Shown here piece by piece: positions 1-64,000 of a stretch of 64,000 nucleotides of DNA (within the stretch, counting starts at the first letter, position 1; each line of letters starts with the position of its first letter). The notes below the pieces were generated by a model that was given only the letters and a program-made list of their open reading frames with translations, did not search any database and was not told the origin of the DNA. The stretch comes from an uncultured Myxococcales bacterium (GTDB lineage: Bacteria > Myxococcota_A > UBA9042). Position numbers and translations under genes: made by a program. The DNA lies in NCBI GenBank assembly GCA_903842345.1, contig CAIMLR010000014.1:186001-250000 (forward strand). Direction: 5' to 3'.

Positions 1-224
1 AAAGGGCGAGGTAGCCATGCAATTCGTTGACAGCAGCGCGGGATGCGCCGGTCCAACAGGATAAGGGCGCATGCCGGGACTGTCTAGGAGAAACGCGCGA
101 ACCGGCACATCCGGCGCAAAAAGCCACACGAACCGCGACGTCACATGGCCGTCGCTTGCGCGTCATGGCAGCGCCCGCTAGAGTCGGAAATGTGCTCAGG
201 TCAGCACGTACACTGTGAATTTTG

Positions 225-3200
225 ATGAACGCACTGCCCCGCAGCTCCGTCCTCGTCGCCGCGCTCGCGCTGGCCTTCGCATGCAGTTCGCCACCGAGCG
301 GCGCGGGCGCGGGCGACGTCAGCCTCACCGACCTTGGGTTCACCGGGTCAAAGTTGGATGGCACCGGCGACACCGGCGCCAAGGACAGCAATTCGCCGCC
401 GAGTGACGCCAAGGTCGACCCGGCGAGCTGTCCCTTTCCCGCCAACCCCGCCAGCGGCGAAGCGGGCGCCGCTTGCAAGGTCGCCGGCGACTGCCAAAGC
501 GGCTTTTGCGTGGAATCCGCCGACGGCAAGATCTGCAGCCGCGGCTGTGTCGATTGCTGCCCCGGCGGCATGACGTGCACGCAACTCGCCAATGGCGCGG
601 ACTTCGCGCTCGTTTGCGTGCCACAGATGCTCGCGCTTTGCCGCCCGTGCGCGACGGACGCTGAGTGCGCGGCGGTCGACAAGGGCGCGCTCTGCATCGA
701 CCGCGGCGACAACGACTTGGGCAATATCGGCAAATACTGTGGCGGGGGCTGCGCCGATGCGAGCGACTGTCCAGGCGGCTATTCCTGCAAAACCGTGCAA
801 GGGGAAAAAGGCGCGGGCACCCAGTGCGTCCCCGACAGCGGCGAATGCACGTGCGGCAAGACCGCCATCCTCGCGGGCGCAACGACAACGTGCAAGACGA
901 CCAATGACCTGGGCACGTGCGCCGGGAGCCGCAAGTGCGCGCTGGACGGCTTGACGCTCTGCGACGCACCAAGTCCGACGGCGGAAGTCTGCAATGGCAA
1001 GGACGACAACTGCGATGGCGCCACGGACGAGCTCGGCGCAGTCGGCTGCAAGCTGTACTTCGGCGACGGCGACGACGACGGTTTTGGCGGCGGCACGGGC
1101 GCATGCCTGTGCGCGCCCGACCTCGCCCACGCGCACAGCCAAGGCGCGGATTGCGACGACGCGACTGCCGCCATCCATCCCGGCGCCGCCGAACTGTGCA
1201 ACGGCAAGGACGACAACTGCGACGGCAAGACCGACGAACCCGGCGCGCAGGGGTGCAAATCCTACTTTGCCGACGCCGATCACGACGGCTTTGGCGCTGG
1301 TGCGGGCGCGTGCCAGTGCGCCGCCGACCTCGCGTTTCCGGTGACGAGCAGCAACGACTGCAACGACGCCTCGGTCGCCATCAGCCCGGCGGCCAGCGAA
1401 ACGTGCAACCAGATCGACGACAACTGCAACGGCGTGACGGACGAGGGCGGCGTGTCCTGCGTCGTGTTCTACGTCGACGCCGACAGCGATGGCTACGGCA
1501 GCAGCGACGGGGCGTGCCTGTGCCAGCCCGACGCCATCCACACCGCCACCAAGAACGGCGACTGCGACGACGACGCGCCCAACGTGCACCCCAAGGGCGT
1601 GGAAATCTGCAACGGCGTCGACGACAACTGCAACGGCTTGACCGACGAAGGCGCGGCGACCGGCTGCACCGTGTTTTTCGTGGACGGCGACGGCGACAAG
1701 TTCGGCGGCGGAACCGGCGCGTGCCAGTGCGCCGCTGACGCGACGTACACAACCGCGAAGGGCGGCGACTGCAACGACGGCGACAAGAGCATCAACCCCA
1801 AGGTCGACGAAACCTGCAACGGCAAGGACGACAACTGCGATGGCCTGACCGACGAAGTCGGCGCGGAGGGCTGCATCAGCTACTTCGTCGACAGCGACGG
1901 CGACGGCTTTGGCGGCGACGCGCTCGCCCCCAAGTGCCAGTGCGCGGCCGCGGGCGTCTACGCGGCGCTCGTTGCGGGCGACTGCCTGGACAGCAACAAG
2001 ACCGTCTACCCCGGCGCGCCAGAGAGCTGCGACACGCTCGACAACAACTGCGACGGGATTGTCGACCCGGTGAACGCGCTTGGCTGCCAGGTGCACTATT
2101 GGGACGGCGACGGCGACGGGTATGGCACGAGCGTCTCCGAGTGCAGCTGCGGCGCGGACGGCAGCTACAGCGCGGTCCTGAACGGCGACTGCGACGACGG
2201 CGCCGCGACAATCCACCCCGGCGCCGCCGAGGTCTGCAACGGCAAGGACGACGACTGCAACGGCCTAACCGACGAAGGCGTCGCGGGCGGCACGTTCTAC
2301 CTGGACAGCGACGGCGACGGCTACGGCGACGCCGGAAAGTCGTCCAGCGCGTGCCTCGCGCCGAGCGGCTACGTGGCCAGCGGCAGCGACTGCAACGACG
2401 CCGACGGCGCGATCCATCCGGGCGCGACCGAGATCTGCGACAACGTCGACAACAACTGCAATGGCCAGACCGACGAAGGCACCATCGCGCAGGTCTACTA
2501 TCAGGACGCCGATGGCGACGGCTTCGGCAACGCCAACAGCGCCAAGTTGTCGTGCTCGGCAATCGGCGGCTACGTGACGACCGGCACCGACTGCGACGAC
2601 ACCAAGAGCGCGGTCCACCCGGGCGCGCCGGAGGTCTGCGACGGCCTGGACAACAACTGCGACGGCAAGACGGACGAAAACCTCGGCGCAACCGTGTACT
2701 TTCAGGACAGCGACGGCGACTCCTACGGCAATCCCAGCGTCACGCTGTCCGCGTGCGCCCAGCCCGCCGGCTACGTCACCGACAACACCGACTGCAACGA
2801 CGCCAACAGCAAGGTGAACCCCTGCGCGTTCTGCATTCCGTTCTTCAGCTGCGGCAAGTGCGGCTGGGGCCAGGAACAGCCGTCGCCAATCGGATCGGGC
2901 TGCAACGGCATCGACAACAACTGCAACGGCTACACGGATGAAGGCACCGCATGGCCGTGGTATCTGGACGCCGACGGCGACGGCTACGGCACCAATGCGG
3001 TGAGCAAATCCGTCTGCATTGGCAATGTTCTGAGCGAGTACTCGCGCGACGGCAGCGACTGCAATGACGCGGACAAGGCCATCCATCCCAACGCGACCGA
3101 AACATTCTGTGACGGCATCGACCAGGACTGCATCGGCGGCGACTACTGTGGCGCGACGTGCCAAGCGACGACGCTCTACGACTTCACCTACGGCCCCAAC

Positions 3201-3650
3201 GGCTGGAGCACGGGCGGCGGCTGGACGTGGGACTACTACACGGCGCTGTTCTCAAGCTCGATGAAGCGATTGGCCTACGAGAAGGACAAGCAAACCGGGT
3301 ACGACGCGACCGCGAGCGCGTCGACAGGCATCACGCTCAACGTCCCGAATGCCGCGAAATTCCTGCAGTTGTCGTTGACGTTCGCAAACTCGACCGCGTA
3401 CGACAGCAACGCGACGCCGACCAACACGCCGGACGCGACCGTCGCGGTGACCTTGAACGTCAACGGCGTTCCGGCCAGCCACGGCCCCGTCCCGAGCTAC
3501 GACGGCGGCAAATACACGCTCAAAGTGGCGATCAATCCGATCTGGTGGAAAACCGCCGTACCGGTCTCGGTCACCGTCACGAACGCCGGGTCCAGCAGCG
3601 CGAGCGGCGCCGGGTTCTTCATCGACGACGTCAAGATCGTCTGCAACTGA
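225..3650 (+). CDS. MopE-repeat giant lipoprotein
   Basis: Predicted lipoprotein of 1141 aa exported to the envelope surface. A signal peptide ends in a lipobox with the lipidated residue at Cys20 (AFAC), followed by a Gly/Asp-rich spacer and a Cys-rich region to about residue 250. Residues about 250-970 hold eleven copies of the putative metal-binding motif of the MopE type: each pairs a [E]xCNGxDDNCDGxTDE block with an acidic YxDxDGDGFG block and a GDCDD block, spaced about 60-70 residues. The Asp-rich blocks resemble Ca-binding loops. Copy 10 carries a Cys-rich insertion, and the last copy is degenerate. The final ~150 residues look like a beta-sandwich. ATG at 225 follows an in-frame TTG at 222; no Shine-Dalgarno is seen, so the start is uncertain. 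The ligand and partner are unknown; a role in metal binding or cell-surface adhesion is inference from the repeat family. Confidence 0.9.
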   Translation: MNALPRSSVLVAALALAFACSSPPSGAGAGDVSLTDLGFTGSKLDGTGDTGAKDSNSPPSDAKVDPASCPFPANPASGEAGAACKVAGDCQSGFCVESADGKICSRGCVDCCPGGMTCTQLANGADFALVCVPQMLALCRPCATDAECAAVDKGALCIDRGDNDLGNIGKYCGGGCADASDCPGGYSCKTVQGEKGAGTQCVPDSGECTCGKTAILAGATTTCKTTNDLGTCAGSRKCALDGLTLCDAPSPTAEVCNGKDDNCDGATDELGAVGCKLYFGDGDDDGFGGGTGACLCAPDLAHAHSQGADCDDATAAIHPGAAELCNGKDDNCDGKTDEPGAQGCKSYFADADHDGFGAGAGACQCAADLAFPVTSSNDCNDASVAISPAASETCNQIDDNCNGVTDEGGVSCVVFYVDADSDGYGSSDGACLCQPDAIHTATKNGDCDDDAPNVHPKGVEICNGVDDNCNGLTDEGAATGCTVFFVDGDGDKFGGGTGACQCAADATYTTAKGGDCNDGDKSINPKVDETCNGKDDNCDGLTDEVGAEGCISYFVDSDGDGFGGDALAPKCQCAAAGVYAALVAGDCLDSNKTVYPGAPESCDTLDNNCDGIVDPVNALGCQVHYWDGDGDGYGTSVSECSCGADGSYSAVLNGDCDDGAATIHPGAAEVCNGKDDDCNGLTDEGVAGGTFYLDSDGDGYGDAGKSSSACLAPSGYVASGSDCNDADGAIHPGATEICDNVDNNCNGQTDEGTIAQVYYQDADGDGFGNANSAKLSCSAIGGYVTTGTDCDDTKSAVHPGAPEVCDGLDNNCDGKTDENLGATVYFQDSDGDSYGNPSVTLSACAQPAGYVTDNTDCNDANSKVNPCAFCIPFFSCGKCGWGQEQPSPIGSGCNGIDNNCNGYTDEGTAWPWYLDADGDGYGTNAVSKSVCIGNVLSEYSRDGSDCNDADKAIHPNATETFCDGIDQDCIGGDYCGATCQATTLYDFTYGPNGWSTGGGWTWDYYTALFSSSMKRLAYEKDKQTGYDATASASTGITLNVPNAAKFLQLSLTFANSTAYDSNATPTNTPDATVAVTLNVNGVPASHGPVPSYDGGKYTLKVAINPIWWKTAVPVSVTVTNAGSSSASGAGFFIDDVKIVCN

Positions 3651-3655
3651 TCGCG

Positions 3656-4651
3656 ATGGCCAAGCCCGCTCCCAGCCAGCTCGCGCTTTTTGACGAGCCG
3701 CCGCTCCCCAAGCCCGCGCTGCTGGAGCGCCTCCAGCCGCGACTGCAAGCTTGGGCGGCGGACGGCATCTACTTTGGCACTTCGTCGTGGAAATACCCGG
3801 GCTGGACCGGGCTCGTCTACAACAAGCCGTACAAGTCCCAGCGCGCGTTCGAGGAGACCTGCATTGGCGAATATGCGGAGACGTTTCCAACGGTTTGTGC
3901 CGATTTTGCGCTGTATGACTTTCCGCACGCCACCGCGATGCGGCGGATTGCCGACAATACGCCGGAGCACTTTGCGCTCTCGTTGAAAGTGACGGATCGC
4001 ATTACCATTCTGCGCTATCCGTCGCTGCCGCGCCATGGCGCGAACGCCGGCCGCGACAATCCGGATTTTCTCAACGCGGACCTGTTCCAGGACGCGTTCC
4101 TGACGCCGCTCGCGGAACTGCGCGGCAAGGTCGGCGCGATCATCTTTGAGTTCTCGACGTTTGCGCCAGCGTCCGGCATGGACGTCGGCCGGTTTGCCGA
4201 GCGAATGGACGCTTTCCTGAGCCAACTGCCGCCGGGCTTTCACTACGCCGTGGAAGTGCGCAACCGCGAATTCCTGCAACCCGTCTGGCTGGACGTGCTC
4301 AAGCGCCACAACGTCGCACATGTGCTGAACAACTGGACGCGGATGCCGCCGATTGTCGAGCAGTTGCACGTGCCGGGCACCCTGCCCGCGGATTTTGGCG
4401 TCGTGCGGGCGCTGCTGAAGCCGGGGCGCCTGTACGCGGAGGCGGTCGCGCGCTTTGAACCCTACGAGCGCATCCAGGAGGAGAATCCGGAACTGCGCGA
4501 CGGCCTGGTGCAGAGCGTGGAGCGCGCAGTGGCGGAAGGCCGCAAGCTGTTCGCCTACGTCAACAACCGCGCCGAAGGCAACGCGCCGCTGACGATCGAC
4601 GCCGTGCTGGAGAAGCTGGAACCCGCGCGCGGACGACGCAAGAAGCGCTAG
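3656..4651 (+). CDS. DUF72 (YecE-like) family protein
   Basis: 331-residue cytoplasmic protein of the DUF72 family, which adopts a TIM-barrel-like fold and has no firmly established reaction. The family signature GTSSWKYPGWTG lies near residue 40. Other typical family stretches are FALSLKVTD, GAIIFEFSTF, the YAVEVRNREF block near residue 200 and a C-terminal AYVNNRAEGNAP motif near residue 305. It starts only five bases after the stop of the MopE-repeat lipoprotein gene, so it may be read through from that promoter, although there is no obvious functional link. The N-terminus (SQLALFDEPPLP) is Pro-rich and probably disordered. Family assignment is confident; function is unknown. Confidence 0.88.
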   Translation: MAKPAPSQLALFDEPPLPKPALLERLQPRLQAWAADGIYFGTSSWKYPGWTGLVYNKPYKSQRAFEETCIGEYAETFPTVCADFALYDFPHATAMRRIADNTPEHFALSLKVTDRITILRYPSLPRHGANAGRDNPDFLNADLFQDAFLTPLAELRGKVGAIIFEFSTFAPASGMDVGRFAERMDAFLSQLPPGFHYAVEVRNREFLQPVWLDVLKRHNVAHVLNNWTRMPPIVEQLHVPGTLPADFGVVRALLKPGRLYAEAVARFEPYERIQEENPELRDGLVQSVERAVAEGRKLFAYVNNRAEGNAPLTIDAVLEKLEPARGRRKKR

Positions 4652-4690
4652 CGGTGTGCGTTTTGGCAGCGTCGACGCAGACCCGGGCGG

Positions 4691-6070
4691 CTATCCCGCC
4701 GCGCCGCGCCAGCCCTCGCCCACTTGCGCAGCCACTTGTGCCCGGGCATTTTCCACGCTCGCGCCCGCCACATCCGCCGCGGCAAGCACTGCCACCGCAA
4801 GCTCAAGCGCCGCACGAACCTGCAGGTTGTCGGTCGCATTACCCTCGTTCCACGGCCGGTACGCCACGTCAAAGCGCGGCGTCCGCTTGAAACAGGGCTT
4901 GTCTGGTTGGGTCGCCTCGATGCGCAGCTCCAACGGCTCGCGCAACTGCGGATGGGTCAAGCGCACAAAGCCCACCCGCAACGGCGACACCACGCCCGCC
5001 GGCCGCGGCTCCAGCGCCAGCGCCGCCAAACGCACCTTGGCGTGGCGCGGATTGTGGCCGTGCAGTTGGAGCGCCTCCTGCAGCACGCCGATCGCCGGGC
5101 GCGTTGACGCTTGCAGTTCCGCGCGCCCCGCCAGCCGCAGGTATTGATCCTCCACGCCTTGGCACAATGGCCGCAGCGTGCATGCGTCACACGGCTGCAT
5201 CGGCCAGACCTGGCCGCTGAGCTGGTAGCCCGTGCTCCGATACGTGTTGGCATCGGCCGACCGGTCCAGGTACGTCTCATCGCCGGCAAAAGACTTCAAC
5301 TTCAGCGACCGGGACGTGTGGCGCCCCAGCCGGCAAAGTGGCGCGTTGTCGATGAAGAAGTCTTCCTGCGCGACCTCCAGGCGGTCGGCAAGCGCGATGA
5401 AGTCGACGTCCGCGTAGCGCAACGGCCCCGCGTCGCGCGCCTGTTCCCACGCGCAGCCCAGGAGATGGGTAAAGATGAATTTGAACTGGATCGGCCGCCC
5501 CGCGCCCAGCTTCTGCCGGACGTACGCGGCAACCTCCGGCAGCGCAGCCGCATTCTCCCGGCAAATGACTGTGTTCACCGTCACGGCGATGCCCGCAATC
5601 GCCGCCAGCGCCTCCAGCGCCTTGGCTTGCCGGACAAACGTGTGCGGCACGCCCGCGATCCGATCGGCAATCTCGGCGTTTGCGCCGTGAATCGAGAGCT
5701 CGATCGCGTTCAGCCCCGCATCGGCGAGCCGCTGGAGGTAGCCGTTCCGCGCCAGCGGCGTGCCATTTGTCGCCGCGCGAATGCGGTCAAAGCCCAGTTC
5801 GCGGGCCAGGCGGATCACGTCCAGCGCGTCCTGACGGAGCAACGTCTCCGCGCCCATGAACACAACGTCGGTCGCCCCGGTCTCGCGCAAGCCGCGCAAG
5901 GATGCGCGCACTTCCGCGAGGTCTGGTTGCTGCGGTCCGCCGCGATCGGCGCGCTCCAGGCAGAAGACGCAGCGCAGATTGCACACGTTCGTCAGATGGA
6001 CGACCGCGAGCTGCGTGGGCTCGAGCGGCGCCTCAGGCGGCGGTTGCGGCTTGGTCCAGAAAAGCCCCAT
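4691..6070 (-). CDS. radical SAM protein
   Basis: 459-residue radical S-adenosylmethionine enzyme. The [4Fe-4S] cluster motif CxxxCxxC is present as CNLRCVFC near residue 35, preceded by the typical VVHLTNVC strand. The later GAETLL block and an ELSIHGAN strand fit the partial TIM barrel of this superfamily. A C-terminal cluster, CDACTLRPLC near residue 300, resembles a reduced SPASM or auxiliary-cluster region of peptide-modifying radical SAM enzymes. The start at 6070 has AGGAA upstream; an extension to 6094 is possible. It converges with the DUF72 gene and is divergent from the Rel-like gene. No substrate peptide gene is recognisable nearby, so its substrate is unknown. Confidence 0.85.
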   Translation of the reverse strand: MGLFWTKPQPPPEAPLEPTQLAVVHLTNVCNLRCVFCLERADRGGPQQPDLAEVRASLRGLRETGATDVVFMGAETLLRQDALDVIRLARELGFDRIRAATNGTPLARNGYLQRLADAGLNAIELSIHGANAEIADRIAGVPHTFVRQAKALEALAAIAGIAVTVNTVICRENAAALPEVAAYVRQKLGAGRPIQFKFIFTHLLGCAWEQARDAGPLRYADVDFIALADRLEVAQEDFFIDNAPLCRLGRHTSRSLKLKSFAGDETYLDRSADANTYRSTGYQLSGQVWPMQPCDACTLRPLCQGVEDQYLRLAGRAELQASTRPAIGVLQEALQLHGHNPRHAKVRLAALALEPRPAGVVSPLRVGFVRLTHPQLREPLELRIEATQPDKPCFKRTPRFDVAYRPWNEGNATDNLQVRAALELAVAVLAAADVAGASVENARAQVAAQVGEGWRGAAG

Positions 6071-6303
6071 GGTGTTCCTGCGGGCGGCTGTCAACGCGTT
6101 GGCCCCGACCGCCCTGACGCGGGACGACGGTCCGCTTCAGCCTAGCAGGGATTGGCGAACGGAGCCACGAGCCTTCCCCGCGCGGAGTGCACGTGGCGCA
6201 GTCGAACGGACGCGCTCCTGCGCCACTTGACGCCCCTTCCCAACTCGGCACACTCGGTCGCGCCGGCCCTTCTTCGGCTGCGCGCTCCCATCCGAGGTCC
6301 GCC

Positions 6304-7407
6304 GTGGTCGCCAAGTCCCGTACCCAGACACCAGCCGAGGCGTTGGCCACCGCAGAACCCGCGCCGACTGTGGATTCGCCGCTGTGGATGGTCTCCCGTG
6401 CGCCGGGGCTGAATGCGCTCGTCGTCGCCCTGCAGCGCCATCGCCGGGCGTTGGATGAAGGGCTGGGCGGCGATCGCCTCGTCTTTTCCCGCGCGGAAGT
6501 CACGCAGGCGCGCGCGGAGTTCAGCGACATGATCCGCCGCGGCGAACGCGACTTGCACCTCCTCGCCAACCTCCTGGCCGAGCATTTCCTCGGCACGGTG
6601 CAGCGCCGCAGCGTCGTGATTGGCGAAATCGAACGCACGCGGGAACGGTTCACGCTGACGGTCGACGTCACCGAGGCGGAGGTCATCGGCACGACCGACA
6701 TCGACCTGGGCAACCGCGTCCTCGCACGCCTCGCCATTGCCGACCACCGCGGCTGGCTGCGCGCGGGACTCATCAGCAACGTTGTGGAGTACGAAGCCGA
6801 CGCGCCCAACCCGTTCTCCGTCTACCGTTTGCTCACGCGGATCAAGGCGGAGGAGGAGATCTGGAACAAAGTGGCCGATGAGATCTTTGAGCTCGACCAA
6901 CTCGTGCTCAAGGACAAGCAGCTGCGGCACCTCGGGCGGTACGTGAAGGACGTTTTTGGCGTGAAAGTGGTCGTCGGCACCGCGGAGGACGCGGAGAAAG
7001 TGCACGAGGCGCTCCAGGCGCTGCAATTCGGCGACGCGCAGTTGGCCGCGCGCCAGGTACCGGTCGACGACGAGCACCGCGCGCTGCGGTTCATCGAGGT
7101 CAAGAACTACCTCGACCAGGAGTCGCGCAAACGCTCCGGCTGGTCCGCGATGAAGAGCGTCGTCGCGTGGGGCGGTCGGACGTTTGAGGTGCAAGTCCAG
7201 CCCCTCTCCAACTTTCTCCACGAGCGCGAGCGCCTGACGCGCGAGAGCCACACCTCGTTCAAGTCCACCCGCGAGCGCGTGCGCGACGAGATTGCCGCGC
7301 GCAACCCGCTGTTTGGGTTCTACCGGGCGCTGCTGCGGTGGCTGTTCGTGGATCCGACGACCGACCCGCCGATTCACGATGGGGTCGAGGTGGTGCTGAC
7401 CGATTGA
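6304..7407 (+). CDS. possible divergent RelA/SpoT-like protein
   Basis: 367-residue protein that I do not recognise with certainty. Its second half resembles the (p)ppGpp synthetase fold of RelA/SpoT. VKDVFGVKVVVG near residue 215 matches the Mg-binding Asp strand (KDxxGxRV). VKNYLDQESRKRSGWSAM near 270 matches the substrate-loop region (KDYIxxPKxNGYxSLH), and FEVQVQP near 293 matches the EVQIRT strand with its conserved Glu. The canonical G-loop Tyr and several basic residues are not obvious, so activity is doubtful. The N-terminal half is mostly helical and unassigned. Start GTG 6304 has GAGG seven bases upstream; GTG 6187 and ATG 6388 are alternatives. It is divergent from the radical SAM gene. 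Confidence 0.45.
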   Translation: MVAKSRTQTPAEALATAEPAPTVDSPLWMVSRAPGLNALVVALQRHRRALDEGLGGDRLVFSRAEVTQARAEFSDMIRRGERDLHLLANLLAEHFLGTVQRRSVVIGEIERTRERFTLTVDVTEAEVIGTTDIDLGNRVLARLAIADHRGWLRAGLISNVVEYEADAPNPFSVYRLLTRIKAEEEIWNKVADEIFELDQLVLKDKQLRHLGRYVKDVFGVKVVVGTAEDAEKVHEALQALQFGDAQLAARQVPVDDEHRALRFIEVKNYLDQESRKRSGWSAMKSVVAWGGRTFEVQVQPLSNFLHERERLTRESHTSFKSTRERVRDEIAARNPLFGFYRALLRWLFVDPTTDPPIHDGVEVVLTD

Positions 7408-7510
7408 CGTCGGGGCCCATCCAAGCGCGCTCATCGCGGGCGCCCTTGGCCGGCCAGCCAGCCGCGCAGGCAGGACCGTTCCCGCCTCTTGATTTCCAAC
7501 AGGAGCCCCG

Positions 7511-8464
7511 ATGTCCAGACTTCCCGACGTGTTTCAGAAGCTCAAGTTTCCCGTCATCGCTTCGCCGCTCTTCATCATCAGCACGCCCAAGCTGGTGATC
7601 GCCCAATGCAAGGCGGGCATCGTGGGGTCCATGCCGGCGCTCAACGCGCGTCCCGCGGCGCAGCTGGAGGAGTGGTTGATCGAGATCACGGAAGCCTTGG
7701 CCGCCCACGACCGCGCGCATCCCGAGCAACCCGCGGCGCCGTTCGCCATCAACCAAATCGTACACAAGAGCAATGATCGCCTGGATCACGATGTGGCCAT
7801 GTGCGTCAAATACAAGGTCCCCATCATCATCACGTCGCTCGGCGCGCGCGAAGACGTCAACGCCGCCGCCCACAGCTACGGCGGGGTGGTGCTGCACGAT
7901 GTGATCAACAATCGATTCGCCAAGAAGGCGATTGAAAAAGGTGCGGACGGTTTGATCGCGGTGGCAGCAGGCGCGGGCGGGCACGCCGGGCTGAAGAGTC
8001 CGTTTGCCTTGATCCAGGAAATCCGCGAATGGTTCGATGGCCCTCTGGTGTTGGGTGGCGCGATTTCGACCGGATCGGCGGTTCTGGCCGCGCAAGCCAT
8101 GGGCGCAGATTTTGCCTACGTGGGCTCCGCTTTCATCGCGACCGAAGAGGCACGCGCTGCGCCGGAATACAAACAAGCCGTGGTGGACAGCACTTCCGAC
8201 GACATCGTCTACAGCAACCTGTTCACGGGCGTGCACGGCAACTACCTCGCGCCGTCCATTCGCGCCGCGGGCTTGGACCCCGACCATTTGCCCGAGAGCG
8301 ACCCCAGCAAGATGAATTTCGGCGGCGACGCCAAGAAGGCCTGGAAAGACATTTGGGGGTGCGGCCAAGGCATCGCCGCGGTCAAGGCCGTGGTGCCAGT
8401 GGCCGAGTTGGTGGCCCGCTTGAAGCGTGAATACCAGGCAGCCAAGGCCAACGTCACGGCTTGA
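7511..8464 (+). CDS. nitronate monooxygenase family protein
   Basis: 317-residue FMN-dependent enzyme of the nitronate monooxygenase (2-nitropropane dioxygenase) family, which oxidises alkyl nitronates or related toxic acids such as propionate 3-nitronate. Landmarks are the N-terminal FPVIASPLFIIS strand, the KAGIVGSMPALNAR loop near residue 40, the flavin-phosphate AAGAGGHAG loop near residue 155 and GGAISTG near 182. The length is normal for the family. AGGAG lies five bases before the ATG. The gene follows the Rel-like gene by about 100 bases and precedes a DUF1003 gene on the same strand; no functional tie is apparent. The exact substrate cannot be read from sequence. Confidence 0.9.
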   Translation: MSRLPDVFQKLKFPVIASPLFIISTPKLVIAQCKAGIVGSMPALNARPAAQLEEWLIEITEALAAHDRAHPEQPAAPFAINQIVHKSNDRLDHDVAMCVKYKVPIIITSLGAREDVNAAAHSYGGVVLHDVINNRFAKKAIEKGADGLIAVAAGAGGHAGLKSPFALIQEIREWFDGPLVLGGAISTGSAVLAAQAMGADFAYVGSAFIATEEARAAPEYKQAVVDSTSDDIVYSNLFTGVHGNYLAPSIRAAGLDPDHLPESDPSKMNFGGDAKKAWKDIWGCGQGIAAVKAVVPVAELVARLKREYQAAKANVTA

Positions 8465-8588
8465 GGCGCCGGTTCCACGGATTCCGCGCCGCACGCCGTC
8501 CCCAACGCCGTGCGCCAGGTGATTCGCACCGCGTGTGGCTTTGTCGGTTCCCGCGTACACTGTGCCAGCGACCATCCCAGGGACAACC

Positions 8589-9113
8589 ATGCCTTCTCCA
8601 GAGAAACCCGACCCGGACTTTCACCTGCGTTTCCACTTGCCGCATCTGCACCTTTCATCGGCATTTGGCGATGATTGGTTCGCCAAGAAGGCCGAGCTTT
8701 TTGCCCGCTTCTTTGGCACGCCAGTGTTCCTCGTGGCGCAAACGGCGGTCGTCACCATCTGGATTGTCGGCAATGTCGCGCGTTGGTGGTCGTTTGACCT
8801 CTACCCGTTCATCCTGCTGAATCTCGCGTTCAGCTTGCAGGCGGCCTATGCCGCGCCGCTCATCCTGCTCGCGCAGACGCGCCAGGCAGACCGGGACAAG
8901 GTCCACGCCGACGCCGACGCGCAGCACCGCGAAGCGCTCGCAGCCGCGGCAATGCAACGCCAGGAGTTGGCGGCCAACCAGACGGCGCAGCTTCTGGCGC
9001 TCCTCAACCAGAACACCGACCTGACGATGACGGTGCAGCGGCTGAGCGAGCGGATTGAGGCGTTGACGCTGGAACTGCACGCGAAGCTCGTCGAACGACA
9101 TCCCAAGGCGTGA
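8589..9113 (+). CDS. DUF1003 membrane protein
   Basis: 174-residue inner-membrane protein of the DUF1003 family. Two transmembrane helices occupy about residues 30-85, with the family-typical FFGTPVFLVAQT and LYPFILLNLAFSLQAAYAAP stretches and LLAQTRQADRDK immediately after. The remaining 90 residues form a charged, Gln/Ala-rich predicted coiled coil facing the cytoplasm. The ATG at 8589 is preceded by AGGGA. A -10-like CGTACACTGTG lies at 8554-8564 and resembles sequences upstream of two other genes in this window. The biochemical role of the family is unknown. Confidence 0.88.
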   Translation: MPSPEKPDPDFHLRFHLPHLHLSSAFGDDWFAKKAELFARFFGTPVFLVAQTAVVTIWIVGNVARWWSFDLYPFILLNLAFSLQAAYAAPLILLAQTRQADRDKVHADADAQHREALAAAAMQRQELAANQTAQLLALLNQNTDLTMTVQRLSERIEALTLELHAKLVERHPKA

Positions 9114-9139
9114 CGCGCGACTGCCTGCGCCGCAGCCCG

Positions 9140-9880
9140 CTATTGAACGCGCCCGAGAACGAAGTCCAAAGCCGTTTGCTGGTAGCGCGCCAGGTACGTC
9201 TGGTGCACGGTCAGGCTGGTCCCGCTGTCGCAGTACAGATCGTCCGTGTCGCAAAACGTCTCGATCTTCGCAGCGAGCCCGCTCAGCACCTGCAACTGGG
9301 CGTCCGTCCGCGGATACTTGCCGTTGCGCAGCGACGTGCCCTTGTCATACGGCTGATTGATGACGTGGCGCGGATCGGCGAACGTAACGACGGCGGTCAC
9401 GTGATCGGCGACAGCCGAGTCGACTGGATCCGTCAGCGCGCCCAGTGCCCCGCCGCCGCCGCCACCGAGCACGTCCAGGACCACATGCGCGCCCTGCGAG
9501 TAACCTGCAAGCACGATCTTCTGGTTCGGACACGCCTGCACTTGCGCGATGAGCTGGGCCTTCAGCGCCGTGACGCCCGCCGCTGAGCTGTTGGCGTAGC
9601 CGGTCAACGTCGCGGGATAGGCGACCGCCGCCCGCGTCACGCTCTGCTTGCTCTGCGCCACGATCTGGTCGACCAGCGCACTGGTGCGACCTTCCCCCGG
9701 TGTCTCATTGGATGCCCGCGCCGTGATCACGTGCACCGCGGAACAGGCGCCCGCCGCGTCGCTGCCCGCCGTGTCCGCAGTTACGTCATCAGTTGACGAA
9801 GAGGCCGTACTCTCCGTGCCGCACGCAGCAAACAGAAGAGGGCAAACCCACACGATACATGCGAAACGACTGCTGAACAT
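9140..9880 (-). CDS. cutinase-like esterase lipoprotein
   Basis: 246-residue predicted lipoprotein (lipobox FAAC, Cys20) with an alpha/beta-hydrolase domain of the cutinase family, so probably an extracytoplasmic serine esterase or lipase. The nucleophile elbow is GYSQGAHV at about residue 127. A disulfide-flanked Asp segment CDTDDLYCD matches the cutinase acid region, and VHQTYLARY supplies the likely catalytic His. A Ser/Thr/Asp-rich linker separates lipid anchor and domain. A strong GGAGG lies seven bases before ATG 9880. Cutinases are known mainly from fungi and actinobacteria, so this placement is uncommon. It converges on the DUF1003 gene; its substrate (polyester, acylglycerol or other) is unknown. 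Confidence 0.85.
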   Translation of the reverse strand: MFSSRFACIVWVCPLLFAACGTESTASSSTDDVTADTAGSDAAGACSAVHVITARASNETPGEGRTSALVDQIVAQSKQSVTRAAVAYPATLTGYANSSAAGVTALKAQLIAQVQACPNQKIVLAGYSQGAHVVLDVLGGGGGGALGALTDPVDSAVADHVTAVVTFADPRHVINQPYDKGTSLRNGKYPRTDAQLQVLSGLAAKIETFCDTDDLYCDSGTSLTVHQTYLARYQQTALDFVLGRVQ

Positions 9881-10126
9881 GACATCCTCCGGTAGGCGTC
9901 GCCCGCGCGGACTTCGGCGGAAAACACGCGCGCTTTTGCCGTGCAATACGCGTGCCCGCCATGAAGGATTGTCGTTTTGCCGCGCAATTGTCGGCATGTT
10001 GCGCGGGTTCCAGGGCTTGCGAGCGAGCCCGGCGGGCAATCGTGCGCAGGTCAACCGGGGAAAATTCCGCAGCGCCGATTGGGTGGGCGCGGGCCGGACC
10101 GGTGGTGGGCGCGATTCCCGTCGCCG

Positions 10127-11593
10127 TCAGGGACAACTGCCCACGACCTCCAGCTCATCGAGCACGAATCCCATCTTCGCCTTGTTGGACGTGTCATACT
10201 TCACCTGGTCAAACCACGCCTTGACCTGCACGCTCTTGCCCGCCCACGCGGAAATATCCACGGCAAACGGCTTCCACGCCTGCGCCGTCGTGCTGCCATT
10301 CAAGTCTTTCAATTTGCTCCACAGCGGCGTCGTCACGCCCGCGCTCACCAGGTCGATGCCTGCAAGGTGCACCGCCGTTCCCGGTTCCACGTCCAGGTAA
10401 ATCCAGCCCTTGAGCTGGCTCGGCGCGCCGGGCACGGTGAAGGCGCTTGAAATCGCTGCGCCTTTGTTGGCGTTGCCAGTCTCAAAACTCACTTGATCCG
10501 GGATGCCGAACCGCAGCGCGCCGCCGCCTTTCACGTACACCAAGCTGGTCTTGTGGAAATACGCGGTCGGATGCGCCATGTCGGCGATCCACCCTTCCAT
10601 GCTCGCGTCAAAATGCCACCACACGTGCGTGCCCGCGCCCGTGACGGGCGTATGCGCGCAGACGTGCGCGGTGCAGCTGTCGACTTGGCACGCCTTGTTG
10701 ACCAGGCACGCGTCGTCGCTGGTGCAACAGCCCGTGCCCGCCTTGGGCGTGTAACTGCACTGGCCGCCGAGGCATTCGCCGCCAAGGCAGCTGTTCCCCG
10801 GGCAGTCGCCGGCGCTCGCGCACGTGGCGGCGATGCCCGCCCACTGGTGGATGCAGTGATTTTGCCCGCACGTGTCGACGCTGCTCGCGTCGTTGTCGTC
10901 GCATTGCCCGGCGTTCAGGCAGCAACCGGTGACGGCGGGGTTGGTGCACTGGCCGCCCGCGCACGTGTCCGCAGTGCACGGGTTGCCGTCGGCGCAGTCG
11001 CTGCTGACCTGGCAGCAGTTCGCCTTGGCTTGCCAGTCGCATTGGCCGCCCTTGCACGTCGCGAGAATGCACGCGGACGAGCTGCCGCAGTCCCCGTCCA
11101 CCTTGCAGCATCCCGCGGCGAGCGCGTGTTTGCAGGTGCCGGTCGCCTTGTCGCACGTGTCGTTGGTGCAACCGTCAGCGTCGACGCACATCGCGTCGTA
11201 GCTGCAGCCGCTGGGCGGCGCGTAGCATTTGTAGGTCAGCGTATTGCACTTCTGCGGCGCGGCGCAGTCGCCGTCGGCGGCGCACTGGTAGCCCGCACAC
11301 TTGCCGTGAAGGCAGAAATGCGCCGGCTCGTCGGTGTTGCCGCTGTCGTTGCATTCAACGTCCGCGGTGCACGCCTTGATCACGCATTCCGTGCCGACGC
11401 AGCTTTGCGACGCCGGGCACTGATACGCGCAGCCGATGACCTCTGCCGCCGCGTCCACCGCGTCGCCGACCGGACCTGCAACGTCCAAGGCATCGGCGGC
11501 GGCAAGTTCCGCGTCCGTGGCGGGATCGGCAATGGGCGTGAGCTCACACCCGGGAACGACACAGACCACAAGCAGCAGCAGCAGAAAACGCAC
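10127..11593 (-). CDS. Cys-rich lipoprotein with CTDC-like repeats
   Basis: 488-residue secreted lipoprotein. The chosen GTG start at 11593 has GGAGG upstream and gives a compact signal peptide with lipobox VPGC (Cys16), followed by an Asp/Ala-rich linker. Residues about 60-310 carry many spaced Cys pairs. At least two copies resemble the Dictyostelium CTDC repeat (CxDGNPCTxDTC followed by GGxC), alternating with GGQC-type motifs. The last 160 residues, from about THVWWHFDASMEGW, form a Trp-containing domain resembling carbohydrate- or surface-binding beta-sandwich modules. Function is unknown; an adhesive or structural surface role is inferred from the architecture. It is divergent from hemN across a 207-base region containing an FNR-type site. 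Confidence 0.85.
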   Translation of the reverse strand: MRFLLLLLVVCVVPGCELTPIADPATDAELAAADALDVAGPVGDAVDAAAEVIGCAYQCPASQSCVGTECVIKACTADVECNDSGNTDEPAHFCLHGKCAGYQCAADGDCAAPQKCNTLTYKCYAPPSGCSYDAMCVDADGCTNDTCDKATGTCKHALAAGCCKVDGDCGSSSACILATCKGGQCDWQAKANCCQVSSDCADGNPCTADTCAGGQCTNPAVTGCCLNAGQCDDNDASSVDTCGQNHCIHQWAGIAATCASAGDCPGNSCLGGECLGGQCSYTPKAGTGCCTSDDACLVNKACQVDSCTAHVCAHTPVTGAGTHVWWHFDASMEGWIADMAHPTAYFHKTSLVYVKGGGALRFGIPDQVSFETGNANKGAAISSAFTVPGAPSQLKGWIYLDVEPGTAVHLAGIDLVSAGVTTPLWSKLKDLNGSTTAQAWKPFAVDISAWAGKSVQVKAWFDQVKYDTSNKAKMGFVLDELEVVGSCP

Positions 11594-11666
11594 GGGACAC
11601 CTCCGGACGCCGAGCTTAGCCGTTTGCGAAACAGACGGAAACGCTTGGCAACAGTCACTGCGCCAC

Positions 11667-11680
11667 TTGATCCAGATCAA
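11667..11680. promoter_or_regulatory. FNR/Anr-type operator upstream of hemN
   Basis: The sequence TTGATCCAGATCAA is a perfect match to the FNR-family consensus TTGAT-N4-ATCAA. It lies 127 bases (centre to ATG) upstream of hemN, whose product is the oxygen-independent step of heme synthesis and is classically under FNR/Anr control. A -10-like TATCGT sits at 11703-11708, which would put the operator centre near -41.5 of a start site around 11715, the class II activator position. The site also lies upstream of the divergent lipoprotein gene starting at 11593. Confidence 0.65.
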
Positions 11681-11800
11681 GGCAGCGTGCACGCTAACGC
11701 AGTATCGTCGGCGGCGGAGCCGGGCGGAACGGCTTCAGCGTCTGCGGGACGCGGCAAATTGCCAAGCTGGAATGCGGGAACGAACAAGAGAAATGCAATC

Positions 11801-13240
11801 ATGAGCAAGGTCACCGATTCGGATGTCACTTTGGAGATGGACGTCGTCAAACCGCGGTTTGAAATGCCGGACCTGCCGGTTGACGTGCTGAAACGCTACG
11901 CTGGCCGTGGCCCGCGCTACACGAGCTATCCACCGGCGACGGCGTGGAGCGACGCGGTCGGCCCGGACGAATACCGCGCGGCGCTGGAGCATGCCCGCGA
12001 TTTCGCGCCGAACCGGCCGCAGTCGGTCTACGTCCACATTCCGTTCTGCCCAAGCCATTGCTGGTTCTGCGCGTGCAACGTGCTGATCACGGACCGGACG
12101 GACCTCGCGGACGTCTACCTCGACCACGTGGAGATGGAGCTGAACCTGCTGCGGCCGTCGCTCTCCAAGGCGCCCGTCGCGCAGCTGCACTGGGGCGGCG
12201 GTTCGCCCAGCTACCTGACGCCGGTGCAAATGCAGCGGCTCCATGGTCTTATCGGCTCGGCGTTCACGTTCGCGCCCGACGCGGAGCAGTCGATTGAAGT
12301 CGACCCGCGCATCACGACCGACGACCACCTGGCCATGCTCGCCCAGCTGGGATTCAATCGCCTGAGCATGGGCGTGCAGGATTTTGACCCGCACGTGCAG
12401 CTGGCGATCCACCGCCTGCAGACGGCGACGCAAACCGCGGCTTTTGTGAAGCGCTGCCGGGCGCACGGCTTCAACAGCCTGAACGTCGACCTCGTCTATG
12501 GCCTGCCCAAGCAGGACCGCGAGAATTTCGCGCGGACGCTGGATCAGGTGTGTGAGATGTCGCCGGAGCGCCTCGCGGTGTACGGTTACGCGCACGTGCC
12601 GTGGGTCAAGCCGTCGCAGAAGAAGATCGACGAGTCGACCCTGCCAGGGCCGGATCTGCGCTTTGACCTGTTCCGGGACGCGCTGGAAGTGTTCCTGAGC
12701 GAGGGCTACAGCTACATCGGCATGGACCACTTTGCCAAGCCGGATGATGAGCTGGCGATCGCCGCGCAAAACGGCACGCTGCACCGCAACTTCATGGGCT
12801 ACACGACGCGCGCGGGCACCGACCTGGTGTCGATGGGCATGACGGCGATCAGCTACGTGGACGGGCTGTACGCGCAGAACCAGCACAAGCTGAACCCGTA
12901 CTATCGGGAAGTGCAGGCCGGCCGACTGCCGGTGACGCGCGGCTGGCGGTTGACGCGGGACGACGAAATCCGCTCCGCGCTCATCCAGGACCTGATGTGC
13001 CGCGGCGGCGTGAACAAGCGCGAGTTCGAGAAGAAGTTCGCCATCCAGTTTGACAGCTACTTTGCCGAAGCGCTGGCGGCGATCCAGCCGCTGGCCAGGG
13101 ACGGGTTGTGCACGCTGACGGCGGATCGCATCGAGGCGACGTTCGTCGGCCGGATCCTGATTCGCACGCTGGCGATGGCGTTTGACGCGCACCTGCCCAA
13201 GGCGAACGACGGCTTGGCGCGGTTCTCGGCGACGGTCTAG
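11801..13240 (+). CDS. hemN: oxygen-independent coproporphyrinogen III oxidase
   Basis: 479-residue radical SAM enzyme that decarboxylates coproporphyrinogen III to protoporphyrinogen IX without oxygen. The cluster motif is CxxxCxxC as CPSHCWFC near residue 85, followed by the HemN-specific extra Cys (CWFCACN). RYTSYP near the N-terminus, HWGGGSPSYL, EVDPRITT, RLSMGVQDF and GLPKQ are diagnostic for true HemN rather than the shorter HemW. The length matches the family (about 455-480). ATG 11801 was chosen because homology begins just after it. A perfect FNR-type site and a -10-like element upstream suggest induction under low oxygen, so the organism probably meets microaerobic or anoxic conditions. 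Confidence 0.95.
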   Translation: MSKVTDSDVTLEMDVVKPRFEMPDLPVDVLKRYAGRGPRYTSYPPATAWSDAVGPDEYRAALEHARDFAPNRPQSVYVHIPFCPSHCWFCACNVLITDRTDLADVYLDHVEMELNLLRPSLSKAPVAQLHWGGGSPSYLTPVQMQRLHGLIGSAFTFAPDAEQSIEVDPRITTDDHLAMLAQLGFNRLSMGVQDFDPHVQLAIHRLQTATQTAAFVKRCRAHGFNSLNVDLVYGLPKQDRENFARTLDQVCEMSPERLAVYGYAHVPWVKPSQKKIDESTLPGPDLRFDLFRDALEVFLSEGYSYIGMDHFAKPDDELAIAAQNGTLHRNFMGYTTRAGTDLVSMGMTAISYVDGLYAQNQHKLNPYYREVQAGRLPVTRGWRLTRDDEIRSALIQDLMCRGGVNKREFEKKFAIQFDSYFAEALAAIQPLARDGLCTLTADRIEATFVGRILIRTLAMAFDAHLPKANDGLARFSATV

Positions 13241-13249
13241 CGCGAGACG

Positions 13250-15049
13250 CTACCGGACCGCGGATGTATCGCAGGCGGTCCCGGGCCGCACGTCCACGCG
13301 CGTGAGCGGCGGCTCGGCAAACGACCAGAAGAACGGCACCGCAAACGCCTCGCTGGGCACCGGTTCTGGCGTCAACACCAAGTCCAACTGCGGCAGCGGA
13401 TGCGGTCGGGGCGGCTCATCCGCGCGCGCAAGCGCCGTCTGATGCGCCACGTACGGCGTGACCACCGCGAGCAGCGCCGTCGGCCCCGCGCTCACACACG
13501 TGCGCAGGTCCAACCGCCCGCGCAGCAGCATGTACGCACGCAGGGCAAACGCTGTCTCCACGTTGCCGGGGCGGCGGACGTCCACGTGCACGATGGCGTT
13601 TGGCGGCAGGGCCGTGACCTTGTCGAGCGCAGCCTGGAGCGATTCCGGCTCGTGAACGCCCAACGCGCGTTCGCGCGCCAATTCGGTCAGCCGCGGCACA
13701 AAGAGGAGCAGCGCCACCGCCACCGCGATCCGGGCAGGCGTTGCCGGACGCAGCGCCAGCGCGAGGACCAGCAGCACCGCCAGCGCGCCCCACAGCGCGG
13801 AGAGCGACGTGGTACTCGCCACCGCCGCCGTCAGCAGCGCCGCCACCAGGACCGCGACCCTCAGCCGCCGCGGCGACGCGATGGGCGCTGGGCGATGCAC
13901 CGCTTCCGCCGCCAGCGCCAGGCCGACCACGAGCCCGAGGGCACCGAGCGCGACGTGAAAATCGCCGTACACGTCCCGTCCCATCGCCCAGTAGACAAGC
14001 ACGGTCGCCAAGCCGCCGGCCAGCCAAGCCAGCGCCGTCACCACCTGCAGCGACGACGCTCGCCACCACGCGCGCGCCTGCGGCCGCAGCCCCGCCAGCC
14101 ACGCCACGCGCACGAGCGCAAGCGTCCATGCGCCCCGCAGCCCGATGGCCAGCGGAAAGGCATGGGCGATTCCCGGGTCGCGCGGGGGCAGCCACAGCTG
14201 ATTGGCGATGGCCAGCAGCGCCCGCCGCAAGCCTTGGAGAACCGGCGCGCGCGCCATCGATCCCGCCACAGCGGTGTACGCCTGGCCCGCCAGCGGATAG
14301 TGCGCCCGAATCCAGAGGTGCAGCGGCGCCACGAGGCCCAGAACCAGCAGCAGCGGCCACAACGCCGGCCAAACGCGCCGTTCCGTCCGGTAGCGCAGGA
14401 GCAGGACGGCCGGGATGAACGCCGCGCTCGACTCCTTGCACAGCGCCGCCGCCGCCAGCGCCACACCGATGAGCGCGCCGCTCGCCAGACCCGGAAAGAC
14501 GGACGCCCACGTTGCGAGCGCGACGAGGAAGGCCGCGGGAACTTCAGCGGACGTCAGGTAGGCGCACGCGTCGTATCCCGGACGATCCGCCAGCGGCGCC
14601 AGCAGCAGCGCCAGACAGGCCACTGTGAACCAAGCCGAATAGCCCAGGCGCCGCAGCGCGTCCGCCAACAGGCCGAACGTCGCAAACACCAGCGTCAGGT
14701 TCGCCGCCTTCCACAGCACCGCGTTGAGCCCTGCCACGTGCGCGACCCACTGGCCCCACGCGATGTAGACCGCAAATGCGCGCCCCGTCGCGGCGTGAAA
14801 AACGCCCAGCTGCTGCAGGAAAGTCGGTTGGTGCACGCCGGACCAAGCCAGCCCTGGGGACGTGTTCTGGGCCAGCGCGGGCGCGTCGGCGATCTGCAGC
14901 AGCCAGATCCACGCGTCCACAAGCGGCAGCGCGCGCGTCCAGCCCAGCAGCAGATGCAGGCCAAACAGCAGCGGCAAGCCCAAAGCCAGCGTCCGCCGCA
15001 GCGCGGGCGTGCGCCAGGAGGGGTGAATCGGCGCGGGCGGCTGGCTCAT
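13250..15049 (-). CDS. polytopic membrane protein, GT-C-like
   Basis: 599-residue integral membrane protein with at least ten predicted transmembrane helices between residues 20 and about 470 and a shorter soluble C-terminal domain. The large early extracytoplasmic loop, the alternating helices and the position downstream of a GT2 glycosyltransferase fit the GT-C class of polyprenol-dependent glycosyltransferases (ArnT/PMT-like). I see no clear Asp-Asp or Asp-Glu catalytic signature, so the assignment is tentative. Its ATG overlaps the stop of the GT2 gene by four bases (ATGA), indicating translational coupling. It may transfer or translocate a sugar onto an envelope glycan. It converges with hemN nine bases away. 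Confidence 0.8.
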   Translation of the reverse strand: MSQPPAPIHPSWRTPALRRTLALGLPLLFGLHLLLGWTRALPLVDAWIWLLQIADAPALAQNTSPGLAWSGVHQPTFLQQLGVFHAATGRAFAVYIAWGQWVAHVAGLNAVLWKAANLTLVFATFGLLADALRRLGYSAWFTVACLALLLAPLADRPGYDACAYLTSAEVPAAFLVALATWASVFPGLASGALIGVALAAAALCKESSAAFIPAVLLLRYRTERRVWPALWPLLLVLGLVAPLHLWIRAHYPLAGQAYTAVAGSMARAPVLQGLRRALLAIANQLWLPPRDPGIAHAFPLAIGLRGAWTLALVRVAWLAGLRPQARAWWRASSLQVVTALAWLAGGLATVLVYWAMGRDVYGDFHVALGALGLVVGLALAAEAVHRPAPIASPRRLRVAVLVAALLTAAVASTTSLSALWGALAVLLVLALALRPATPARIAVAVALLLFVPRLTELARERALGVHEPESLQAALDKVTALPPNAIVHVDVRRPGNVETAFALRAYMLLRGRLDLRTCVSAGPTALLAVVTPYVAHQTALARADEPPRPHPLPQLDLVLTPEPVPSEAFAVPFFWSFAEPPLTRVDVRPGTACDTSAVR

Positions 15050-16026
15050 GCGGGCGGGAGGCGCGTGCGCGTGCGCGGCGTGGCGTCGCCGTTGGTGCGG
15101 CGGGCGACGAGGTACGGCGGCCGGTCCTGGATCTTCTCAAAAATGCGGCTCACGTAGACGCCGATGACGCCAATCAGCACGAAATTGAGGGCAAAAAGCA
15201 GCGTGATGACCGCGATGAGGGACACCCAGCCGGGCACCGCGTAGCCGCGCCAGTGACTCCAGACGGCGAAGATGAACTCGGCGAACGCCAACAGGCTGGT
15301 GGCCAGCCCCAGGCCAATGCCGGCGCGCAGCGGAATGGAGGAAAACGCCGTGATTCCAGTCATGGCGAGGCCGAACATGCGGCGGAGCGAATACTTGGAC
15401 TTGCCGGAATGGCGGTCGCGGACGTTGTACTCCACCCGCGCAGTGCGGAAACCGGCCCAGCTCACCAGACCGCGCAGGAACAGATGCGTGCGGTCAATCG
15501 TCAGCAGCGCGTCCAGCACGTTGCGGTCCAGGAGGCGAAAGTCGGATTCGCCTTCGTGCATCGACACGCCCGTGAGGCGCGAGAAGAGGGCGTAGAACGC
15601 GTTGCTCGTGGCGACTTTCCACCACGGCAGCCGCCCCGCCGGGATGCGCCGCGTCAGCACGATGTCCGCGCCGTCCAGCCAATGCTGCAGCAGGTCCGGC
15701 AGGAGCGAGGGCGGGTGCTGCAGGTCCGCATCCATGGAAATCACGGCCTGCCCGCGCGCGCAGTCAAGGCCCGCCAGAAGCGCGTATTGATGGCCAAAAT
15801 TGCGCGACAGGGAGAGCCCCTTCACGCGTGGATCGCGCGCCGCCAGCGCTTCAATGTGGGCGAACGTGCCGTCTTCGCTGCCGTCATCGACGAGCACCAG
15901 CTCCCAGCGCCAATCGCGCAGCGCGTCGACAAGCTGTGCCAGCAGCGCGTCCAAATTGCCGCGCTCGTTGTACGCGGGCACCACGACGCTGATCTGGGGC
16001 ACGGGATGTTCAGCGGTAGGTGGCAC
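15046..16026 (-). CDS. GT2 family glycosyltransferase
   Basis: 326-residue family-2 glycosyltransferase of the DPM1/GtrB/ArnC type, which transfers a sugar from a nucleotide donor to undecaprenyl phosphate. The N-terminal catalytic domain shows ISVVVPAYNERGN, VLVDDGSEDGT and the metal-binding DADLQHPP motif. LSRNFGHQ and the SKYSLRRMFGLA segment before the membrane are typical. Two transmembrane helices close the protein (about residues 230-300). The frame stays open to a TTG at 16059 inside the upstream gene; GTG 16026, just after that gene's stop, is the more likely start. It is the middle gene of a three-gene envelope-glycan operon. Confidence 0.92.
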   Translation of the reverse strand: MPPTAEHPVPQISVVVPAYNERGNLDALLAQLVDALRDWRWELVLVDDGSEDGTFAHIEALAARDPRVKGLSLSRNFGHQYALLAGLDCARGQAVISMDADLQHPPSLLPDLLQHWLDGADIVLTRRIPAGRLPWWKVATSNAFYALFSRLTGVSMHEGESDFRLLDRNVLDALLTIDRTHLFLRGLVSWAGFRTARVEYNVRDRHSGKSKYSLRRMFGLAMTGITAFSSIPLRAGIGLGLATSLLAFAEFIFAVWSHWRGYAVPGWVSLIAVITLLFALNFVLIGVIGVYVSRIFEKIQDRPPYLVARRTNGDATPRTRTRLPPA

Positions 16027-16033
16027 GGGAGCT

Positions 16034-16888
16034 CTAGCCAGCCTTGCGGGCAATGGCAAAGTTCAGATCGTACAAATTCAGGTACAGCATCCCGCGGTTG
16101 AGGCCGAGGCGCTTCAAACGACCGTACCACTCCGGTTTACCCTGAGCAAGCGCAAGCAGCCCGTACAGCATGTTGTCCACACTGCGATAGGAACCGACGT
16201 ATTCCGCGTGTTCCTGATGCAGCCCGTACTTCGCCATCAGCTGCGCGAGCGTCTTGCGGGAGAAGTAGCTCACGTGCGTCGGCGGGTGGATTTGCCGCCA
16301 TTTCTCGCGGCGCAGGCGCGGCACCACGCCGTCGATGTCCACCGTCGTGCACGCAAAGACGCCGCCCGGCTTGAGCAGGCGGGAAATCTTCTGGATGTAC
16401 AGGTGCGGCGCCTGCAGATGCTCCAGCGTCGCCCAGCAGGCAATCACGTCGTAGTGGTTCTCAGGCAGGTCAATCGTCAGGAAATCGCCGTTGCGCACGT
16501 CCAGGCCAAAGCGGTCCTGCGCGTACTTGCATGCGTCCGGATTGATCTCCACGCCCGTGGTCTCCGCGTAGGTCTCGCGCGCGATGTTGAGCGAAAAACC
16601 GTAGGCAGCGCCCAGTTCCAGATAGCGCCCAGTCGGCGCGTAGGGCTTGAGCAGCGCGAAATGGTCCCGAAAATCGCGGGTCAACGGCGCTTCCTCGGCG
16701 ACGTAGTCCAGGTACTCGCCGCCAAAGAAGTAGTTGCGGGCGTACAGTTCTTCAAGTTCCGCAGGCGAGAGCGCCAGATCGGCGAAGACGAAGCTGCAGC
16801 GGCGGCACTTGACGAGCCCGGCGTAGAGCGGCGCGGCGTCAAAGACTTCGCAGATCGGGCAAACGGCGGTCGGGGCGGCGGATGACAA
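16034..16888 (-). CDS. zinc-ribbon SAM methyltransferase
   Basis: 284-residue class I S-adenosylmethionine methyltransferase with an N-terminal zinc ribbon (Cys10, Cys13, Cys28, Cys31: CPIC and CRRC). The Rossmann glycine loop is ELGAAYGFS near residue 93. The acidic strand is TGVEINPDA, and WATLEHLQAPH plus LKPGGVFACTT complete the family pattern. Such ribbon-methyltransferases commonly modify sugars or lipid-linked glycans next to glycosyltransferases, as here. The only good start is TTG 16888, with GGAG eight bases upstream. It is the first gene of the minus-strand glycan operon. Confidence 0.88.
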   Translation of the reverse strand: MSSAAPTAVCPICEVFDAAPLYAGLVKCRRCSFVFADLALSPAELEELYARNYFFGGEYLDYVAEEAPLTRDFRDHFALLKPYAPTGRYLELGAAYGFSLNIARETYAETTGVEINPDACKYAQDRFGLDVRNGDFLTIDLPENHYDVIACWATLEHLQAPHLYIQKISRLLKPGGVFACTTVDIDGVVPRLRREKWRQIHPPTHVSYFSRKTLAQLMAKYGLHQEHAEYVGSYRSVDNMLYGLLALAQGKPEWYGRLKRLGLNRGMLYLNLYDLNFAIARKAG

Positions 16889-17191
16889 GGGGAATCTCCG
16901 GGTTCAGTGCCGACGTTCTGTTGCGCGACGGTGTCAGGAAGTTCAGGCGGAAGCGCGCGGCATCGGGAAAAGCGTACGGCCGCAGTGCACCGTCCGCGAC
17001 ATTTTGACCGGGCGGGATCGGCGCGTCAAGCGGCGCGGTCCGCCGCGGATTCGCCCGCAGGAGGCCGATTGGCGCACAGCTGGCGCGCGCAAGGCGGGAT
17101 GCGCGGAGCGATCCCGATCGGCCAACCACTGGACATCCGTTCAGTCCCGAGTATCCTCGGCCTCGACCCGGACCGGGGTCGTGAGGCCAAC
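16889..17191. other. divergent intergenic region, no gene seen
   Basis: Region between the minus-strand methyltransferase and the plus-strand helicase gene, likely holding promoters for both. The helicase frame stays open leftward to 16907 with an ATG at 17099, so part of it could be coding. I favour ATG 17192 because GAGG precedes it. I see no convincing promoter hexamers or hairpins. Confidence 0.5.
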
Positions 17192-19957
<2,766 letters not shown>

Positions 19958-19994
19958 CGCGGACGGGCACGGGACCCATAGGGGAGACGCGGCG

Positions 19995-21164
19995 ATGCGA
20001 CAAACTTCAATGCCCGGCGGCCACGGGCTCGTACTCAGCGGCGGCGGCGCCCGCGGCGCCTACCAAGCGGGCGTCCTGCGCGGCATCGCTGACGTCCTCG
20101 GCGATGAGGCCAACCGCGCGCCCTTCCGCGTCCTCACCGGCATCTCCGCCGGCGCCATCAATGCGACGTACGCGGCGGCCGGCGGCGCGGCGTTTGGCAC
20201 CGCGACCGAAGGCCTGTGGGAAGTCTGGCGGCAGTTGCGCATGGAGCGCGTCATCCGCACGGACTTCGGCACGCTCTCCAGCCTTGGCTTGCGCTGGATG
20301 TTCAACCTCGGCATCGGTGGCAGCAGCGGCAACAAGCAGCACTCCACGCACCTGCTCGACGCTTCGCCGTTGCGCGATTTCCTGCGGGAACACATCGACG
20401 CCGAGGCCATCCGCCACAACGTCCGCAGCGGCATCCTGCGCGGCGTCGCCGTCACCGCGACTTCCTACGCCAGCGGCACGGCGATCACGTTCTTTGACGC
20501 CGCGCCGGACGTCCAGCCGTGGGCCCGCACAGCGCGGATGGGCCAGCGGACCGCCCTGGAATTGCACCACGTGCTGGCATCGGCGGCGATTCCCATCCTG
20601 TTTCCGCCGGTGCGCGTCGGCGGATGCTGGTACGGCGACGGCGGCGTGCGCATGACTGCCCCGTTGAGTCCGGCGATCCACCTGGGCGCCGCCAGCGTGC
20701 TCGCGATTGGCGTGCGCTACCAGCGACCCGACGAGCAGACGCGCGAGCTCAATGAAGGCAACAACATGCACAACGTGACGCTGGCGGACATCGGCGGCAC
20801 GATGCTCAACGCCGCGTTCCTGGACAGCCTGGAGGCCGACGCGGAGCGCATGACGCGCATCAACAGCACGATCGCGCTGCTCAATGAGGACCAGAAACGC
20901 CAACAAGCGACGCCGCTGCATGTCCTGCCCGTGCTGATGATCCGGCCATCGCAGGATCTGGGCGCGCTCGCCGCGGGGCAACTCGCCAACTTCCCGAGCT
21001 TCATGCGCCACCTGCTGCGCGGTATTGGCGCTTCCGAGGATGCCGGCAGCGACTTGATGTCCTACCTCTCCTTTGACCCGGCGTACACGGTGCCGCTGTT
21101 GGAGCTTGGCCGCGCCGACGCGCTAGCCCAACGCACCAATATCGAAGCATTTTTCACCAACTGA
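19995..21164 (+). CDS. patatin-like phospholipase
   Basis: 389-residue patatin-family serine lipid hydrolase with a Ser-Asp dyad. The oxyanion loop is GGGARGAYQAG near residue 15, the nucleophile motif GISAG (GxSxG) is near residue 48, and the catalytic Asp lies in DGGVRM near 217. No signal peptide is seen, so it is probably cytoplasmic or peripheral on the inner membrane, where it could release fatty acids from phospholipids. ATG 19995 was chosen over upstream in-frame options because it directly precedes the conserved fold and follows GGGGAGA. It sits 37 bases after the MrfA-like helicase gene and 21 bases before a UvrD-like helicase gene. Confidence 0.92.
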   Translation: MRQTSMPGGHGLVLSGGGARGAYQAGVLRGIADVLGDEANRAPFRVLTGISAGAINATYAAAGGAAFGTATEGLWEVWRQLRMERVIRTDFGTLSSLGLRWMFNLGIGGSSGNKQHSTHLLDASPLRDFLREHIDAEAIRHNVRSGILRGVAVTATSYASGTAITFFDAAPDVQPWARTARMGQRTALELHHVLASAAIPILFPPVRVGGCWYGDGGVRMTAPLSPAIHLGAASVLAIGVRYQRPDEQTRELNEGNNMHNVTLADIGGTMLNAAFLDSLEADAERMTRINSTIALLNEDQKRQQATPLHVLPVLMIRPSQDLGALAAGQLANFPSFMRHLLRGIGASEDAGSDLMSYLSFDPAYTVPLLELGRADALAQRTNIEAFFTN

Positions 21165-21185
21165 TCGCTCGGGCAGGACAGAACG

Positions 21186-23513
21186 ATGCTGCGCGACCTG
21201 CGACGAAATCTGCGCGACCAGCAGCGGCAACGCGAGGCGACGGTCGACGCGCCGCCGCCGGATGCGCTCGCCCTCTTCGCACCGCGGCAGCCGGTCGTGG
21301 AAGCGGTGACGCCGGAACTGTCGGCCGCGCTGCAGGGCCAGTTGGCGGCGGTGGCGCACACCCATCCGCGCTTGCACGCGAGCCTCATGCGCCTGAATCA
21401 GCAACAATTGCTCGCCGTTCTGAGCGACGACACTGCGGCCTTGGTGCGCGCGCAGGTGGGCAGCGGCAAGACCGCGGTGCTCGTCCACAAGGTGCTGTGG
21501 CTCCACCTCGTGCAGGGCGTGCCGATGGAGCGCCTCGCGGTGCTGACGTTCACGCACAAGGCAGCCGGTGAAATTCGCACGCGGATTGAAGCGCTGGCGG
21601 CCGACACGGGCGCGCCGCTGCCGCCACAGGCGTTCTGGCTGACCGGCACGTTCCATGGCGTGGCCCGCGCGCTGCTGCGGCAAGCGCTGCCCATCGATGA
21701 GCTGGGGTGGCGGAGCGATTTTGCCGTGCTGGACGAAACCGCGCGGCAGGTGCTGTGCCAGCGGTTGATCGCCGAGCACCAGCTGACCATTCGCTACCAG
21801 AATCGGCTGCCGCAGCGGTTCGAGGCCCTGCGCCAGGGCAAGGCGCGGATGGGCGCGATGAAGAGCGACGACGACATCGCGGCGCTCGTGGGGTGGCTGA
21901 CGGCGGCGAAGAAGCAGCAAAACGTGCTGGATTTCTCCGACTTGCTCGACGCAGCGACCTGGCTGCTGCAAGAACACCCGCTGGCGACGCCGCCGCTCTG
22001 GCTCGTCGTGGACGAGTTCCAGGATTGTGATCCGCGCGAGCTGGCGTTCATCGAGGCGCTGATGGCGAATCAGCCTGCGCAGCCGGCGCGGTTCTTCGCG
22101 GTCGGCGATCCGCATCAGGTCATCTACGCGTGGCGCGGCAGTTCACCGCGGCTGTTTGACGACATCGAGCGGCGGCTGAAGTGCGTGCGGTACGAGCTGC
22201 CGGTCAATTACCGCTCGACCCACGAGATCCTCGAGGGCGCGCGGGCGGTGCTGGGCTGGCAGGGCGAACAGTCGGCGCTGCGCAGCGAGCGCGGCGAGGG
22301 ACAGAAGATCGTGGTGCGCCGGCATCACAACGCCCACGTGGAGGGGCTGTATCTGGCGCAAAAGATCCACAACCTGCAGGAGAGCGGCGCGCCGCTGCGA
22401 GAGATCGCCGTGCTGTTCCGCATGCGTCGGCAAGCCCAAGCGATGCACGAAACGCTGACGCGCGCGGGCGTGGCGTGCGTGGAGCCGGCGCGGGCGAGCG
22501 TGGACGAGCGCCCGGCGGTGGCGTGGCTGCGCGGCGTGCTGCGGCTGGCGCTGGGTCAACCGGACGTGGAGGCGGCGCGCACCCTGCTCGTGCATCCGCA
22601 GTTTGGCGCGCTGGCCAGCCGGCAGTGGGTGGAGCGCAGTTTCCAGACATTTGCCGACAAGAAGAAGCTGAGCGCGATGCCGGCGGTGTTGGCGTTCCTG
22701 CAGCAGAAGTCGGCGATGCGCGACCGGATGTACGCGGCGCAGCATCTGCAGCGCTGGCTGGAGCTGCCGGCTTGGCTGGCGGAACAGCCGCTGGAAGGCC
22801 TGGATATGCAAATGGTTGAGCATCTGCAGCTTGTCGACCTGCTGCGGCCGACCTCCGCGCGCCATGAGCACGACGTGGCCGACGCGCGGCGGCTGCTGAA
22901 TCGGCTGGTGCAGTGGCAGATCGCCCATGGCCAAACCGGCGTGGAAGGCTGGCGTAGCGCGCTGGATTTGCTGGCAATGGGCGGGATGACGGCGCTGGGC
23001 GAGACAGCGGACCCGGCGCTGGACGCGGTGGCGCTGCTGACGCTGCACGCCGCCAAAGGGCTTGAGTTCCGCCATGTGTTCATCAGCGGCTGCAATCAAG
23101 GCGTGATTCCGCTCCAGGCGGCCTGGGGCGACGCGGACGTGGAGGCGGAGGAACGGCGGCTGCTCTTCGTTGGCCTGACGCGCGCCAAGGATTCCGTGGA
23201 ACTGAGCTACCACAACCAGCCGGCGCACCCGCAAGCCGCGCCGGTCGCGAGCCCGTATCTCTACCAACTGCCGCCGCACACGGTCGATTGGCAGGATCGC
23301 GCGGGACCGGACGACGTCGCGCCCGTTGTTCAGCCGGTGCCCGAGGCGGCGATCGTGGACCTCCCGTGGCCAGTGGGGCAGCGCGTGCGGCATCCGCGCT
23401 ATGGCGTGGGCACGGTCAAGGCGAGCACGGCGGCGCTTGTGGAAGTGCAGTTCGACAAGCTGGGCGAGCGGTCCTTTGACCGCCTGCTCTGCCCGCTGGT
23501 GGCGGCGGAGTAG
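21186..23513 (+). CDS. UvrD/PcrA-like superfamily 1 helicase
   Basis: 775-residue ATP-dependent 3'-5' DNA helicase of the UvrD/Rep class. Motifs in order are AQVGSGKT (Walker A, near residue 90), VLTFTHKAAGEI (Ia), VVDEFQDCD (Walker B, near 275), VGDPHQVIYAWRG (III), LPVNYRST (IV), TLHAAKGLEFRHVF (V, near 620) and LFVGLTRAKD (VI). The C-terminus carries the PcrA/UvrD-type module with RVRHPRYGVGTV near 735, which in relatives contacts RNA polymerase. About 70 residues precede the Q-motif region, a modest extension. It is probably a repair or replication-restart helicase; its position 21 bases after the patatin gene suggests co-expression. Confidence 0.93.
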   Translation: MLRDLRRNLRDQQRQREATVDAPPPDALALFAPRQPVVEAVTPELSAALQGQLAAVAHTHPRLHASLMRLNQQQLLAVLSDDTAALVRAQVGSGKTAVLVHKVLWLHLVQGVPMERLAVLTFTHKAAGEIRTRIEALAADTGAPLPPQAFWLTGTFHGVARALLRQALPIDELGWRSDFAVLDETARQVLCQRLIAEHQLTIRYQNRLPQRFEALRQGKARMGAMKSDDDIAALVGWLTAAKKQQNVLDFSDLLDAATWLLQEHPLATPPLWLVVDEFQDCDPRELAFIEALMANQPAQPARFFAVGDPHQVIYAWRGSSPRLFDDIERRLKCVRYELPVNYRSTHEILEGARAVLGWQGEQSALRSERGEGQKIVVRRHHNAHVEGLYLAQKIHNLQESGAPLREIAVLFRMRRQAQAMHETLTRAGVACVEPARASVDERPAVAWLRGVLRLALGQPDVEAARTLLVHPQFGALASRQWVERSFQTFADKKKLSAMPAVLAFLQQKSAMRDRMYAAQHLQRWLELPAWLAEQPLEGLDMQMVEHLQLVDLLRPTSARHEHDVADARRLLNRLVQWQIAHGQTGVEGWRSALDLLAMGGMTALGETADPALDAVALLTLHAAKGLEFRHVFISGCNQGVIPLQAAWGDADVEAEERRLLFVGLTRAKDSVELSYHNQPAHPQAAPVASPYLYQLPPHTVDWQDRAGPDDVAPVVQPVPEAAIVDLPWPVGQRVRHPRYGVGTVKASTAALVEVQFDKLGERSFDRLLCPLVAAE

Positions 23514-23570
23514 CGCCGTCAACGCTTGCGGCAAATGGGGTCGACGCGTACGCTGCAGCCCGGAGGCTGG

Positions 23571-25304
23571 ATGCTATTGCCCATCGGCATGGACGGAAAA
23601 CGGTCGGCGCGCTGGCCGGTGGCGACGCTGACTTTGGCAGTGCTGACGTTGGGCATTTCCGGCTCGGTCGCTTGGCACAACCACCTGACTCACAACGGCA
23701 CTTGGTTTGACAACGCCAACGCGTATTGGCACGACCATCCGGACCTGCCGCCTGCGGACGCCTGCGCCGCCTACCTGACGCCGCCGCCCAGTTTCGACCC
23801 GAGCCTGCCGCGCCCGCCGGGCGAGCCGGGGGACACGCGCAAATTCGCGACGCTGTGCCTGGAGGCGCTCAACGAGCGCTCGGCGAACCAGCCGATGTGG
23901 CTCGTGCGGCCCGCGAAGGGCATCGTCCAACTCGGCTTGCTCACGCACGGGCTGGCGTTTCCCAACCTGCCGTCCGCGCTGATCGGCCTGCTGCTGCTCG
24001 TGCTCGTGCTCGGATCGTCGCTGGAGCAGCGCTGGGGGCGCGAACGGTTCGCGCTGTTCTGGGCGCTGTCGTCCATTGTGACAGCCGTCGTCTACAAGCA
24101 AGCGGCGCTTCCCGCTGCGGAACCGCTGGCGGGCGGCGGTGCGGCGTCGGCCGCGTGTCTGGGCGCGTTCGTTGTCGTCTTTGCCAAGCAACGCTTTTCG
24201 TTCGCAGTCTCGGCCAGTGGCGGCGCGTCGACTTTTTCCATCCCGGCATGGACCATCGCGATTCTGTGGCTCGTCGCACACGTCGTTGTCATCGCGTTCA
24301 CGGACGGCCGGACGCCGGCTGACTCGACCGCGGAACTCGCCGGATTCGCGGTCGGCATCGCGGTCGGCCTGCTGGGGCGCTTCCAGAATTGGCAGGCTGA
24401 ACCGCGCGCGGAAGTGCCCAAAGGTCCAGAGCCAACCTGGGTGCAGTCGGCCATCGCGCCGCAGCAGCCGCCGGAGGCGCGCCAGACCCAGCCAGCGGAT
24501 GCAGCCCACCCGGGTCACCAACCGCTTGCGCCCATGTTTGGCGATGCACCGCCCGATGCGCACGCAGCGCCGACCGCCGCCGCGGACGAATTCCCGCGTT
24601 TTGACGATTTTCCGCGATTTGATGACCTGCCACCGGCGCACGCCGCTGCGATGCCGGAGGCCGTCCCGCTGGAGACGAACGGCGGATGGGCGCGCTTCGC
24701 CACCGATGACCCCGTGCTGCCGGCCAAGGCGGTGTCAGCGGACGAGCTGCCGCACCCCGCGTCGCTGCCGGTCGCCACGCCTGCGCCGCTCCATCCGACT
24801 TCCGCGGCCTTCGCCGACGTGCTCAACGCGATGGCGCCGGAGCCGCGGAGTGAGCCGACCTTGAGTTTCAGCCCGACGCGCGTTGACCGCCCGGCTGAGC
24901 CGCCGGCCACGCCGTACTGGACGCTCGTCGGCCGTGACAATCAGGGCCTGCTGTTGCGCGACGAGGACGGCGTGCCCACGCGGCTGAATCCGCGGCATCT
25001 GCTGGCGGTGGCGGTGGGCGTCGTACAGCAAGTGGATGTGGGCGCGCCGGGTCCCGCGCTGATCTTCGATCTGGTCATGGATCTGCGGCCGCCGCGCTGT
25101 GTCCGCCTGCGACCGACGCCGGACGTGTTGGCCGCCGGCTGGCCGGGACTGACGCGGCAGGATGCGGTTGTAGCGCTGGCGCGCGAGCTGGCATCCGGCG
25201 GCGCGCTGCGGATTCCGCAGGTGCCGGAGTGGCCGGGGCCGCCGTGGAGCGCGTTTCCAGACACCCGCTCGCTGATGGCGGCGTGGCAACAGGCGCTACG
25301 CTAG
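23571..25304 (+). CDS. rhomboid-like membrane protein, probably inactive
   Basis: 577-residue protein whose first ~275 residues resemble a rhomboid intramembrane protease: one N-terminal helix, an extracytoplasmic loop, then a compact helix bundle. The stretch PSALIGLLLLVLVLGSSLE followed by GRERFALFWALSS mirrors the rhomboid GNMLFLWVFG..LE..G..RF pattern. GGGAASAACLG near 190 aligns with the GxSG serine helix, but the final helix reads AELAGFAVG where active enzymes have AHLxG, so the catalytic His appears replaced by Glu. The remaining half is a Pro/Ala-rich linker and a globular C-terminal domain I cannot name. GGAGG precedes ATG 23571; ATG 23535 and 23589 are alternatives. The fold call is moderate and the inactivity is inferred. 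Confidence 0.55.
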   Translation: MLLPIGMDGKRSARWPVATLTLAVLTLGISGSVAWHNHLTHNGTWFDNANAYWHDHPDLPPADACAAYLTPPPSFDPSLPRPPGEPGDTRKFATLCLEALNERSANQPMWLVRPAKGIVQLGLLTHGLAFPNLPSALIGLLLLVLVLGSSLEQRWGRERFALFWALSSIVTAVVYKQAALPAAEPLAGGGAASAACLGAFVVVFAKQRFSFAVSASGGASTFSIPAWTIAILWLVAHVVVIAFTDGRTPADSTAELAGFAVGIAVGLLGRFQNWQAEPRAEVPKGPEPTWVQSAIAPQQPPEARQTQPADAAHPGHQPLAPMFGDAPPDAHAAPTAAADEFPRFDDFPRFDDLPPAHAAAMPEAVPLETNGGWARFATDDPVLPAKAVSADELPHPASLPVATPAPLHPTSAAFADVLNAMAPEPRSEPTLSFSPTRVDRPAEPPATPYWTLVGRDNQGLLLRDEDGVPTRLNPRHLLAVAVGVVQQVDVGAPGPALIFDLVMDLRPPRCVRLRPTPDVLAAGWPGLTRQDAVVALARELASGGALRIPQVPEWPGPPWSAFPDTRSLMAAWQQALR

Positions 25305-26741
25305 CGCAGCCGCATGCCCTGTGACGGCCGCGACGAGCGCGTCTGGCATCCGCCCCGTGTGCTGGAACGCGCGCATGTGCAGGATCGGCACGGTCCCGCG
25401 CTCCGCGACTGAATGGCCGCTGGCATCGGGCGGCCACGCCGCGGGCAGGAACGCCGGCAAGTCCGCCGCGTTGGTGCCGATCTTGCGGACCACGTCGATC
25501 AGCCCGTCCAGGTGGTTCATGCGCATGTAGGGACACGTCGCGCAGCCGCCTTCAACCGAACAGCCTTCGCCCGACGCGCCTGGCACGATGCCGAGCGGAT
25601 CGTCGGTCTGCGTGATCGCCTCGGCCGCAACCGGAAAGACGATGGCAACGGCGACGTCATCGCGATGCGACGCCTGCAACCGCGCCTGCACGCCGCGGAC
25701 AATCGACGTGATCATGCCGGCTTCCGTGCCCAGCACCACCTCAATCCGCTGCGCTCCCGGCTGCGCAATGGCGCTGTCGACCTGCTTGCCGATGAAGTCG
25801 AGGATGTTGGACGTCGAGCCCACCACGCCGCGCCCGTGGCGCTCCGCTTCGGCGGCGAGCGCAAACATCTCGCCGGGCACTTCCAGATGCGCCGTGTACA
25901 ACGCGTTGGGCAGCTCACGGCGGACGCGCGCGACGACCTCATGGCCAAACAGGTGGTGGACGATGCAATTGCCCTGCTCAAATGGATGAAAACGCTGCAG
26001 AAGCGCCGACAGCGTCGCAGGCGTGTGCGCGGGATGCAGGGCGCGCACGGTCGATTCCGGCATCCGCGCGTACGCCGCCAGCAGCGTCTGCAGGTTGTGG
26101 CCCATGTACGTGTCCGGCCCAAACCAGATGTGGACGCCATCGATCTGCGCCGCCGCCTGCAGGATCGTCTGCACCACGTTGCTGGATGTGCACGTGACGG
26201 TCGGCACCAGCTGGTTGGCCTCCGCCTTGGTCCGCAGGCTCGTGTTGATGTACACGACGTGCAGCGACCGCGGGGTCTGCGCCGCGTGCTGCAGGAACGC
26301 GCGGTAGGCCAGCGTCTCCGCGGACGCCGCCAGCGAGCAGCCGATCGGCGGCGTCGCCAGCCGGTAAACGGGCAGCGATGCATAGCCCGCGTAGTCGAGC
26401 ACCGCGCGGACATTCTCGGTCATGAAGTCAACGCCGGCGACGCAGATCGCCCGCACGCCAGCTTCCGCCATCTTGACCGCGCGATCCGCCATGACCAGCG
26501 AATCGGAGATGTGGATGTGCGGCCACGTGCAAGCGGACAGCACGCCCTGCAGCTCCGGATCCATGTAGAAGTGCGCGACGACGCCGACGTTGTGGGTTCG
26601 CAGCAGCGCGTCCAACTGCCCAACCGTCGCCGCGTCAGGCTGGAGAAAAGCGCGCTGCGATTCCGCAAAGGCGCCCCGCGGCACCAGATCATCGCGGCGA
26701 ATTTCCAGACTGGGGAACGCGGTCGCGGTCGCCGACGGCAT
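25296..26741 (-). CDS. nadA: quinolinate synthase, plant-type long form
   Basis: 481-residue quinolinate synthase, which condenses iminoaspartate and dihydroxyacetone phosphate using a [4Fe-4S] cluster in de novo NAD synthesis. Hallmarks are VVAHFYMDPELQG near residue 50, HISDSLVMAD, VTCTSSNVV with a likely cluster Cys, VVGSTSNILDFI, GTEAGMITSIV and the C-terminal GCATCPYMRMN. Length and wording match the long plant/chloroplast-type NadA domain rather than the ~350-residue E. coli type. Its ATG shares one base with the stop of the preceding lipoprotein gene (TAATG), so it is probably translated by coupling. Its tail overlaps the convergent rhomboid-like gene by nine bases. No nadB or nadC is visible in the window. 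Confidence 0.93.
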   Translation of the reverse strand: MPSATATAFPSLEIRRDDLVPRGAFAESQRAFLQPDAATVGQLDALLRTHNVGVVAHFYMDPELQGVLSACTWPHIHISDSLVMADRAVKMAEAGVRAICVAGVDFMTENVRAVLDYAGYASLPVYRLATPPIGCSLAASAETLAYRAFLQHAAQTPRSLHVVYINTSLRTKAEANQLVPTVTCTSSNVVQTILQAAAQIDGVHIWFGPDTYMGHNLQTLLAAYARMPESTVRALHPAHTPATLSALLQRFHPFEQGNCIVHHLFGHEVVARVRRELPNALYTAHLEVPGEMFALAAEAERHGRGVVGSTSNILDFIGKQVDSAIAQPGAQRIEVVLGTEAGMITSIVRGVQARLQASHRDDVAVAIVFPVAAEAITQTDDPLGIVPGASGEGCSVEGGCATCPYMRMNHLDGLIDVVRKIGTNAADLPAFLPAAWPPDASGHSVAERGTVPILHMRAFQHTGRMPDALVAAVTGHAAALA

Positions 26742-28306
26742 TAGAAGCACTTGTTCTGGGTGGCGCAGCCCTGGACCTGACCGAGCGTGAGGCCGGTCTG
26801 GACGCTGGTGACGCCGCAATTCCAGATCTGCTTGCCGCCTTCCACGCACGGCAACGCCGTGAGGCACGCCGGGTCCTTGGCGCAGCTGGCGTACTGGGTC
26901 GCGCACTTGGACTGGACGCACTGGTCGGCGGTCGTCGTGCCGCCACCGCCGGCGGGGCAGTCAGCCGGGCACGTCGCGTTGGTCTCGCCGCTGTCGCAGG
27001 TGCCGTTGCCGCACACCGAAGTCGGCGGCGTGGCGACGCAGAGCGCCTGGTAATCGCTGCAGCAATTGCCCGCCTGCACGCACCAGGTCTGACACTGGCA
27101 GCCGCCAAAGCCGCCCGCAGTGTTGATCTTGCCGCACTGACCGGCGCAGGACGTCGCGCTCGGAGTGCCGCCGCCGCCAGCGGGGCAATCGGCGGGGCAG
27201 TTCGCGGTCGTCTCGCCGGCGTCGCACTTGCCGTTGTTGTTGCAGGTCGGCGTGGTGCCGCCGCCGCCCTGCTGGAAGCACTTGGCGTTGTTGCCGCAGG
27301 TGTAGACCGCCTGCAGGCCGTTGGGCAGCTGGAAGCCGCCGCCGCCGCTGCTCTGCACGCAGCCGAAGATGCACTGCTGATCGGCGCAGTTCTTGGCGCA
27401 GTCCAGCACTTTCTTGCACGTCGCGTCGGCGTTGCAGGTCGCGACTTCCGTCGCGCAGTTGGTCTCCACGCACGTCACGATCGGCGTGCCGCCGCCCGTG
27501 GTCCCGGGGCACGCTGTGGCGAGGTCCGTGCAGCAATCGCCGTTCGTCGTGCACTTGGTGTCGCACTGGCAGGTCCAGCTCTTGTTGTACTGGCCGCACT
27601 TGCCGACGCAGGAACCAGCCGGCGTGACCGTGCCGCAATCCGCGGGGCACGTCGTCGCGTCTTCCGGCGGAGTGCACTTGCCGTCGCCGCACGTGTTGGC
27701 CACGGTGCCGCATTCGGCCTTGTAGTCGCCGCAGCAATCGCCGTTCTGGCTGCACTGGTTGTCGCACTGGCAGGACGCCGCTTTGTCGTACGTGCCGCAC
27801 TTGCCCTTGCAGGTGCCGGGCTGAATGACGGTGCCGCAGTCGCCCGGGCAGGTCGCCTGGGTTTCCGGCGGCGTGCACTTGCCGTCGCCGCACGTGTTGG
27901 CCACCGCGCCGCACTGGGCCTGAAAGTCGCCGCAACAGTCGCCGTTCTGCGTGCACTTGTCGTCGCACTGGCAGGCCGCTTTCTTGTCGTAGACGCCGCA
28001 CTTGCCGGTGCACGAGGCGTTCGGGTTCACGACGGTGGCGTCGCTGCCGTCGGTCGAGGCGCCGTCGGAGCCCAGAATCGCCACGTCGAGCGTCGTCGTC
28101 GCGTCCAGATCGGTCGCCGCGCCGTCGCCGGTGAGTGCGCCGTCCTGGGCGCCGTTCACGCCGTCGTCGTCAATGACGGACGGCCCGGTGATGCCGGCAT
28201 CATCGCCGCAGCCGGTCGCAGTCAGGGCCATCGCGCCCGCCGCCAACAGCGACAGGAGGCGGGTACAAGCAGGCAGGGAAAGCGAGGCATTCTTCAGCAG
28301 CTTCAT
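26741..28306 (-). CDS. lipoprotein with four somatomedin-B-like domains
   Basis: 521-residue exported lipoprotein (lipobox ATGC, Cys33; GAGA-type ribosome site before ATG 28306) with an Asp-rich spacer. It contains four Cys-rich domains with the exact eight-Cys spacing of somatomedin B: CxxxC-x8-CxCxxxC-x5-CC-x6-C, for example GKCGVYDKKAACQCDDKC. Between them are four copies of a short CGDGKCxxxETxxxCPxDC motif. The rest is Cys-rich helical spacer. In animals such domains mediate extracellular protein binding; here a surface-binding role is inference. The stop codon overlaps the nadA start by one base, an unexpected coupling of a surface protein with an NAD biosynthesis enzyme. Confidence 0.85.
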   Translation of the reverse strand: MKLLKNASLSLPACTRLLSLLAAGAMALTATGCGDDAGITGPSVIDDDGVNGAQDGALTGDGAATDLDATTTLDVAILGSDGASTDGSDATVVNPNASCTGKCGVYDKKAACQCDDKCTQNGDCCGDFQAQCGAVANTCGDGKCTPPETQATCPGDCGTVIQPGTCKGKCGTYDKAASCQCDNQCSQNGDCCGDYKAECGTVANTCGDGKCTPPEDATTCPADCGTVTPAGSCVGKCGQYNKSWTCQCDTKCTTNGDCCTDLATACPGTTGGGTPIVTCVETNCATEVATCNADATCKKVLDCAKNCADQQCIFGCVQSSGGGGFQLPNGLQAVYTCGNNAKCFQQGGGGTTPTCNNNGKCDAGETTANCPADCPAGGGGTPSATSCAGQCGKINTAGGFGGCQCQTWCVQAGNCCSDYQALCVATPPTSVCGNGTCDSGETNATCPADCPAGGGGTTTADQCVQSKCATQYASCAKDPACLTALPCVEGGKQIWNCGVTSVQTGLTLGQVQGCATQNKCF

Positions 28307-28529
28307 GGAGATCTCTCGGCGCGCCGCATGGCGCAAAGTCGACGTCAAGGGCGGCCGATAATCCGGCCACACCGCGTTACTTTCTACGCGCGGCACAGGT
28401 TGGATGCAAGTCAAAGTCGTGAAGGTGCGTGACGGCTGGGCAACAGTTCGTTTCACCTTGACCGATCCGGCCATTCCGGCTATCCCCCTGCCGCCGGAGA
28501 CGCAGATCCACGCTCCGCCACAGGCCACC

Positions 28530-29426
28530 ATGCCCGCATCTTCCGCCCCGTACACGCTCGCCCTGCACCAACTCGCCGCCAATCCGACGGGCGCCGATTT
28601 CCTCGATCGCGCGATCGCGAGCGTGCGCGCCGCGGCTGCCCAAGGCGCCAACATCTGCGTGCTGCCGGAACTCTTTCGCGGCGCCTATTTCTGCCAGGAA
28701 ATGGAGACGCGCCACTTTGATCTGGCAGAACCGGTGCCGGGACCGACGACCGACCGGCTCGCGGCGCTGGCGGGTGAGCTCGGCGTGGTGATCGTGGCGT
28801 CCCTGTTTGAGCGCGCGATGCCGGGGCTGTACTACAACACGACGGCGATCCTGGACGCGGATGGCTCGTTGGCTGGCACGTACCGCAAGGCGCACATTCC
28901 CGACGATCCGCTGTACTGCGAGAAGTTCTACTTCGCGCCCGGCGATTCCGACTTTCCCGTGTTCCAGACGCGCTTTGCCAAGCTCGGCGTGCTGATTTGC
29001 TGGGACCAGTGGTATCCCGAGGCGGCCCGGCTGTGCGCGCTCAAGGGCGCGGAACTGCTCGTCTACCCCACGGCGATTGGCCGCATTGCCAGCGAACCGG
29101 CGGATGAACAGGCGCGGCAGCTCGACGCGTGGCGGACCGTGCAGCGCGGACACGCGATCGCCAACGGCCTCTACGTCGCGGCGGTGAACCGCGTTGGCGT
29201 GGAAGCGGAAATTGATTTCTGGGGCCATACGTTCTGTGCCGGGCCGCAGGGGGAACTGCTCGCCGAGGCCGATGACCAGATGGAGACAACCCTGCTCGTG
29301 CGCTGCGATCCCGCACGGGTCACCGATGTGCGCAACATTTGGCCATTCTTTCGCGATCGGCGCGTGGACGCTTATGGTGGCCTGACCGCCCGACAGCTCC
29401 CGACGCCCAACAAGGCAGGAAACTAA
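28530..29426 (+). CDS. aguB: N-carbamoylputrescine amidase
   Basis: 298-residue nitrilase-superfamily enzyme that hydrolyses N-carbamoylputrescine to putrescine, CO2 and ammonia. The catalytic triad is visible: Glu in LPELFRGAYF near residue 48, Lys in YRKAHIPDD near 120 and Cys in LICWDQWYPE near 155. GHTFCAGPQGE and the C-terminal NIWPFFRDRRVDAYGGL are typical for AguB. ATG 28530 gives the normal length; the frame stays open upstream, but homology begins here. Three bases separate it from aguA, giving the complete agmatine-to-putrescine route in one operon. Confidence 0.94.
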   Translation: MPASSAPYTLALHQLAANPTGADFLDRAIASVRAAAAQGANICVLPELFRGAYFCQEMETRHFDLAEPVPGPTTDRLAALAGELGVVIVASLFERAMPGLYYNTTAILDADGSLAGTYRKAHIPDDPLYCEKFYFAPGDSDFPVFQTRFAKLGVLICWDQWYPEAARLCALKGAELLVYPTAIGRIASEPADEQARQLDAWRTVQRGHAIANGLYVAAVNRVGVEAEIDFWGHTFCAGPQGELLAEADDQMETTLLVRCDPARVTDVRNIWPFFRDRRVDAYGGLTARQLPTPNKAGN

Positions 29427-29429
29427 CCC

Positions 29430-30482
29430 ATGACTGCACCCGCTGACCTGCGCCAATACTACATGCCGGCCGAATGGCAGCCGCACCGCGGCACCATCCT
29501 CACGTGGCCGCACCGCCCGGAGATTTGGCGCGGCATCCATTCCGACGTGGAGGCGACCTTCGCGCGCCTGGTGATGGAGCTGAGTCAGGTGGAGGAAGTG
29601 CACATCAACGTGCCGCACGTGGAATACCGCGACTACGCCATCCGCGTGACCGCGCGGGCCGGCGCCAAGGCGGAGAACCTGGTGTGGCACCTCATCGACA
29701 GCGACGATGTGTGGGCGCGCGACCACGGGCCGATCTTCGTGAAACGCCGCGACGATGCGCCGCCGGAGACGCCGCCCCTGGCGATGCTCGACTGGGAATT
29801 CAACGCGTGGGGCGGCAAATTCGCCTCGGCGCTGGACAACCTGATCCCGCGGCAGATGAACGCCTTCTTCAACGTGCCGCGCGTGGCGCCGGGCCTGGTC
29901 ATGGAAGGCGGCGCGCTGGAGGTCAACGGTGTGGGCGACCTGCTGACGACCGAAGCCGTGCTGCTCAACACCAACCGCAATCCGCAGTTCGAGCGCCACG
30001 AGATCGAGGGTTCTCTGCGGCTTTCCCTCGGCGTGAACCGGCTGCATTGGCTGGGCGCCGGGCTGGAGGGCGACGATACCGATGGCCACATCGACGATAT
30101 CGCGCGCTTTGTCGCGGAAGACGCGATCGTCGCGGTCGCGGCGCCGGTCGGCCATCTGGATCACGAGGCGCTCTCCGCCAACCTGGGGCGTCTGCGGCAG
30201 ATGCGCGGCGGCACCAATGACCGGCCCTTTCGCGTCGGCACCCTGCCCGCGCCCGAGCCGATCGCCTTCCGCGGCGAGCACCTCCCGGCCAGCTACGCGA
30301 ACTTCTACATCGCCAATGGCATCGTCCTTGTGCCGATCTTCTTCCAGAAATCCGACACCGAGGCGCTCGCGCTCCTGCAGGCCATGTTCCCCGACCGGCG
30401 CGTCATCGGCATCGATGGCCGTCCACTCGTCACGCAATACGGCAACATTCACTGCGTTACCCAGCAAATCCCGCTGGTCTAG
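29430..30482 (+). CDS. aguA: agmatine deiminase
   Basis: 350-residue agmatine deiminase of the peptidyl-arginine-deiminase family, converting agmatine to N-carbamoylputrescine and ammonia. The substrate-binding WARDHGPIF motif is near residue 95, EGGALEVNG near 155, the catalytic DTDGHIDD with its His near 215, and the nucleophile Cys lies in GNIHCVTQQIP close to the C-terminus. Length is normal. It begins three bases after aguB and is followed 12 bases later by an ABC exporter gene, so all may share one transcript. Agmatine would come from arginine decarboxylase, which is not in this window. Confidence 0.95.
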   Translation: MTAPADLRQYYMPAEWQPHRGTILTWPHRPEIWRGIHSDVEATFARLVMELSQVEEVHINVPHVEYRDYAIRVTARAGAKAENLVWHLIDSDDVWARDHGPIFVKRRDDAPPETPPLAMLDWEFNAWGGKFASALDNLIPRQMNAFFNVPRVAPGLVMEGGALEVNGVGDLLTTEAVLLNTNRNPQFERHEIEGSLRLSLGVNRLHWLGAGLEGDDTDGHIDDIARFVAEDAIVAVAAPVGHLDHEALSANLGRLRQMRGGTNDRPFRVGTLPAPEPIAFRGEHLPASYANFYIANGIVLVPIFFQKSDTEALALLQAMFPDRRVIGIDGRPLVTQYGNIHCVTQQIPLV

Positions 30483-30494
30483 GCTCACTCACTC

Positions 30495-32297
30495 ATGGCC
30501 AATCACGTTTTTGCCGGCGACGCGCCTGCGCCGTCCGCCAAGTCTTCGTCCAGTCTTGGGCCGCTGGCGCAGCTGCTGCGGCTGGTCAAGCCGTACCAGG
30601 GTCGCTTCTGGCTTGCGGCGGTCGCGCTGTTTGTCAGCTCCGGCATGGGGCTCGTGTATCCGTACGCGGCGCGGCAGGCGGTGGACGACGCGCTGGCGCA
30701 CAAGTCCATGACCGACCTGAACCGGCTGGCGACCCTGCTCATCGTCGTCGCGGTCGTGCAATCGGTCTTCATCTGGATTCGCCATTATGAAATGAGCTGG
30801 CTGGGCGAGAAAGTCGTCGCCGATCTGCGCGTTTCCGTCTTCCAGCGGCTGCTGCAACTGCCGCCGTCCTGGTTCCACGCGCGCCACACGGGCGAGATCA
30901 TGTCGCGCCTGTCGTCGGACGTCACGGTCATCGATGGCCTCGTCGGCACGGAGCTGAGCCTCGCGCTGCGCCACGGCGTGACGCTGATTGGCGGCGTGGG
31001 CATGCTGTTCTATTCCAATTGGAAGCTGACGCTCTACATGCTCGCCGTCGTGCCGCCGCTGATGGTGTTTGTGGTGCTGTTTGGCCGCCGCGTGCGGCAG
31101 ATGAGCCGCGCGGTGCAGGATCGCCACGCCCAGACGTCGACGCGCGTGGAAGAAGTCGTCAGCGCGATGCAGACCGTTCAGGCTTTTGTCCGCGAGCCGA
31201 CTGAAAACGCGACCTATCGCGGCAACATCAGCGCGGCTTTTGACGCGTCGCTCCACCTCATCCGCTGGCGTGCGACCATGTTCAGCGTCGTGATGCTCGC
31301 CGTGTCCGTCGCGATGGCGGTGATCCTGTGGATCGGCGGCAGCGCGGTCGTGCGCGGCGAACTGACGGGCGGCGAATTGACGTCGTTTCTGCTCTACACC
31401 GTGATGGTCGCAGCGAGCGTCGGCGCGTTGGCCAGCCTCGCGGGGGCACTGCAGCGCGCGGCGGGCGCGACCGAGCGGATCTTTGAGATCCTGCGCACGG
31501 AGCCGACCATCCACGACGCCGAAACGACCGTGGCGATGCCGCTGGGCAAAGGCGCCGTTCGCTTTGACAACGTGCAGTTCGTCTATCCGACCCGGCCGGA
31601 TCAGCAGGTCCTCGCGGGCGTGACGCTGGACGTGCCGGCGGGTCAGGCGATCGCGCTCGTCGGCTCGTCAGGCGCGGGCAAGACCACGCTGACGTCGCTG
31701 CTCCAGCGTTTCCACGACGTGACGGGCGGCGCGGTGCTGTTTGACGGCGTCGACGTGCGGCACCTGAAGCTCGCGGAATTGCGCCGCCACATCGCGATTG
31801 TCTCGCAGGAGCCGGTGCTGTTCTCGGGCACGATTCGCGACAACATCGCCTACGGTCGGCCGGATGCGTCGGCCGAGGACGTGGAGACGGCGGCCAAGGA
31901 TGCCCACGCCCACGAGTTCATCACGCGCTTTCCGGAAGGCTACGACACGCTCGTCGGCGAGCGCGGCGTGCAGCTCTCCGGTGGGCAGCGGCAGCGCGTG
32001 GCGATTGCGCGCGCGCTCCTGGCCAACCCGCGCGTGCTGATCCTCGACGAGGCGACCTCGAGCCTGGACGCGGAGTCCGAAGCGCTCGTGCAAAAAGCCC
32101 TGCAGCGCCTGATGAAAGGGCGGACGACGCTCATCATCGCGCATCGCCTGTCGACCGTGCGCGACGCGGACGCGATCGCCGTGCTGGAGCGCGGGCAGTT
32201 GGTTCAACTCGGCAAGCACGACGAGCTGATGGCCCAGGACGGCACCTACCGGCGGCTTGTCGAGCACCAGGTCGTGGCCGGTGTGAAGGCGGATTAG
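30495..32297 (+). CDS. ABC exporter, fused permease and ATPase
   Basis: 600-residue half-transporter of the MsbA/LmrA type that would work as a homodimer in the inner membrane. Six transmembrane helices occupy about residues 30-320. The nucleotide-binding domain has GSSGAGKTT (Walker A, near 392), the Q-loop in VSQEPVLFSGTI, the signature LSGGQRQRVAIARALL near 495, Walker B LILDEATSSLD near 515 and the IIAHRLSTV switch His. The substrate (lipid, peptide or drug) cannot be read from sequence. Its stop TAG is directly followed by the ATG of the next gene, an LD-carboxypeptidase, suggesting co-expression in envelope maintenance. Confidence 0.95.
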   Translation: MANHVFAGDAPAPSAKSSSSLGPLAQLLRLVKPYQGRFWLAAVALFVSSGMGLVYPYAARQAVDDALAHKSMTDLNRLATLLIVVAVVQSVFIWIRHYEMSWLGEKVVADLRVSVFQRLLQLPPSWFHARHTGEIMSRLSSDVTVIDGLVGTELSLALRHGVTLIGGVGMLFYSNWKLTLYMLAVVPPLMVFVVLFGRRVRQMSRAVQDRHAQTSTRVEEVVSAMQTVQAFVREPTENATYRGNISAAFDASLHLIRWRATMFSVVMLAVSVAMAVILWIGGSAVVRGELTGGELTSFLLYTVMVAASVGALASLAGALQRAAGATERIFEILRTEPTIHDAETTVAMPLGKGAVRFDNVQFVYPTRPDQQVLAGVTLDVPAGQAIALVGSSGAGKTTLTSLLQRFHDVTGGAVLFDGVDVRHLKLAELRRHIAIVSQEPVLFSGTIRDNIAYGRPDASAEDVETAAKDAHAHEFITRFPEGYDTLVGERGVQLSGGQRQRVAIARALLANPRVLILDEATSSLDAESEALVQKALQRLMKGRTTLIIAHRLSTVRDADAIAVLERGQLVQLGKHDELMAQDGTYRRLVEHQVVAGVKAD

Positions 32298-33182
32298 ATG
32301 AGACTCCGAGAGGGTGCGCGGATTGCGGTCGTGGCGCCTGCCGGCATGTTCACGGCCGAGCGGCTGCTCCGCGGCATGGACGTGGTGCGGAGCTGGGGCT
32401 ATGCGCTCGTGGAGGCGCCGCACCTGCACGACAAGGCGCGGTACACGGCGGGGACGGCGGAGGCGCGGTCCGCCGACCTGAACTGGGCGCTGACGGATCC
32501 GGACATCGACGCGGTGTGGTTTGCCCGCGGCGGGTATGGCACGGCGCACCTGCTGGCACAGATTCCGTGGTCGCAGCTGGATGGCCGGCCGGTCATCGGC
32601 TTCTCGGACGCGACGGCGCTCCTGACGGCGCTCCAGCAACGCAGCCTGCCGGCGATCCACGGTCCGGTGCTCCAGACGCTGTCCAACGACGCCTTTGGCG
32701 CGACGGGCGCGGTGCTCGTGGACGACGCGAGCCGCCGCGCGCTGCGCGACCTGTTGCAGAACGGCCAATGGCCGACGCTGCCGGGCGAGCTGCTGTGCGG
32801 GCCAGCGCGGCCGGTGCGCGGTCCGGTTGTCGGTGGCAATTTGACTGTGCTGGGGAGCCTCGCGGGCACGCCGTGGGCGGTGCGCGCGCAAGGCGCCATC
32901 CTGCTGCTGGAAGAAGTGGCGGAGCCGCCGTATCGCGTCGACCGGATGGTGACGCAGCTGCGGCAGTCGGGCGCGCTGCAAGGCGTGCTGGGCATCGCGC
33001 TGGGTGATTTTCTGGAACCGCGCACCGATGCCGCCGAGATGCGCGCGGTGTTGAACGACCTGCTGGCACCGCTGGGCGTACCGGTTGTCATCGGGCTGCC
33101 CGTGGGCCACGGCGCGGCAAATCTGGCGTGGCCGGTGGGCGGGATCGCGACGCTGGGGATGGATGGGCTGCGGTTTGGGTAA
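32298..33182 (+). CDS. LD-carboxypeptidase, S66 family
   Basis: 294-residue serine peptidase of family S66 (LdcA-like), which removes the terminal D-Ala from murein tetrapeptides during peptidoglycan recycling. The family elements are VVAPAGMFTAER at the N-terminus, ARGGYGTAHLL near residue 78, the nucleophile Ser in IGFSDATAL near 102, Glu in LLLEEVAEPPYR near 210 and the catalytic His in PVGHGAANLAWPVG near 275. No signal peptide is seen, so it is cytoplasmic as for the family. It begins at the base right after the ABC exporter stop codon. A 43-bp tandem repeat lies downstream. Confidence 0.93.
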   Translation: MRLREGARIAVVAPAGMFTAERLLRGMDVVRSWGYALVEAPHLHDKARYTAGTAEARSADLNWALTDPDIDAVWFARGGYGTAHLLAQIPWSQLDGRPVIGFSDATALLTALQQRSLPAIHGPVLQTLSNDAFGATGAVLVDDASRRALRDLLQNGQWPTLPGELLCGPARPVRGPVVGGNLTVLGSLAGTPWAVRAQGAILLLEEVAEPPYRVDRMVTQLRQSGALQGVLGIALGDFLEPRTDAAEMRAVLNDLLAPLGVPVVIGLPVGHGAANLAWPVGGIATLGMDGLRFG

Positions 33183-33520
33183 GGCTGGACGTGCCTGAGC
33201 GGCGCAAGGACTGCCTGCTCAGCCGGTCATCGCGCGCGCCAACCGCGGATCACGGTCTGTGTGCATGGCCACGACGTGTCGTAAAGCGCACAACACAGTC
33301 TGATCTGCACGCCACTGCATGTCGTGACGTGCACAACACAGTCTGATCTGCACGCCACCGCATGGCGTGACGTGCACAACACAGTCTGATCTGCACGCCA
33401 CTGCACGTCGTGACGTGCAACATAGGCCCTGTTGTCTGCGTCACGTCGAGCAAACCTGCCTTCGGCCCCACGCTATCGCCGCTGCATGCGCGGCCAGACG
33501 CGCCGCCACTCAACGTGGCG
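33183..33520. other. convergent intergenic region with repeats
   Basis: Region between the LD-carboxypeptidase and a small minus-strand gene. No credible gene is seen. Its main content is the 43-bp tandem repeat at 33288-33416, with a degenerate copy just before it at about 33245-33287. Confidence 0.7.
33288..33416. repeat. 3 x 43 bp tandem repeat with internal dyad
   Basis: Three consecutive 43-base units start at 33288, 33331 and 33374, each beginning GCACAACACAGTCTGATCTG. They differ at only a few positions. The end of each unit with the start of the next forms an inverted repeat, perfect at the last junction: TGCACGTCGTGACGTGCA. A fourth copy matching about half the positions precedes them. 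Because 43 is not a multiple of three, the array is not a coding repeat. The period is close to four DNA helical turns, so dyads would face the same side. It could be a protein-binding array or an element transcribed at a gene end; function is unknown. Confidence 0.9.
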
Positions 33521-33730
33521 CTACGCCTTCAGCACTTCAAGCGCCTTGTAGACGACGACCGCCGGCCAAAACACGCCCTTGAGGACGCCCAGCACGCCCA
33601 TCCAGAACGTCGGCGCGGTGTGGATGAAATAGACGAGCGCGCCGATGACGCCCAGACCGTACAGTGCGCCGCCGTTGTCCATCGTGGGCCTCTTTTTGCA
33701 GTCCGCCTGCACGTCATTTGCAGTAGCCAT
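33521..33730 (-). CDS. small membrane protein
   Basis: 69-residue small protein with two hydrophobic segments, GALYGLGVIGALVYFI and WMGVLGVLKGVFWPAVVVY, ending in a short basic tail. The pattern NGGALYGLG...THAPTFW-like spacing...WPAVVVYKALE resembles a widespread small conserved membrane protein family of unknown function. ATG 33730 has GGGAGG five bases upstream; an internal ATG at 33682, also with an AGAGG upstream, would give a 53-residue product that starts right at the conserved part. It follows the CrtI-like oxidoreductase gene by 18 bases on the same strand, so the two are probably co-transcribed. Confidence 0.75.
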   Translation of the reverse strand: MATANDVQADCKKRPTMDNGGALYGLGVIGALVYFIHTAPTFWMGVLGVLKGVFWPAVVVYKALEVLKA

Positions 33731-33748
33731 GGAAACCTCCCGAGCCGT

Positions 33749-35266
33749 TCAATGGCCCGCGTAGGAAGCGCTCGCGGCCTCCGTTGGGCGCAGCGCCTTG
33801 GACGTCGGCACAAAGGGCTGATGCGCGTCGTGGCACAGCAGTTGGATCGCCTGACGACCGCTCGTCAGCGCCATGGGCACGCCGCCGCCCGGCTCGACCC
33901 ATTGGCCGGCCATGTAGAAACCCTCCAGCCCCGCCAGCGTCTTCTTCACGTGTCCAAACATACCGCCAGCGCGCGGCATCCAGCCTTCAAAGGAGCCTTG
34001 CCACGACCGCGAGAGGTTCCAGTACGTCAACGGCGTGGCGACGTCCGTCTCCCGCACCTGCGCGCGCAGGTTGGGGAAGTGCCGCTCCAGCGCAGTCAGC
34101 GCCACCTCGGCCACCGCCGCTTTGGCCTCGGCGTAATGCGCGCCCTGTGCGGTCCACCACGCGTAATCCGTCGGCATGATGGCCTGAATCACGGTGTGCT
34201 CTTTGGGCGCAAAACAGGCGTCATCGTTGCAGACGCGCACCGTGTAGCAGTCCACCAGCCGGCCGCCCACGTCAAAAGGCCGCTCGCCGTCCAGGGTCAT
34301 CAGGCTCGGCGCGTCGGCATAGGGCGCCGCGACGCCAAAGCTGGCCAGCACAATCGGCTCAAACAGCTGCCAATTCGCCAACCGCTCGCGCGTTGGGCCC
34401 GCGTCATACACGCCGCCCAGCATCCGCAGGACCGTCTCCGGCGCGCTGGACGTCGAAAGCACCGCGTCCGCCGCCAGCTGCGTGCCGTCGACAAGGCGCA
34501 CGCCCGTCGCACGGCCCTCCGTGACGAGGATTTCCTCCACCGTCGCATCCAGCCGCACTTCCCCACCGAGCGCGCGATAGGTCTGAATCAGCGCGTCCCG
34601 GAACGCCGCCGTGCCGCCAACCGGCCGCGACAGGTAGCCCTGCTCCAGGTAGCCCAGCACCATCAGCAGGAACGCCACGGGCGCGGTCTCCGGTACCATG
34701 CGCGTGAAGATCCGCCGCAGCCGCTCGCCCTGCAGGCGATTCTGGGTCCAATCGCCCACCGTGCCGCGGAAGTGCACGAGGGTCCCGAGCGCGCCACGGG
34801 CGTGCCAGAATTCCCGCAGTTGCTCGCCCAGATGCCCCAGCTCCTGCGCGTCCAGCGGCGGATGCAGCGCCAGCATCTCGCGGACGCCCACGCGCATGCG
34901 CGCCAGTTCGGCTGCATCCGCAGGCGAGATCGCCGTCAGCTGCTTGACCAGCGCGTCCAGGTCCCGCGTGAAAGCGACCTCCAGGCCGTCATGCGCGTCG
35001 CGATACGTCGCCCACGTCTGGAGGGTGTGCAGCGGCACGGCGGGCAGGATGTCCAGCTCCTCGTACACCTGCTGGAACGGTCCGCCGGTCAGCCAGTGGA
35101 TGCAGCCGTCGATGGTGTAAGGCCCGCGCTCCCAGGAAGTGCAAACGCCACCCAGCACCGTGTTGTGTTCAACGAGGGTGGTCTTGAAGCCGCTGCGCAG
35201 GGCGTAGCAACCCGCTGAAAGCCCGGCGAGACCGCCGCCGATGATGAGCAAATGCCGGTCAACCAT
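33749..35266 (-). CDS. CrtI/CrtISO-like FAD-dependent oxidoreductase
   Basis: 505-residue flavoprotein of the phytoene desaturase / carotenoid isomerase-like family. The FAD-binding Rossmann motif is IIGGGLAGLSAGCYA at the N-terminus, followed by LVEHNTVLGG. RPVGGTAAFRDALI near residue 220 and a C-terminal GMFGHVKKTLAG...AGQWVEPGGGVP stretch match the family. Reactions could be polyene desaturation, cis-trans isomerisation or a saturase-type step; no other carotenoid gene is visible nearby, so the substrate is open. GGGGGTTCTCC precedes ATG 35266. It is followed by the small membrane protein gene. Confidence 0.87.
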   Translation of the reverse strand: MVDRHLLIIGGGLAGLSAGCYALRSGFKTTLVEHNTVLGGVCTSWERGPYTIDGCIHWLTGGPFQQVYEELDILPAVPLHTLQTWATYRDAHDGLEVAFTRDLDALVKQLTAISPADAAELARMRVGVREMLALHPPLDAQELGHLGEQLREFWHARGALGTLVHFRGTVGDWTQNRLQGERLRRIFTRMVPETAPVAFLLMVLGYLEQGYLSRPVGGTAAFRDALIQTYRALGGEVRLDATVEEILVTEGRATGVRLVDGTQLAADAVLSTSSAPETVLRMLGGVYDAGPTRERLANWQLFEPIVLASFGVAAPYADAPSLMTLDGERPFDVGGRLVDCYTVRVCNDDACFAPKEHTVIQAIMPTDYAWWTAQGAHYAEAKAAVAEVALTALERHFPNLRAQVRETDVATPLTYWNLSRSWQGSFEGWMPRAGGMFGHVKKTLAGLEGFYMAGQWVEPGGGVPMALTSGRQAIQLLCHDAHQPFVPTSKALRPTEAASASYAGH

Positions 35267-35523
35267 GGAGAACCCCCAAAGCTTCGGTCGTCGCAGTGCG
35301 TCAAGCCAGCAGGTCGGGAAAAAGCGCCGCGACCGCGCGTGCTGAGCACACCACTCTCACGCCCGCTCGCGCGCCGTGCACATGCAGGTGCCGGCAAGGT
35401 AGGCGGTGGTGGAGCGCGGTCAAGCGAGCCGGGCGCTGCGGATCGACGATGCCAGGTCGGCAACTTGAGTCCACGTGTGCGCTGGCGGGTCGCGCTTGGA
35501 GGTTTCGACTCAGTCCCGCGCCG

Positions 35524-36294
35524 TCAGCCGCCCAAGCCCGTGCCGAAGATGACGTACCACTGCGCCTTGGACGTCGCCTTGCTGCTGCCGTCGACGCTGA
35601 ATTGGAGGCGGACGAGCGCGACCTCCATCGGCACGATCGCGTTCCACAGCGCCGTTGCGCGCACAGCGGCGATGGCGGCATCGGTCTCAGCTTGCGTCGC
35701 GGGGAACGAATCGGGGGCAGTATCGTACACGTGCGTCGTGACGCTCGCCTTTTCGGTGCCGCAGCCAACGCCGAGTTCACTGGCGGCGCGCCACGTCGCC
35801 GGGAAGTAGGTCGCGGCGGCGGCGCTGTAGCCCAAGTTGCTGCCGAGGACGAGGAGCCCGGACTGGGCGGCGACGACGCTGAAGGAGCCAAAATCAGTGG
35901 GCTCCTGGCGGTAGACGTACACGTCGGTTGGGCTTGCCGCGCTGACGCGCGTGCCGGGACCGGGCGTACCCGCGGGCAATCCCGCTGTGGCGGCAGCGCG
36001 CGCATCCGTTTCGGTCAGCGCCTTGGGCGCGCCACACACGAAGTTCCAGCCATCGGGCGCGAGCGTATCGACAGCCAACCGCACGACCGCCGTACAAGCG
36101 CGACCGGGCAGGATGCCTGTCTGCGCGGCGAGCGTTGCGTTGATCGCGGCGCAATCCGGCGCGGCACCGGTATCCGTGACGGCAACATCGGCGCCAGCGT
36201 CACCCGCGAGCGCATCCGCGACCGCGGCGGTCGGCGTTGGCGAGGAACAGGCGAGACAGCAAACAGCAAGAAGCGAGGCCAAGAGAGGGCGCAT
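35524..36294 (-). CDS. lipoprotein of unknown function
   Basis: 256-residue predicted lipoprotein: signal peptide with lipobox CLAC (Cys16), then an Ala/Asp-rich linker to about residue 45. The globular domain has a few Cys (near residues 49, 67 and 85), a VYVYRQEPTDFGSF segment near residue 130 and a GTGLGG C-terminus. I recognise no family and no catalytic motif. GGAG lies eight to nine bases before ATG 36294. It stands alone between the CrtI-like gene and a zinc-ribbon gene, all on the minus strand. Confidence 0.8.
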   Translation of the reverse strand: MRPLLASLLAVCCLACSSPTPTAAVADALAGDAGADVAVTDTGAAPDCAAINATLAAQTGILPGRACTAVVRLAVDTLAPDGWNFVCGAPKALTETDARAAATAGLPAGTPGPGTRVSAASPTDVYVYRQEPTDFGSFSVVAAQSGLLVLGSNLGYSAAAATYFPATWRAASELGVGCGTEKASVTTHVYDTAPDSFPATQAETDAAIAAVRATALWNAIVPMEVALVRLQFSVDGSSKATSKAQWYVIFGTGLGG

Positions 36295-36520
36295 GGCGAG
36301 GTCTCCAGACGGTGGTTGCAAGGTCCGTCTCCGAGGTTGTGAATTCTTCGAACGCCCAACTTCGGAACTCTTGTCCTGATCCAGCGGCCAAGAACCGCCT
36401 GACATGAATTCATGGCTCTGAGCACTCTCCTCGTTCAATCGGCCCCCGTCAAGAGCCGCAACGGGCCCTCAGGGCGAGCGCGGTACGCCGCGATTCGCGG
36501 TCGCTTCCCTCGCACCTTGC

Positions 36521-36796
36521 TCAGCGCGGATACGCGCGAGGGGACGGCACACGGCCTTGCCATGCGGGGAGCTTGGCCATCCGACTCGCAGCGACCCCGC
36601 GCGCGGCGACCAGGTTCAGCGCCTCGTTCTTGGCGACGAATCCCGCCATCGCATCGAGTTTCTCCTCGTAGGATTGCATGCTGCCGTCGGGTTTCGCGCA
36701 GTGCCTGCAGTAGTCCTTGGACGTGTCGGCGCCAGCAAAGTCCGACGCCGCCACCATGGGCATGCCGCACCCCACGCATTTTTGTGTGGTTTCCAT
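36521..36796 (-). CDS. small zinc-ribbon protein
   Basis: 91-residue cytoplasmic protein with a putative zinc ribbon: CVGCGMPM at residues 7-14 and YCRHC near residue 30, giving four Cys ligands, followed by a helical SYEEKLDAMAGFV segment. This matches the short zinc-ribbon proteins with C-x2-CGMPM seen next to many unrelated genes; the function is unknown. The tail is basic and rich in Arg and Pro. GGAGG lies eight bases before ATG 36796, supporting this start rather than an upstream extension. Confidence 0.8.
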   Translation of the reverse strand: METTQKCVGCGMPMVAASDFAGADTSKDYCRHCAKPDGSMQSYEEKLDAMAGFVAKNEALNLVAARGVAASRMAKLPAWQGRVPSPRAYPR

Positions 36797-37072
36797 CTCA
36801 CTCACCTCCTCGTAGCGAACGTGGCTCTGAGACAAACGTAAGACAAGCCGGTCCCGTGTCGATGTCGACTTGTCGCGCGGTGCCAGCACCGAGGCATCGC
36901 TGCCCATCTCCACCGCTCCGCAGTGGCGCACGAGGCCCCACGTGGCCTGAAAGATGCGCCGACAATCGCGGAATCACGAAGTCCAGCTGCGGCCACCGAC
37001 GTGCAGGAGGCGCGCGTGTGGAATTCTGCTCACAAGCCGAGCTCAATCTCCTGCAATCAAGCGCGACTCTGC

Positions 37073-38413
37073 TCAAAACCGCAGCAGCAGCGCGCCAACA
37101 ATCCGCGTGTCCTGCTTGGAAAGGTCCGGCTTCCAGTCCACCGGCACCGTCGCAGTCGTGTAGCCCGTCGGACCTGTGACGCCGCCCCTGCCGGCAAAAT
37201 ACGGCACACTCGCCTCGCGATGCACGAACTCGATGCGCCAAGTCTGGAAGTTGTCGGGCATCCAGTCCAAGGTCGTCGAAGCATCCCATGCGTCAAACTG
37301 GGTGCCGGCGGACGTGTCGAACTGCGATCCCGCGACGCCTGTCGGCAGGAGCACGAGGTAACGCCCGGGGTTCTGCATGAAGCCGCCGCCGACGGTCCAG
37401 GCAAACTTGTCCTGCGCGAACCACACGCGGTGGTATGCCATGGCGCTGATGAAGTGCTGCGCCGGGCCGTCCTTCCCGCCAAAAGCCGTGACGCCGTCGC
37501 CGGTCTCAAAGCCGAAGTCGGCAGTGACAGAGAACGCTGCGCGGGTAAGAAAGCGACGCTCGTTCTGGTAGTATCGCATCAGGAACGACTCGTCCGTATG
37601 CACGCGCAGGCGCCCCGGCGCGTTGGCCGTGTCGGTGCCGACGTAGTTGTTGGAGACGAGCGACAGCCATTCCTGCGGCCGCCACGTGACCTGCCCGCCG
37701 ACGCCTGGCAAGTCATTGAACTTGCCATAGGTTTGCCAGCCGTTGATGAGCCACAATTCGAGCTTCAGGCGATCGGTCGGAAACAGCTGCACGCGCGCGC
37801 CGTTGAAGAACCACGGGGTGTTGTCGGAAGTGAAGGATGGCTGGTACGACCAGTTCTCGAAGTTGTCGAATGAAAACAGGCCGACATAGCTCATGAAGAT
37901 GCCGACGTCGACGTTCATGCCGTGCATCACGTCAAAATGGTAGCCGCCGTAGGCTTCCGAGATGTATCGATAGGCGCTGCGCAAGTCGAACTGGCCGCGA
38001 TCGGCGGAAGAATCGTTGCGGGGCACGACGGTCGAGCGCGCACCGAACTGGGTCATGATGCGCGCGCGGGCGTGCTCGTAGGCAAAGTCGCCGCCGAAGC
38101 CAAGAAAGGCGACTTCAAGCTCGTTGTTGCGTGCCAAAGCAGTTGAGCCGACGACGGTGTCGTCAATCGGGTGGTTGAAGCTGTACGTGTAGTTCACGTC
38201 GAGCAAGAGGCTGCCGGTGAAGTATTTGCTGGCCAGAAGCGGCGTCTTCTGGCGGTTGGTGCCGTTCATCCAAGTGAAATCGCCAAACGAGAATGGTTCC
38301 GCGACGACGGCCTCTGGCGCAGTCGGCGAGACGTCCATGGAGGTGGTCGCTTCCGCGCTGGCGTGGGCTGTTGCGGCAGCGAGCAGCAACAGCATGATGA
38401 TCAACGTACGCAT
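37073..38413 (-). CDS. outer-membrane beta-barrel, OmpL/porin-2-like
   Basis: 446-residue outer-membrane protein. A cleavable signal peptide ends near AHASA (about residue 19). The mature part is a succession of amphipathic strands with aromatic girdles (for example AYRYISEAYGGYHFDV and FVHREASVPYF) and a terminal Phe, as needed for barrel assembly. Overall composition and the FGDFTWMNGT-type start resemble the beta-barrel porin-2 (OmpL-like) family, whose members are poorly characterised channels. GGAGA precedes ATG 38413. A frameshifted lipoprotein gene lies immediately upstream on the same strand and may have been its operon partner. Confidence 0.85.
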   Translation of the reverse strand: MRTLIIMLLLLAAATAHASAEATTSMDVSPTAPEAVVAEPFSFGDFTWMNGTNRQKTPLLASKYFTGSLLLDVNYTYSFNHPIDDTVVGSTALARNNELEVAFLGFGGDFAYEHARARIMTQFGARSTVVPRNDSSADRGQFDLRSAYRYISEAYGGYHFDVMHGMNVDVGIFMSYVGLFSFDNFENWSYQPSFTSDNTPWFFNGARVQLFPTDRLKLELWLINGWQTYGKFNDLPGVGGQVTWRPQEWLSLVSNNYVGTDTANAPGRLRVHTDESFLMRYYQNERRFLTRAAFSVTADFGFETGDGVTAFGGKDGPAQHFISAMAYHRVWFAQDKFAWTVGGGFMQNPGRYLVLLPTGVAGSQFDTSAGTQFDAWDASTTLDWMPDNFQTWRIEFVHREASVPYFAGRGGVTGPTGYTTATVPVDWKPDLSKQDTRIVGALLLRF

Positions 38414-38464
38414 TGTCGTCTCCTGGCGCATGTTTCGCGCCGCTTGCATGAGAGAATCAGAGGT

Positions 38465-38850
38465 TCAACGCATGGCAGCGGGACGGCGGGCCCAACGCAT
38501 CGCGTGTTCGAGCACAGCGCTGACCTGCGCTTCATCGGTGGGCGCGACCCGGACGATGAGCGTGCCACCTTGGGGATGGGCCGAAATGCTCAACCACGCA
38601 GCGTGATCGCTGAAGGGGTCTTCCGGCGCCGCCGGGATTTCGCCGAGGGCGACATCGGCTTGGTGGCAAGTGAGCACGCGCTGCAGCCACGCCGCGCGGA
38701 GCGACTCCGGCGCCGGCAACAGCCAAGGGGCAAGGTCCGCGCTGCCACAACGCTCAGCAGAGGGACTTGCGTGGTCGGTGGGCTCGCGCATGCGGTGAGC
38801 CGCATCAGGGCTGCGAGCCAAACAAAGCCAGAAATGCGTGAAGCGCCCAT
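38465..38850 (-). pseudogene. frameshifted small lipoprotein gene
   Basis: A strong AAGGAG precedes ATG 38850, which opens a signal peptide with a clear lipobox (LTAC, Cys21). That frame then turns into Arg/Ser-rich nonsense, while a second frame carries protein-like sequence from about APWLLPAPESLRAAW to a stop at 38465. Adding one base to the GGGG run at 38727-38730 joins the two into a continuous 128-residue lipoprotein (...RTLPPWLLPAPESL...). Either the gene carries a single-base deletion or the assembly has an error; no slippery heptamer for programmed shifting is seen. It lies 51 bases upstream of the outer-membrane barrel gene. The domain is not recognised. Confidence 0.65.
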
Positions 38851-39006
38851 GATCGGTCTCCTTGGCCAGCACGAGCTGACCGACCCCATGAACGTAGCCC
38901 GATGCCTATCAAGATGGCGTATGGATGAGAGGCCCCCGCATCAAGAGGGGCTATCGCTCAGAAACCCTGATCTTTTCTTGACACCGATGCCGATCGTCAC
39001 ACGCCC

Positions 39007-40242
39007 CTACTTCACGACAATCTGGAAAGTTCGCACGTCGACCGGCGTCTCATCCTTCATCCACGGATGGGAGAGCTGGAACGCCAGCACATAGGTCCCC
39101 ACATCCGCGACGTGGAAGTGAAAGCGCCTCACACCGCTCCCACCCACCGCGTGACCCGCGCCACCGCCCGCGGGCGGCGTGAAGTCACTGCCCAGCATGG
39201 CCAGTCCAGCCGCCAGCCGCGTCACGGTCCACGCCAGGCCTGATCCGGCGGACTCCGGCAGCGGCACGCTCAAGTCGCCAGGCGCCGTTTCGATCATCGC
39301 CATTGGCCCGGTGGTGTGCAGCTGGTCCGTCTGCAAGCGCACCGTCCAGGCATCGTAGGCCATGCACGGCGCGGTGTGACTGTTCAGGTCGGCATCCTGA
39401 GTCGGCCCAAAGAACGCGTAGTCCAGATCGCCAAAACCGCCGTCGCCAAACCGCGTTCCCCAGGAATTCTGGATCTTCACCTTCGCCGTCGCGTCGTCGT
39501 AGCCGATGGCCAGCACGGTGTGGATCCCCACCCCGTGATCGGGCGCCTCGGGGAGCGGCACCGACGGAGTCAGAACGCCCGCGGATTGTGGATAATTGGC
39601 GGGATCGTCATCCGCTGGCAGGGGAAAGGAGCCGGTCTCCCAGGTGTGCGAACCGCGCCCGTCCTCTCCATCCTCCACCGACTTCGCCACCGTGAACGCG
39701 ATGGGCACCGGAAACCCGTCCGCGATTGACTGCTTGAGCGCGCGCAGCGTCGTCACGGGCGTCGCCACCACCACCTTGCGGTTGAGCGCGTCGTCAAACG
39801 CCTCCTGCGGCGGTTTGTCGGCAAGTCTGCCCACGTCATAAGGCCAGAGGCTCTCCACGCAAACGCCGTAACTCTCAAGAGTTGTCACGACATTGGCAAT
39901 GATGCATCCGGAATCCTCAGCAGGCGGCTTCCCTTCGACGAGCACGCGTGTGGCCCAATAGCAAAATAGGCGCGAGAGCGGCTCATCGACGCCATCCCGC
40001 AAATGCAGGAACCGGAGGGCGCTGGTAAAAGCGTGCGCTGTGCAGGAGCCCAGCGGATCCTGATCCATGACAGGCGGACACCGGTCGCGAAGACTCGCGG
40101 ACGGCGGCGGCTCCGGGAGGGGAGCCCCTGCGGGCGCGATCACAAGCGCCGGGCGGTTCTGCGGATTGGCGGGGTGACGGTGGCGGAGCTTGCGCACGGT
40201 GCCGTCGGCATGAATGGCTGGGGAATGCGTCGTTTTCATCAT
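39007..40242 (-). CDS. papain-like protease with C-terminal chagasin-like domain
   Basis: 411-residue protein. The first part is a C1 papain-family cysteine peptidase: oxyanion Gln61 and nucleophile Cys67 in QDPLGSCTAHAF, the catalytic His in GIHTVLAIGYDD near residue 238 and Asn in IQNSWGTRFGDGGFG near 258. Residues about 313-411 resemble the I42 chagasin family of papain inhibitors: GDLSVPLP, GLAW near 337, GGSGVRRFHFHVADVGTYVLAF, HPW near 391 and RTFQIVVK line up with chagasin. The inhibitory NPTTG loop is degenerate (ESAGSG), while the RPW-type loop is kept as HPW. No signal peptide is seen. ATG 40242 (followed by a second ATG) is the best start. It is divergent from a Ser/Thr kinase gene. 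Confidence 0.85.
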   Translation of the reverse strand: MMKTTHSPAIHADGTVRKLRHRHPANPQNRPALVIAPAGAPLPEPPPSASLRDRCPPVMDQDPLGSCTAHAFTSALRFLHLRDGVDEPLSRLFCYWATRVLVEGKPPAEDSGCIIANVVTTLESYGVCVESLWPYDVGRLADKPPQEAFDDALNRKVVVATPVTTLRALKQSIADGFPVPIAFTVAKSVEDGEDGRGSHTWETGSFPLPADDDPANYPQSAGVLTPSVPLPEAPDHGVGIHTVLAIGYDDATAKVKIQNSWGTRFGDGGFGDLDYAFFGPTQDADLNSHTAPCMAYDAWTVRLQTDQLHTTGPMAMIETAPGDLSVPLPESAGSGLAWTVTRLAAGLAMLGSDFTPPAGGGAGHAVGGSGVRRFHFHVADVGTYVLAFQLSHPWMKDETPVDVRTFQIVVK

Positions 40243-40594
40243 CAAATGAACAAGCTCCGCGCCCTGCGTCCGAATCCGTGGCGCCACGTTATTCGTCACA
40301 AGGCTGAAATGGAGTGCGATGGGGCGGCCCGTTGCACGTGCTGTTGACGCCGGGCGCCCTCGCAGCGCCCGACCATCCGGGATGAGCATGACGGGTCAGA
40401 GGGAGACGTCAAGCTCGGCACGCCCACCGGCGCCATCCATCCGCATCGCGTCTGCCCCACTTGATTCACCCGGAACGGCTCCTCACCGTGACGCTGGTTC
40501 TCACGCGCCATCCGCGTCGCCGAATCGTTGTTGACATCGTTGCCAGCGCTGGCATAAGACAACCTGTACGATTCATGCAACCCGTGGAAGTTTC
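40243..40594. other. divergent intergenic region
   Basis: Region between the protease gene and the kinase gene, expected to hold both promoters. A near-consensus promoter for the kinase is listed separately. I see no further gene; the protease frame stays open leftward to 40389 but the extra residues do not look coding. Confidence 0.5.
40531..40559 (+). promoter_or_regulatory. sigma70-like promoter for kinase gene
   Basis: A perfect -35 TTGACA (40531-40536) is followed after 17 bases by ATAAGA (40554-40559), a partial -10 match. Transcription would start near 40566, about 29 bases before ATG 40595, which is preceded by GGAAG. Confidence 0.5.
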
Positions 40595-43033
40595 ATGCCG
40601 AACGGACTCATAAAGCCCAGCATCGATGCGGATTTTTTTGACATGACGGTGGGCGTTACCGGACAGCTTGGGGGCGCTGCGTGGACGCTGCCGGAGTCGT
40701 TCCTCGGTCGCTTCCAGATTGGTGCCGCGCTGGGTTCCGGCGGAATGGGTCAGGTCTTTCGCGCCGTTGACCTGGAACTCGACGAAGAAGTGGCGCTCAA
40801 GGTGCTGCACGACTCGGTCGGTTCGCTGCCGGAGCAGATGCGGGAGCAACTGCGCCGTGAGGTGAAGGCGACGCGGCGGGTGGTCAGTCCGCATGTGGTC
40901 CGCACGTACGAGTGCGGCATCGAGGGTGGGCGACCGTGGTTCTCCATGGAGTTGATCGACGGCGAATCGCTTCTCGGGCTGCTGCGGCGTTCGGGAAGGC
41001 TGGCGACCGCGCAGATTGCCGCCATCGGCATCGCCATCTGTCACGGCCTCACCGCCGCGCATCAGGCCGGCGTGGTGCATCGCGATCTCAAGCCGGGCAA
41101 CGTCCTCATCGGCCGCGACCGCGTGGCGATCTGCGATTTTGGCCTCGCCCACCTCGACTGGCATCATGACCATTCGCACTCGGCGGTGGGTACGCCCGCC
41201 TACTTCGCGCCCGAACAAATGAGCGGCCAACGGGTGACTCCGGCCACCGACCTGTTCGCGCTGGGCGTCGTGCTCTACGAGCTGGCCACCGGGCGCACGC
41301 CTTGGCTTGGCGATTCCCTCATGGCGCTCGCCATGGCGCGGGTCACTGAACCCATTCGCGATCCGTGCCAGCTGGCACCTGACCTGCCGGCGAGCCTGGG
41401 GAGCCTCATCCTGCAGTGTCTGCAGGTCGATCCGGCCAAACGCCCGGCTTCAGCCGCGGCCGTGGCGCAACAACTGGCTGAGCTGACCTGTCCCAGCGAC
41501 CAGACGCCAGCGGTGCGGGTGCCGCCCGTCAACCTCCCGCAAGCGCGTAGCTTGGCGCCGCCGCGCCTCGTGGTGCTGCCCTTTGCCAGCGTCGGTGCGG
41601 TTTCCGATCTGGCGCTCGGCTTGGCGGAGGACATCACCGGCGCGCTGATGCCGCACAAACAGCTGCGCGCAGTCGCGGCGCGCGTGGCCCGCAGCTATGC
41701 CGATGAGACGCGTGAACCCGCGGAGATCGGCCGCAGTTTGGGCGTCGATTTCGTCGTCGATGGCAGTGTGCGCAAGCTCGGTTCGGGTGTGCGCATCCAG
41801 GCGACGATGACTGCGTGCCGCGATGGCGCCGTGACGTGGAGTCAAACCCTCGACTGCGACGAGGCGCGCGCCCATCAAGTCCACGATGAGATCGCGTTTG
41901 CCGTGGCGCAGGAGCTGATTGCCGGCGTGACGCGGGTGACGACGACGCCAGAGGTGACGAATCCGGAGGTGCTGCAGGCGTACCTGACAGGGCGGCGTGC
42001 GTACAGCGCGGCGATGGCCAGCTTCAGTCCAGCGCAGTTGCAGGACGCCATCCGTCATTTCGAGCGCGCGGCGGAGCTGGCGCCCACTGAGCCGCTGGTG
42101 GCTGCCGGGCTGGCGATTGCGGTGAGCGGTCAGCTCGCGGTTGAAGCCATCATTTCCACTGGACTGTTGCAGCAAGCGCAGCGGCTGGCGCTGCGGGCGA
42201 TTCAGTTGGCGCCGCAAAATGGCGAAGCGTGGCTCGCGCGCGGGCTGGCGGAGATGCACGCGGGGCAGCCGGTGGCGGCGACGGCGGCGTTCCGGCGGGC
42301 CATGAGCCTGGCGCCGAGCTTGCCAGCGCCGCGGGTACAGTTGGCGGCGCTGCTGGCCGATGCCGGCTGGTTGGTGCAGGCGCGCCAACAGCTGGAGGTC
42401 GCGCTGGAGCTTGGCGGGGACGCCACGGCGATCCTCGGGGAATTGGCGCGCATCGCGGTGTTGGAGGGCGACACGGTCGCGCGCGAGGGCGTGCGGCGAC
42501 AGAAGCGCGCGCGCGGGCTTGCGCCCTACTCGATTTGGCGCGGCGTGTATTCCGCGGCGCTCGCGACCAACAACCGCGCGTTGTTGCTGGAAACGTATCG
42601 AGAGATGGCGGCGCATCAGGCCACGCCGCTGCCGCCGTTCATCGAGGCGCTGTACGTCGTGCTGGGGTCGGTGCTGCGCGAAACGCCACCCGATGCGCAC
42701 CTCGCATTGCTGCCGACCGTCGGCTTTGGCGATGGGGCGACGCCGACGCGCCGCTGTCGCACGCTGCTGTTGTGGATGGAGTTGCGCAAAGGCGAGGCCG
42801 ATGTTGAATGGATTCTGGACACGCTGCGGCAGGCCATCCGCTACGGCCTGAGCGACGCGACGTGGTTCGATCGGTCTGATTGCCTCGCGCCGGTGCGCGA
42901 TCTGCCCGAGTTTGGCCAGATGCGGCAGGTCATCGCGCAGCGAACCGCGAGCATCGTCGACGCGTACTGCAGCGATGCCAAGTCACAGCCGTCGCGGCCA
43001 GCGGATGTGGGCATGGAGACTGAGGGTTTTTGA
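40595..43033 (+). CDS. Ser/Thr protein kinase with TolB-like and TPR regions
   Basis: 812-residue soluble eukaryotic-type kinase. Residues about 37-295 are the kinase: GSGGMGQV glycine loop near 48, catalytic Lys in VALKVL near 68, HRDLKPGN near 162, DFGLA near 181 and GTPAYFAPEQM near 200, so it should be active. A segment from LAPPRLVVLPF (about 321) to about 445 matches the TolB/FlgO-like domain found after kinases and adenylate cyclases in bacteria. Residues about 450-720 are tetratricopeptide-like helical repeats for protein binding. No transmembrane helix is seen. Such proteins are abundant in myxobacteria. A near-consensus promoter lies upstream. The gene is divergent from the papain-chagasin gene, which may be functionally related; that link is inference. 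Confidence 0.93.
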   Translation: MPNGLIKPSIDADFFDMTVGVTGQLGGAAWTLPESFLGRFQIGAALGSGGMGQVFRAVDLELDEEVALKVLHDSVGSLPEQMREQLRREVKATRRVVSPHVVRTYECGIEGGRPWFSMELIDGESLLGLLRRSGRLATAQIAAIGIAICHGLTAAHQAGVVHRDLKPGNVLIGRDRVAICDFGLAHLDWHHDHSHSAVGTPAYFAPEQMSGQRVTPATDLFALGVVLYELATGRTPWLGDSLMALAMARVTEPIRDPCQLAPDLPASLGSLILQCLQVDPAKRPASAAAVAQQLAELTCPSDQTPAVRVPPVNLPQARSLAPPRLVVLPFASVGAVSDLALGLAEDITGALMPHKQLRAVAARVARSYADETREPAEIGRSLGVDFVVDGSVRKLGSGVRIQATMTACRDGAVTWSQTLDCDEARAHQVHDEIAFAVAQELIAGVTRVTTTPEVTNPEVLQAYLTGRRAYSAAMASFSPAQLQDAIRHFERAAELAPTEPLVAAGLAIAVSGQLAVEAIISTGLLQQAQRLALRAIQLAPQNGEAWLARGLAEMHAGQPVAATAAFRRAMSLAPSLPAPRVQLAALLADAGWLVQARQQLEVALELGGDATAILGELARIAVLEGDTVAREGVRRQKRARGLAPYSIWRGVYSAALATNNRALLLETYREMAAHQATPLPPFIEALYVVLGSVLRETPPDAHLALLPTVGFGDGATPTRRCRTLLLWMELRKGEADVEWILDTLRQAIRYGLSDATWFDRSDCLAPVRDLPEFGQMRQVIAQRTASIVDAYCSDAKSQPSRPADVGMETEGF

Positions 43034-43152
43034 GAGGTGCCGCCGATGCCCGGGCTGCGCGGGGGCAAACGGTTACCCTACCCGCTTGACCCCGCGCGTC
43101 CGCGCCCTTTCGTGTCCCGGTGCGCAAGGTCATCGGCAACACGGAGTCCATC

Positions 43153-43566
43153 ATGAAGTCCCTCAGTTTCATCGCCTTCGCCCTGAGCATCGCTCTGGCG
43201 CTCCCCGCCTTCGCACAGGCACCGGCAGCGCCGCCCCCACCTGCGGCCAAGCCCGACCCGGTGGCCGACGTGAAGCGCGACGTCCACGCCGCGAAAGAGG
43301 ATGCCGGGAGGGTGGTTGACCAAAAGAAGGAAGAGGTCAAAGCGGCCGCACATGAGGCGACGGACGCCGCCAAGCGGACCCTGCAGGACACCAAGGCCGC
43401 GGCGAAGAAGGCGCTGAACGAGAAGAAGGAAGCGGCAACGCGGGCATGGGCTGCGAAGAAGGAGGCCGCCAAGCAGACGTACCTGGAGAAGAAAGCGGCG
43501 GCGAAAAAGGCGCTGACGGAGAAGAAAGAGGCACTGAGGAAGGCGCTGGAGGAGAAGAAGGAGTAG
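43153..43566 (+). CDS. secreted LEA-like 11-mer repeat protein
   Basis: 137-residue exported protein. A signal peptide ends near AFAQA (about residue 21), followed by a Pro/Ala linker. The rest is an Ala/Lys/Glu-rich amphipathic helix. From nucleotide 43405 to the stop it is built of five 11-residue units (KKALNEKKEAA, TRAWAAKKEAA, KQTYLEKKAAA, KKALTEKKEAL, RKALEEKKE), and looser 11-mers precede them. This periodicity is the signature of group 3 LEA (desiccation-tolerance) proteins and of apolipoprotein-like helices. CGGAG lies seven bases before ATG 43153. A periplasmic stress-protective or membrane/peptidoglycan-associated role is inference. It follows the kinase gene by 119 bases. Confidence 0.75.
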   Translation: MKSLSFIAFALSIALALPAFAQAPAAPPPPAAKPDPVADVKRDVHAAKEDAGRVVDQKKEEVKAAAHEATDAAKRTLQDTKAAAKKALNEKKEAATRAWAAKKEAAKQTYLEKKAAAKKALTEKKEALRKALEEKKE

Positions 43567-43733
43567 TCGCCGGCCAAATTGCCTCGTCCCGGTCTGCAGG
43601 TGCGGCTTGGGCGAGCCAGTGAACGCAGTTTGTCACAGGCTCGCAAATTAGCCTGGCAGCGAGGGGCAGGCCGCAAGCCTGGATGCGCACGCCGCCATCG
43701 GCAGCCTGACTTGACCCGACCGCTTGACGCGGC

Positions 43734-44669
43734 TCAGGGGCACTGCTGCTGGATGCAGCCGATGAGGTTGAGGAGCAACTGGCCGCCGCCAACAGCAAAA
43801 CACATCCCGCTGTTGCCTTGGTTGTAGCAGGTCGCGGCCGTGACGCAGCCGAGGTCGGTCATGCAAGCGCCGTAGCTGTCCCCGCAGTTTTGCACCTGGC
43901 ACTGCTCGTTGGCGGAAATCGGGAAGGAACAGTCCTTGGGGCACGTCAGGTGCGTCTCGCCGCCATCGCATTTGCCATTGCCGCACGTGTTGGGGCCGCC
44001 GCCGGGACCGGGGTTGGCCGCGGCCAAGCAGTTGTGGGCGCGCGCGCACGTGACCAACGGCTCCAACGCGTTCACAAGCGTGGTGTAGCTGAGGTCGGTG
44101 GAGCACGCTTGGACGCAGCTCGTGTCAAGGCAGGCCTGGGCGCATGCCGCCGCGTTGCTGCAGCCGCCTGAGCTCTGACAGGCATTCCAGGCGGTCGCAC
44201 ACGACTGTTGCGCGCACTCCGTCCAGGTCGGTGCGCCGCAGTCCACTGGGCAGCTTGTGGATGTCTCGACCGGGGGCGCGCACTTGCCGTCACCGCACGC
44301 GGGCACGACCGCGACGTCCGGCGTGGGGCCAACGTCAAAGCCGAAGATGCCGTCCAACGCCAGCAGGACGTCCGGCTGGGATGCGCCGTCGTCGCCCGGG
44401 CCAACATCGGGCGGCACAAACGCGTCGATGGGCGGGAGGGCGTCAGGAAGCGGGGGCAAATCGCTCAGCGCGACGTCCGCAACCGGAACGTCAGCGACGG
44501 CAGCGCCATCCCCCGGCACGTCGTCGAGCGAAGCGGCATCGGCCAGAGCGGCGTCAGCGCCGGCATCGTCCGCGCCGGCAAACTGCGCCTGCGGCAGGGG
44601 CACTGCCGGTCCACTGCACGCTGTGAGCGCCACACTTGCTGCCACCACGCCGAGCCACACCTGCATCAT
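43734..44669 (-). CDS. Cys-rich lipoprotein
   Basis: 311-residue lipoprotein: lipobox LTAC (Cys18) and a long Asp/Ala/Pro-rich spacer to about residue 120, consistent with a flexible surface tether. The Cys-rich part contains two CGxGKCxxxETxxxCPxDC motifs (CGDGKCAPPVETSTSCPVDC and CGNGKCDGGETHLTCPKDC), also found in the somatomedin-B lipoprotein at 26741-28306, separated by short helical hairpins with paired Cys. The function is unknown. Two consecutive ATG codons occur (44669 and 44666), with AGGAA upstream. It converges with the LEA-like gene. Confidence 0.82.
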   Translation of the reverse strand: MMQVWLGVVAASVALTACSGPAVPLPQAQFAGADDAGADAALADAASLDDVPGDGAAVADVPVADVALSDLPPLPDALPPIDAFVPPDVGPGDDGASQPDVLLALDGIFGFDVGPTPDVAVVPACGDGKCAPPVETSTSCPVDCGAPTWTECAQQSCATAWNACQSSGGCSNAAACAQACLDTSCVQACSTDLSYTTLVNALEPLVTCARAHNCLAAANPGPGGGPNTCGNGKCDGGETHLTCPKDCSFPISANEQCQVQNCGDSYGACMTDLGCVTAATCYNQGNSGMCFAVGGGQLLLNLIGCIQQQCP

Positions 44670-44964
44670 TTGCCACTTCCTGGTCGGCGATCGGCTGCAC
44701 ACGCCAGCCGAGGCGGCGACACGGTACTTCCGCCCGGCGCCGGGCGCAATCTCGTCAGGCGCGTTTGTCAGCCACACGACGAAAGCCAGGCAGGCGCGCG
44801 CGTCAGGTGGACATGCGTCGCGACGCGGAGCTGGAAGGGACGGGGCCGTGTGTGCAGCCGCTCAACGACAGCGTGCTGCGGCACAATCCGTGGCTTCAGA
44901 CGGGCAAGACGCGGCGTGCCGCGCAGCCCGGGGTGCCCGAGCTGCGCGGCCGCTAGCGTTGAGG

Positions 44965-46920
44965 CTAGTCCCAGCAGTTGCCAATGCCGATCTGCGGGGC
45001 GTCGATGCTCAAGCCGGAAACCAGCGGCACAATCGCTTCCACCGCCGTGATCTTGTAGCCGATGCGGAACTGGAAGTGCTTGGTCAGCATCGGCTTGGGG
45101 ATCAACATGTACTCACCGGTCGGCGACATCGCGCTCGGGTCCCGCCAGTACGAGTCGTTGTACGTGCTGATCGGATCCTGGAACGTCGCCCAGTTCTTGC
45201 CGTCGCCGGTCCACTGCACCGTGAGGTACTGGCCGCCCGTCGCCGACAGGCTGGCGCGCCACTGAAACGCGAGGACCAGCGACTGGTTGTACTGATTCCA
45301 GCTCGTCGCAGCGGGGTCGCTGTACAGGTACGTCGAGGTCGCGTGCGCGGACAGGTCGATCACCGGGCTGGTCAGGAAATACCAATCATGCGGCGTATTG
45401 CTGATGTCGCCGCCGATGACCGTGCCGGCCACATAGCCGTCGCCGTCGGCGTCGTCATCGCTCGCCGGATCCGCCCAGCCAAACGTCTCGCCGGTCGACG
45501 CCATGGCCATGCCAATCTGCCATTCGCCCTGCAGCTTCCAGCCTGCCGCCGTCTTGAACGTGCCGCTCCACACCGTGCTGTTGTTTTGCTTGCACACGCC
45601 ATCGGTGTAGTCGCAGGTCATCGTGCTGCAGGTCGTGGCGTTGTACGGGCCCTGGTCGCACGTGTTCGGCGTGCCTTCGCAGACCGTCTGGGTGCAGGTG
45701 TCCGCCAGCGTGCACGGGTCGCCGTCGTCGCAAGTCGCGGCGTTGGCGAGGTTGACGCAGCCGCCGACGGCGGAGTCGCAGCTATCGGTCGTGCACTTGT
45801 TGTCGTCGTTGCAGGTGGTCGGGTCGCCGGCCAAGCACGCGCCGTCGGCGCAGAAGTCGCCGTTGGTGCAGGGATTGCCGTCGCTGCAGGCCGAGTCGCT
45901 CAGGTTCTCGTGCTTGCAGCCCGTGACCGGGTCGCAGGAGTCCTTGGTGCACTGGTTGTCGTCGTTGCAGTTGAGCGAGCCGTCCGACAGGCACTGCGCG
46001 TTGTAGCAGTACTGGGCGGTCGTGCACGGGTTGCCGTCTTCGCAGGTGGCGTCGTTGTTGTCGGTGTGCAGGCAGTCGCCCGTTGCGGCGTCGCAGCTGT
46101 CGTTGGTGCACGCGTTGTTGTCGCCGCAGTTCTTGGCGACGCTGACGCACAGGCCGGCGCTGCAGGCGTCGTCGACGGTGCACGGGTCAAAATCGTTGCA
46201 GGGGTCTTCGTTGTTGACTGACGTGCAGCCCGTGGCGATGTCGCAGCTGTCGGTCGTGCAGCCGTTGCCGTCTTCACAGTCGACGATGGCGCCCGGCAGG
46301 CAAGAGCCGGCCGCGCACGCGTCATTCTTCGTGCAGGCGCTGCCGTCTTCGCACGTCGCGGTGTTGGCGAGGTTGATGCAGCCGCTGGCCTTGTCACAGC
46401 TGTCGTCCGTGCACGGATTGTTGTCGCTGCAATCGGTGGCGGCGCCGGGCAGGCATGCGCCGGCCTTGCAGGCGTCGCCCTGCGTGCAGGTGTTGCCATC
46501 GTCGCAGGTCGCCGTGTTGCTGGCGTTCAGGCAGACGCCGTCCGTGCTGCACGTGTCGTCCGTGCAGGGGTTGCCGTCGTTGCACGCGGCGGTCGAGGTG
46601 CAGCCGCTGGCGATGTCCGCGGTGTCCGCAGCGTCGGTGCCGGTGGCCGTGTCGGTGTCGGGCGCGATGGCGTCCGTGCCGCTGGCGTCCACATCGCCGC
46701 TGATCGTGTCGCTCTTGATGTCGAGCTTGCTCAGGATGTCCTGATCGACGTCCACGCCGTCCAGATCGATGTCGTTCAGGTTGACGCCGTCGAGGTCGAT
46801 GACGTCGCCGTCGGGCAGCGTCACGGTGTTGCCGCAGCCGATTGCGGCCAGGCTCACAAGCCACAACGCGATGACTTTAAAGGAATAAGCAGAGGCAATG
46901 CCTCGACAGGAATGACGCAC
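44965..46920 (-). CDS. lipoprotein with twelve CTDC-type repeats
   Basis: 651-residue surface lipoprotein. GTG 46920 with GGAG upstream gives a signal peptide with lipobox AIGC (Cys29), followed by a tail rich in Asp, Leu and Ile (DLDGVNLNDIDLDGVDVD) and an Asp/Ala/Thr linker. Twelve copies of CxDGNPCTxDxC, each followed by GxC and about 20 residues, fill about residues 100-460. They match the Dictyostelium slime-mould (CTDC) repeat of prestalk extracellular-matrix proteins. The C-terminal ~180 residues (from SGTFKTAAGW) are Trp- and Tyr-rich and look like a beta-sandwich binding module. A role in matrix or cell-cell adhesion is inference. An upstream in-frame ATG (46986) is a less likely start. 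Confidence 0.87.
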   Translation of the reverse strand: MRHSCRGIASAYSFKVIALWLVSLAAIGCGNTVTLPDGDVIDLDGVNLNDIDLDGVDVDQDILSKLDIKSDTISGDVDASGTDAIAPDTDTATGTDAADTADIASGCTSTAACNDGNPCTDDTCSTDGVCLNASNTATCDDGNTCTQGDACKAGACLPGAATDCSDNNPCTDDSCDKASGCINLANTATCEDGSACTKNDACAAGSCLPGAIVDCEDGNGCTTDSCDIATGCTSVNNEDPCNDFDPCTVDDACSAGLCVSVAKNCGDNNACTNDSCDAATGDCLHTDNNDATCEDGNPCTTAQYCYNAQCLSDGSLNCNDDNQCTKDSCDPVTGCKHENLSDSACSDGNPCTNGDFCADGACLAGDPTTCNDDNKCTTDSCDSAVGGCVNLANAATCDDGDPCTLADTCTQTVCEGTPNTCDQGPYNATTCSTMTCDYTDGVCKQNNSTVWSGTFKTAAGWKLQGEWQIGMAMASTGETFGWADPASDDDADGDGYVAGTVIGGDISNTPHDWYFLTSPVIDLSAHATSTYLYSDPAATSWNQYNQSLVLAFQWRASLSATGGQYLTVQWTGDGKNWATFQDPISTYNDSYWRDPSAMSPTGEYMLIPKPMLTKHFQFRIGYKITAVEAIVPLVSGLSIDAPQIGIGNCWD

Positions 46921-47197
46921 GGGAACTCCGATATTTTGCGAACCAGATGGTAGGAGCCGCCCAACCGCATGGGCGACGAGCGGCATGCTAATCGAAGTCG
47001 GACCAGAAGTAACGCATTTGGTTCGCCCGCACTGCGTCAGCACGAGAAGCGCCCGCGATTCGCTTGTGAAAACTGCAAAGGAACTGCGCTGGGGTCTACA
47101 CGATAGACCCCGTCCCCATTCCATTCCTCCCCCGCCGCTGTCCGGGAGGCCGCCCTGAACGAGCCGCCGTACTCCTCTCGAACGGGCTTTGCGGGCC

Positions 47198-48124
47198 CTA
47201 CTTCATCGATGCGAGGTGCGCGTCCAGCTTGGCGAGGGTCTGCTTGCCCCCCTCGATGGCGTAGCCCAGGAGGCCATCGCGGAATTCCCTGCTGGGGCAC
47301 TCGGCGGTCAAGGTCACCAGGGTCTTCGCCCCCACCTCCTCCAAGGTCACTCTGCCCCGGAAATGCACCTTCTCCCAGTCGCCAAGGTCGTACACCAGGC
47401 GTTCGGGCGCCTTGATCTCGATGTACGTGCTCTTGTTGGGGTACTCGGTGCCATCGGGCCCGATCATCTTGAACTTCCATACCCCGCCCACGCGCACGTC
47501 CTGCTCCACGTCCACGTTCCTGAAGCCCGTGGGACCCCACCAGGCGTTGACGTGCTTGGGATCGGTCAACGCCTTCCACACCCGCTCGCGCGGCGCGTCC
47601 ACGACCCGGGAGTTGGCGATCTGGCGCTCGGTGGCGGCCAGGTGGGCCTCCAGGTTGGCGAAACTGCCGCCGAAGCCCTGGGTCATGCCGTCACGGGCGC
47701 CGTCGAAGGTCGCGTTGCCGGCCGCATCGGAGTTGTGGGGGGCCCACGCAACCGTCACCCTGCATGCGCCTGGACCTGCGTCCTCAAAGGTGGTCGTGGC
47801 GAGCATCTCTTCGGGCCAACTCGGCGCCATGGGATGACGAGTGACGCCGCCATCCTTGTCGGAAAAGGACTGGATGAGGACGATCTTTTCGTCCGGCACC
47901 AGCTCCAGGTAGCGCTGCTTGCCCCACATCTGGCTGCCGTCGGGGCCTTGGAGGCCGTAGTGGTAGATGGCGCCCACCTTGATTTCGCCGCTGGCGAAGA
48001 TGTTCCTGAAGCCGGCTGGGCTCAGCCATTTGGCGAGGTGGCCGATGTCCGTGTTGGCCTGGAAAACCAACTTGCGCGGGGCGTTGAAGACGCGGGAAAT
48101 GCTGAAGGGCTGGAGACTGCTCAT
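47198..48124 (-). CDS. tandem AHSA1/SRPBCC domain protein
   Basis: 308-residue cytoplasmic protein made of two START-like (SRPBCC) domains of the AHSA1 type in tandem. The first (about residues 1-150) has SISRVFNAPRKLVF, WLSPAGF and MWGKQRYLELVPDEKIV. The second (about 160-308) repeats the pattern as SRVVDAPRERVWKALTDPKHVNAWWGPTGF and ends in GGKQTLAKLDAHLA. These folds bind hydrophobic ligands in a cavity; bacterial members are often single-domain and of unknown role. AAGGAA lies before ATG 48124. Fusion of two domains points to an internal duplication. Confidence 0.88.
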   Translation of the reverse strand: MSSLQPFSISRVFNAPRKLVFQANTDIGHLAKWLSPAGFRNIFASGEIKVGAIYHYGLQGPDGSQMWGKQRYLELVPDEKIVLIQSFSDKDGGVTRHPMAPSWPEEMLATTTFEDAGPGACRVTVAWAPHNSDAAGNATFDGARDGMTQGFGGSFANLEAHLAATERQIANSRVVDAPRERVWKALTDPKHVNAWWGPTGFRNVDVEQDVRVGGVWKFKMIGPDGTEYPNKSTYIEIKAPERLVYDLGDWEKVHFRGRVTLEEVGAKTLVTLTAECPSREFRDGLLGYAIEGGKQTLAKLDAHLASMK

Positions 48125-48765
48125 GGTTCTTTTCCTTTCTTGTCTCGGGCTTGCAGTTGTTGGAGGCGGGCCTCCAGCCGGTCAAGACGGTGTTTCCTCG
48201 TCCGTGAGGCACGGCGCTATTCAATTCACGGCGTCCTTCCGGGTCTGCGGATGGGAACCGCCATGGGGTCCCCAACTTGAACTTCCCGTCCTGATTCCAC
48301 CGCTCCGCCGTCGCTGAACATGGAGAGACGGAACAAGGGGCGTTGCGGCAATCAGCCACGTCCACTTCCGCCGGATTGTGCCGTTTTCGGCTACTTCGTC
48401 AAGCCGCACAACCACGCCGTTTTGGCTGGTTTGGACAGACCGGCAAGTGACCGGTCGCCGCCGCCCGCTGAGTCGTGCGATGCCTGGAAATGGCCGTAAT
48501 TGCCTGGAATCCGCGGCGAGGGACAAGCCATCGCCCTACAATGGGTTTTTTCTTGGTCAACGGCGGCTACGACGGGCGGCACGTCCCGCATCAGGAGGTA
48601 TTCGCAGTTTCCCATCTTTTGCCGCGCACCTCCCCCTCAAACCCCGCAAAAACCACCAAGCCGCCGCCGCACTCCCTGTGCGACGACGGCCCGGCATCTT
48701 CCCTCAAGCCCACGCCAGTCAGATCCGTAACGACCGCGCGCGCCTGGTTTCCTGCACTGCTCAGC
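48125..48765. other. intergenic region, no gene supported
   Basis: About 640 bases between two minus-strand genes. Open frames here lack start sites, codon pattern or recognisable protein. A direct repeat of GACCGG ending in a perfect GACCGGTC palindrome lies at 48438-48456. Nothing else is identified. Confidence 0.5.
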
Positions 48766-49440
48766 TCACGCCGGCACCTGCGCCTGTGTGCCGCCCGAAG
48801 CCTTGGCGCTCCTCGCCTTGCCCCACTCGACAAAGAAGCTCTCCGCCAGCGCCCGCCGCCCGGCGAACATCGACCGCACCTCGCCGTACAGCACGTCATA
48901 CGCCAGCATCCAGTGCGCGCGCGCCACCGACAGCTGCGTCTCGAGCTTGGTCGACGCAATCTGCGCCTTGTCCTCATCCCCCAGCGGCACCGTGTACGCC
49001 GCGATGCAGGCCTGGAGCGGCTTGACGTGCGCGTGCAGCGGGCTTGTCTTGTCCAGCGTCAGGATGTGATCCACCACGACCGTCAGGACTTGGCGCAACG
49101 CCGTGCCGCGACGCCGCTTGGCCGTGTCAAAGCCGTCGGGGAAGAATGCCAGGTACTCCGGCGACTTGTAATCGCGGCGCACCACGGCGACAACGCCGAG
49201 CTGGCAATCCGTCAGCGCCTCGCGCGCCAGCGCATCGCAGACATCGACGGCGGCGCCGGTCTCCTGCGCGGCGTCATCGGCCTCGATGAGCGCCGCGTTG
49301 GCCTTCTTGAGCGCGGTGTGGGCAAGCTGGAACTTGGGCGCGAGCACCTTGGCCTTCGGATGGCTCTTGAGCCGACCGAGCACGCGACCTGAATTGCGGA
49401 TAATGCGGCCATTGCCTGTGGATTCTGGCGGTTTCTGCAT
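48766..49440 (-). CDS. hypothetical helical protein
   Basis: 224-residue cytoplasmic protein that I do not recognise. It is predicted almost entirely helical, with an Ala/Lys-rich amphipathic start (LAHTALKKANAALIEADDAA) and an AFFPDGFDTAKRRRGTALRQVL segment near residue 100. A second helical half from LETQLSVARAHWML to ESFFVEWGKARSA follows. Length and helix pattern suggest a four-helix-bundle-like protein. A strong GGAGG lies four bases before ATG 49440. Two short inverted repeats upstream (49453-49467 and 49500-49512) could be operators. Confidence 0.75.
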   Translation of the reverse strand: MQKPPESTGNGRIIRNSGRVLGRLKSHPKAKVLAPKFQLAHTALKKANAALIEADDAAQETGAAVDVCDALAREALTDCQLGVVAVVRRDYKSPEYLAFFPDGFDTAKRRRGTALRQVLTVVVDHILTLDKTSPLHAHVKPLQACIAAYTVPLGDEDKAQIASTKLETQLSVARAHWMLAYDVLYGEVRSMFAGRRALAESFFVEWGKARSAKASGGTQAQVPA

Positions 49441-49452
49441 GATTCCTCCGGT

Positions 49453-49512
49453 TTGTTTGACGAACAATACGGACCCGGAGGCGATGTTTGCGCGGGAGTT
49501 TGACGTCGTCAA
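49453..49512. promoter_or_regulatory. two operator-like inverted repeats
   Basis: TTGTT-TGACG-AACAA (49453-49467) and TTGACG-T-CGTCAA (49500-49512) lie 13 and 60 bases upstream of ATG 49440. Both contain TGACG. On the minus strand the second palindrome also provides a TTGACG hexamer usable as a -35. A transcription factor site is plausible but unproven. Confidence 0.35.
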
Positions 49513-49744
49513 GAATCTGGTGCGTTGAGATTGCTGGGAATTGTGGACGATTCTGGTCCGATTTTGGGGCAATGGGTGCGGGAAGGGGCAGACGTGCAAA
49601 CCTGGCGCAGCCATGCCGCCCTCCCCACTTCGCCGCAATCAGCCCTGCAAAACCGTCATCCAACCCTCGATACGCGCCGATCGACCCTCCGCACGGCCCA
49701 TCGACTTTTCACTTTTGCTCCGCGGCCGCCGCCGGTGCGCATCC

Positions 49745-49886
49745 AAAACCCGATGACCGTCCAAAGGTCGCTACAGCGCGGGAATGAAAACCCGATGCAC
49801 GCCCAGAGAACTCTCTCCGCAGCCATCGAAAACCCGATGCACCGCATACTGGATACTTGAGGCAAAAGTGAAACTTGGATGCGCCC
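49745..49886. repeat. 42-bp periodic repeat array
   Basis: The core AAAACCCGATG recurs at 49745, 49787 and 49829, exactly 42 bases apart, with copies two and three extended to GAAAACCCGATGCAC. A degenerate copy (AAACTTGGATGCGC) follows at 49871, again 42 bases on. Sequences between cores differ. Forty-two bases is both 14 codons and four helical turns, so a short peptide repeat or an in-phase DNA-binding array are both possible. The cores are too short and the spacers too similar in length for a convincing CRISPR. Confidence 0.75.
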
Positions 49887-49981
49887 GAACACGAGCCATT
49901 TGGCCAATAAGGAAGATCGGATGGCGCTTGCGCAGGATCACCCAGCGGGCAATCAACCCTCTCCCCCGGGCAATTCTCCCC

Positions 49982-52315
49982 TCATTGCGCGGGTCGCGTG
50001 CCCATTCCGCCGCGATCCCGCTCCTTGGCCATTTCCAGCGCCAGCTCAATCGCCTCAACGAACTCGGTCACCTTGATGGGCTTTGTCACGTAGCGGAAAA
50101 AGCCCGCCTGGAGTCCGCGGGCAACGTCAAATGGCATCGCGTTGGCGCTGACGGCGATGACCGGGATCGACGCGGTCGCTGGATCCGCGCGCAGAAGCCG
50201 CAGCGCTTCATACCCATCGATTCCTGGCAAGTTGATATCCATCAAGATGACATCCGGCTGCGCGTACCGGGCCATTTCCACGCCGCGGATGCCATTCACG
50301 GCCGTCAGCATCCGCAGGGTTGGATAGCGCGCGATGAGCTGCTCCACAAGCCGCAGGTTGGCCGGATTGTCCTCAATCGCCAGGAGCGTGTGCACGCGGC
50401 CGCTGGGCGCTTGGTGCGCTTGGATCGGCAGGTCGACGATGCCTGCTTCCGTGAAGAGCTCCGGCTCGGCGGCGGAGAGCAGCTCAAACCAGAAGACGGT
50501 GCCGACGCCGACCAGGCTCTCCACGCCAATCGTGCCGCCCATGAGCTCGACGAGGCGCTTGGCGACGACGAGGCCGATGCCCGTGCCTTCGTCGCCTTCG
50601 GTCTCCCGCCCCAGCCGGTTGAACGGCTGGAACAACTGCGCCAGGAGGTCGGGCGCGAGGCCAGCGCCGGTGTCCGCGATGCGCACGCGGATGCGCCCGG
50701 GCGCGGTCTCCACGCACTGGACCTCGACGCTGCCCTTGGGGACGTTGTACTTGATGGCGTTGGTCAGCAGGTTGATGAGCACCTGCTTGACGCGCATCCG
50801 GTCGGCATGGACAAAGAATGGCAGGTCGTCGGGCGGGAACGCCATACGGATGCCGCGTTGGATCGCGCGGGACTCCACCATGCTGCGCGACTCCGCCAGC
50901 ACTTCAGAGAGCAGCACCGGCTCGCGGGAAAGCGGCATCTTGCCGGATTCCACCTTGGCGAGATCGAGGATCTCGTTGATCAGCAGCAACAGATGCCAGC
51001 CGGCTTGGAGAATCTGCCCGATGTTCTGCATCTGGACCGCCGTCAGCGGCGGCACGTCGCTTTCCAGCAGCTGGGCAAAGCCGAGAATCGCGTTCAACGG
51101 CGTCCGCAGCTCGTGGCTCATGCTCGAAAGAAAATCGGACTTCGCGAGGTTGGCCTGCTCGGCCAGCAGCGTCGCGTTTTCCAGCTGCACGTTCTTGTCG
51201 TTCAGCGCCTGGCGGACCGCGTATTCTTCCGTGACGTCGCGAAAGACGAGCACGGCGCCAACGACCGCGTTGTCGATCCCGCGAATGGGTGCACAGCTGT
51301 CGGCGATGGCGCATTCCGTGCCGTCGCGGCTGATGAGGACCGTATGGTTGGCGAGTCCCTGGATCGCGCCATGTTCCAGCGCCGCTTGAATCGGGATGGC
51401 CGCCAGCGCGCGGGTCTCCTGGTTGATGATGTGGAAGACCTCATCGACCGATTTGCCCGCCGCCTCGGCTTGCAGCCAGCCGGTGAGCTGCTCGGCGACC
51501 GGATTGAGCAGCGTGATCCGCCCATCCGCGTCCGTCGCCAGCACGCCGTCGCCGATCGAGTTCAGCGTGACCGCCAGCTTCGCCTCGCTGATCCGCAGCG
51601 TGGCGTTGGCCTCCTCCAGCCGTTGGTTGGCGATCTGCTCGACCGCCAGCACCTTCATCGTCTCCGTATGCACTACGGCGTTGAGGCGATGCTGGGTTTC
51701 CCGGTACACCAGGTAGGCGAACAACAACGCCGCCAGAAGCGCCGCGCCGCTCGCACCGATCAGGATGCTCAGCAATTGCCGCAGATGCTGCTGAAAATCC
51801 GCGTCATTTTCGGCCAAGGCCTGGCGCTCGGTGCGATCGAACTCCCGCATCTCCAGGCGGATGGCGTCCATGAGCATCTTGCCCTCGCCGCCAATCACCT
51901 TGGCCGTCGCGCCCGCGATGTCGTGGTTGCGGCGCATGTCGATGACGCGCGCCATCTCGGACAGCTTGCTCGCCATCAGGCGGGCGACGTTCTCCAAGTG
52001 CGTTGCCGCGCCCGGGGCCAGCGGCTGATGGCGCAGCGCCGCGAGGTGGACGTCGAGCTTGTCCCGCACGGCCAGATAGGGCGTGAGAAACACTTCGTCG
52101 CCGGTGAGGAGGTAGCCGCGCTGGCCGGTCTCCGCGTCGCGCAACTCCGAGAGGAGTGCATCGGCGTCGCTCAGGAGTACATACGTGGCCTGCCGCGCTT
52201 CCCCAGCGTCCTCCATTTGCCGGAACGTCGAGAACAGGAGGCCGACGCCGAGCGCGACGAGAAGGGCCGCTCCGAGGAGCGATGCGAAGATTCTGGAAGT
52301 TGACTGCAAGGCCAT
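49982..52315 (-). CDS. hybrid sensor histidine kinase / response regulator
   Basis: 777-residue membrane sensor. Order: transmembrane helix 1 (about 8-30), an extracytoplasmic CHASE3-like domain with the ETGQRGYLLTGDEVFL motif, transmembrane helix 2 (about 187-210), a PAS domain (about 245-370, with GDGVLATDADGRITLLNPVAE) and a HisKA domain with the phospho-accepting His in SMSHELRTPLNAILG near 400. A HATPase domain follows (TNAIKYNV, DTGAGL, GTGIGL) and then a receiver with Asp in ILMDINLPG near 688 and Lys in TKPIK near 743. GGAGG precedes ATG 52315. No cognate output regulator is adjacent, so the signal and target are unknown. Confidence 0.95.
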   Translation of the reverse strand: MALQSTSRIFASLLGAALLVALGVGLLFSTFRQMEDAGEARQATYVLLSDADALLSELRDAETGQRGYLLTGDEVFLTPYLAVRDKLDVHLAALRHQPLAPGAATHLENVARLMASKLSEMARVIDMRRNHDIAGATAKVIGGEGKMLMDAIRLEMREFDRTERQALAENDADFQQHLRQLLSILIGASGAALLAALLFAYLVYRETQHRLNAVVHTETMKVLAVEQIANQRLEEANATLRISEAKLAVTLNSIGDGVLATDADGRITLLNPVAEQLTGWLQAEAAGKSVDEVFHIINQETRALAAIPIQAALEHGAIQGLANHTVLISRDGTECAIADSCAPIRGIDNAVVGAVLVFRDVTEEYAVRQALNDKNVQLENATLLAEQANLAKSDFLSSMSHELRTPLNAILGFAQLLESDVPPLTAVQMQNIGQILQAGWHLLLLINEILDLAKVESGKMPLSREPVLLSEVLAESRSMVESRAIQRGIRMAFPPDDLPFFVHADRMRVKQVLINLLTNAIKYNVPKGSVEVQCVETAPGRIRVRIADTGAGLAPDLLAQLFQPFNRLGRETEGDEGTGIGLVVAKRLVELMGGTIGVESLVGVGTVFWFELLSAAEPELFTEAGIVDLPIQAHQAPSGRVHTLLAIEDNPANLRLVEQLIARYPTLRMLTAVNGIRGVEMARYAQPDVILMDINLPGIDGYEALRLLRADPATASIPVIAVSANAMPFDVARGLQAGFFRYVTKPIKVTEFVEAIELALEMAKERDRGGMGTRPAQ

Positions 52316-54708
<2,393 letters not shown>

Positions 54709-54715
54709 ACAAGAT

Positions 54716-55930
54716 TCACGCGGGTTCGGCCAACGCGAGCGCGCATGCGTAGCCGCTGGCCCACGCCCACTGAAAATTGTAGCCGCCCAGCCAACCGGTC
54801 ACGTCCACGACTTCGCCGATGAAGTAGAGCCCCGGCACCGACTTGGCCCTCATCGTCCGGGAATCCAGCAGGCGCGTATCCACGCCGCCGCGGGTCACTT
54901 CCGCCTTCTTGAAGCCCTCCGTGCCGCTCGGCGTCAGCTCCCACCGGTTCAGGGACTCGCCCAGCGCGCGCAGCGCCTTGTCAGACGTCTGCGCCATCAC
55001 TTTGCCCAGCACGCCCGCGCGCGCAGCCGCAGCGTCCGCCAGGCGCGTGGGCAGCCACTGCCCCAACAGATTCTGCACCTGCTGCTTGGACGTCGCCTTG
55101 AGGGCAATCAGCGCGTCCGCGACGGCGACGTCTGGCACCAGGTTGATGCGCAGCGGCTGGCCCGGCCGCCAATAGCTGGAGATCTGCAGGATCGCCGGAC
55201 CCGACAGCCCGCGGTGCGTGAACAGCAGATCCTCGCGAAATTGCCCGCCGCCGTTGCGCGGATCGCCGCACGCCACTTCAACGGGCAAGGACAGCCCGGC
55301 GAGGCCGACAAACGGCTGCCAATCTTCGCCCGTGAACGTCAGCGGCACCAGCGCGGGCCGCGGCTCCACGATCGTCAGGCCAAATTGCCGGGCGATGCGG
55401 TGGCCAAAATCCGTCGCGCCAATCTTGGGAATGGACAGCCCGCCGGTCGCGATGACGACGTTGCGGGCGCGCATCTCGCCGCGGTCCGTCGCCAGCACAA
55501 AGTGGTTGTCGACCCGCAGGACGGACGCCACGCGGCAGGGATGCTGCACTTCCACGTTGCCCGCGGCACATTCAGTGCGCAGCATGTCGATGATTTGCTG
55601 GCTGCTGTCATCGCAAAACAGCTGACCTTTGTGCTTTTCATGAAACGCGATGCCGTGCGCCTTGAGCATGTCGATAAACTGCTGCGGCGTGTAGCGCGCG
55701 AGCGCCGAGCGGGCGAAATGCGGATTGTCCGAGGCGAAGTTGGCCGGCGTCGTCTGCAGGTTGGTGAAGTTGCAGCGGCCGCCGCCGGAGATGCGGATCT
55801 TCTCCGCGAGCGTGACCGCGTGGTCAAGGACGCGCACGCGCAGGCCGCGCTGACCGGCTTGACCGGCGCAGAAGAGCCCGGCGGCACCAGCGCCAATCAC
55901 CACAACATCGAGGAGGTCAGGATCCGGCAC
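54716..55930 (-). CDS. HI0933/YhiN-like flavoprotein
   Basis: 404-residue NAD(P)/FAD-dependent oxidoreductase of the HI0933 (YhiN) family, of unknown reaction. The FAD Rossmann motif VVIGAGAAGLFCAGQA is at the N-terminus and the family signature KIRISGGGRCNFTN follows near residue 45. ATGGLSIPKIGATDFGH near 165 and the C-terminal YFIGEVVDVTGWLGGYNFQWAW are diagnostic. The start is GTG 55930 with GGAG nine bases upstream. It converges with fadH, seven bases apart. Confidence 0.92.
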   Translation of the reverse strand: MPDPDLLDVVVIGAGAAGLFCAGQAGQRGLRVRVLDHAVTLAEKIRISGGGRCNFTNLQTTPANFASDNPHFARSALARYTPQQFIDMLKAHGIAFHEKHKGQLFCDDSSQQIIDMLRTECAAGNVEVQHPCRVASVLRVDNHFVLATDRGEMRARNVVIATGGLSIPKIGATDFGHRIARQFGLTIVEPRPALVPLTFTGEDWQPFVGLAGLSLPVEVACGDPRNGGGQFREDLLFTHRGLSGPAILQISSYWRPGQPLRINLVPDVAVADALIALKATSKQQVQNLLGQWLPTRLADAAAARAGVLGKVMAQTSDKALRALGESLNRWELTPSGTEGFKKAEVTRGGVDTRLLDSRTMRAKSVPGLYFIGEVVDVTGWLGGYNFQWAWASGYACALALAEPA

Positions 55931-56135
55931 GCGTGGGGCTCCAGGTCGGGACGCCGCGGATGGCGCGGGTGGAGTGTACGCGATGTGCGGGGCAAGTTGT
56001 CAGAGGGGCGCGCGTGCTTGGGCGGCACGGAGGGCGCGAGGCGAGACGTTTTTTCAGCGATGCTCCGCGCAACTGGCCGCTCGCGTACAGCGGTCTGGGA
56101 GCGTGGCCGCTGCGCTCTGGGCTGGTGCCGGGCAG

Positions 56136-59100
56136 CTAGGGCGCCGCGACGCCAAACAGGTACACGGTGCCGTTGCCATAGCCAGAAATGCCGACCGGGA
56201 AGATCCCGTCAGGATCGATTCCCCAGCCGCTGGACACCTGATCGGGCGCGCCAATCGCCAGGACGTTCTTGGCGAGCACGGCCTGGAAGCCAAAGTCCTG
56301 CGCGTTGTTCGGCGTCGGCTTGATGTAGGCCTTCTGCACCCACTTGCTGCCGCTCCAATGCAGCAGGTAAGCCGCCCCGCGCGTGTAGGAACCGGTGTTG
56401 GGCAGGACATTTGTCGCGTCGCCGTTGATCCCCGTCGCGGTGCCACGCTCGTGATACGCGGTGACGACCGCCATCGATCCATCGACGGTGAGCGCGAGGC
56501 CAAAGCCGTCCTGGCTGCTGAGCGGAACCACGGGCGAATACGTGTCCTGCAGGACCCAGGCGCCATTCACGAGGAAAAACGTGTACAGCGCCGCGGAATC
56601 GGTGACCAGCAGGCGTGTGGCGTCGAGGTGAATCTGGCGGCCAAAGCCGGTGGCGCCAACGGGCACCGGCACCATGGAGGCGTACTGCCACGCCGCGCCG
56701 ACGCGCTTGTACTGATACACGCCGCCGCCGCCGGTGTGGCTGGGGCTGCCGATCAGGAGCGTGTCCCCCACGCTGGCGAAGCCGGTCATGCCGAACATCG
56801 ACGAAGTGCCGACCGCCGTAGAATCGGCCGCGGGCGTGGGCGAGACGATGTCAGCCGTCTGGCTCCACACGCCGTTGGTGCGCTCAAACACGTAGACGCG
56901 GTGCCCTTGCCACTCGCCGACGAGCAGGCGGCCATTTTGCAGCGCGACGAGGTAGCCGAATTCATCGTTGGCCTTGGTGTCGGAAGGCTTGATGTATGCC
57001 TCCTGCGTCCAGACCCCGTTGACCTGACTGAAGATGTGGACGGAGCCGGAGAGGCTCGCGCCCGAGGTGACAACGGGGCTTGGGTTGATGCCCGTGGATG
57101 AACTCGAGTCCGGGAAATCGCCCACCGCGAGGATGCCGCCGTCGAGCGCGAGCGACCGGCCGAAATACATCGACGTGGCGGGTGGACTCTTGGCCGTGTC
57201 CAGGACGGTCTTGTAGACCCACTGATTGCCGACGCGGGAGTAGACGTTCACGGCGCCCGGACCTTGCGTGCCGGTTCCGGTCTCGACGCCCGAGGCGAGC
57301 GTGTCGCCGTCAAACGCGACGGAGATACCCAGCGCGTAGCTCGATGGACTCCACGGCTTGAAGACGTGCGCCTGCCGGGCGATCGCCCGCGTCACGGTCA
57401 GCGTGTAGGTCCGCGCCTGGCCGCCTGCGCTCACGACCAGCGTCACCTCGGTCGTTCCCACCGGAATCGCCACGGCAAACGCCGCGCCCGGCTGGACGAC
57501 GCCCGTGGTGCCATCGGGCAGCGCAACCACGCACGTCGCGCCCGCCGGCAGTTGGACGGTCAGACCCAGGCCCGCGTTCTCAGGCGGCACCGTCACTTGC
57601 CAATCGGTCTGGGTCGGCACAAACGCCCACGGCCCGTCGATGCCATCCAGCGTCAGACCGGTGAGCAGCGGCCTGCACGGCCCAGCGGGGTCGGCCTGCC
57701 AGCCGCCCGGGCATCCGCACGCGCCCGACGCACACACAAGCGCGAGCGCCGGATCCCCGCACGCCACGCCGTCCGTCGCAAAGTGCTGACAGCCCTCGGC
57801 CGTGTTGAGGCAAATGTCGGCCGTGCACGGGTTGCCGTCGTTGCAGCCCGTGTCGCTGCCGAGGCAGGCGCCGCCGATGCAGGTGTCGCCGCTGGTGCAC
57901 GGGTTGCCGTCGTTGCAGGTGCCCGCGTTGGCGCCGTGCGCGCAGCCGTTGACGTCGCAACTGTCACTCGTGCACGGGTTGCCGTCCTCGCACGGGGTCG
58001 CCGCGCCGGTCACGCAGGTTCCGCTGGCGCAGACCGATGCCGCGAGACACGCAGTGGCCGCGCCGCAGACGACCTCGCTGAGCGGCAACGCGGTGCAGCC
58101 GCCCACTGGCGCGCATGCGTCCCACGTGCAGGGGTTGCCGTCGTCACACGTGGCCGCAACGCCCGCGCACACGCCGCCCGTGCAGAAATCGCCCGTCGTG
58201 CAGGCGTTGCCGTCCGTGCAGGTGCCGCTGGCAGGCAAATGGACGCAGCCGACAAACGGTGCGCATGCATCGACCGAGCACGAATTGCCGTCGTCACAGG
58301 CGCCGGGCGGCAGGGCTGCGCACGGATCGACGGGGGCCTGGCAGTCAACGGCGCACGTCGCGGACGTCTCGCCGCATCCGGTGGCACAGAAGCCGTCGCC
58401 GCAGGAAAACAGCGCGGTGTGGGTGCATGCGCCGCCCGCGCAAGCGTCGGCCGTGCAAACGTCGCCGTCGTCGCACAGTGTGCCGTTGTCGATGAAGCCA
58501 TCGCAGTTGTTGTCCACGTTGTCGCAGACCTCCGCGCTGGGCGTTGCCGCGAGGCAGACCGATTCCGCGCCGAGCGCGGTGCAGACGCGCGCGCCGGTGC
58601 ACGTGCCGTGGCCATTCGTCACGCTGCAGGTGCCGCTCGCGCCCGTTGTCACCGCCCATTGCGAGCAAGTGCAGACCCCGACAGCCGGCTGACACCAACC
58701 CGCGGCGCACGCGGCACCTTCCGGACATGGCGCCGCGCCGCTGCAGGACGCGCTGCAGAATCCGCCGATGCACGACCCGCTGCCGGTTTCCCAGCCGCAG
58801 TCGCTGGCCTTGCTGCAAGGCGCGCAGAGCGAGACTGCGGACGGCGCGCAGAACGTCCCGCCCTGGGGGAACGGCACGCACGCCGCGCTTGGGCCGCAGT
58901 CGGCGTTGCTCGCGCAGGGCGGCACGCACCGCTGGCCGGTCATCGACCAGGCGCACGCAAGACCATCGCACGCCGCATCGCTCGCGCACGAGCAGCCGAC
59001 GCCGCCCGGACATGCTGTCGAATAGCCGTCCGCCGCGTCCAAGGTTTCAGTGCTGGCGTCGGGTGCGTCAACGGCCGCCACGTCGGGCGCGGCGGCATCG

Positions 59101-59450
59101 GCATCAACGGACTGGCCAATTTCACCCTCATCCGCGCTGTCCACCGATGGCGGGGCATCGACAAGCGCCGTCACATCCGCGGCGTCCAGCGCCGGGACGT
59201 CGGGGATCGCGGCATCGGCCGCGTCGGCGGCGTCGTTTGCGTCAGTTGGTCCGGCGGTGTCGGAACCCGGCGCGTCGGGCATGGCGTCCGAGCCAGCAAC
59301 TTCGAACGGGCCAGCGACATCGAGCGCCACATCCGCTGACGGATCCACGGCCGAGCCACCTGAACAAGCGGCGCAAAGCAGGACCGCCAGTCCGGCCAAG
59401 GCGCTGCGTGTGCCGGGGCCGCGCAGAAGCCATTCCCGCCGCTTGTCCAT
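56136..59450 (-). CDS. giant modular Cys-rich lipoprotein with beta-propeller
   Basis: 1104-residue exported lipoprotein (lipobox CAAC, Cys29; GGGAGG before ATG 59450). A very Asp/Ala/Pro-rich tether runs to about residue 150. Cys-rich modules to about 600 include one MopE-type EVCDNVDNNCDGFID block and seven CTDC-type repeats (CxDGNPCTxDxC). A cadherin-like beta-sandwich follows (LTGLTLDGIDGPW to ARTYTLTVTR, about 615-710). The last ~390 residues contain repeats such as YFGRSLALDGGILAVGDF, EFGYLVALQNGRLLVGEW and GFGLALTVDGSMAVVTAY, which match FG-GAP/integrin-alpha-type beta-propeller blades. The assembly looks like a surface adhesion or recognition protein; the ligand is unknown. Confidence 0.88.
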   Translation of the reverse strand: MDKRREWLLRGPGTRSALAGLAVLLCAACSGGSAVDPSADVALDVAGPFEVAGSDAMPDAPGSDTAGPTDANDAADAADAAIPDVPALDAADVTALVDAPPSVDSADEGEIGQSVDADAAAPDVAAVDAPDASTETLDAADGYSTACPGGVGCSCASDAACDGLACAWSMTGQRCVPPCASNADCGPSAACVPFPQGGTFCAPSAVSLCAPCSKASDCGWETGSGSCIGGFCSASCSGAAPCPEGAACAAGWCQPAVGVCTCSQWAVTTGASGTCSVTNGHGTCTGARVCTALGAESVCLAATPSAEVCDNVDNNCDGFIDNGTLCDDGDVCTADACAGGACTHTALFSCGDGFCATGCGETSATCAVDCQAPVDPCAALPPGACDDGNSCSVDACAPFVGCVHLPASGTCTDGNACTTGDFCTGGVCAGVAATCDDGNPCTWDACAPVGGCTALPLSEVVCGAATACLAASVCASGTCVTGAATPCEDGNPCTSDSCDVNGCAHGANAGTCNDGNPCTSGDTCIGGACLGSDTGCNDGNPCTADICLNTAEGCQHFATDGVACGDPALALVCASGACGCPGGWQADPAGPCRPLLTGLTLDGIDGPWAFVPTQTDWQVTVPPENAGLGLTVQLPAGATCVVALPDGTTGVVQPGAAFAVAIPVGTTEVTLVVSAGGQARTYTLTVTRAIARQAHVFKPWSPSSYALGISVAFDGDTLASGVETGTGTQGPGAVNVYSRVGNQWVYKTVLDTAKSPPATSMYFGRSLALDGGILAVGDFPDSSSSTGINPSPVVTSGASLSGSVHIFSQVNGVWTQEAYIKPSDTKANDEFGYLVALQNGRLLVGEWQGHRVYVFERTNGVWSQTADIVSPTPAADSTAVGTSSMFGMTGFASVGDTLLIGSPSHTGGGGVYQYKRVGAAWQYASMVPVPVGATGFGRQIHLDATRLLVTDSAALYTFFLVNGAWVLQDTYSPVVPLSSQDGFGLALTVDGSMAVVTAYHERGTATGINGDATNVLPNTGSYTRGAAYLLHWSGSKWVQKAYIKPTPNNAQDFGFQAVLAKNVLAIGAPDQVSSGWGIDPDGIFPVGISGYGNGTVYLFGVAAP

Positions 59451-59540
59451 CGCCGTCGCCTCCCGTTCTGGCCACACGCATCCAAAGCAACAAGCCCAAT
59501 CGCGGGCGGGTTCGCGACTGCAGCGCGCGCCCTACCGCCC

Positions 59541-60611
<1,071 letters not shown>

Positions 60612-60616
60612 CACAG

Positions 60617-60979
60617 CTACGGTCCTTCAATACAGCGGCCGCCGTGACAACCAATCGCGACCGGGGATTTGTCGTTGAGCAAACGCGCTTGATTGACGTA
60701 GTCGCGCTTGCCGTTGCAGTCGGTATCGGTCTGGCACGCGCACTGCTCGTATTCCGGCGCGTCGTAGCACAGCCAGCCACCCGCGCAGAGACGGGACGCG
60801 CCGGTGCCGCACGCCGCGAGCGTCGGGTCCGCCGTGCCGCACGTCTGGCCGTTGCCAAATTGGCTGATCGACGTGCACGGCGGCGGGTCAATCGCGGTCT
60901 GGTTCCGCGTCGTCGTCGTTTGGCCGCAGCCGACGAAGCCCGCGAGCGCCAACGCCAGGAAGCCGCGCTTACTCGCCAT
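60617..60979 (-). CDS. small Cys-rich lipoprotein
   Basis: 120-residue predicted lipoprotein with a short signal peptide and lipobox FVGC (Cys18), then a Thr-rich linker and eight further Cys (for example LCAGGWLCYD, CACQTDTDC and GCHGGRC). The CxTDxDC block is reminiscent of the Cys-rich repeats of the larger lipoproteins in this window. No known domain is recognised. Its start overlaps the end of the upstream Clp-like gene by 11 bases and its stop lies five bases before pyrD, so all three are probably co-transcribed. Confidence 0.8.
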   Translation of the reverse strand: MASKRGFLALALAGFVGCGQTTTTRNQTAIDPPPCTSISQFGNGQTCGTADPTLAACGTGASRLCAGGWLCYDAPEYEQCACQTDTDCNGKRDYVNQARLLNDKSPVAIGCHGGRCIEGP

Positions 60980-63767
60980 CGTACGCCGCCACGACCTGGA
61001 CTTGTTCCACCGCCAGCGGAACAGCCGTCACGAGCGCGACGTTGCCATCGCGGACCGTCAGCACCACTTCCATGCCCGTGTGCAACTGGCCATCCAGGAT
61101 GCAATCCGTCACGAACGACTCCACAAGCGACTCCACGCGCGACCGCAGCGACCGCGCGCCATGCGCCGGGTCCAGCCCGCCGTCCAGCACAAGCTCCACG
61201 ACGGAATCGTCCGCCCGATAGCGAATCAGCCGCGCCTCGTAGAGCCGCTCCGCGCCCAGCGCCAGATGGCGAATCGCGATTTCCCGCGCCGCAGCCACGC
61301 CCAGCGGACGGAACACAATCGGCTCGTCGATGCGGCTCCAGAACTCCGGCGGCAGCGCGCTCTTGGCCCTCTCGATCACGGCACTCTCCAGCGCCGGATC
61401 CGCGTCAAGCCGTTCGGGCGGCGGCGCATCGTACTGGCCAAAACCGACCTTGCGGCGCACGCCTTGCACCAGCAACTCCGCGCCCAGGTTGGAGGTCATG
61501 ACCACGATGCAATTGCGCACGTCGACAACCTGGCCGTGCGCGTCCTTGATTTTGCCCGCGTCCAGCAGTTGCAGCAGCAGGCTCAGGACTTCCGGCGCGG
61601 CGCGGTCAATCTCGTCAAACAGCAGCACGCGATACGGCCGCTTCTGCAGCGCGTGTGCCAGCTGCCCCGCCTGCGCGTGGCCAACGTAGCCCGGCGGCGA
61701 ACCGATGAGCTTGGCGACGCTGTGCGCCTCGGAAAACTCCGTCATGTCAAAGCGCACGAGCGCGTCATCCACGACGAACAGGCACTGCGCCAGCGCGCGC
61801 GCCGTCTCCGTCTTGCCCACGCCCGGCGCGCCGACAAACAGCAGCGACGCCAGCGGCCGGTCGCCTGAAAAACCCGCGTAGTTGCGCTGAATCCGCCGCG
61901 CCACACGCTGCATCGCCGCGTCGTGACCCACGATGCGCGCCTGCAAATCCGCCGCCAGGTCGCGAATCCGGCCGCGCTCGTCGGCCAGCAAACGGTCCAT
62001 CGGCACGGCGGTCAATTGGTGCACGGCGCGCGCGATGTCGTCGACCATCACCTGCGGACGTCCCGCCCGCCGCGTCTGCGCGCCCGCGCGATCCAGCACG
62101 GCAATCGCCTTGTCCGGCAGGCAGCGGTCGGTGATAAAGCGCTTGGAGAGGTGCACCGCGCTCTGGATCGCCTCGTGACTGTACAGCACCTGATGGTGGC
62201 GCGCGTACACCGGCGCCACGCCGCTCAGGATCGCAATCGCCTCCGACGGACTCGGCTCCGGCACATCCACGGTCTGGAAACGCCGCTCCATCGCCGGATC
62301 TTTTTCGATGTGCCGCTCGTATTCCGTCCGCGTCGTCGCGCCGATGAGCGGAAATTTGCCGCGGGAAAGCGCGCTTTTCAAATCGTTCGCGGCGTCCAGC
62401 GGCCCGTCGCCGGTGCCCGCGCCCATGATGGTGTGAATCTCGTCCATGAACACGAGGATCTGGCCCTCAGCCTTGGCCACTTCATCGCGCAGCTTGCGCA
62501 TCCGCTCGGAGAACGCGCCGCGCAGCGCCGTTCCCGCCAGCAGGGACGACGTCTGGATCTCCATGATCACCGCACTGCCCAGCCGGCCATACTGCGCGAC
62601 GTTGCCCGCCAGCCGCAGCGCCAGCCCCTCGACAACCGCCGTCTTGCCCACGCCCGCTTCGCCGATCAGGCACGGATTGTTGACCTGCTTCATCAGCAGC
62701 ACGTCGATGACCGCGTCGATGATGACGTCGCGGCCAAAAATCGGGTCAATCTCGCCGTTGAGCGCCGCTTGCGTCAGGTTGCGGCCAATTTCGTTCAGCG
62801 TCGGATAGTGCACCGGATCGACGACGAACACGCCGCGCTGCAGCGGCTTGGGCGCGGGCTTGGGCGGCTCCGCCTTGGCGACCGGCGGCAGCGTGACCGG
62901 CTCCACGTGGCGCGGGGTCGGATGCTGTGGCGCGAGGTTCTGCGGCGCGAGGTTCTGGAAATTCTGCGGCGCGGCACTTTGCGGCGGCGGAACCGCAGGC
63001 GTCTCGCCCGTGCGCGAGACTTCCGGAAAACGCTGCTGTTCCGCCGGGCGCGGCGCGGCTTGTTGGCCCGTGACCAGCGGCGGACGCTGCGGATCCCGTT
63101 CGCGCAGGAGGTGCTCGATGGGCGCCTGCATCGGCAGTTGCAGCCGGCGCGTCTGGAGGCGCGGATCGGTCTCAGGCGCCGGCACCGGCGTGCGCAGGTC
63201 CAGCCGGCTCGTTCCCACGCCCATCTGCATATGCGTATCCAGCAGTTGCCGCGGCACCTGCCGCTGGCCCGTGATGCCCGCGCGGTCGTTGGCCAGCGTC
63301 AGATGGCCAATCAGCTTGGCGCGCAGCCCTGGCACGTTGACGCCCGCGGCTTCCAGCACCTTGCTCGCCAGCGCGTTTCGCACCCGGAGCATGGAGGCCA
63401 GCAGCACCGTGGACGTCACCTCGCGCGAGCCGACGTTCTCTGCCAGCCCTTCCGCGAGCCGGTGGATTTCCTTGAGCACTTCCGCGCCGTCCTCGCGCTC
63501 GCGCTCGTCCAGCCGGTCTTCCAGCCGCTCGTACGTGTCCAGCGCCGTCGCCTCGTCGATGCCCGCCTCAAGCAGCAGTTCGCGCGCCGGGCTCTCCACG
63601 AGCAGCGTGCCAATCAGGTAGTGGACGGAATTGCACTGCCGCTGCGTGCCACGCGCCACGGACTCCGCCTGCGTCCGAATCGCCTTGACCTCGCGCGACA
63701 ACGCCACGCCGCCTGTTGCGGTCGTGCGCGGGGCGGGATCAGGGCGCGGCGGCGGCTGGTCGGGCAT
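60969..63767 (-). CDS. ClpA/ClpC-like AAA+ unfoldase
   Basis: 932-residue Clp-family ATPase with two AAA+ modules. An N-terminal Clp-N-like helical domain (about 20-175) is joined by a long Pro/Gln-rich linker (about 185-320). D1 has GEAGVGKT near 370 and MDEIHT near 440; D2 has GAPGVGKT near 650, LLFDEID near 718 and SPPGYVGHAQAG. The ClpB middle coiled coil is absent, as in ClpA. A VGF tripeptide in RRKVGFGQ near 777 sits where ClpA/ClpC carry the ClpP-docking loop, so it may feed a protease. ATG 63767 has only a weak AAGGG upstream, and the frame stays open to 63923. A small lipoprotein and pyrD follow closely. Confidence 0.9.
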   Translation of the reverse strand: MPDQPPPRPDPAPRTTATGGVALSREVKAIRTQAESVARGTQRQCNSVHYLIGTLLVESPARELLLEAGIDEATALDTYERLEDRLDEREREDGAEVLKEIHRLAEGLAENVGSREVTSTVLLASMLRVRNALASKVLEAAGVNVPGLRAKLIGHLTLANDRAGITGQRQVPRQLLDTHMQMGVGTSRLDLRTPVPAPETDPRLQTRRLQLPMQAPIEHLLRERDPQRPPLVTGQQAAPRPAEQQRFPEVSRTGETPAVPPPQSAAPQNFQNLAPQNLAPQHPTPRHVEPVTLPPVAKAEPPKPAPKPLQRGVFVVDPVHYPTLNEIGRNLTQAALNGEIDPIFGRDVIIDAVIDVLLMKQVNNPCLIGEAGVGKTAVVEGLALRLAGNVAQYGRLGSAVIMEIQTSSLLAGTALRGAFSERMRKLRDEVAKAEGQILVFMDEIHTIMGAGTGDGPLDAANDLKSALSRGKFPLIGATTRTEYERHIEKDPAMERRFQTVDVPEPSPSEAIAILSGVAPVYARHHQVLYSHEAIQSAVHLSKRFITDRCLPDKAIAVLDRAGAQTRRAGRPQVMVDDIARAVHQLTAVPMDRLLADERGRIRDLAADLQARIVGHDAAMQRVARRIQRNYAGFSGDRPLASLLFVGAPGVGKTETARALAQCLFVVDDALVRFDMTEFSEAHSVAKLIGSPPGYVGHAQAGQLAHALQKRPYRVLLFDEIDRAAPEVLSLLLQLLDAGKIKDAHGQVVDVRNCIVVMTSNLGAELLVQGVRRKVGFGQYDAPPPERLDADPALESAVIERAKSALPPEFWSRIDEPIVFRPLGVAAAREIAIRHLALGAERLYEARLIRYRADDSVVELVLDGGLDPAHGARSLRSRVESLVESFVTDCILDGQLHTGMEVVLTVRDGNVALVTAVPLAVEQVQVVAAYDGE

Positions 63768-64000
63768 GGGTGGCAGACCCTTGATCGCGTGAGGAGAGGG
63801 CAACGGGCCGGGCGGCGTGCGCGGATGCGGTGCACGCCCGTAGGTACGTCGGAGCCGACTATCTGTCAACTTTTTCGTGTGATAGCGCTGCAGCGACGGT
63901 CGCTGCGGCGACATCGGCTGCACTGCGGACTACGGCTGATTCGCGGCCGCCGGCACGGGCAAATCACGCCACACAACAAGCCGCACGCGGGCCGCAGCTT

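Follow-up and report, generated by a model that had tools for sequence, protein, structure and literature searches.

A xylellain-like protease with a C-terminal chagasin-fold I42 domain in an uncultured Myxococcales bacterium

A gene for a papain-family (C1) protease that carries a chagasin-like I42 domain at its C-terminus was identified in the window, the whole 64 000-nucleotide stretch of DNA from an uncultured Myxococcales bacterium that was analysed. The front half of the protein is a papain-family protease of the xylellain type, and the tail can be assigned to the I42 (chagasin) family with near certainty; together they are tentatively read as an intracellular protease restrained by a tethered and probably weakened I42 brake, an interpretation that was judged to fall a little short of an even chance. 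Among the sampled genomes the C1–I42 fusion is restricted to the window's lineage, which is new here, and the architecture rests on a single sequence; no published C1–I42 fusion was found in the open-access literature, and domain-architecture databases may list some. Chagasins occur in many bacteria, and a 2009 survey noted proposals that they act on the bacterium's own proteases or on those of a host (PMC2784779). The present fusion and the I42–C1 gene pairs found elsewhere provide defined partners on which the question of natural targets can be tested directly and, if the tail does inhibit, the protein would be a natural single-chain protease–inhibitor switch with a detuned loop.

The gene and its protease half

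The gene is complete and its coordinates (Table 1) agree with those in the earlier note on this DNA, which gave no strand; it lies on the minus strand. An alternative in-frame start upstream would extend the gene to 40389, and the annotated start was favoured because it agrees with the N-termini of the relatives in the alignment. No signal peptide was visible by eye, as had also been noted earlier. A Ser/Thr protein kinase gene with TPR repeats (40595-43033, plus strand) is transcribed divergently, with 352 bases separating it from the protease gene. An assembly chimera is an unlikely source of the fusion, judging from the single open frame within a 326-kb contig.

The match of the protein to Peptidase_C1 (PF00112) was marginal (hmmscan, 21.6 bits against a cut-off of 20.7) and the protein was missed by a whole-genome scan using this profile. 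The best solved relative of the protease half was nevertheless xylellain (PDB entry 3ois), both by sequence (E = 3e-21) and by a fold search with the full-length model, in which the papain fold was resolved and 3ois occupied ranks 1–2 (E = 2.4e-20); the protease identity is therefore firm despite the marginal Pfam score. The full papain catalytic set that had been read from the sequence was recovered in a 28-row alignment, with His241 and Asn259 invariant and Gln61 and Cys67 conserved in at least 90% of the rows, and the protease is presumably active. Residues 1–45 match, by position, the N-terminal extension of xylellain-type enzymes and may serve as a propeptide. In four relatives (L063, L064, L065 and L032) the protease domain contains, between its conserved FPVP and GYHFVLA regions, a Gly/Ser/Ala-rich repeat insertion (SAGGAVGSAGGA...) of variable length; this insertion is present in the window protein in a short form only.

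Table 1. Coordinates of the protease–I42 gene and its parts in the window.
Feature	Position	Strand	Basis
Complete gene, 411-aa xylellain-like C1 protease with C-terminal I42 domain	39007..40242	-	ORF and translation
N-terminal segment, residues 1-45, family motif xxADGxxRKL	40108..40242	-	Alignments
Papain-fold catalytic domain, residues about 46-303	39334..40107	-	Pfam PF00112, 3ois by sequence and fold
Catalytic Cys67 codon	40042..40044	-	At least 90% conserved in alignment; codon read
Catalytic His241 codon	39520..39522	-	Invariant in alignment
Catalytic Asn259 codon	39466..39468	-	Invariant in alignment
Linker, about 12 residues (303-314)	39301..39336	-	DSSP of full-length model
I42 (chagasin-fold) domain, residues 311-411	39010..39312	-	Pfam, AF2 model, PDB and profile matches
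Pfam I42 match, residues 324-408	39019-39273	-	hmmscan
Altered L2 loop SAGSG, residues 331-335, replacing NPTTG	39238..39252	-	Loop alignment

The I42 domain and its contact loops

The C-terminal region had been proposed to be chagasin-like, with a search against Pfam PF09394 suggested as a check. A search of the whole protein with hmmscan placed Inhibitor_I42 (PF09394) on this region with 41.4 bits (E = 1.8e-10, cut-off 27.2), and the domain searched alone against Pfam scored 45.5 bits (E = 9.7e-12). An AlphaFold2 model of the domain, calculated from an alignment of 16 standalone I42 domains, had a pLDDT of 89 and seven strands forming the chagasin β-sandwich. The top 12 PDB matches of this model in a fold search were chagasin-family inhibitors only, with EhICP2, amoebiasin-1 and chagasin at ranks 1–9, followed by Pseudomonas aeruginosa ICP and PbICP-C; a profile built from the I42 alignment led again to chagasin-type families, now by sequence. 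The Pfam match and the fold were thus both found, where the earlier note had named the lack of both as grounds for abandoning the assignment. Chance resemblance or a frame artefact was ruled out for this part of the protein by the Pfam score, the AlphaFold2 fold and the PDB matches.

In the full-length model the linker joins the last C1 strand (residues 298–302) to the first I42 strand (residues 315–319), as assigned by DSSP. The alignment used for this model lacked rows over the I42 half, which stayed unresolved at pLDDT 35–74, so that docking in cis could not be judged from it.

The NPTTG motif is the typical inhibitory motif of the I42 family and is not strictly required for membership. In the window protein it reads SAGSG, which bears out the earlier statement that this loop is altered: four of the five residues are replaced, while the length, the final Gly and the following Trp are kept. 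Among 42 further I42 domains, taken from Myxococcota and Pseudomonadota, the consensus residues occur 37 (N), 33 (P), 28 (T), 37 (T) and 41 (G) times, and the motif of the window protein ranks among the most degenerate of the 43. Together with L4 (GxGG) and L6 (RPW/F), this loop, L2, forms the contact loops of chagasin (PMC2607524). L4 is kept as in the chagasin family, and L6 in part. The former reads VGGSG and retains its first and last Gly, of which the first is present in all 42 other domains; the latter reads HPW, with Pro and Trp kept and His in place of Arg (Trp is present in 31 of the 42).

Mutants of chagasin indicate what such a change may cost (PMC2607524). P30A had a sixfold cost on cathepsin L, and T31A or T31Y had a 40–100-fold cost on cruzipain with almost none on cathepsin L. 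The double mutant T31A/T32A lost 140-fold on cruzipain, bound cathepsin L slightly more tightly and inhibited papain with a Ki of 27 pM (wild type 5 pM), whereas shortening the loop by removal of T31 and T32 abolished papain inhibition. The Ki values of chagasin range from the picomolar level to 100 nM (PMC7863939). By analogy, the change in L2 predicts weakened, target-dependent binding rather than a certain loss.

Distribution of the fusion and pairing of I42 with C1 genes

The window protein was searched for in its class (53 genomes), in a sample of its phylum (379 genomes) and in 84,980 species genomes. The nearest relatives were found in the same genus (L003, 57% identity) and in another family (L032, 47–52%), and the species-genome scan added relatives from Herbaspirillum, Burkholderia and Rhodanobacter. 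The six close relatives (L003/L062, L032/L066, L061 from a Herbaspirillum MAG, L063 from Burkholderia Leaf177, and L064 and L065 from Rhodanobacter) are 47–57% identical to the window protein over the protease half and have the N-terminal motif in common with it, and the seven proteins formed one clade with 100/100 support. All six differ from the window protein in stopping at about residue 305–312, where its I42 domain starts. No I42 domain was found anywhere in their genomes, and a tblastn search found no separate I42 gene beside them. The homologue from the same genus (L003/L062, from a 3597-base contig of G004) grouped within the Burkholderiales and Rhodanobacter sequences and reflects either horizontal transfer or a MAG binning error; because of this position among Pseudomonadota and the 3.6-kb contig it was not relied upon as a true orthologue.

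In the window's own genome the only I42 domain is that of the window protein, and the only match to the window protein is itself. No other C1–I42 fusion was found when I42 was searched for in 379 Myxococcota, 52 class-member and 398 Pseudomonadota genomes. The fusion is confined to the window's lineage within these approximately 800 genomes, a sample of Myxococcota and Pseudomonadota that carries no claim of general rarity. A gain of the I42 domain on the window's lineage, seemingly a recent one, is the simplest account; an ancestral fusion lost in the relatives is less parsimonious, as the six nearest relatives and a 16-row sister group all lack I42. Related proteases from Myxococcota bear other C-terminal tails, namely TerB-like acidic domains and LGFP-type repeats.

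The single occurrence, and relatives that fold without such a tail, would suit a tail that aids folding or stability as an intramolecular chaperone, or one that arose by a recent, neutral fusion and has no function. The well-predicted fold and the family-conserved loops that have been kept are unlike a decaying extension, however, and this reading was considered improbable.

The partners of I42 domains elsewhere were examined by scanning every ORF of 174 loci with purpose-built I42 and C1 profiles, followed by Pfam confirmation. I42 and C1 genes were adjacent in four of the 42 other I42-bearing genomes, where 0.012 would be expected within 2 kb from the gene density (23 detectable C1 genes in 245 Mb, a low count, since divergent C1 proteins, the window protein among them, escape the profile); a tenfold undercount of C1 genes would still leave the excess standing. 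Two of the four cases (G703 and G329) are one homologous cluster, which leaves three independent events (Poisson tail for three, 3e-7). The C1 neighbour is the sole C1 gene found in the genome in G739, G703 and G335. In G335 (L056:374-2352) a lipoprotein-like I42 gene with an intact NPTTG loop and a xylellain-like C1 gene share a strand, with the I42 gene 558 bases upstream. In G739 (L175:4045-6539) a 680-aa C1 gene with DUF346 repeats has a 112-aa I42 gene downstream of it on the same strand; the L2 loop of the latter is degenerate (LGSAG), and the two form an unfused pair in the gene order of the fusion. In G703 (L176) and G329 (L177) a C1 protease gene comes directly after a gene for an ImmA/IrrE–I42 fusion; in the G329 protein the I42 match scored 21.9 bits, just under the Pfam cut-off of 27.2. 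These neighbours make the window's own protease domain the likeliest partner of its I42 tail.

The tail could instead inhibit a foreign papain-family protease (of a predator, a prey organism or a phage), with the fusion providing delivery or shared expression. The 42 other I42-bearing genomes include 29 in which no C1 gene was detectable, so the targets of many bacterial chagasins may be external or lie outside PF00112. Most standalone I42 proteins resemble exported lipoproteins, and at the time of the 2009 survey a eukaryotic enzyme was the only one on which inhibition by a bacterial chagasin had been verified (PMC2784779). Xylellain-like C1 proteases are also common in viral contigs (at least 398 confirmed relatives in IMG/VR), which is consistent with the reported movement of xylellain-type C1A enzymes into giant viruses and tailed phages (PMC10380794). 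Against a foreign target, the window protein has no visible export signal and the covalent linkage makes the attached C1 enzyme the nearest target, and only a slim chance was given to this reading. None of the 80 viral-contig loci fetched (L095–L174) contained an I42 fusion; among phages and plasmids no match spanned 80% of the window protein, and the I42 part alone gave no plasmid match.

Two further groups of I42 loci were observed. Two genomes from the window's own family encode lipoprotein-like proteins (L017/L031 in G020 and L018/L030 in G006) that carry two tandem I42 domains with the loops NPTTG, NATTG and NPSTG. The cluster in G703 (Pseudomonadota, L176:1094-4471) and G329 (Myxococcota, L177:1658-5070) comprises five genes conserved across two phyla: a small protein with weak C-terminal similarity, a CapH-like HTH protein, a CapP-like ImmA/IrrE metalloprotease with a C-terminal I42 domain (42% identical), a papain-family protease of about 225 aa (39%) and a protein without a Pfam match (32%). 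PADLOC matched the HTH and M78 part only; a MazG-like gene lies downstream in G329 and transposase-like genes in G703. The cluster looks like a regulated C1-protease effector module.

I42 on a metalloprotease, a class that chagasin would not inhibit, also favours a further possible reading, in which the tail is a non-inhibitory Ig-like adaptor that directs the protease to its substrates or partners, the presumed role of the varied tails of related proteases. The degraded L2 loop and the readiness with which the protease family swaps its tails make this almost as likely as the brake. On the other side stand the retained L4, L2 length and Pro and Trp of L6, and both ImmA/IrrE–I42 genes precede a C1 gene, which points to the C1 enzyme as the partner of the domain.

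A proposed tethered brake and comparison with known systems

The tethered brake is the best-supported model because genomes that reveal a partner for a bacterial I42 protein show a C1 protease in that role, and the window protein joins the two in one chain. A cytosolic xylellain-type protease would have gained a C-terminal I42 domain through the short linker, and the three-loop edge of this domain would compete with substrates for the active-site cleft of its own chain or of a second copy. Without the NPTTG side chains binding would be weaker, for which tethering would make up, since weak affinity may suffice in a tethered domain; the enzyme would be held at low activity until the tail is displaced or removed by a substrate, a partner or proteolysis. 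Binding of the I42 domain to C1 enzymes is thus presumed, and its geometry (cis or trans) and release trigger are conjectural parts of the model.

The model is favoured by the intact catalytic residues, the xylellain fold, the Pfam match and chagasin fold of the tail and the recurrent I42–C1 gene linkage, and by contact loops in which L4, the length of L2 and the Pro and Trp of L6 are kept, as same-length loop mutants of chagasin still bind tightly (PMC2607524). Against it count the four lost NPTTG residues, chagasin T31 changes being costly on cruzipain (PMC2607524), and the limitation of I42–C1 adjacency to four of 42 genomes. The relatives manage without an I42 domain, and in the xylellain family the active-site cleft is already covered by an N-terminal segment. 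As only a single fused protein is available, conservation provides no argument for the function of the domain or of its loops.

A broader proposal, considered rather unlikely, sees the protein as a papain-family zymogen made of one chain, with a captured, detuned chagasin replacing or supplementing the propeptide as a reversible brake. Under this proposal bacterial chagasins would be the cognate regulators of bacterial C1 proteases that are fused to them or encoded next to them, a CapH/CapP-like regulated C1 effector module among these.

The window protease resembles xylellain, the C1A protease of Xylella fastidiosa (PDB entry 3OIS), with a TM score of 0.74 over the target, and both are short cytosolic-type bacterial C1A enzymes; the xylellain chain in 3OIS (291 aa) is about 27% identical to the window protein and leaves the I42 part unmatched. 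The β-sandwich of the tail is common to chagasin (2NQD/2OUL), EhICP2 (3M88) and P. aeruginosa ICP (2WGN), whereas members of this family are free inhibitors or lipoproteins and the window domain is tethered to a C1 protease. A fusion of stefin and chagasin has been reported from Bacteroides fragilis (PMC2784779); there, too, the chagasin domain is part of a fusion, but its partner is another inhibitor and not a protease. The ImmA/IrrE (M78)–I42 proteins resemble the window protein in that I42 is C-terminal on a protease and genetically tied to a C1 enzyme; they differ in that the protease carrying I42 is a metalloprotease, the C1 enzyme is encoded by a separate downstream gene and a CapH-like HTH gene precedes them.
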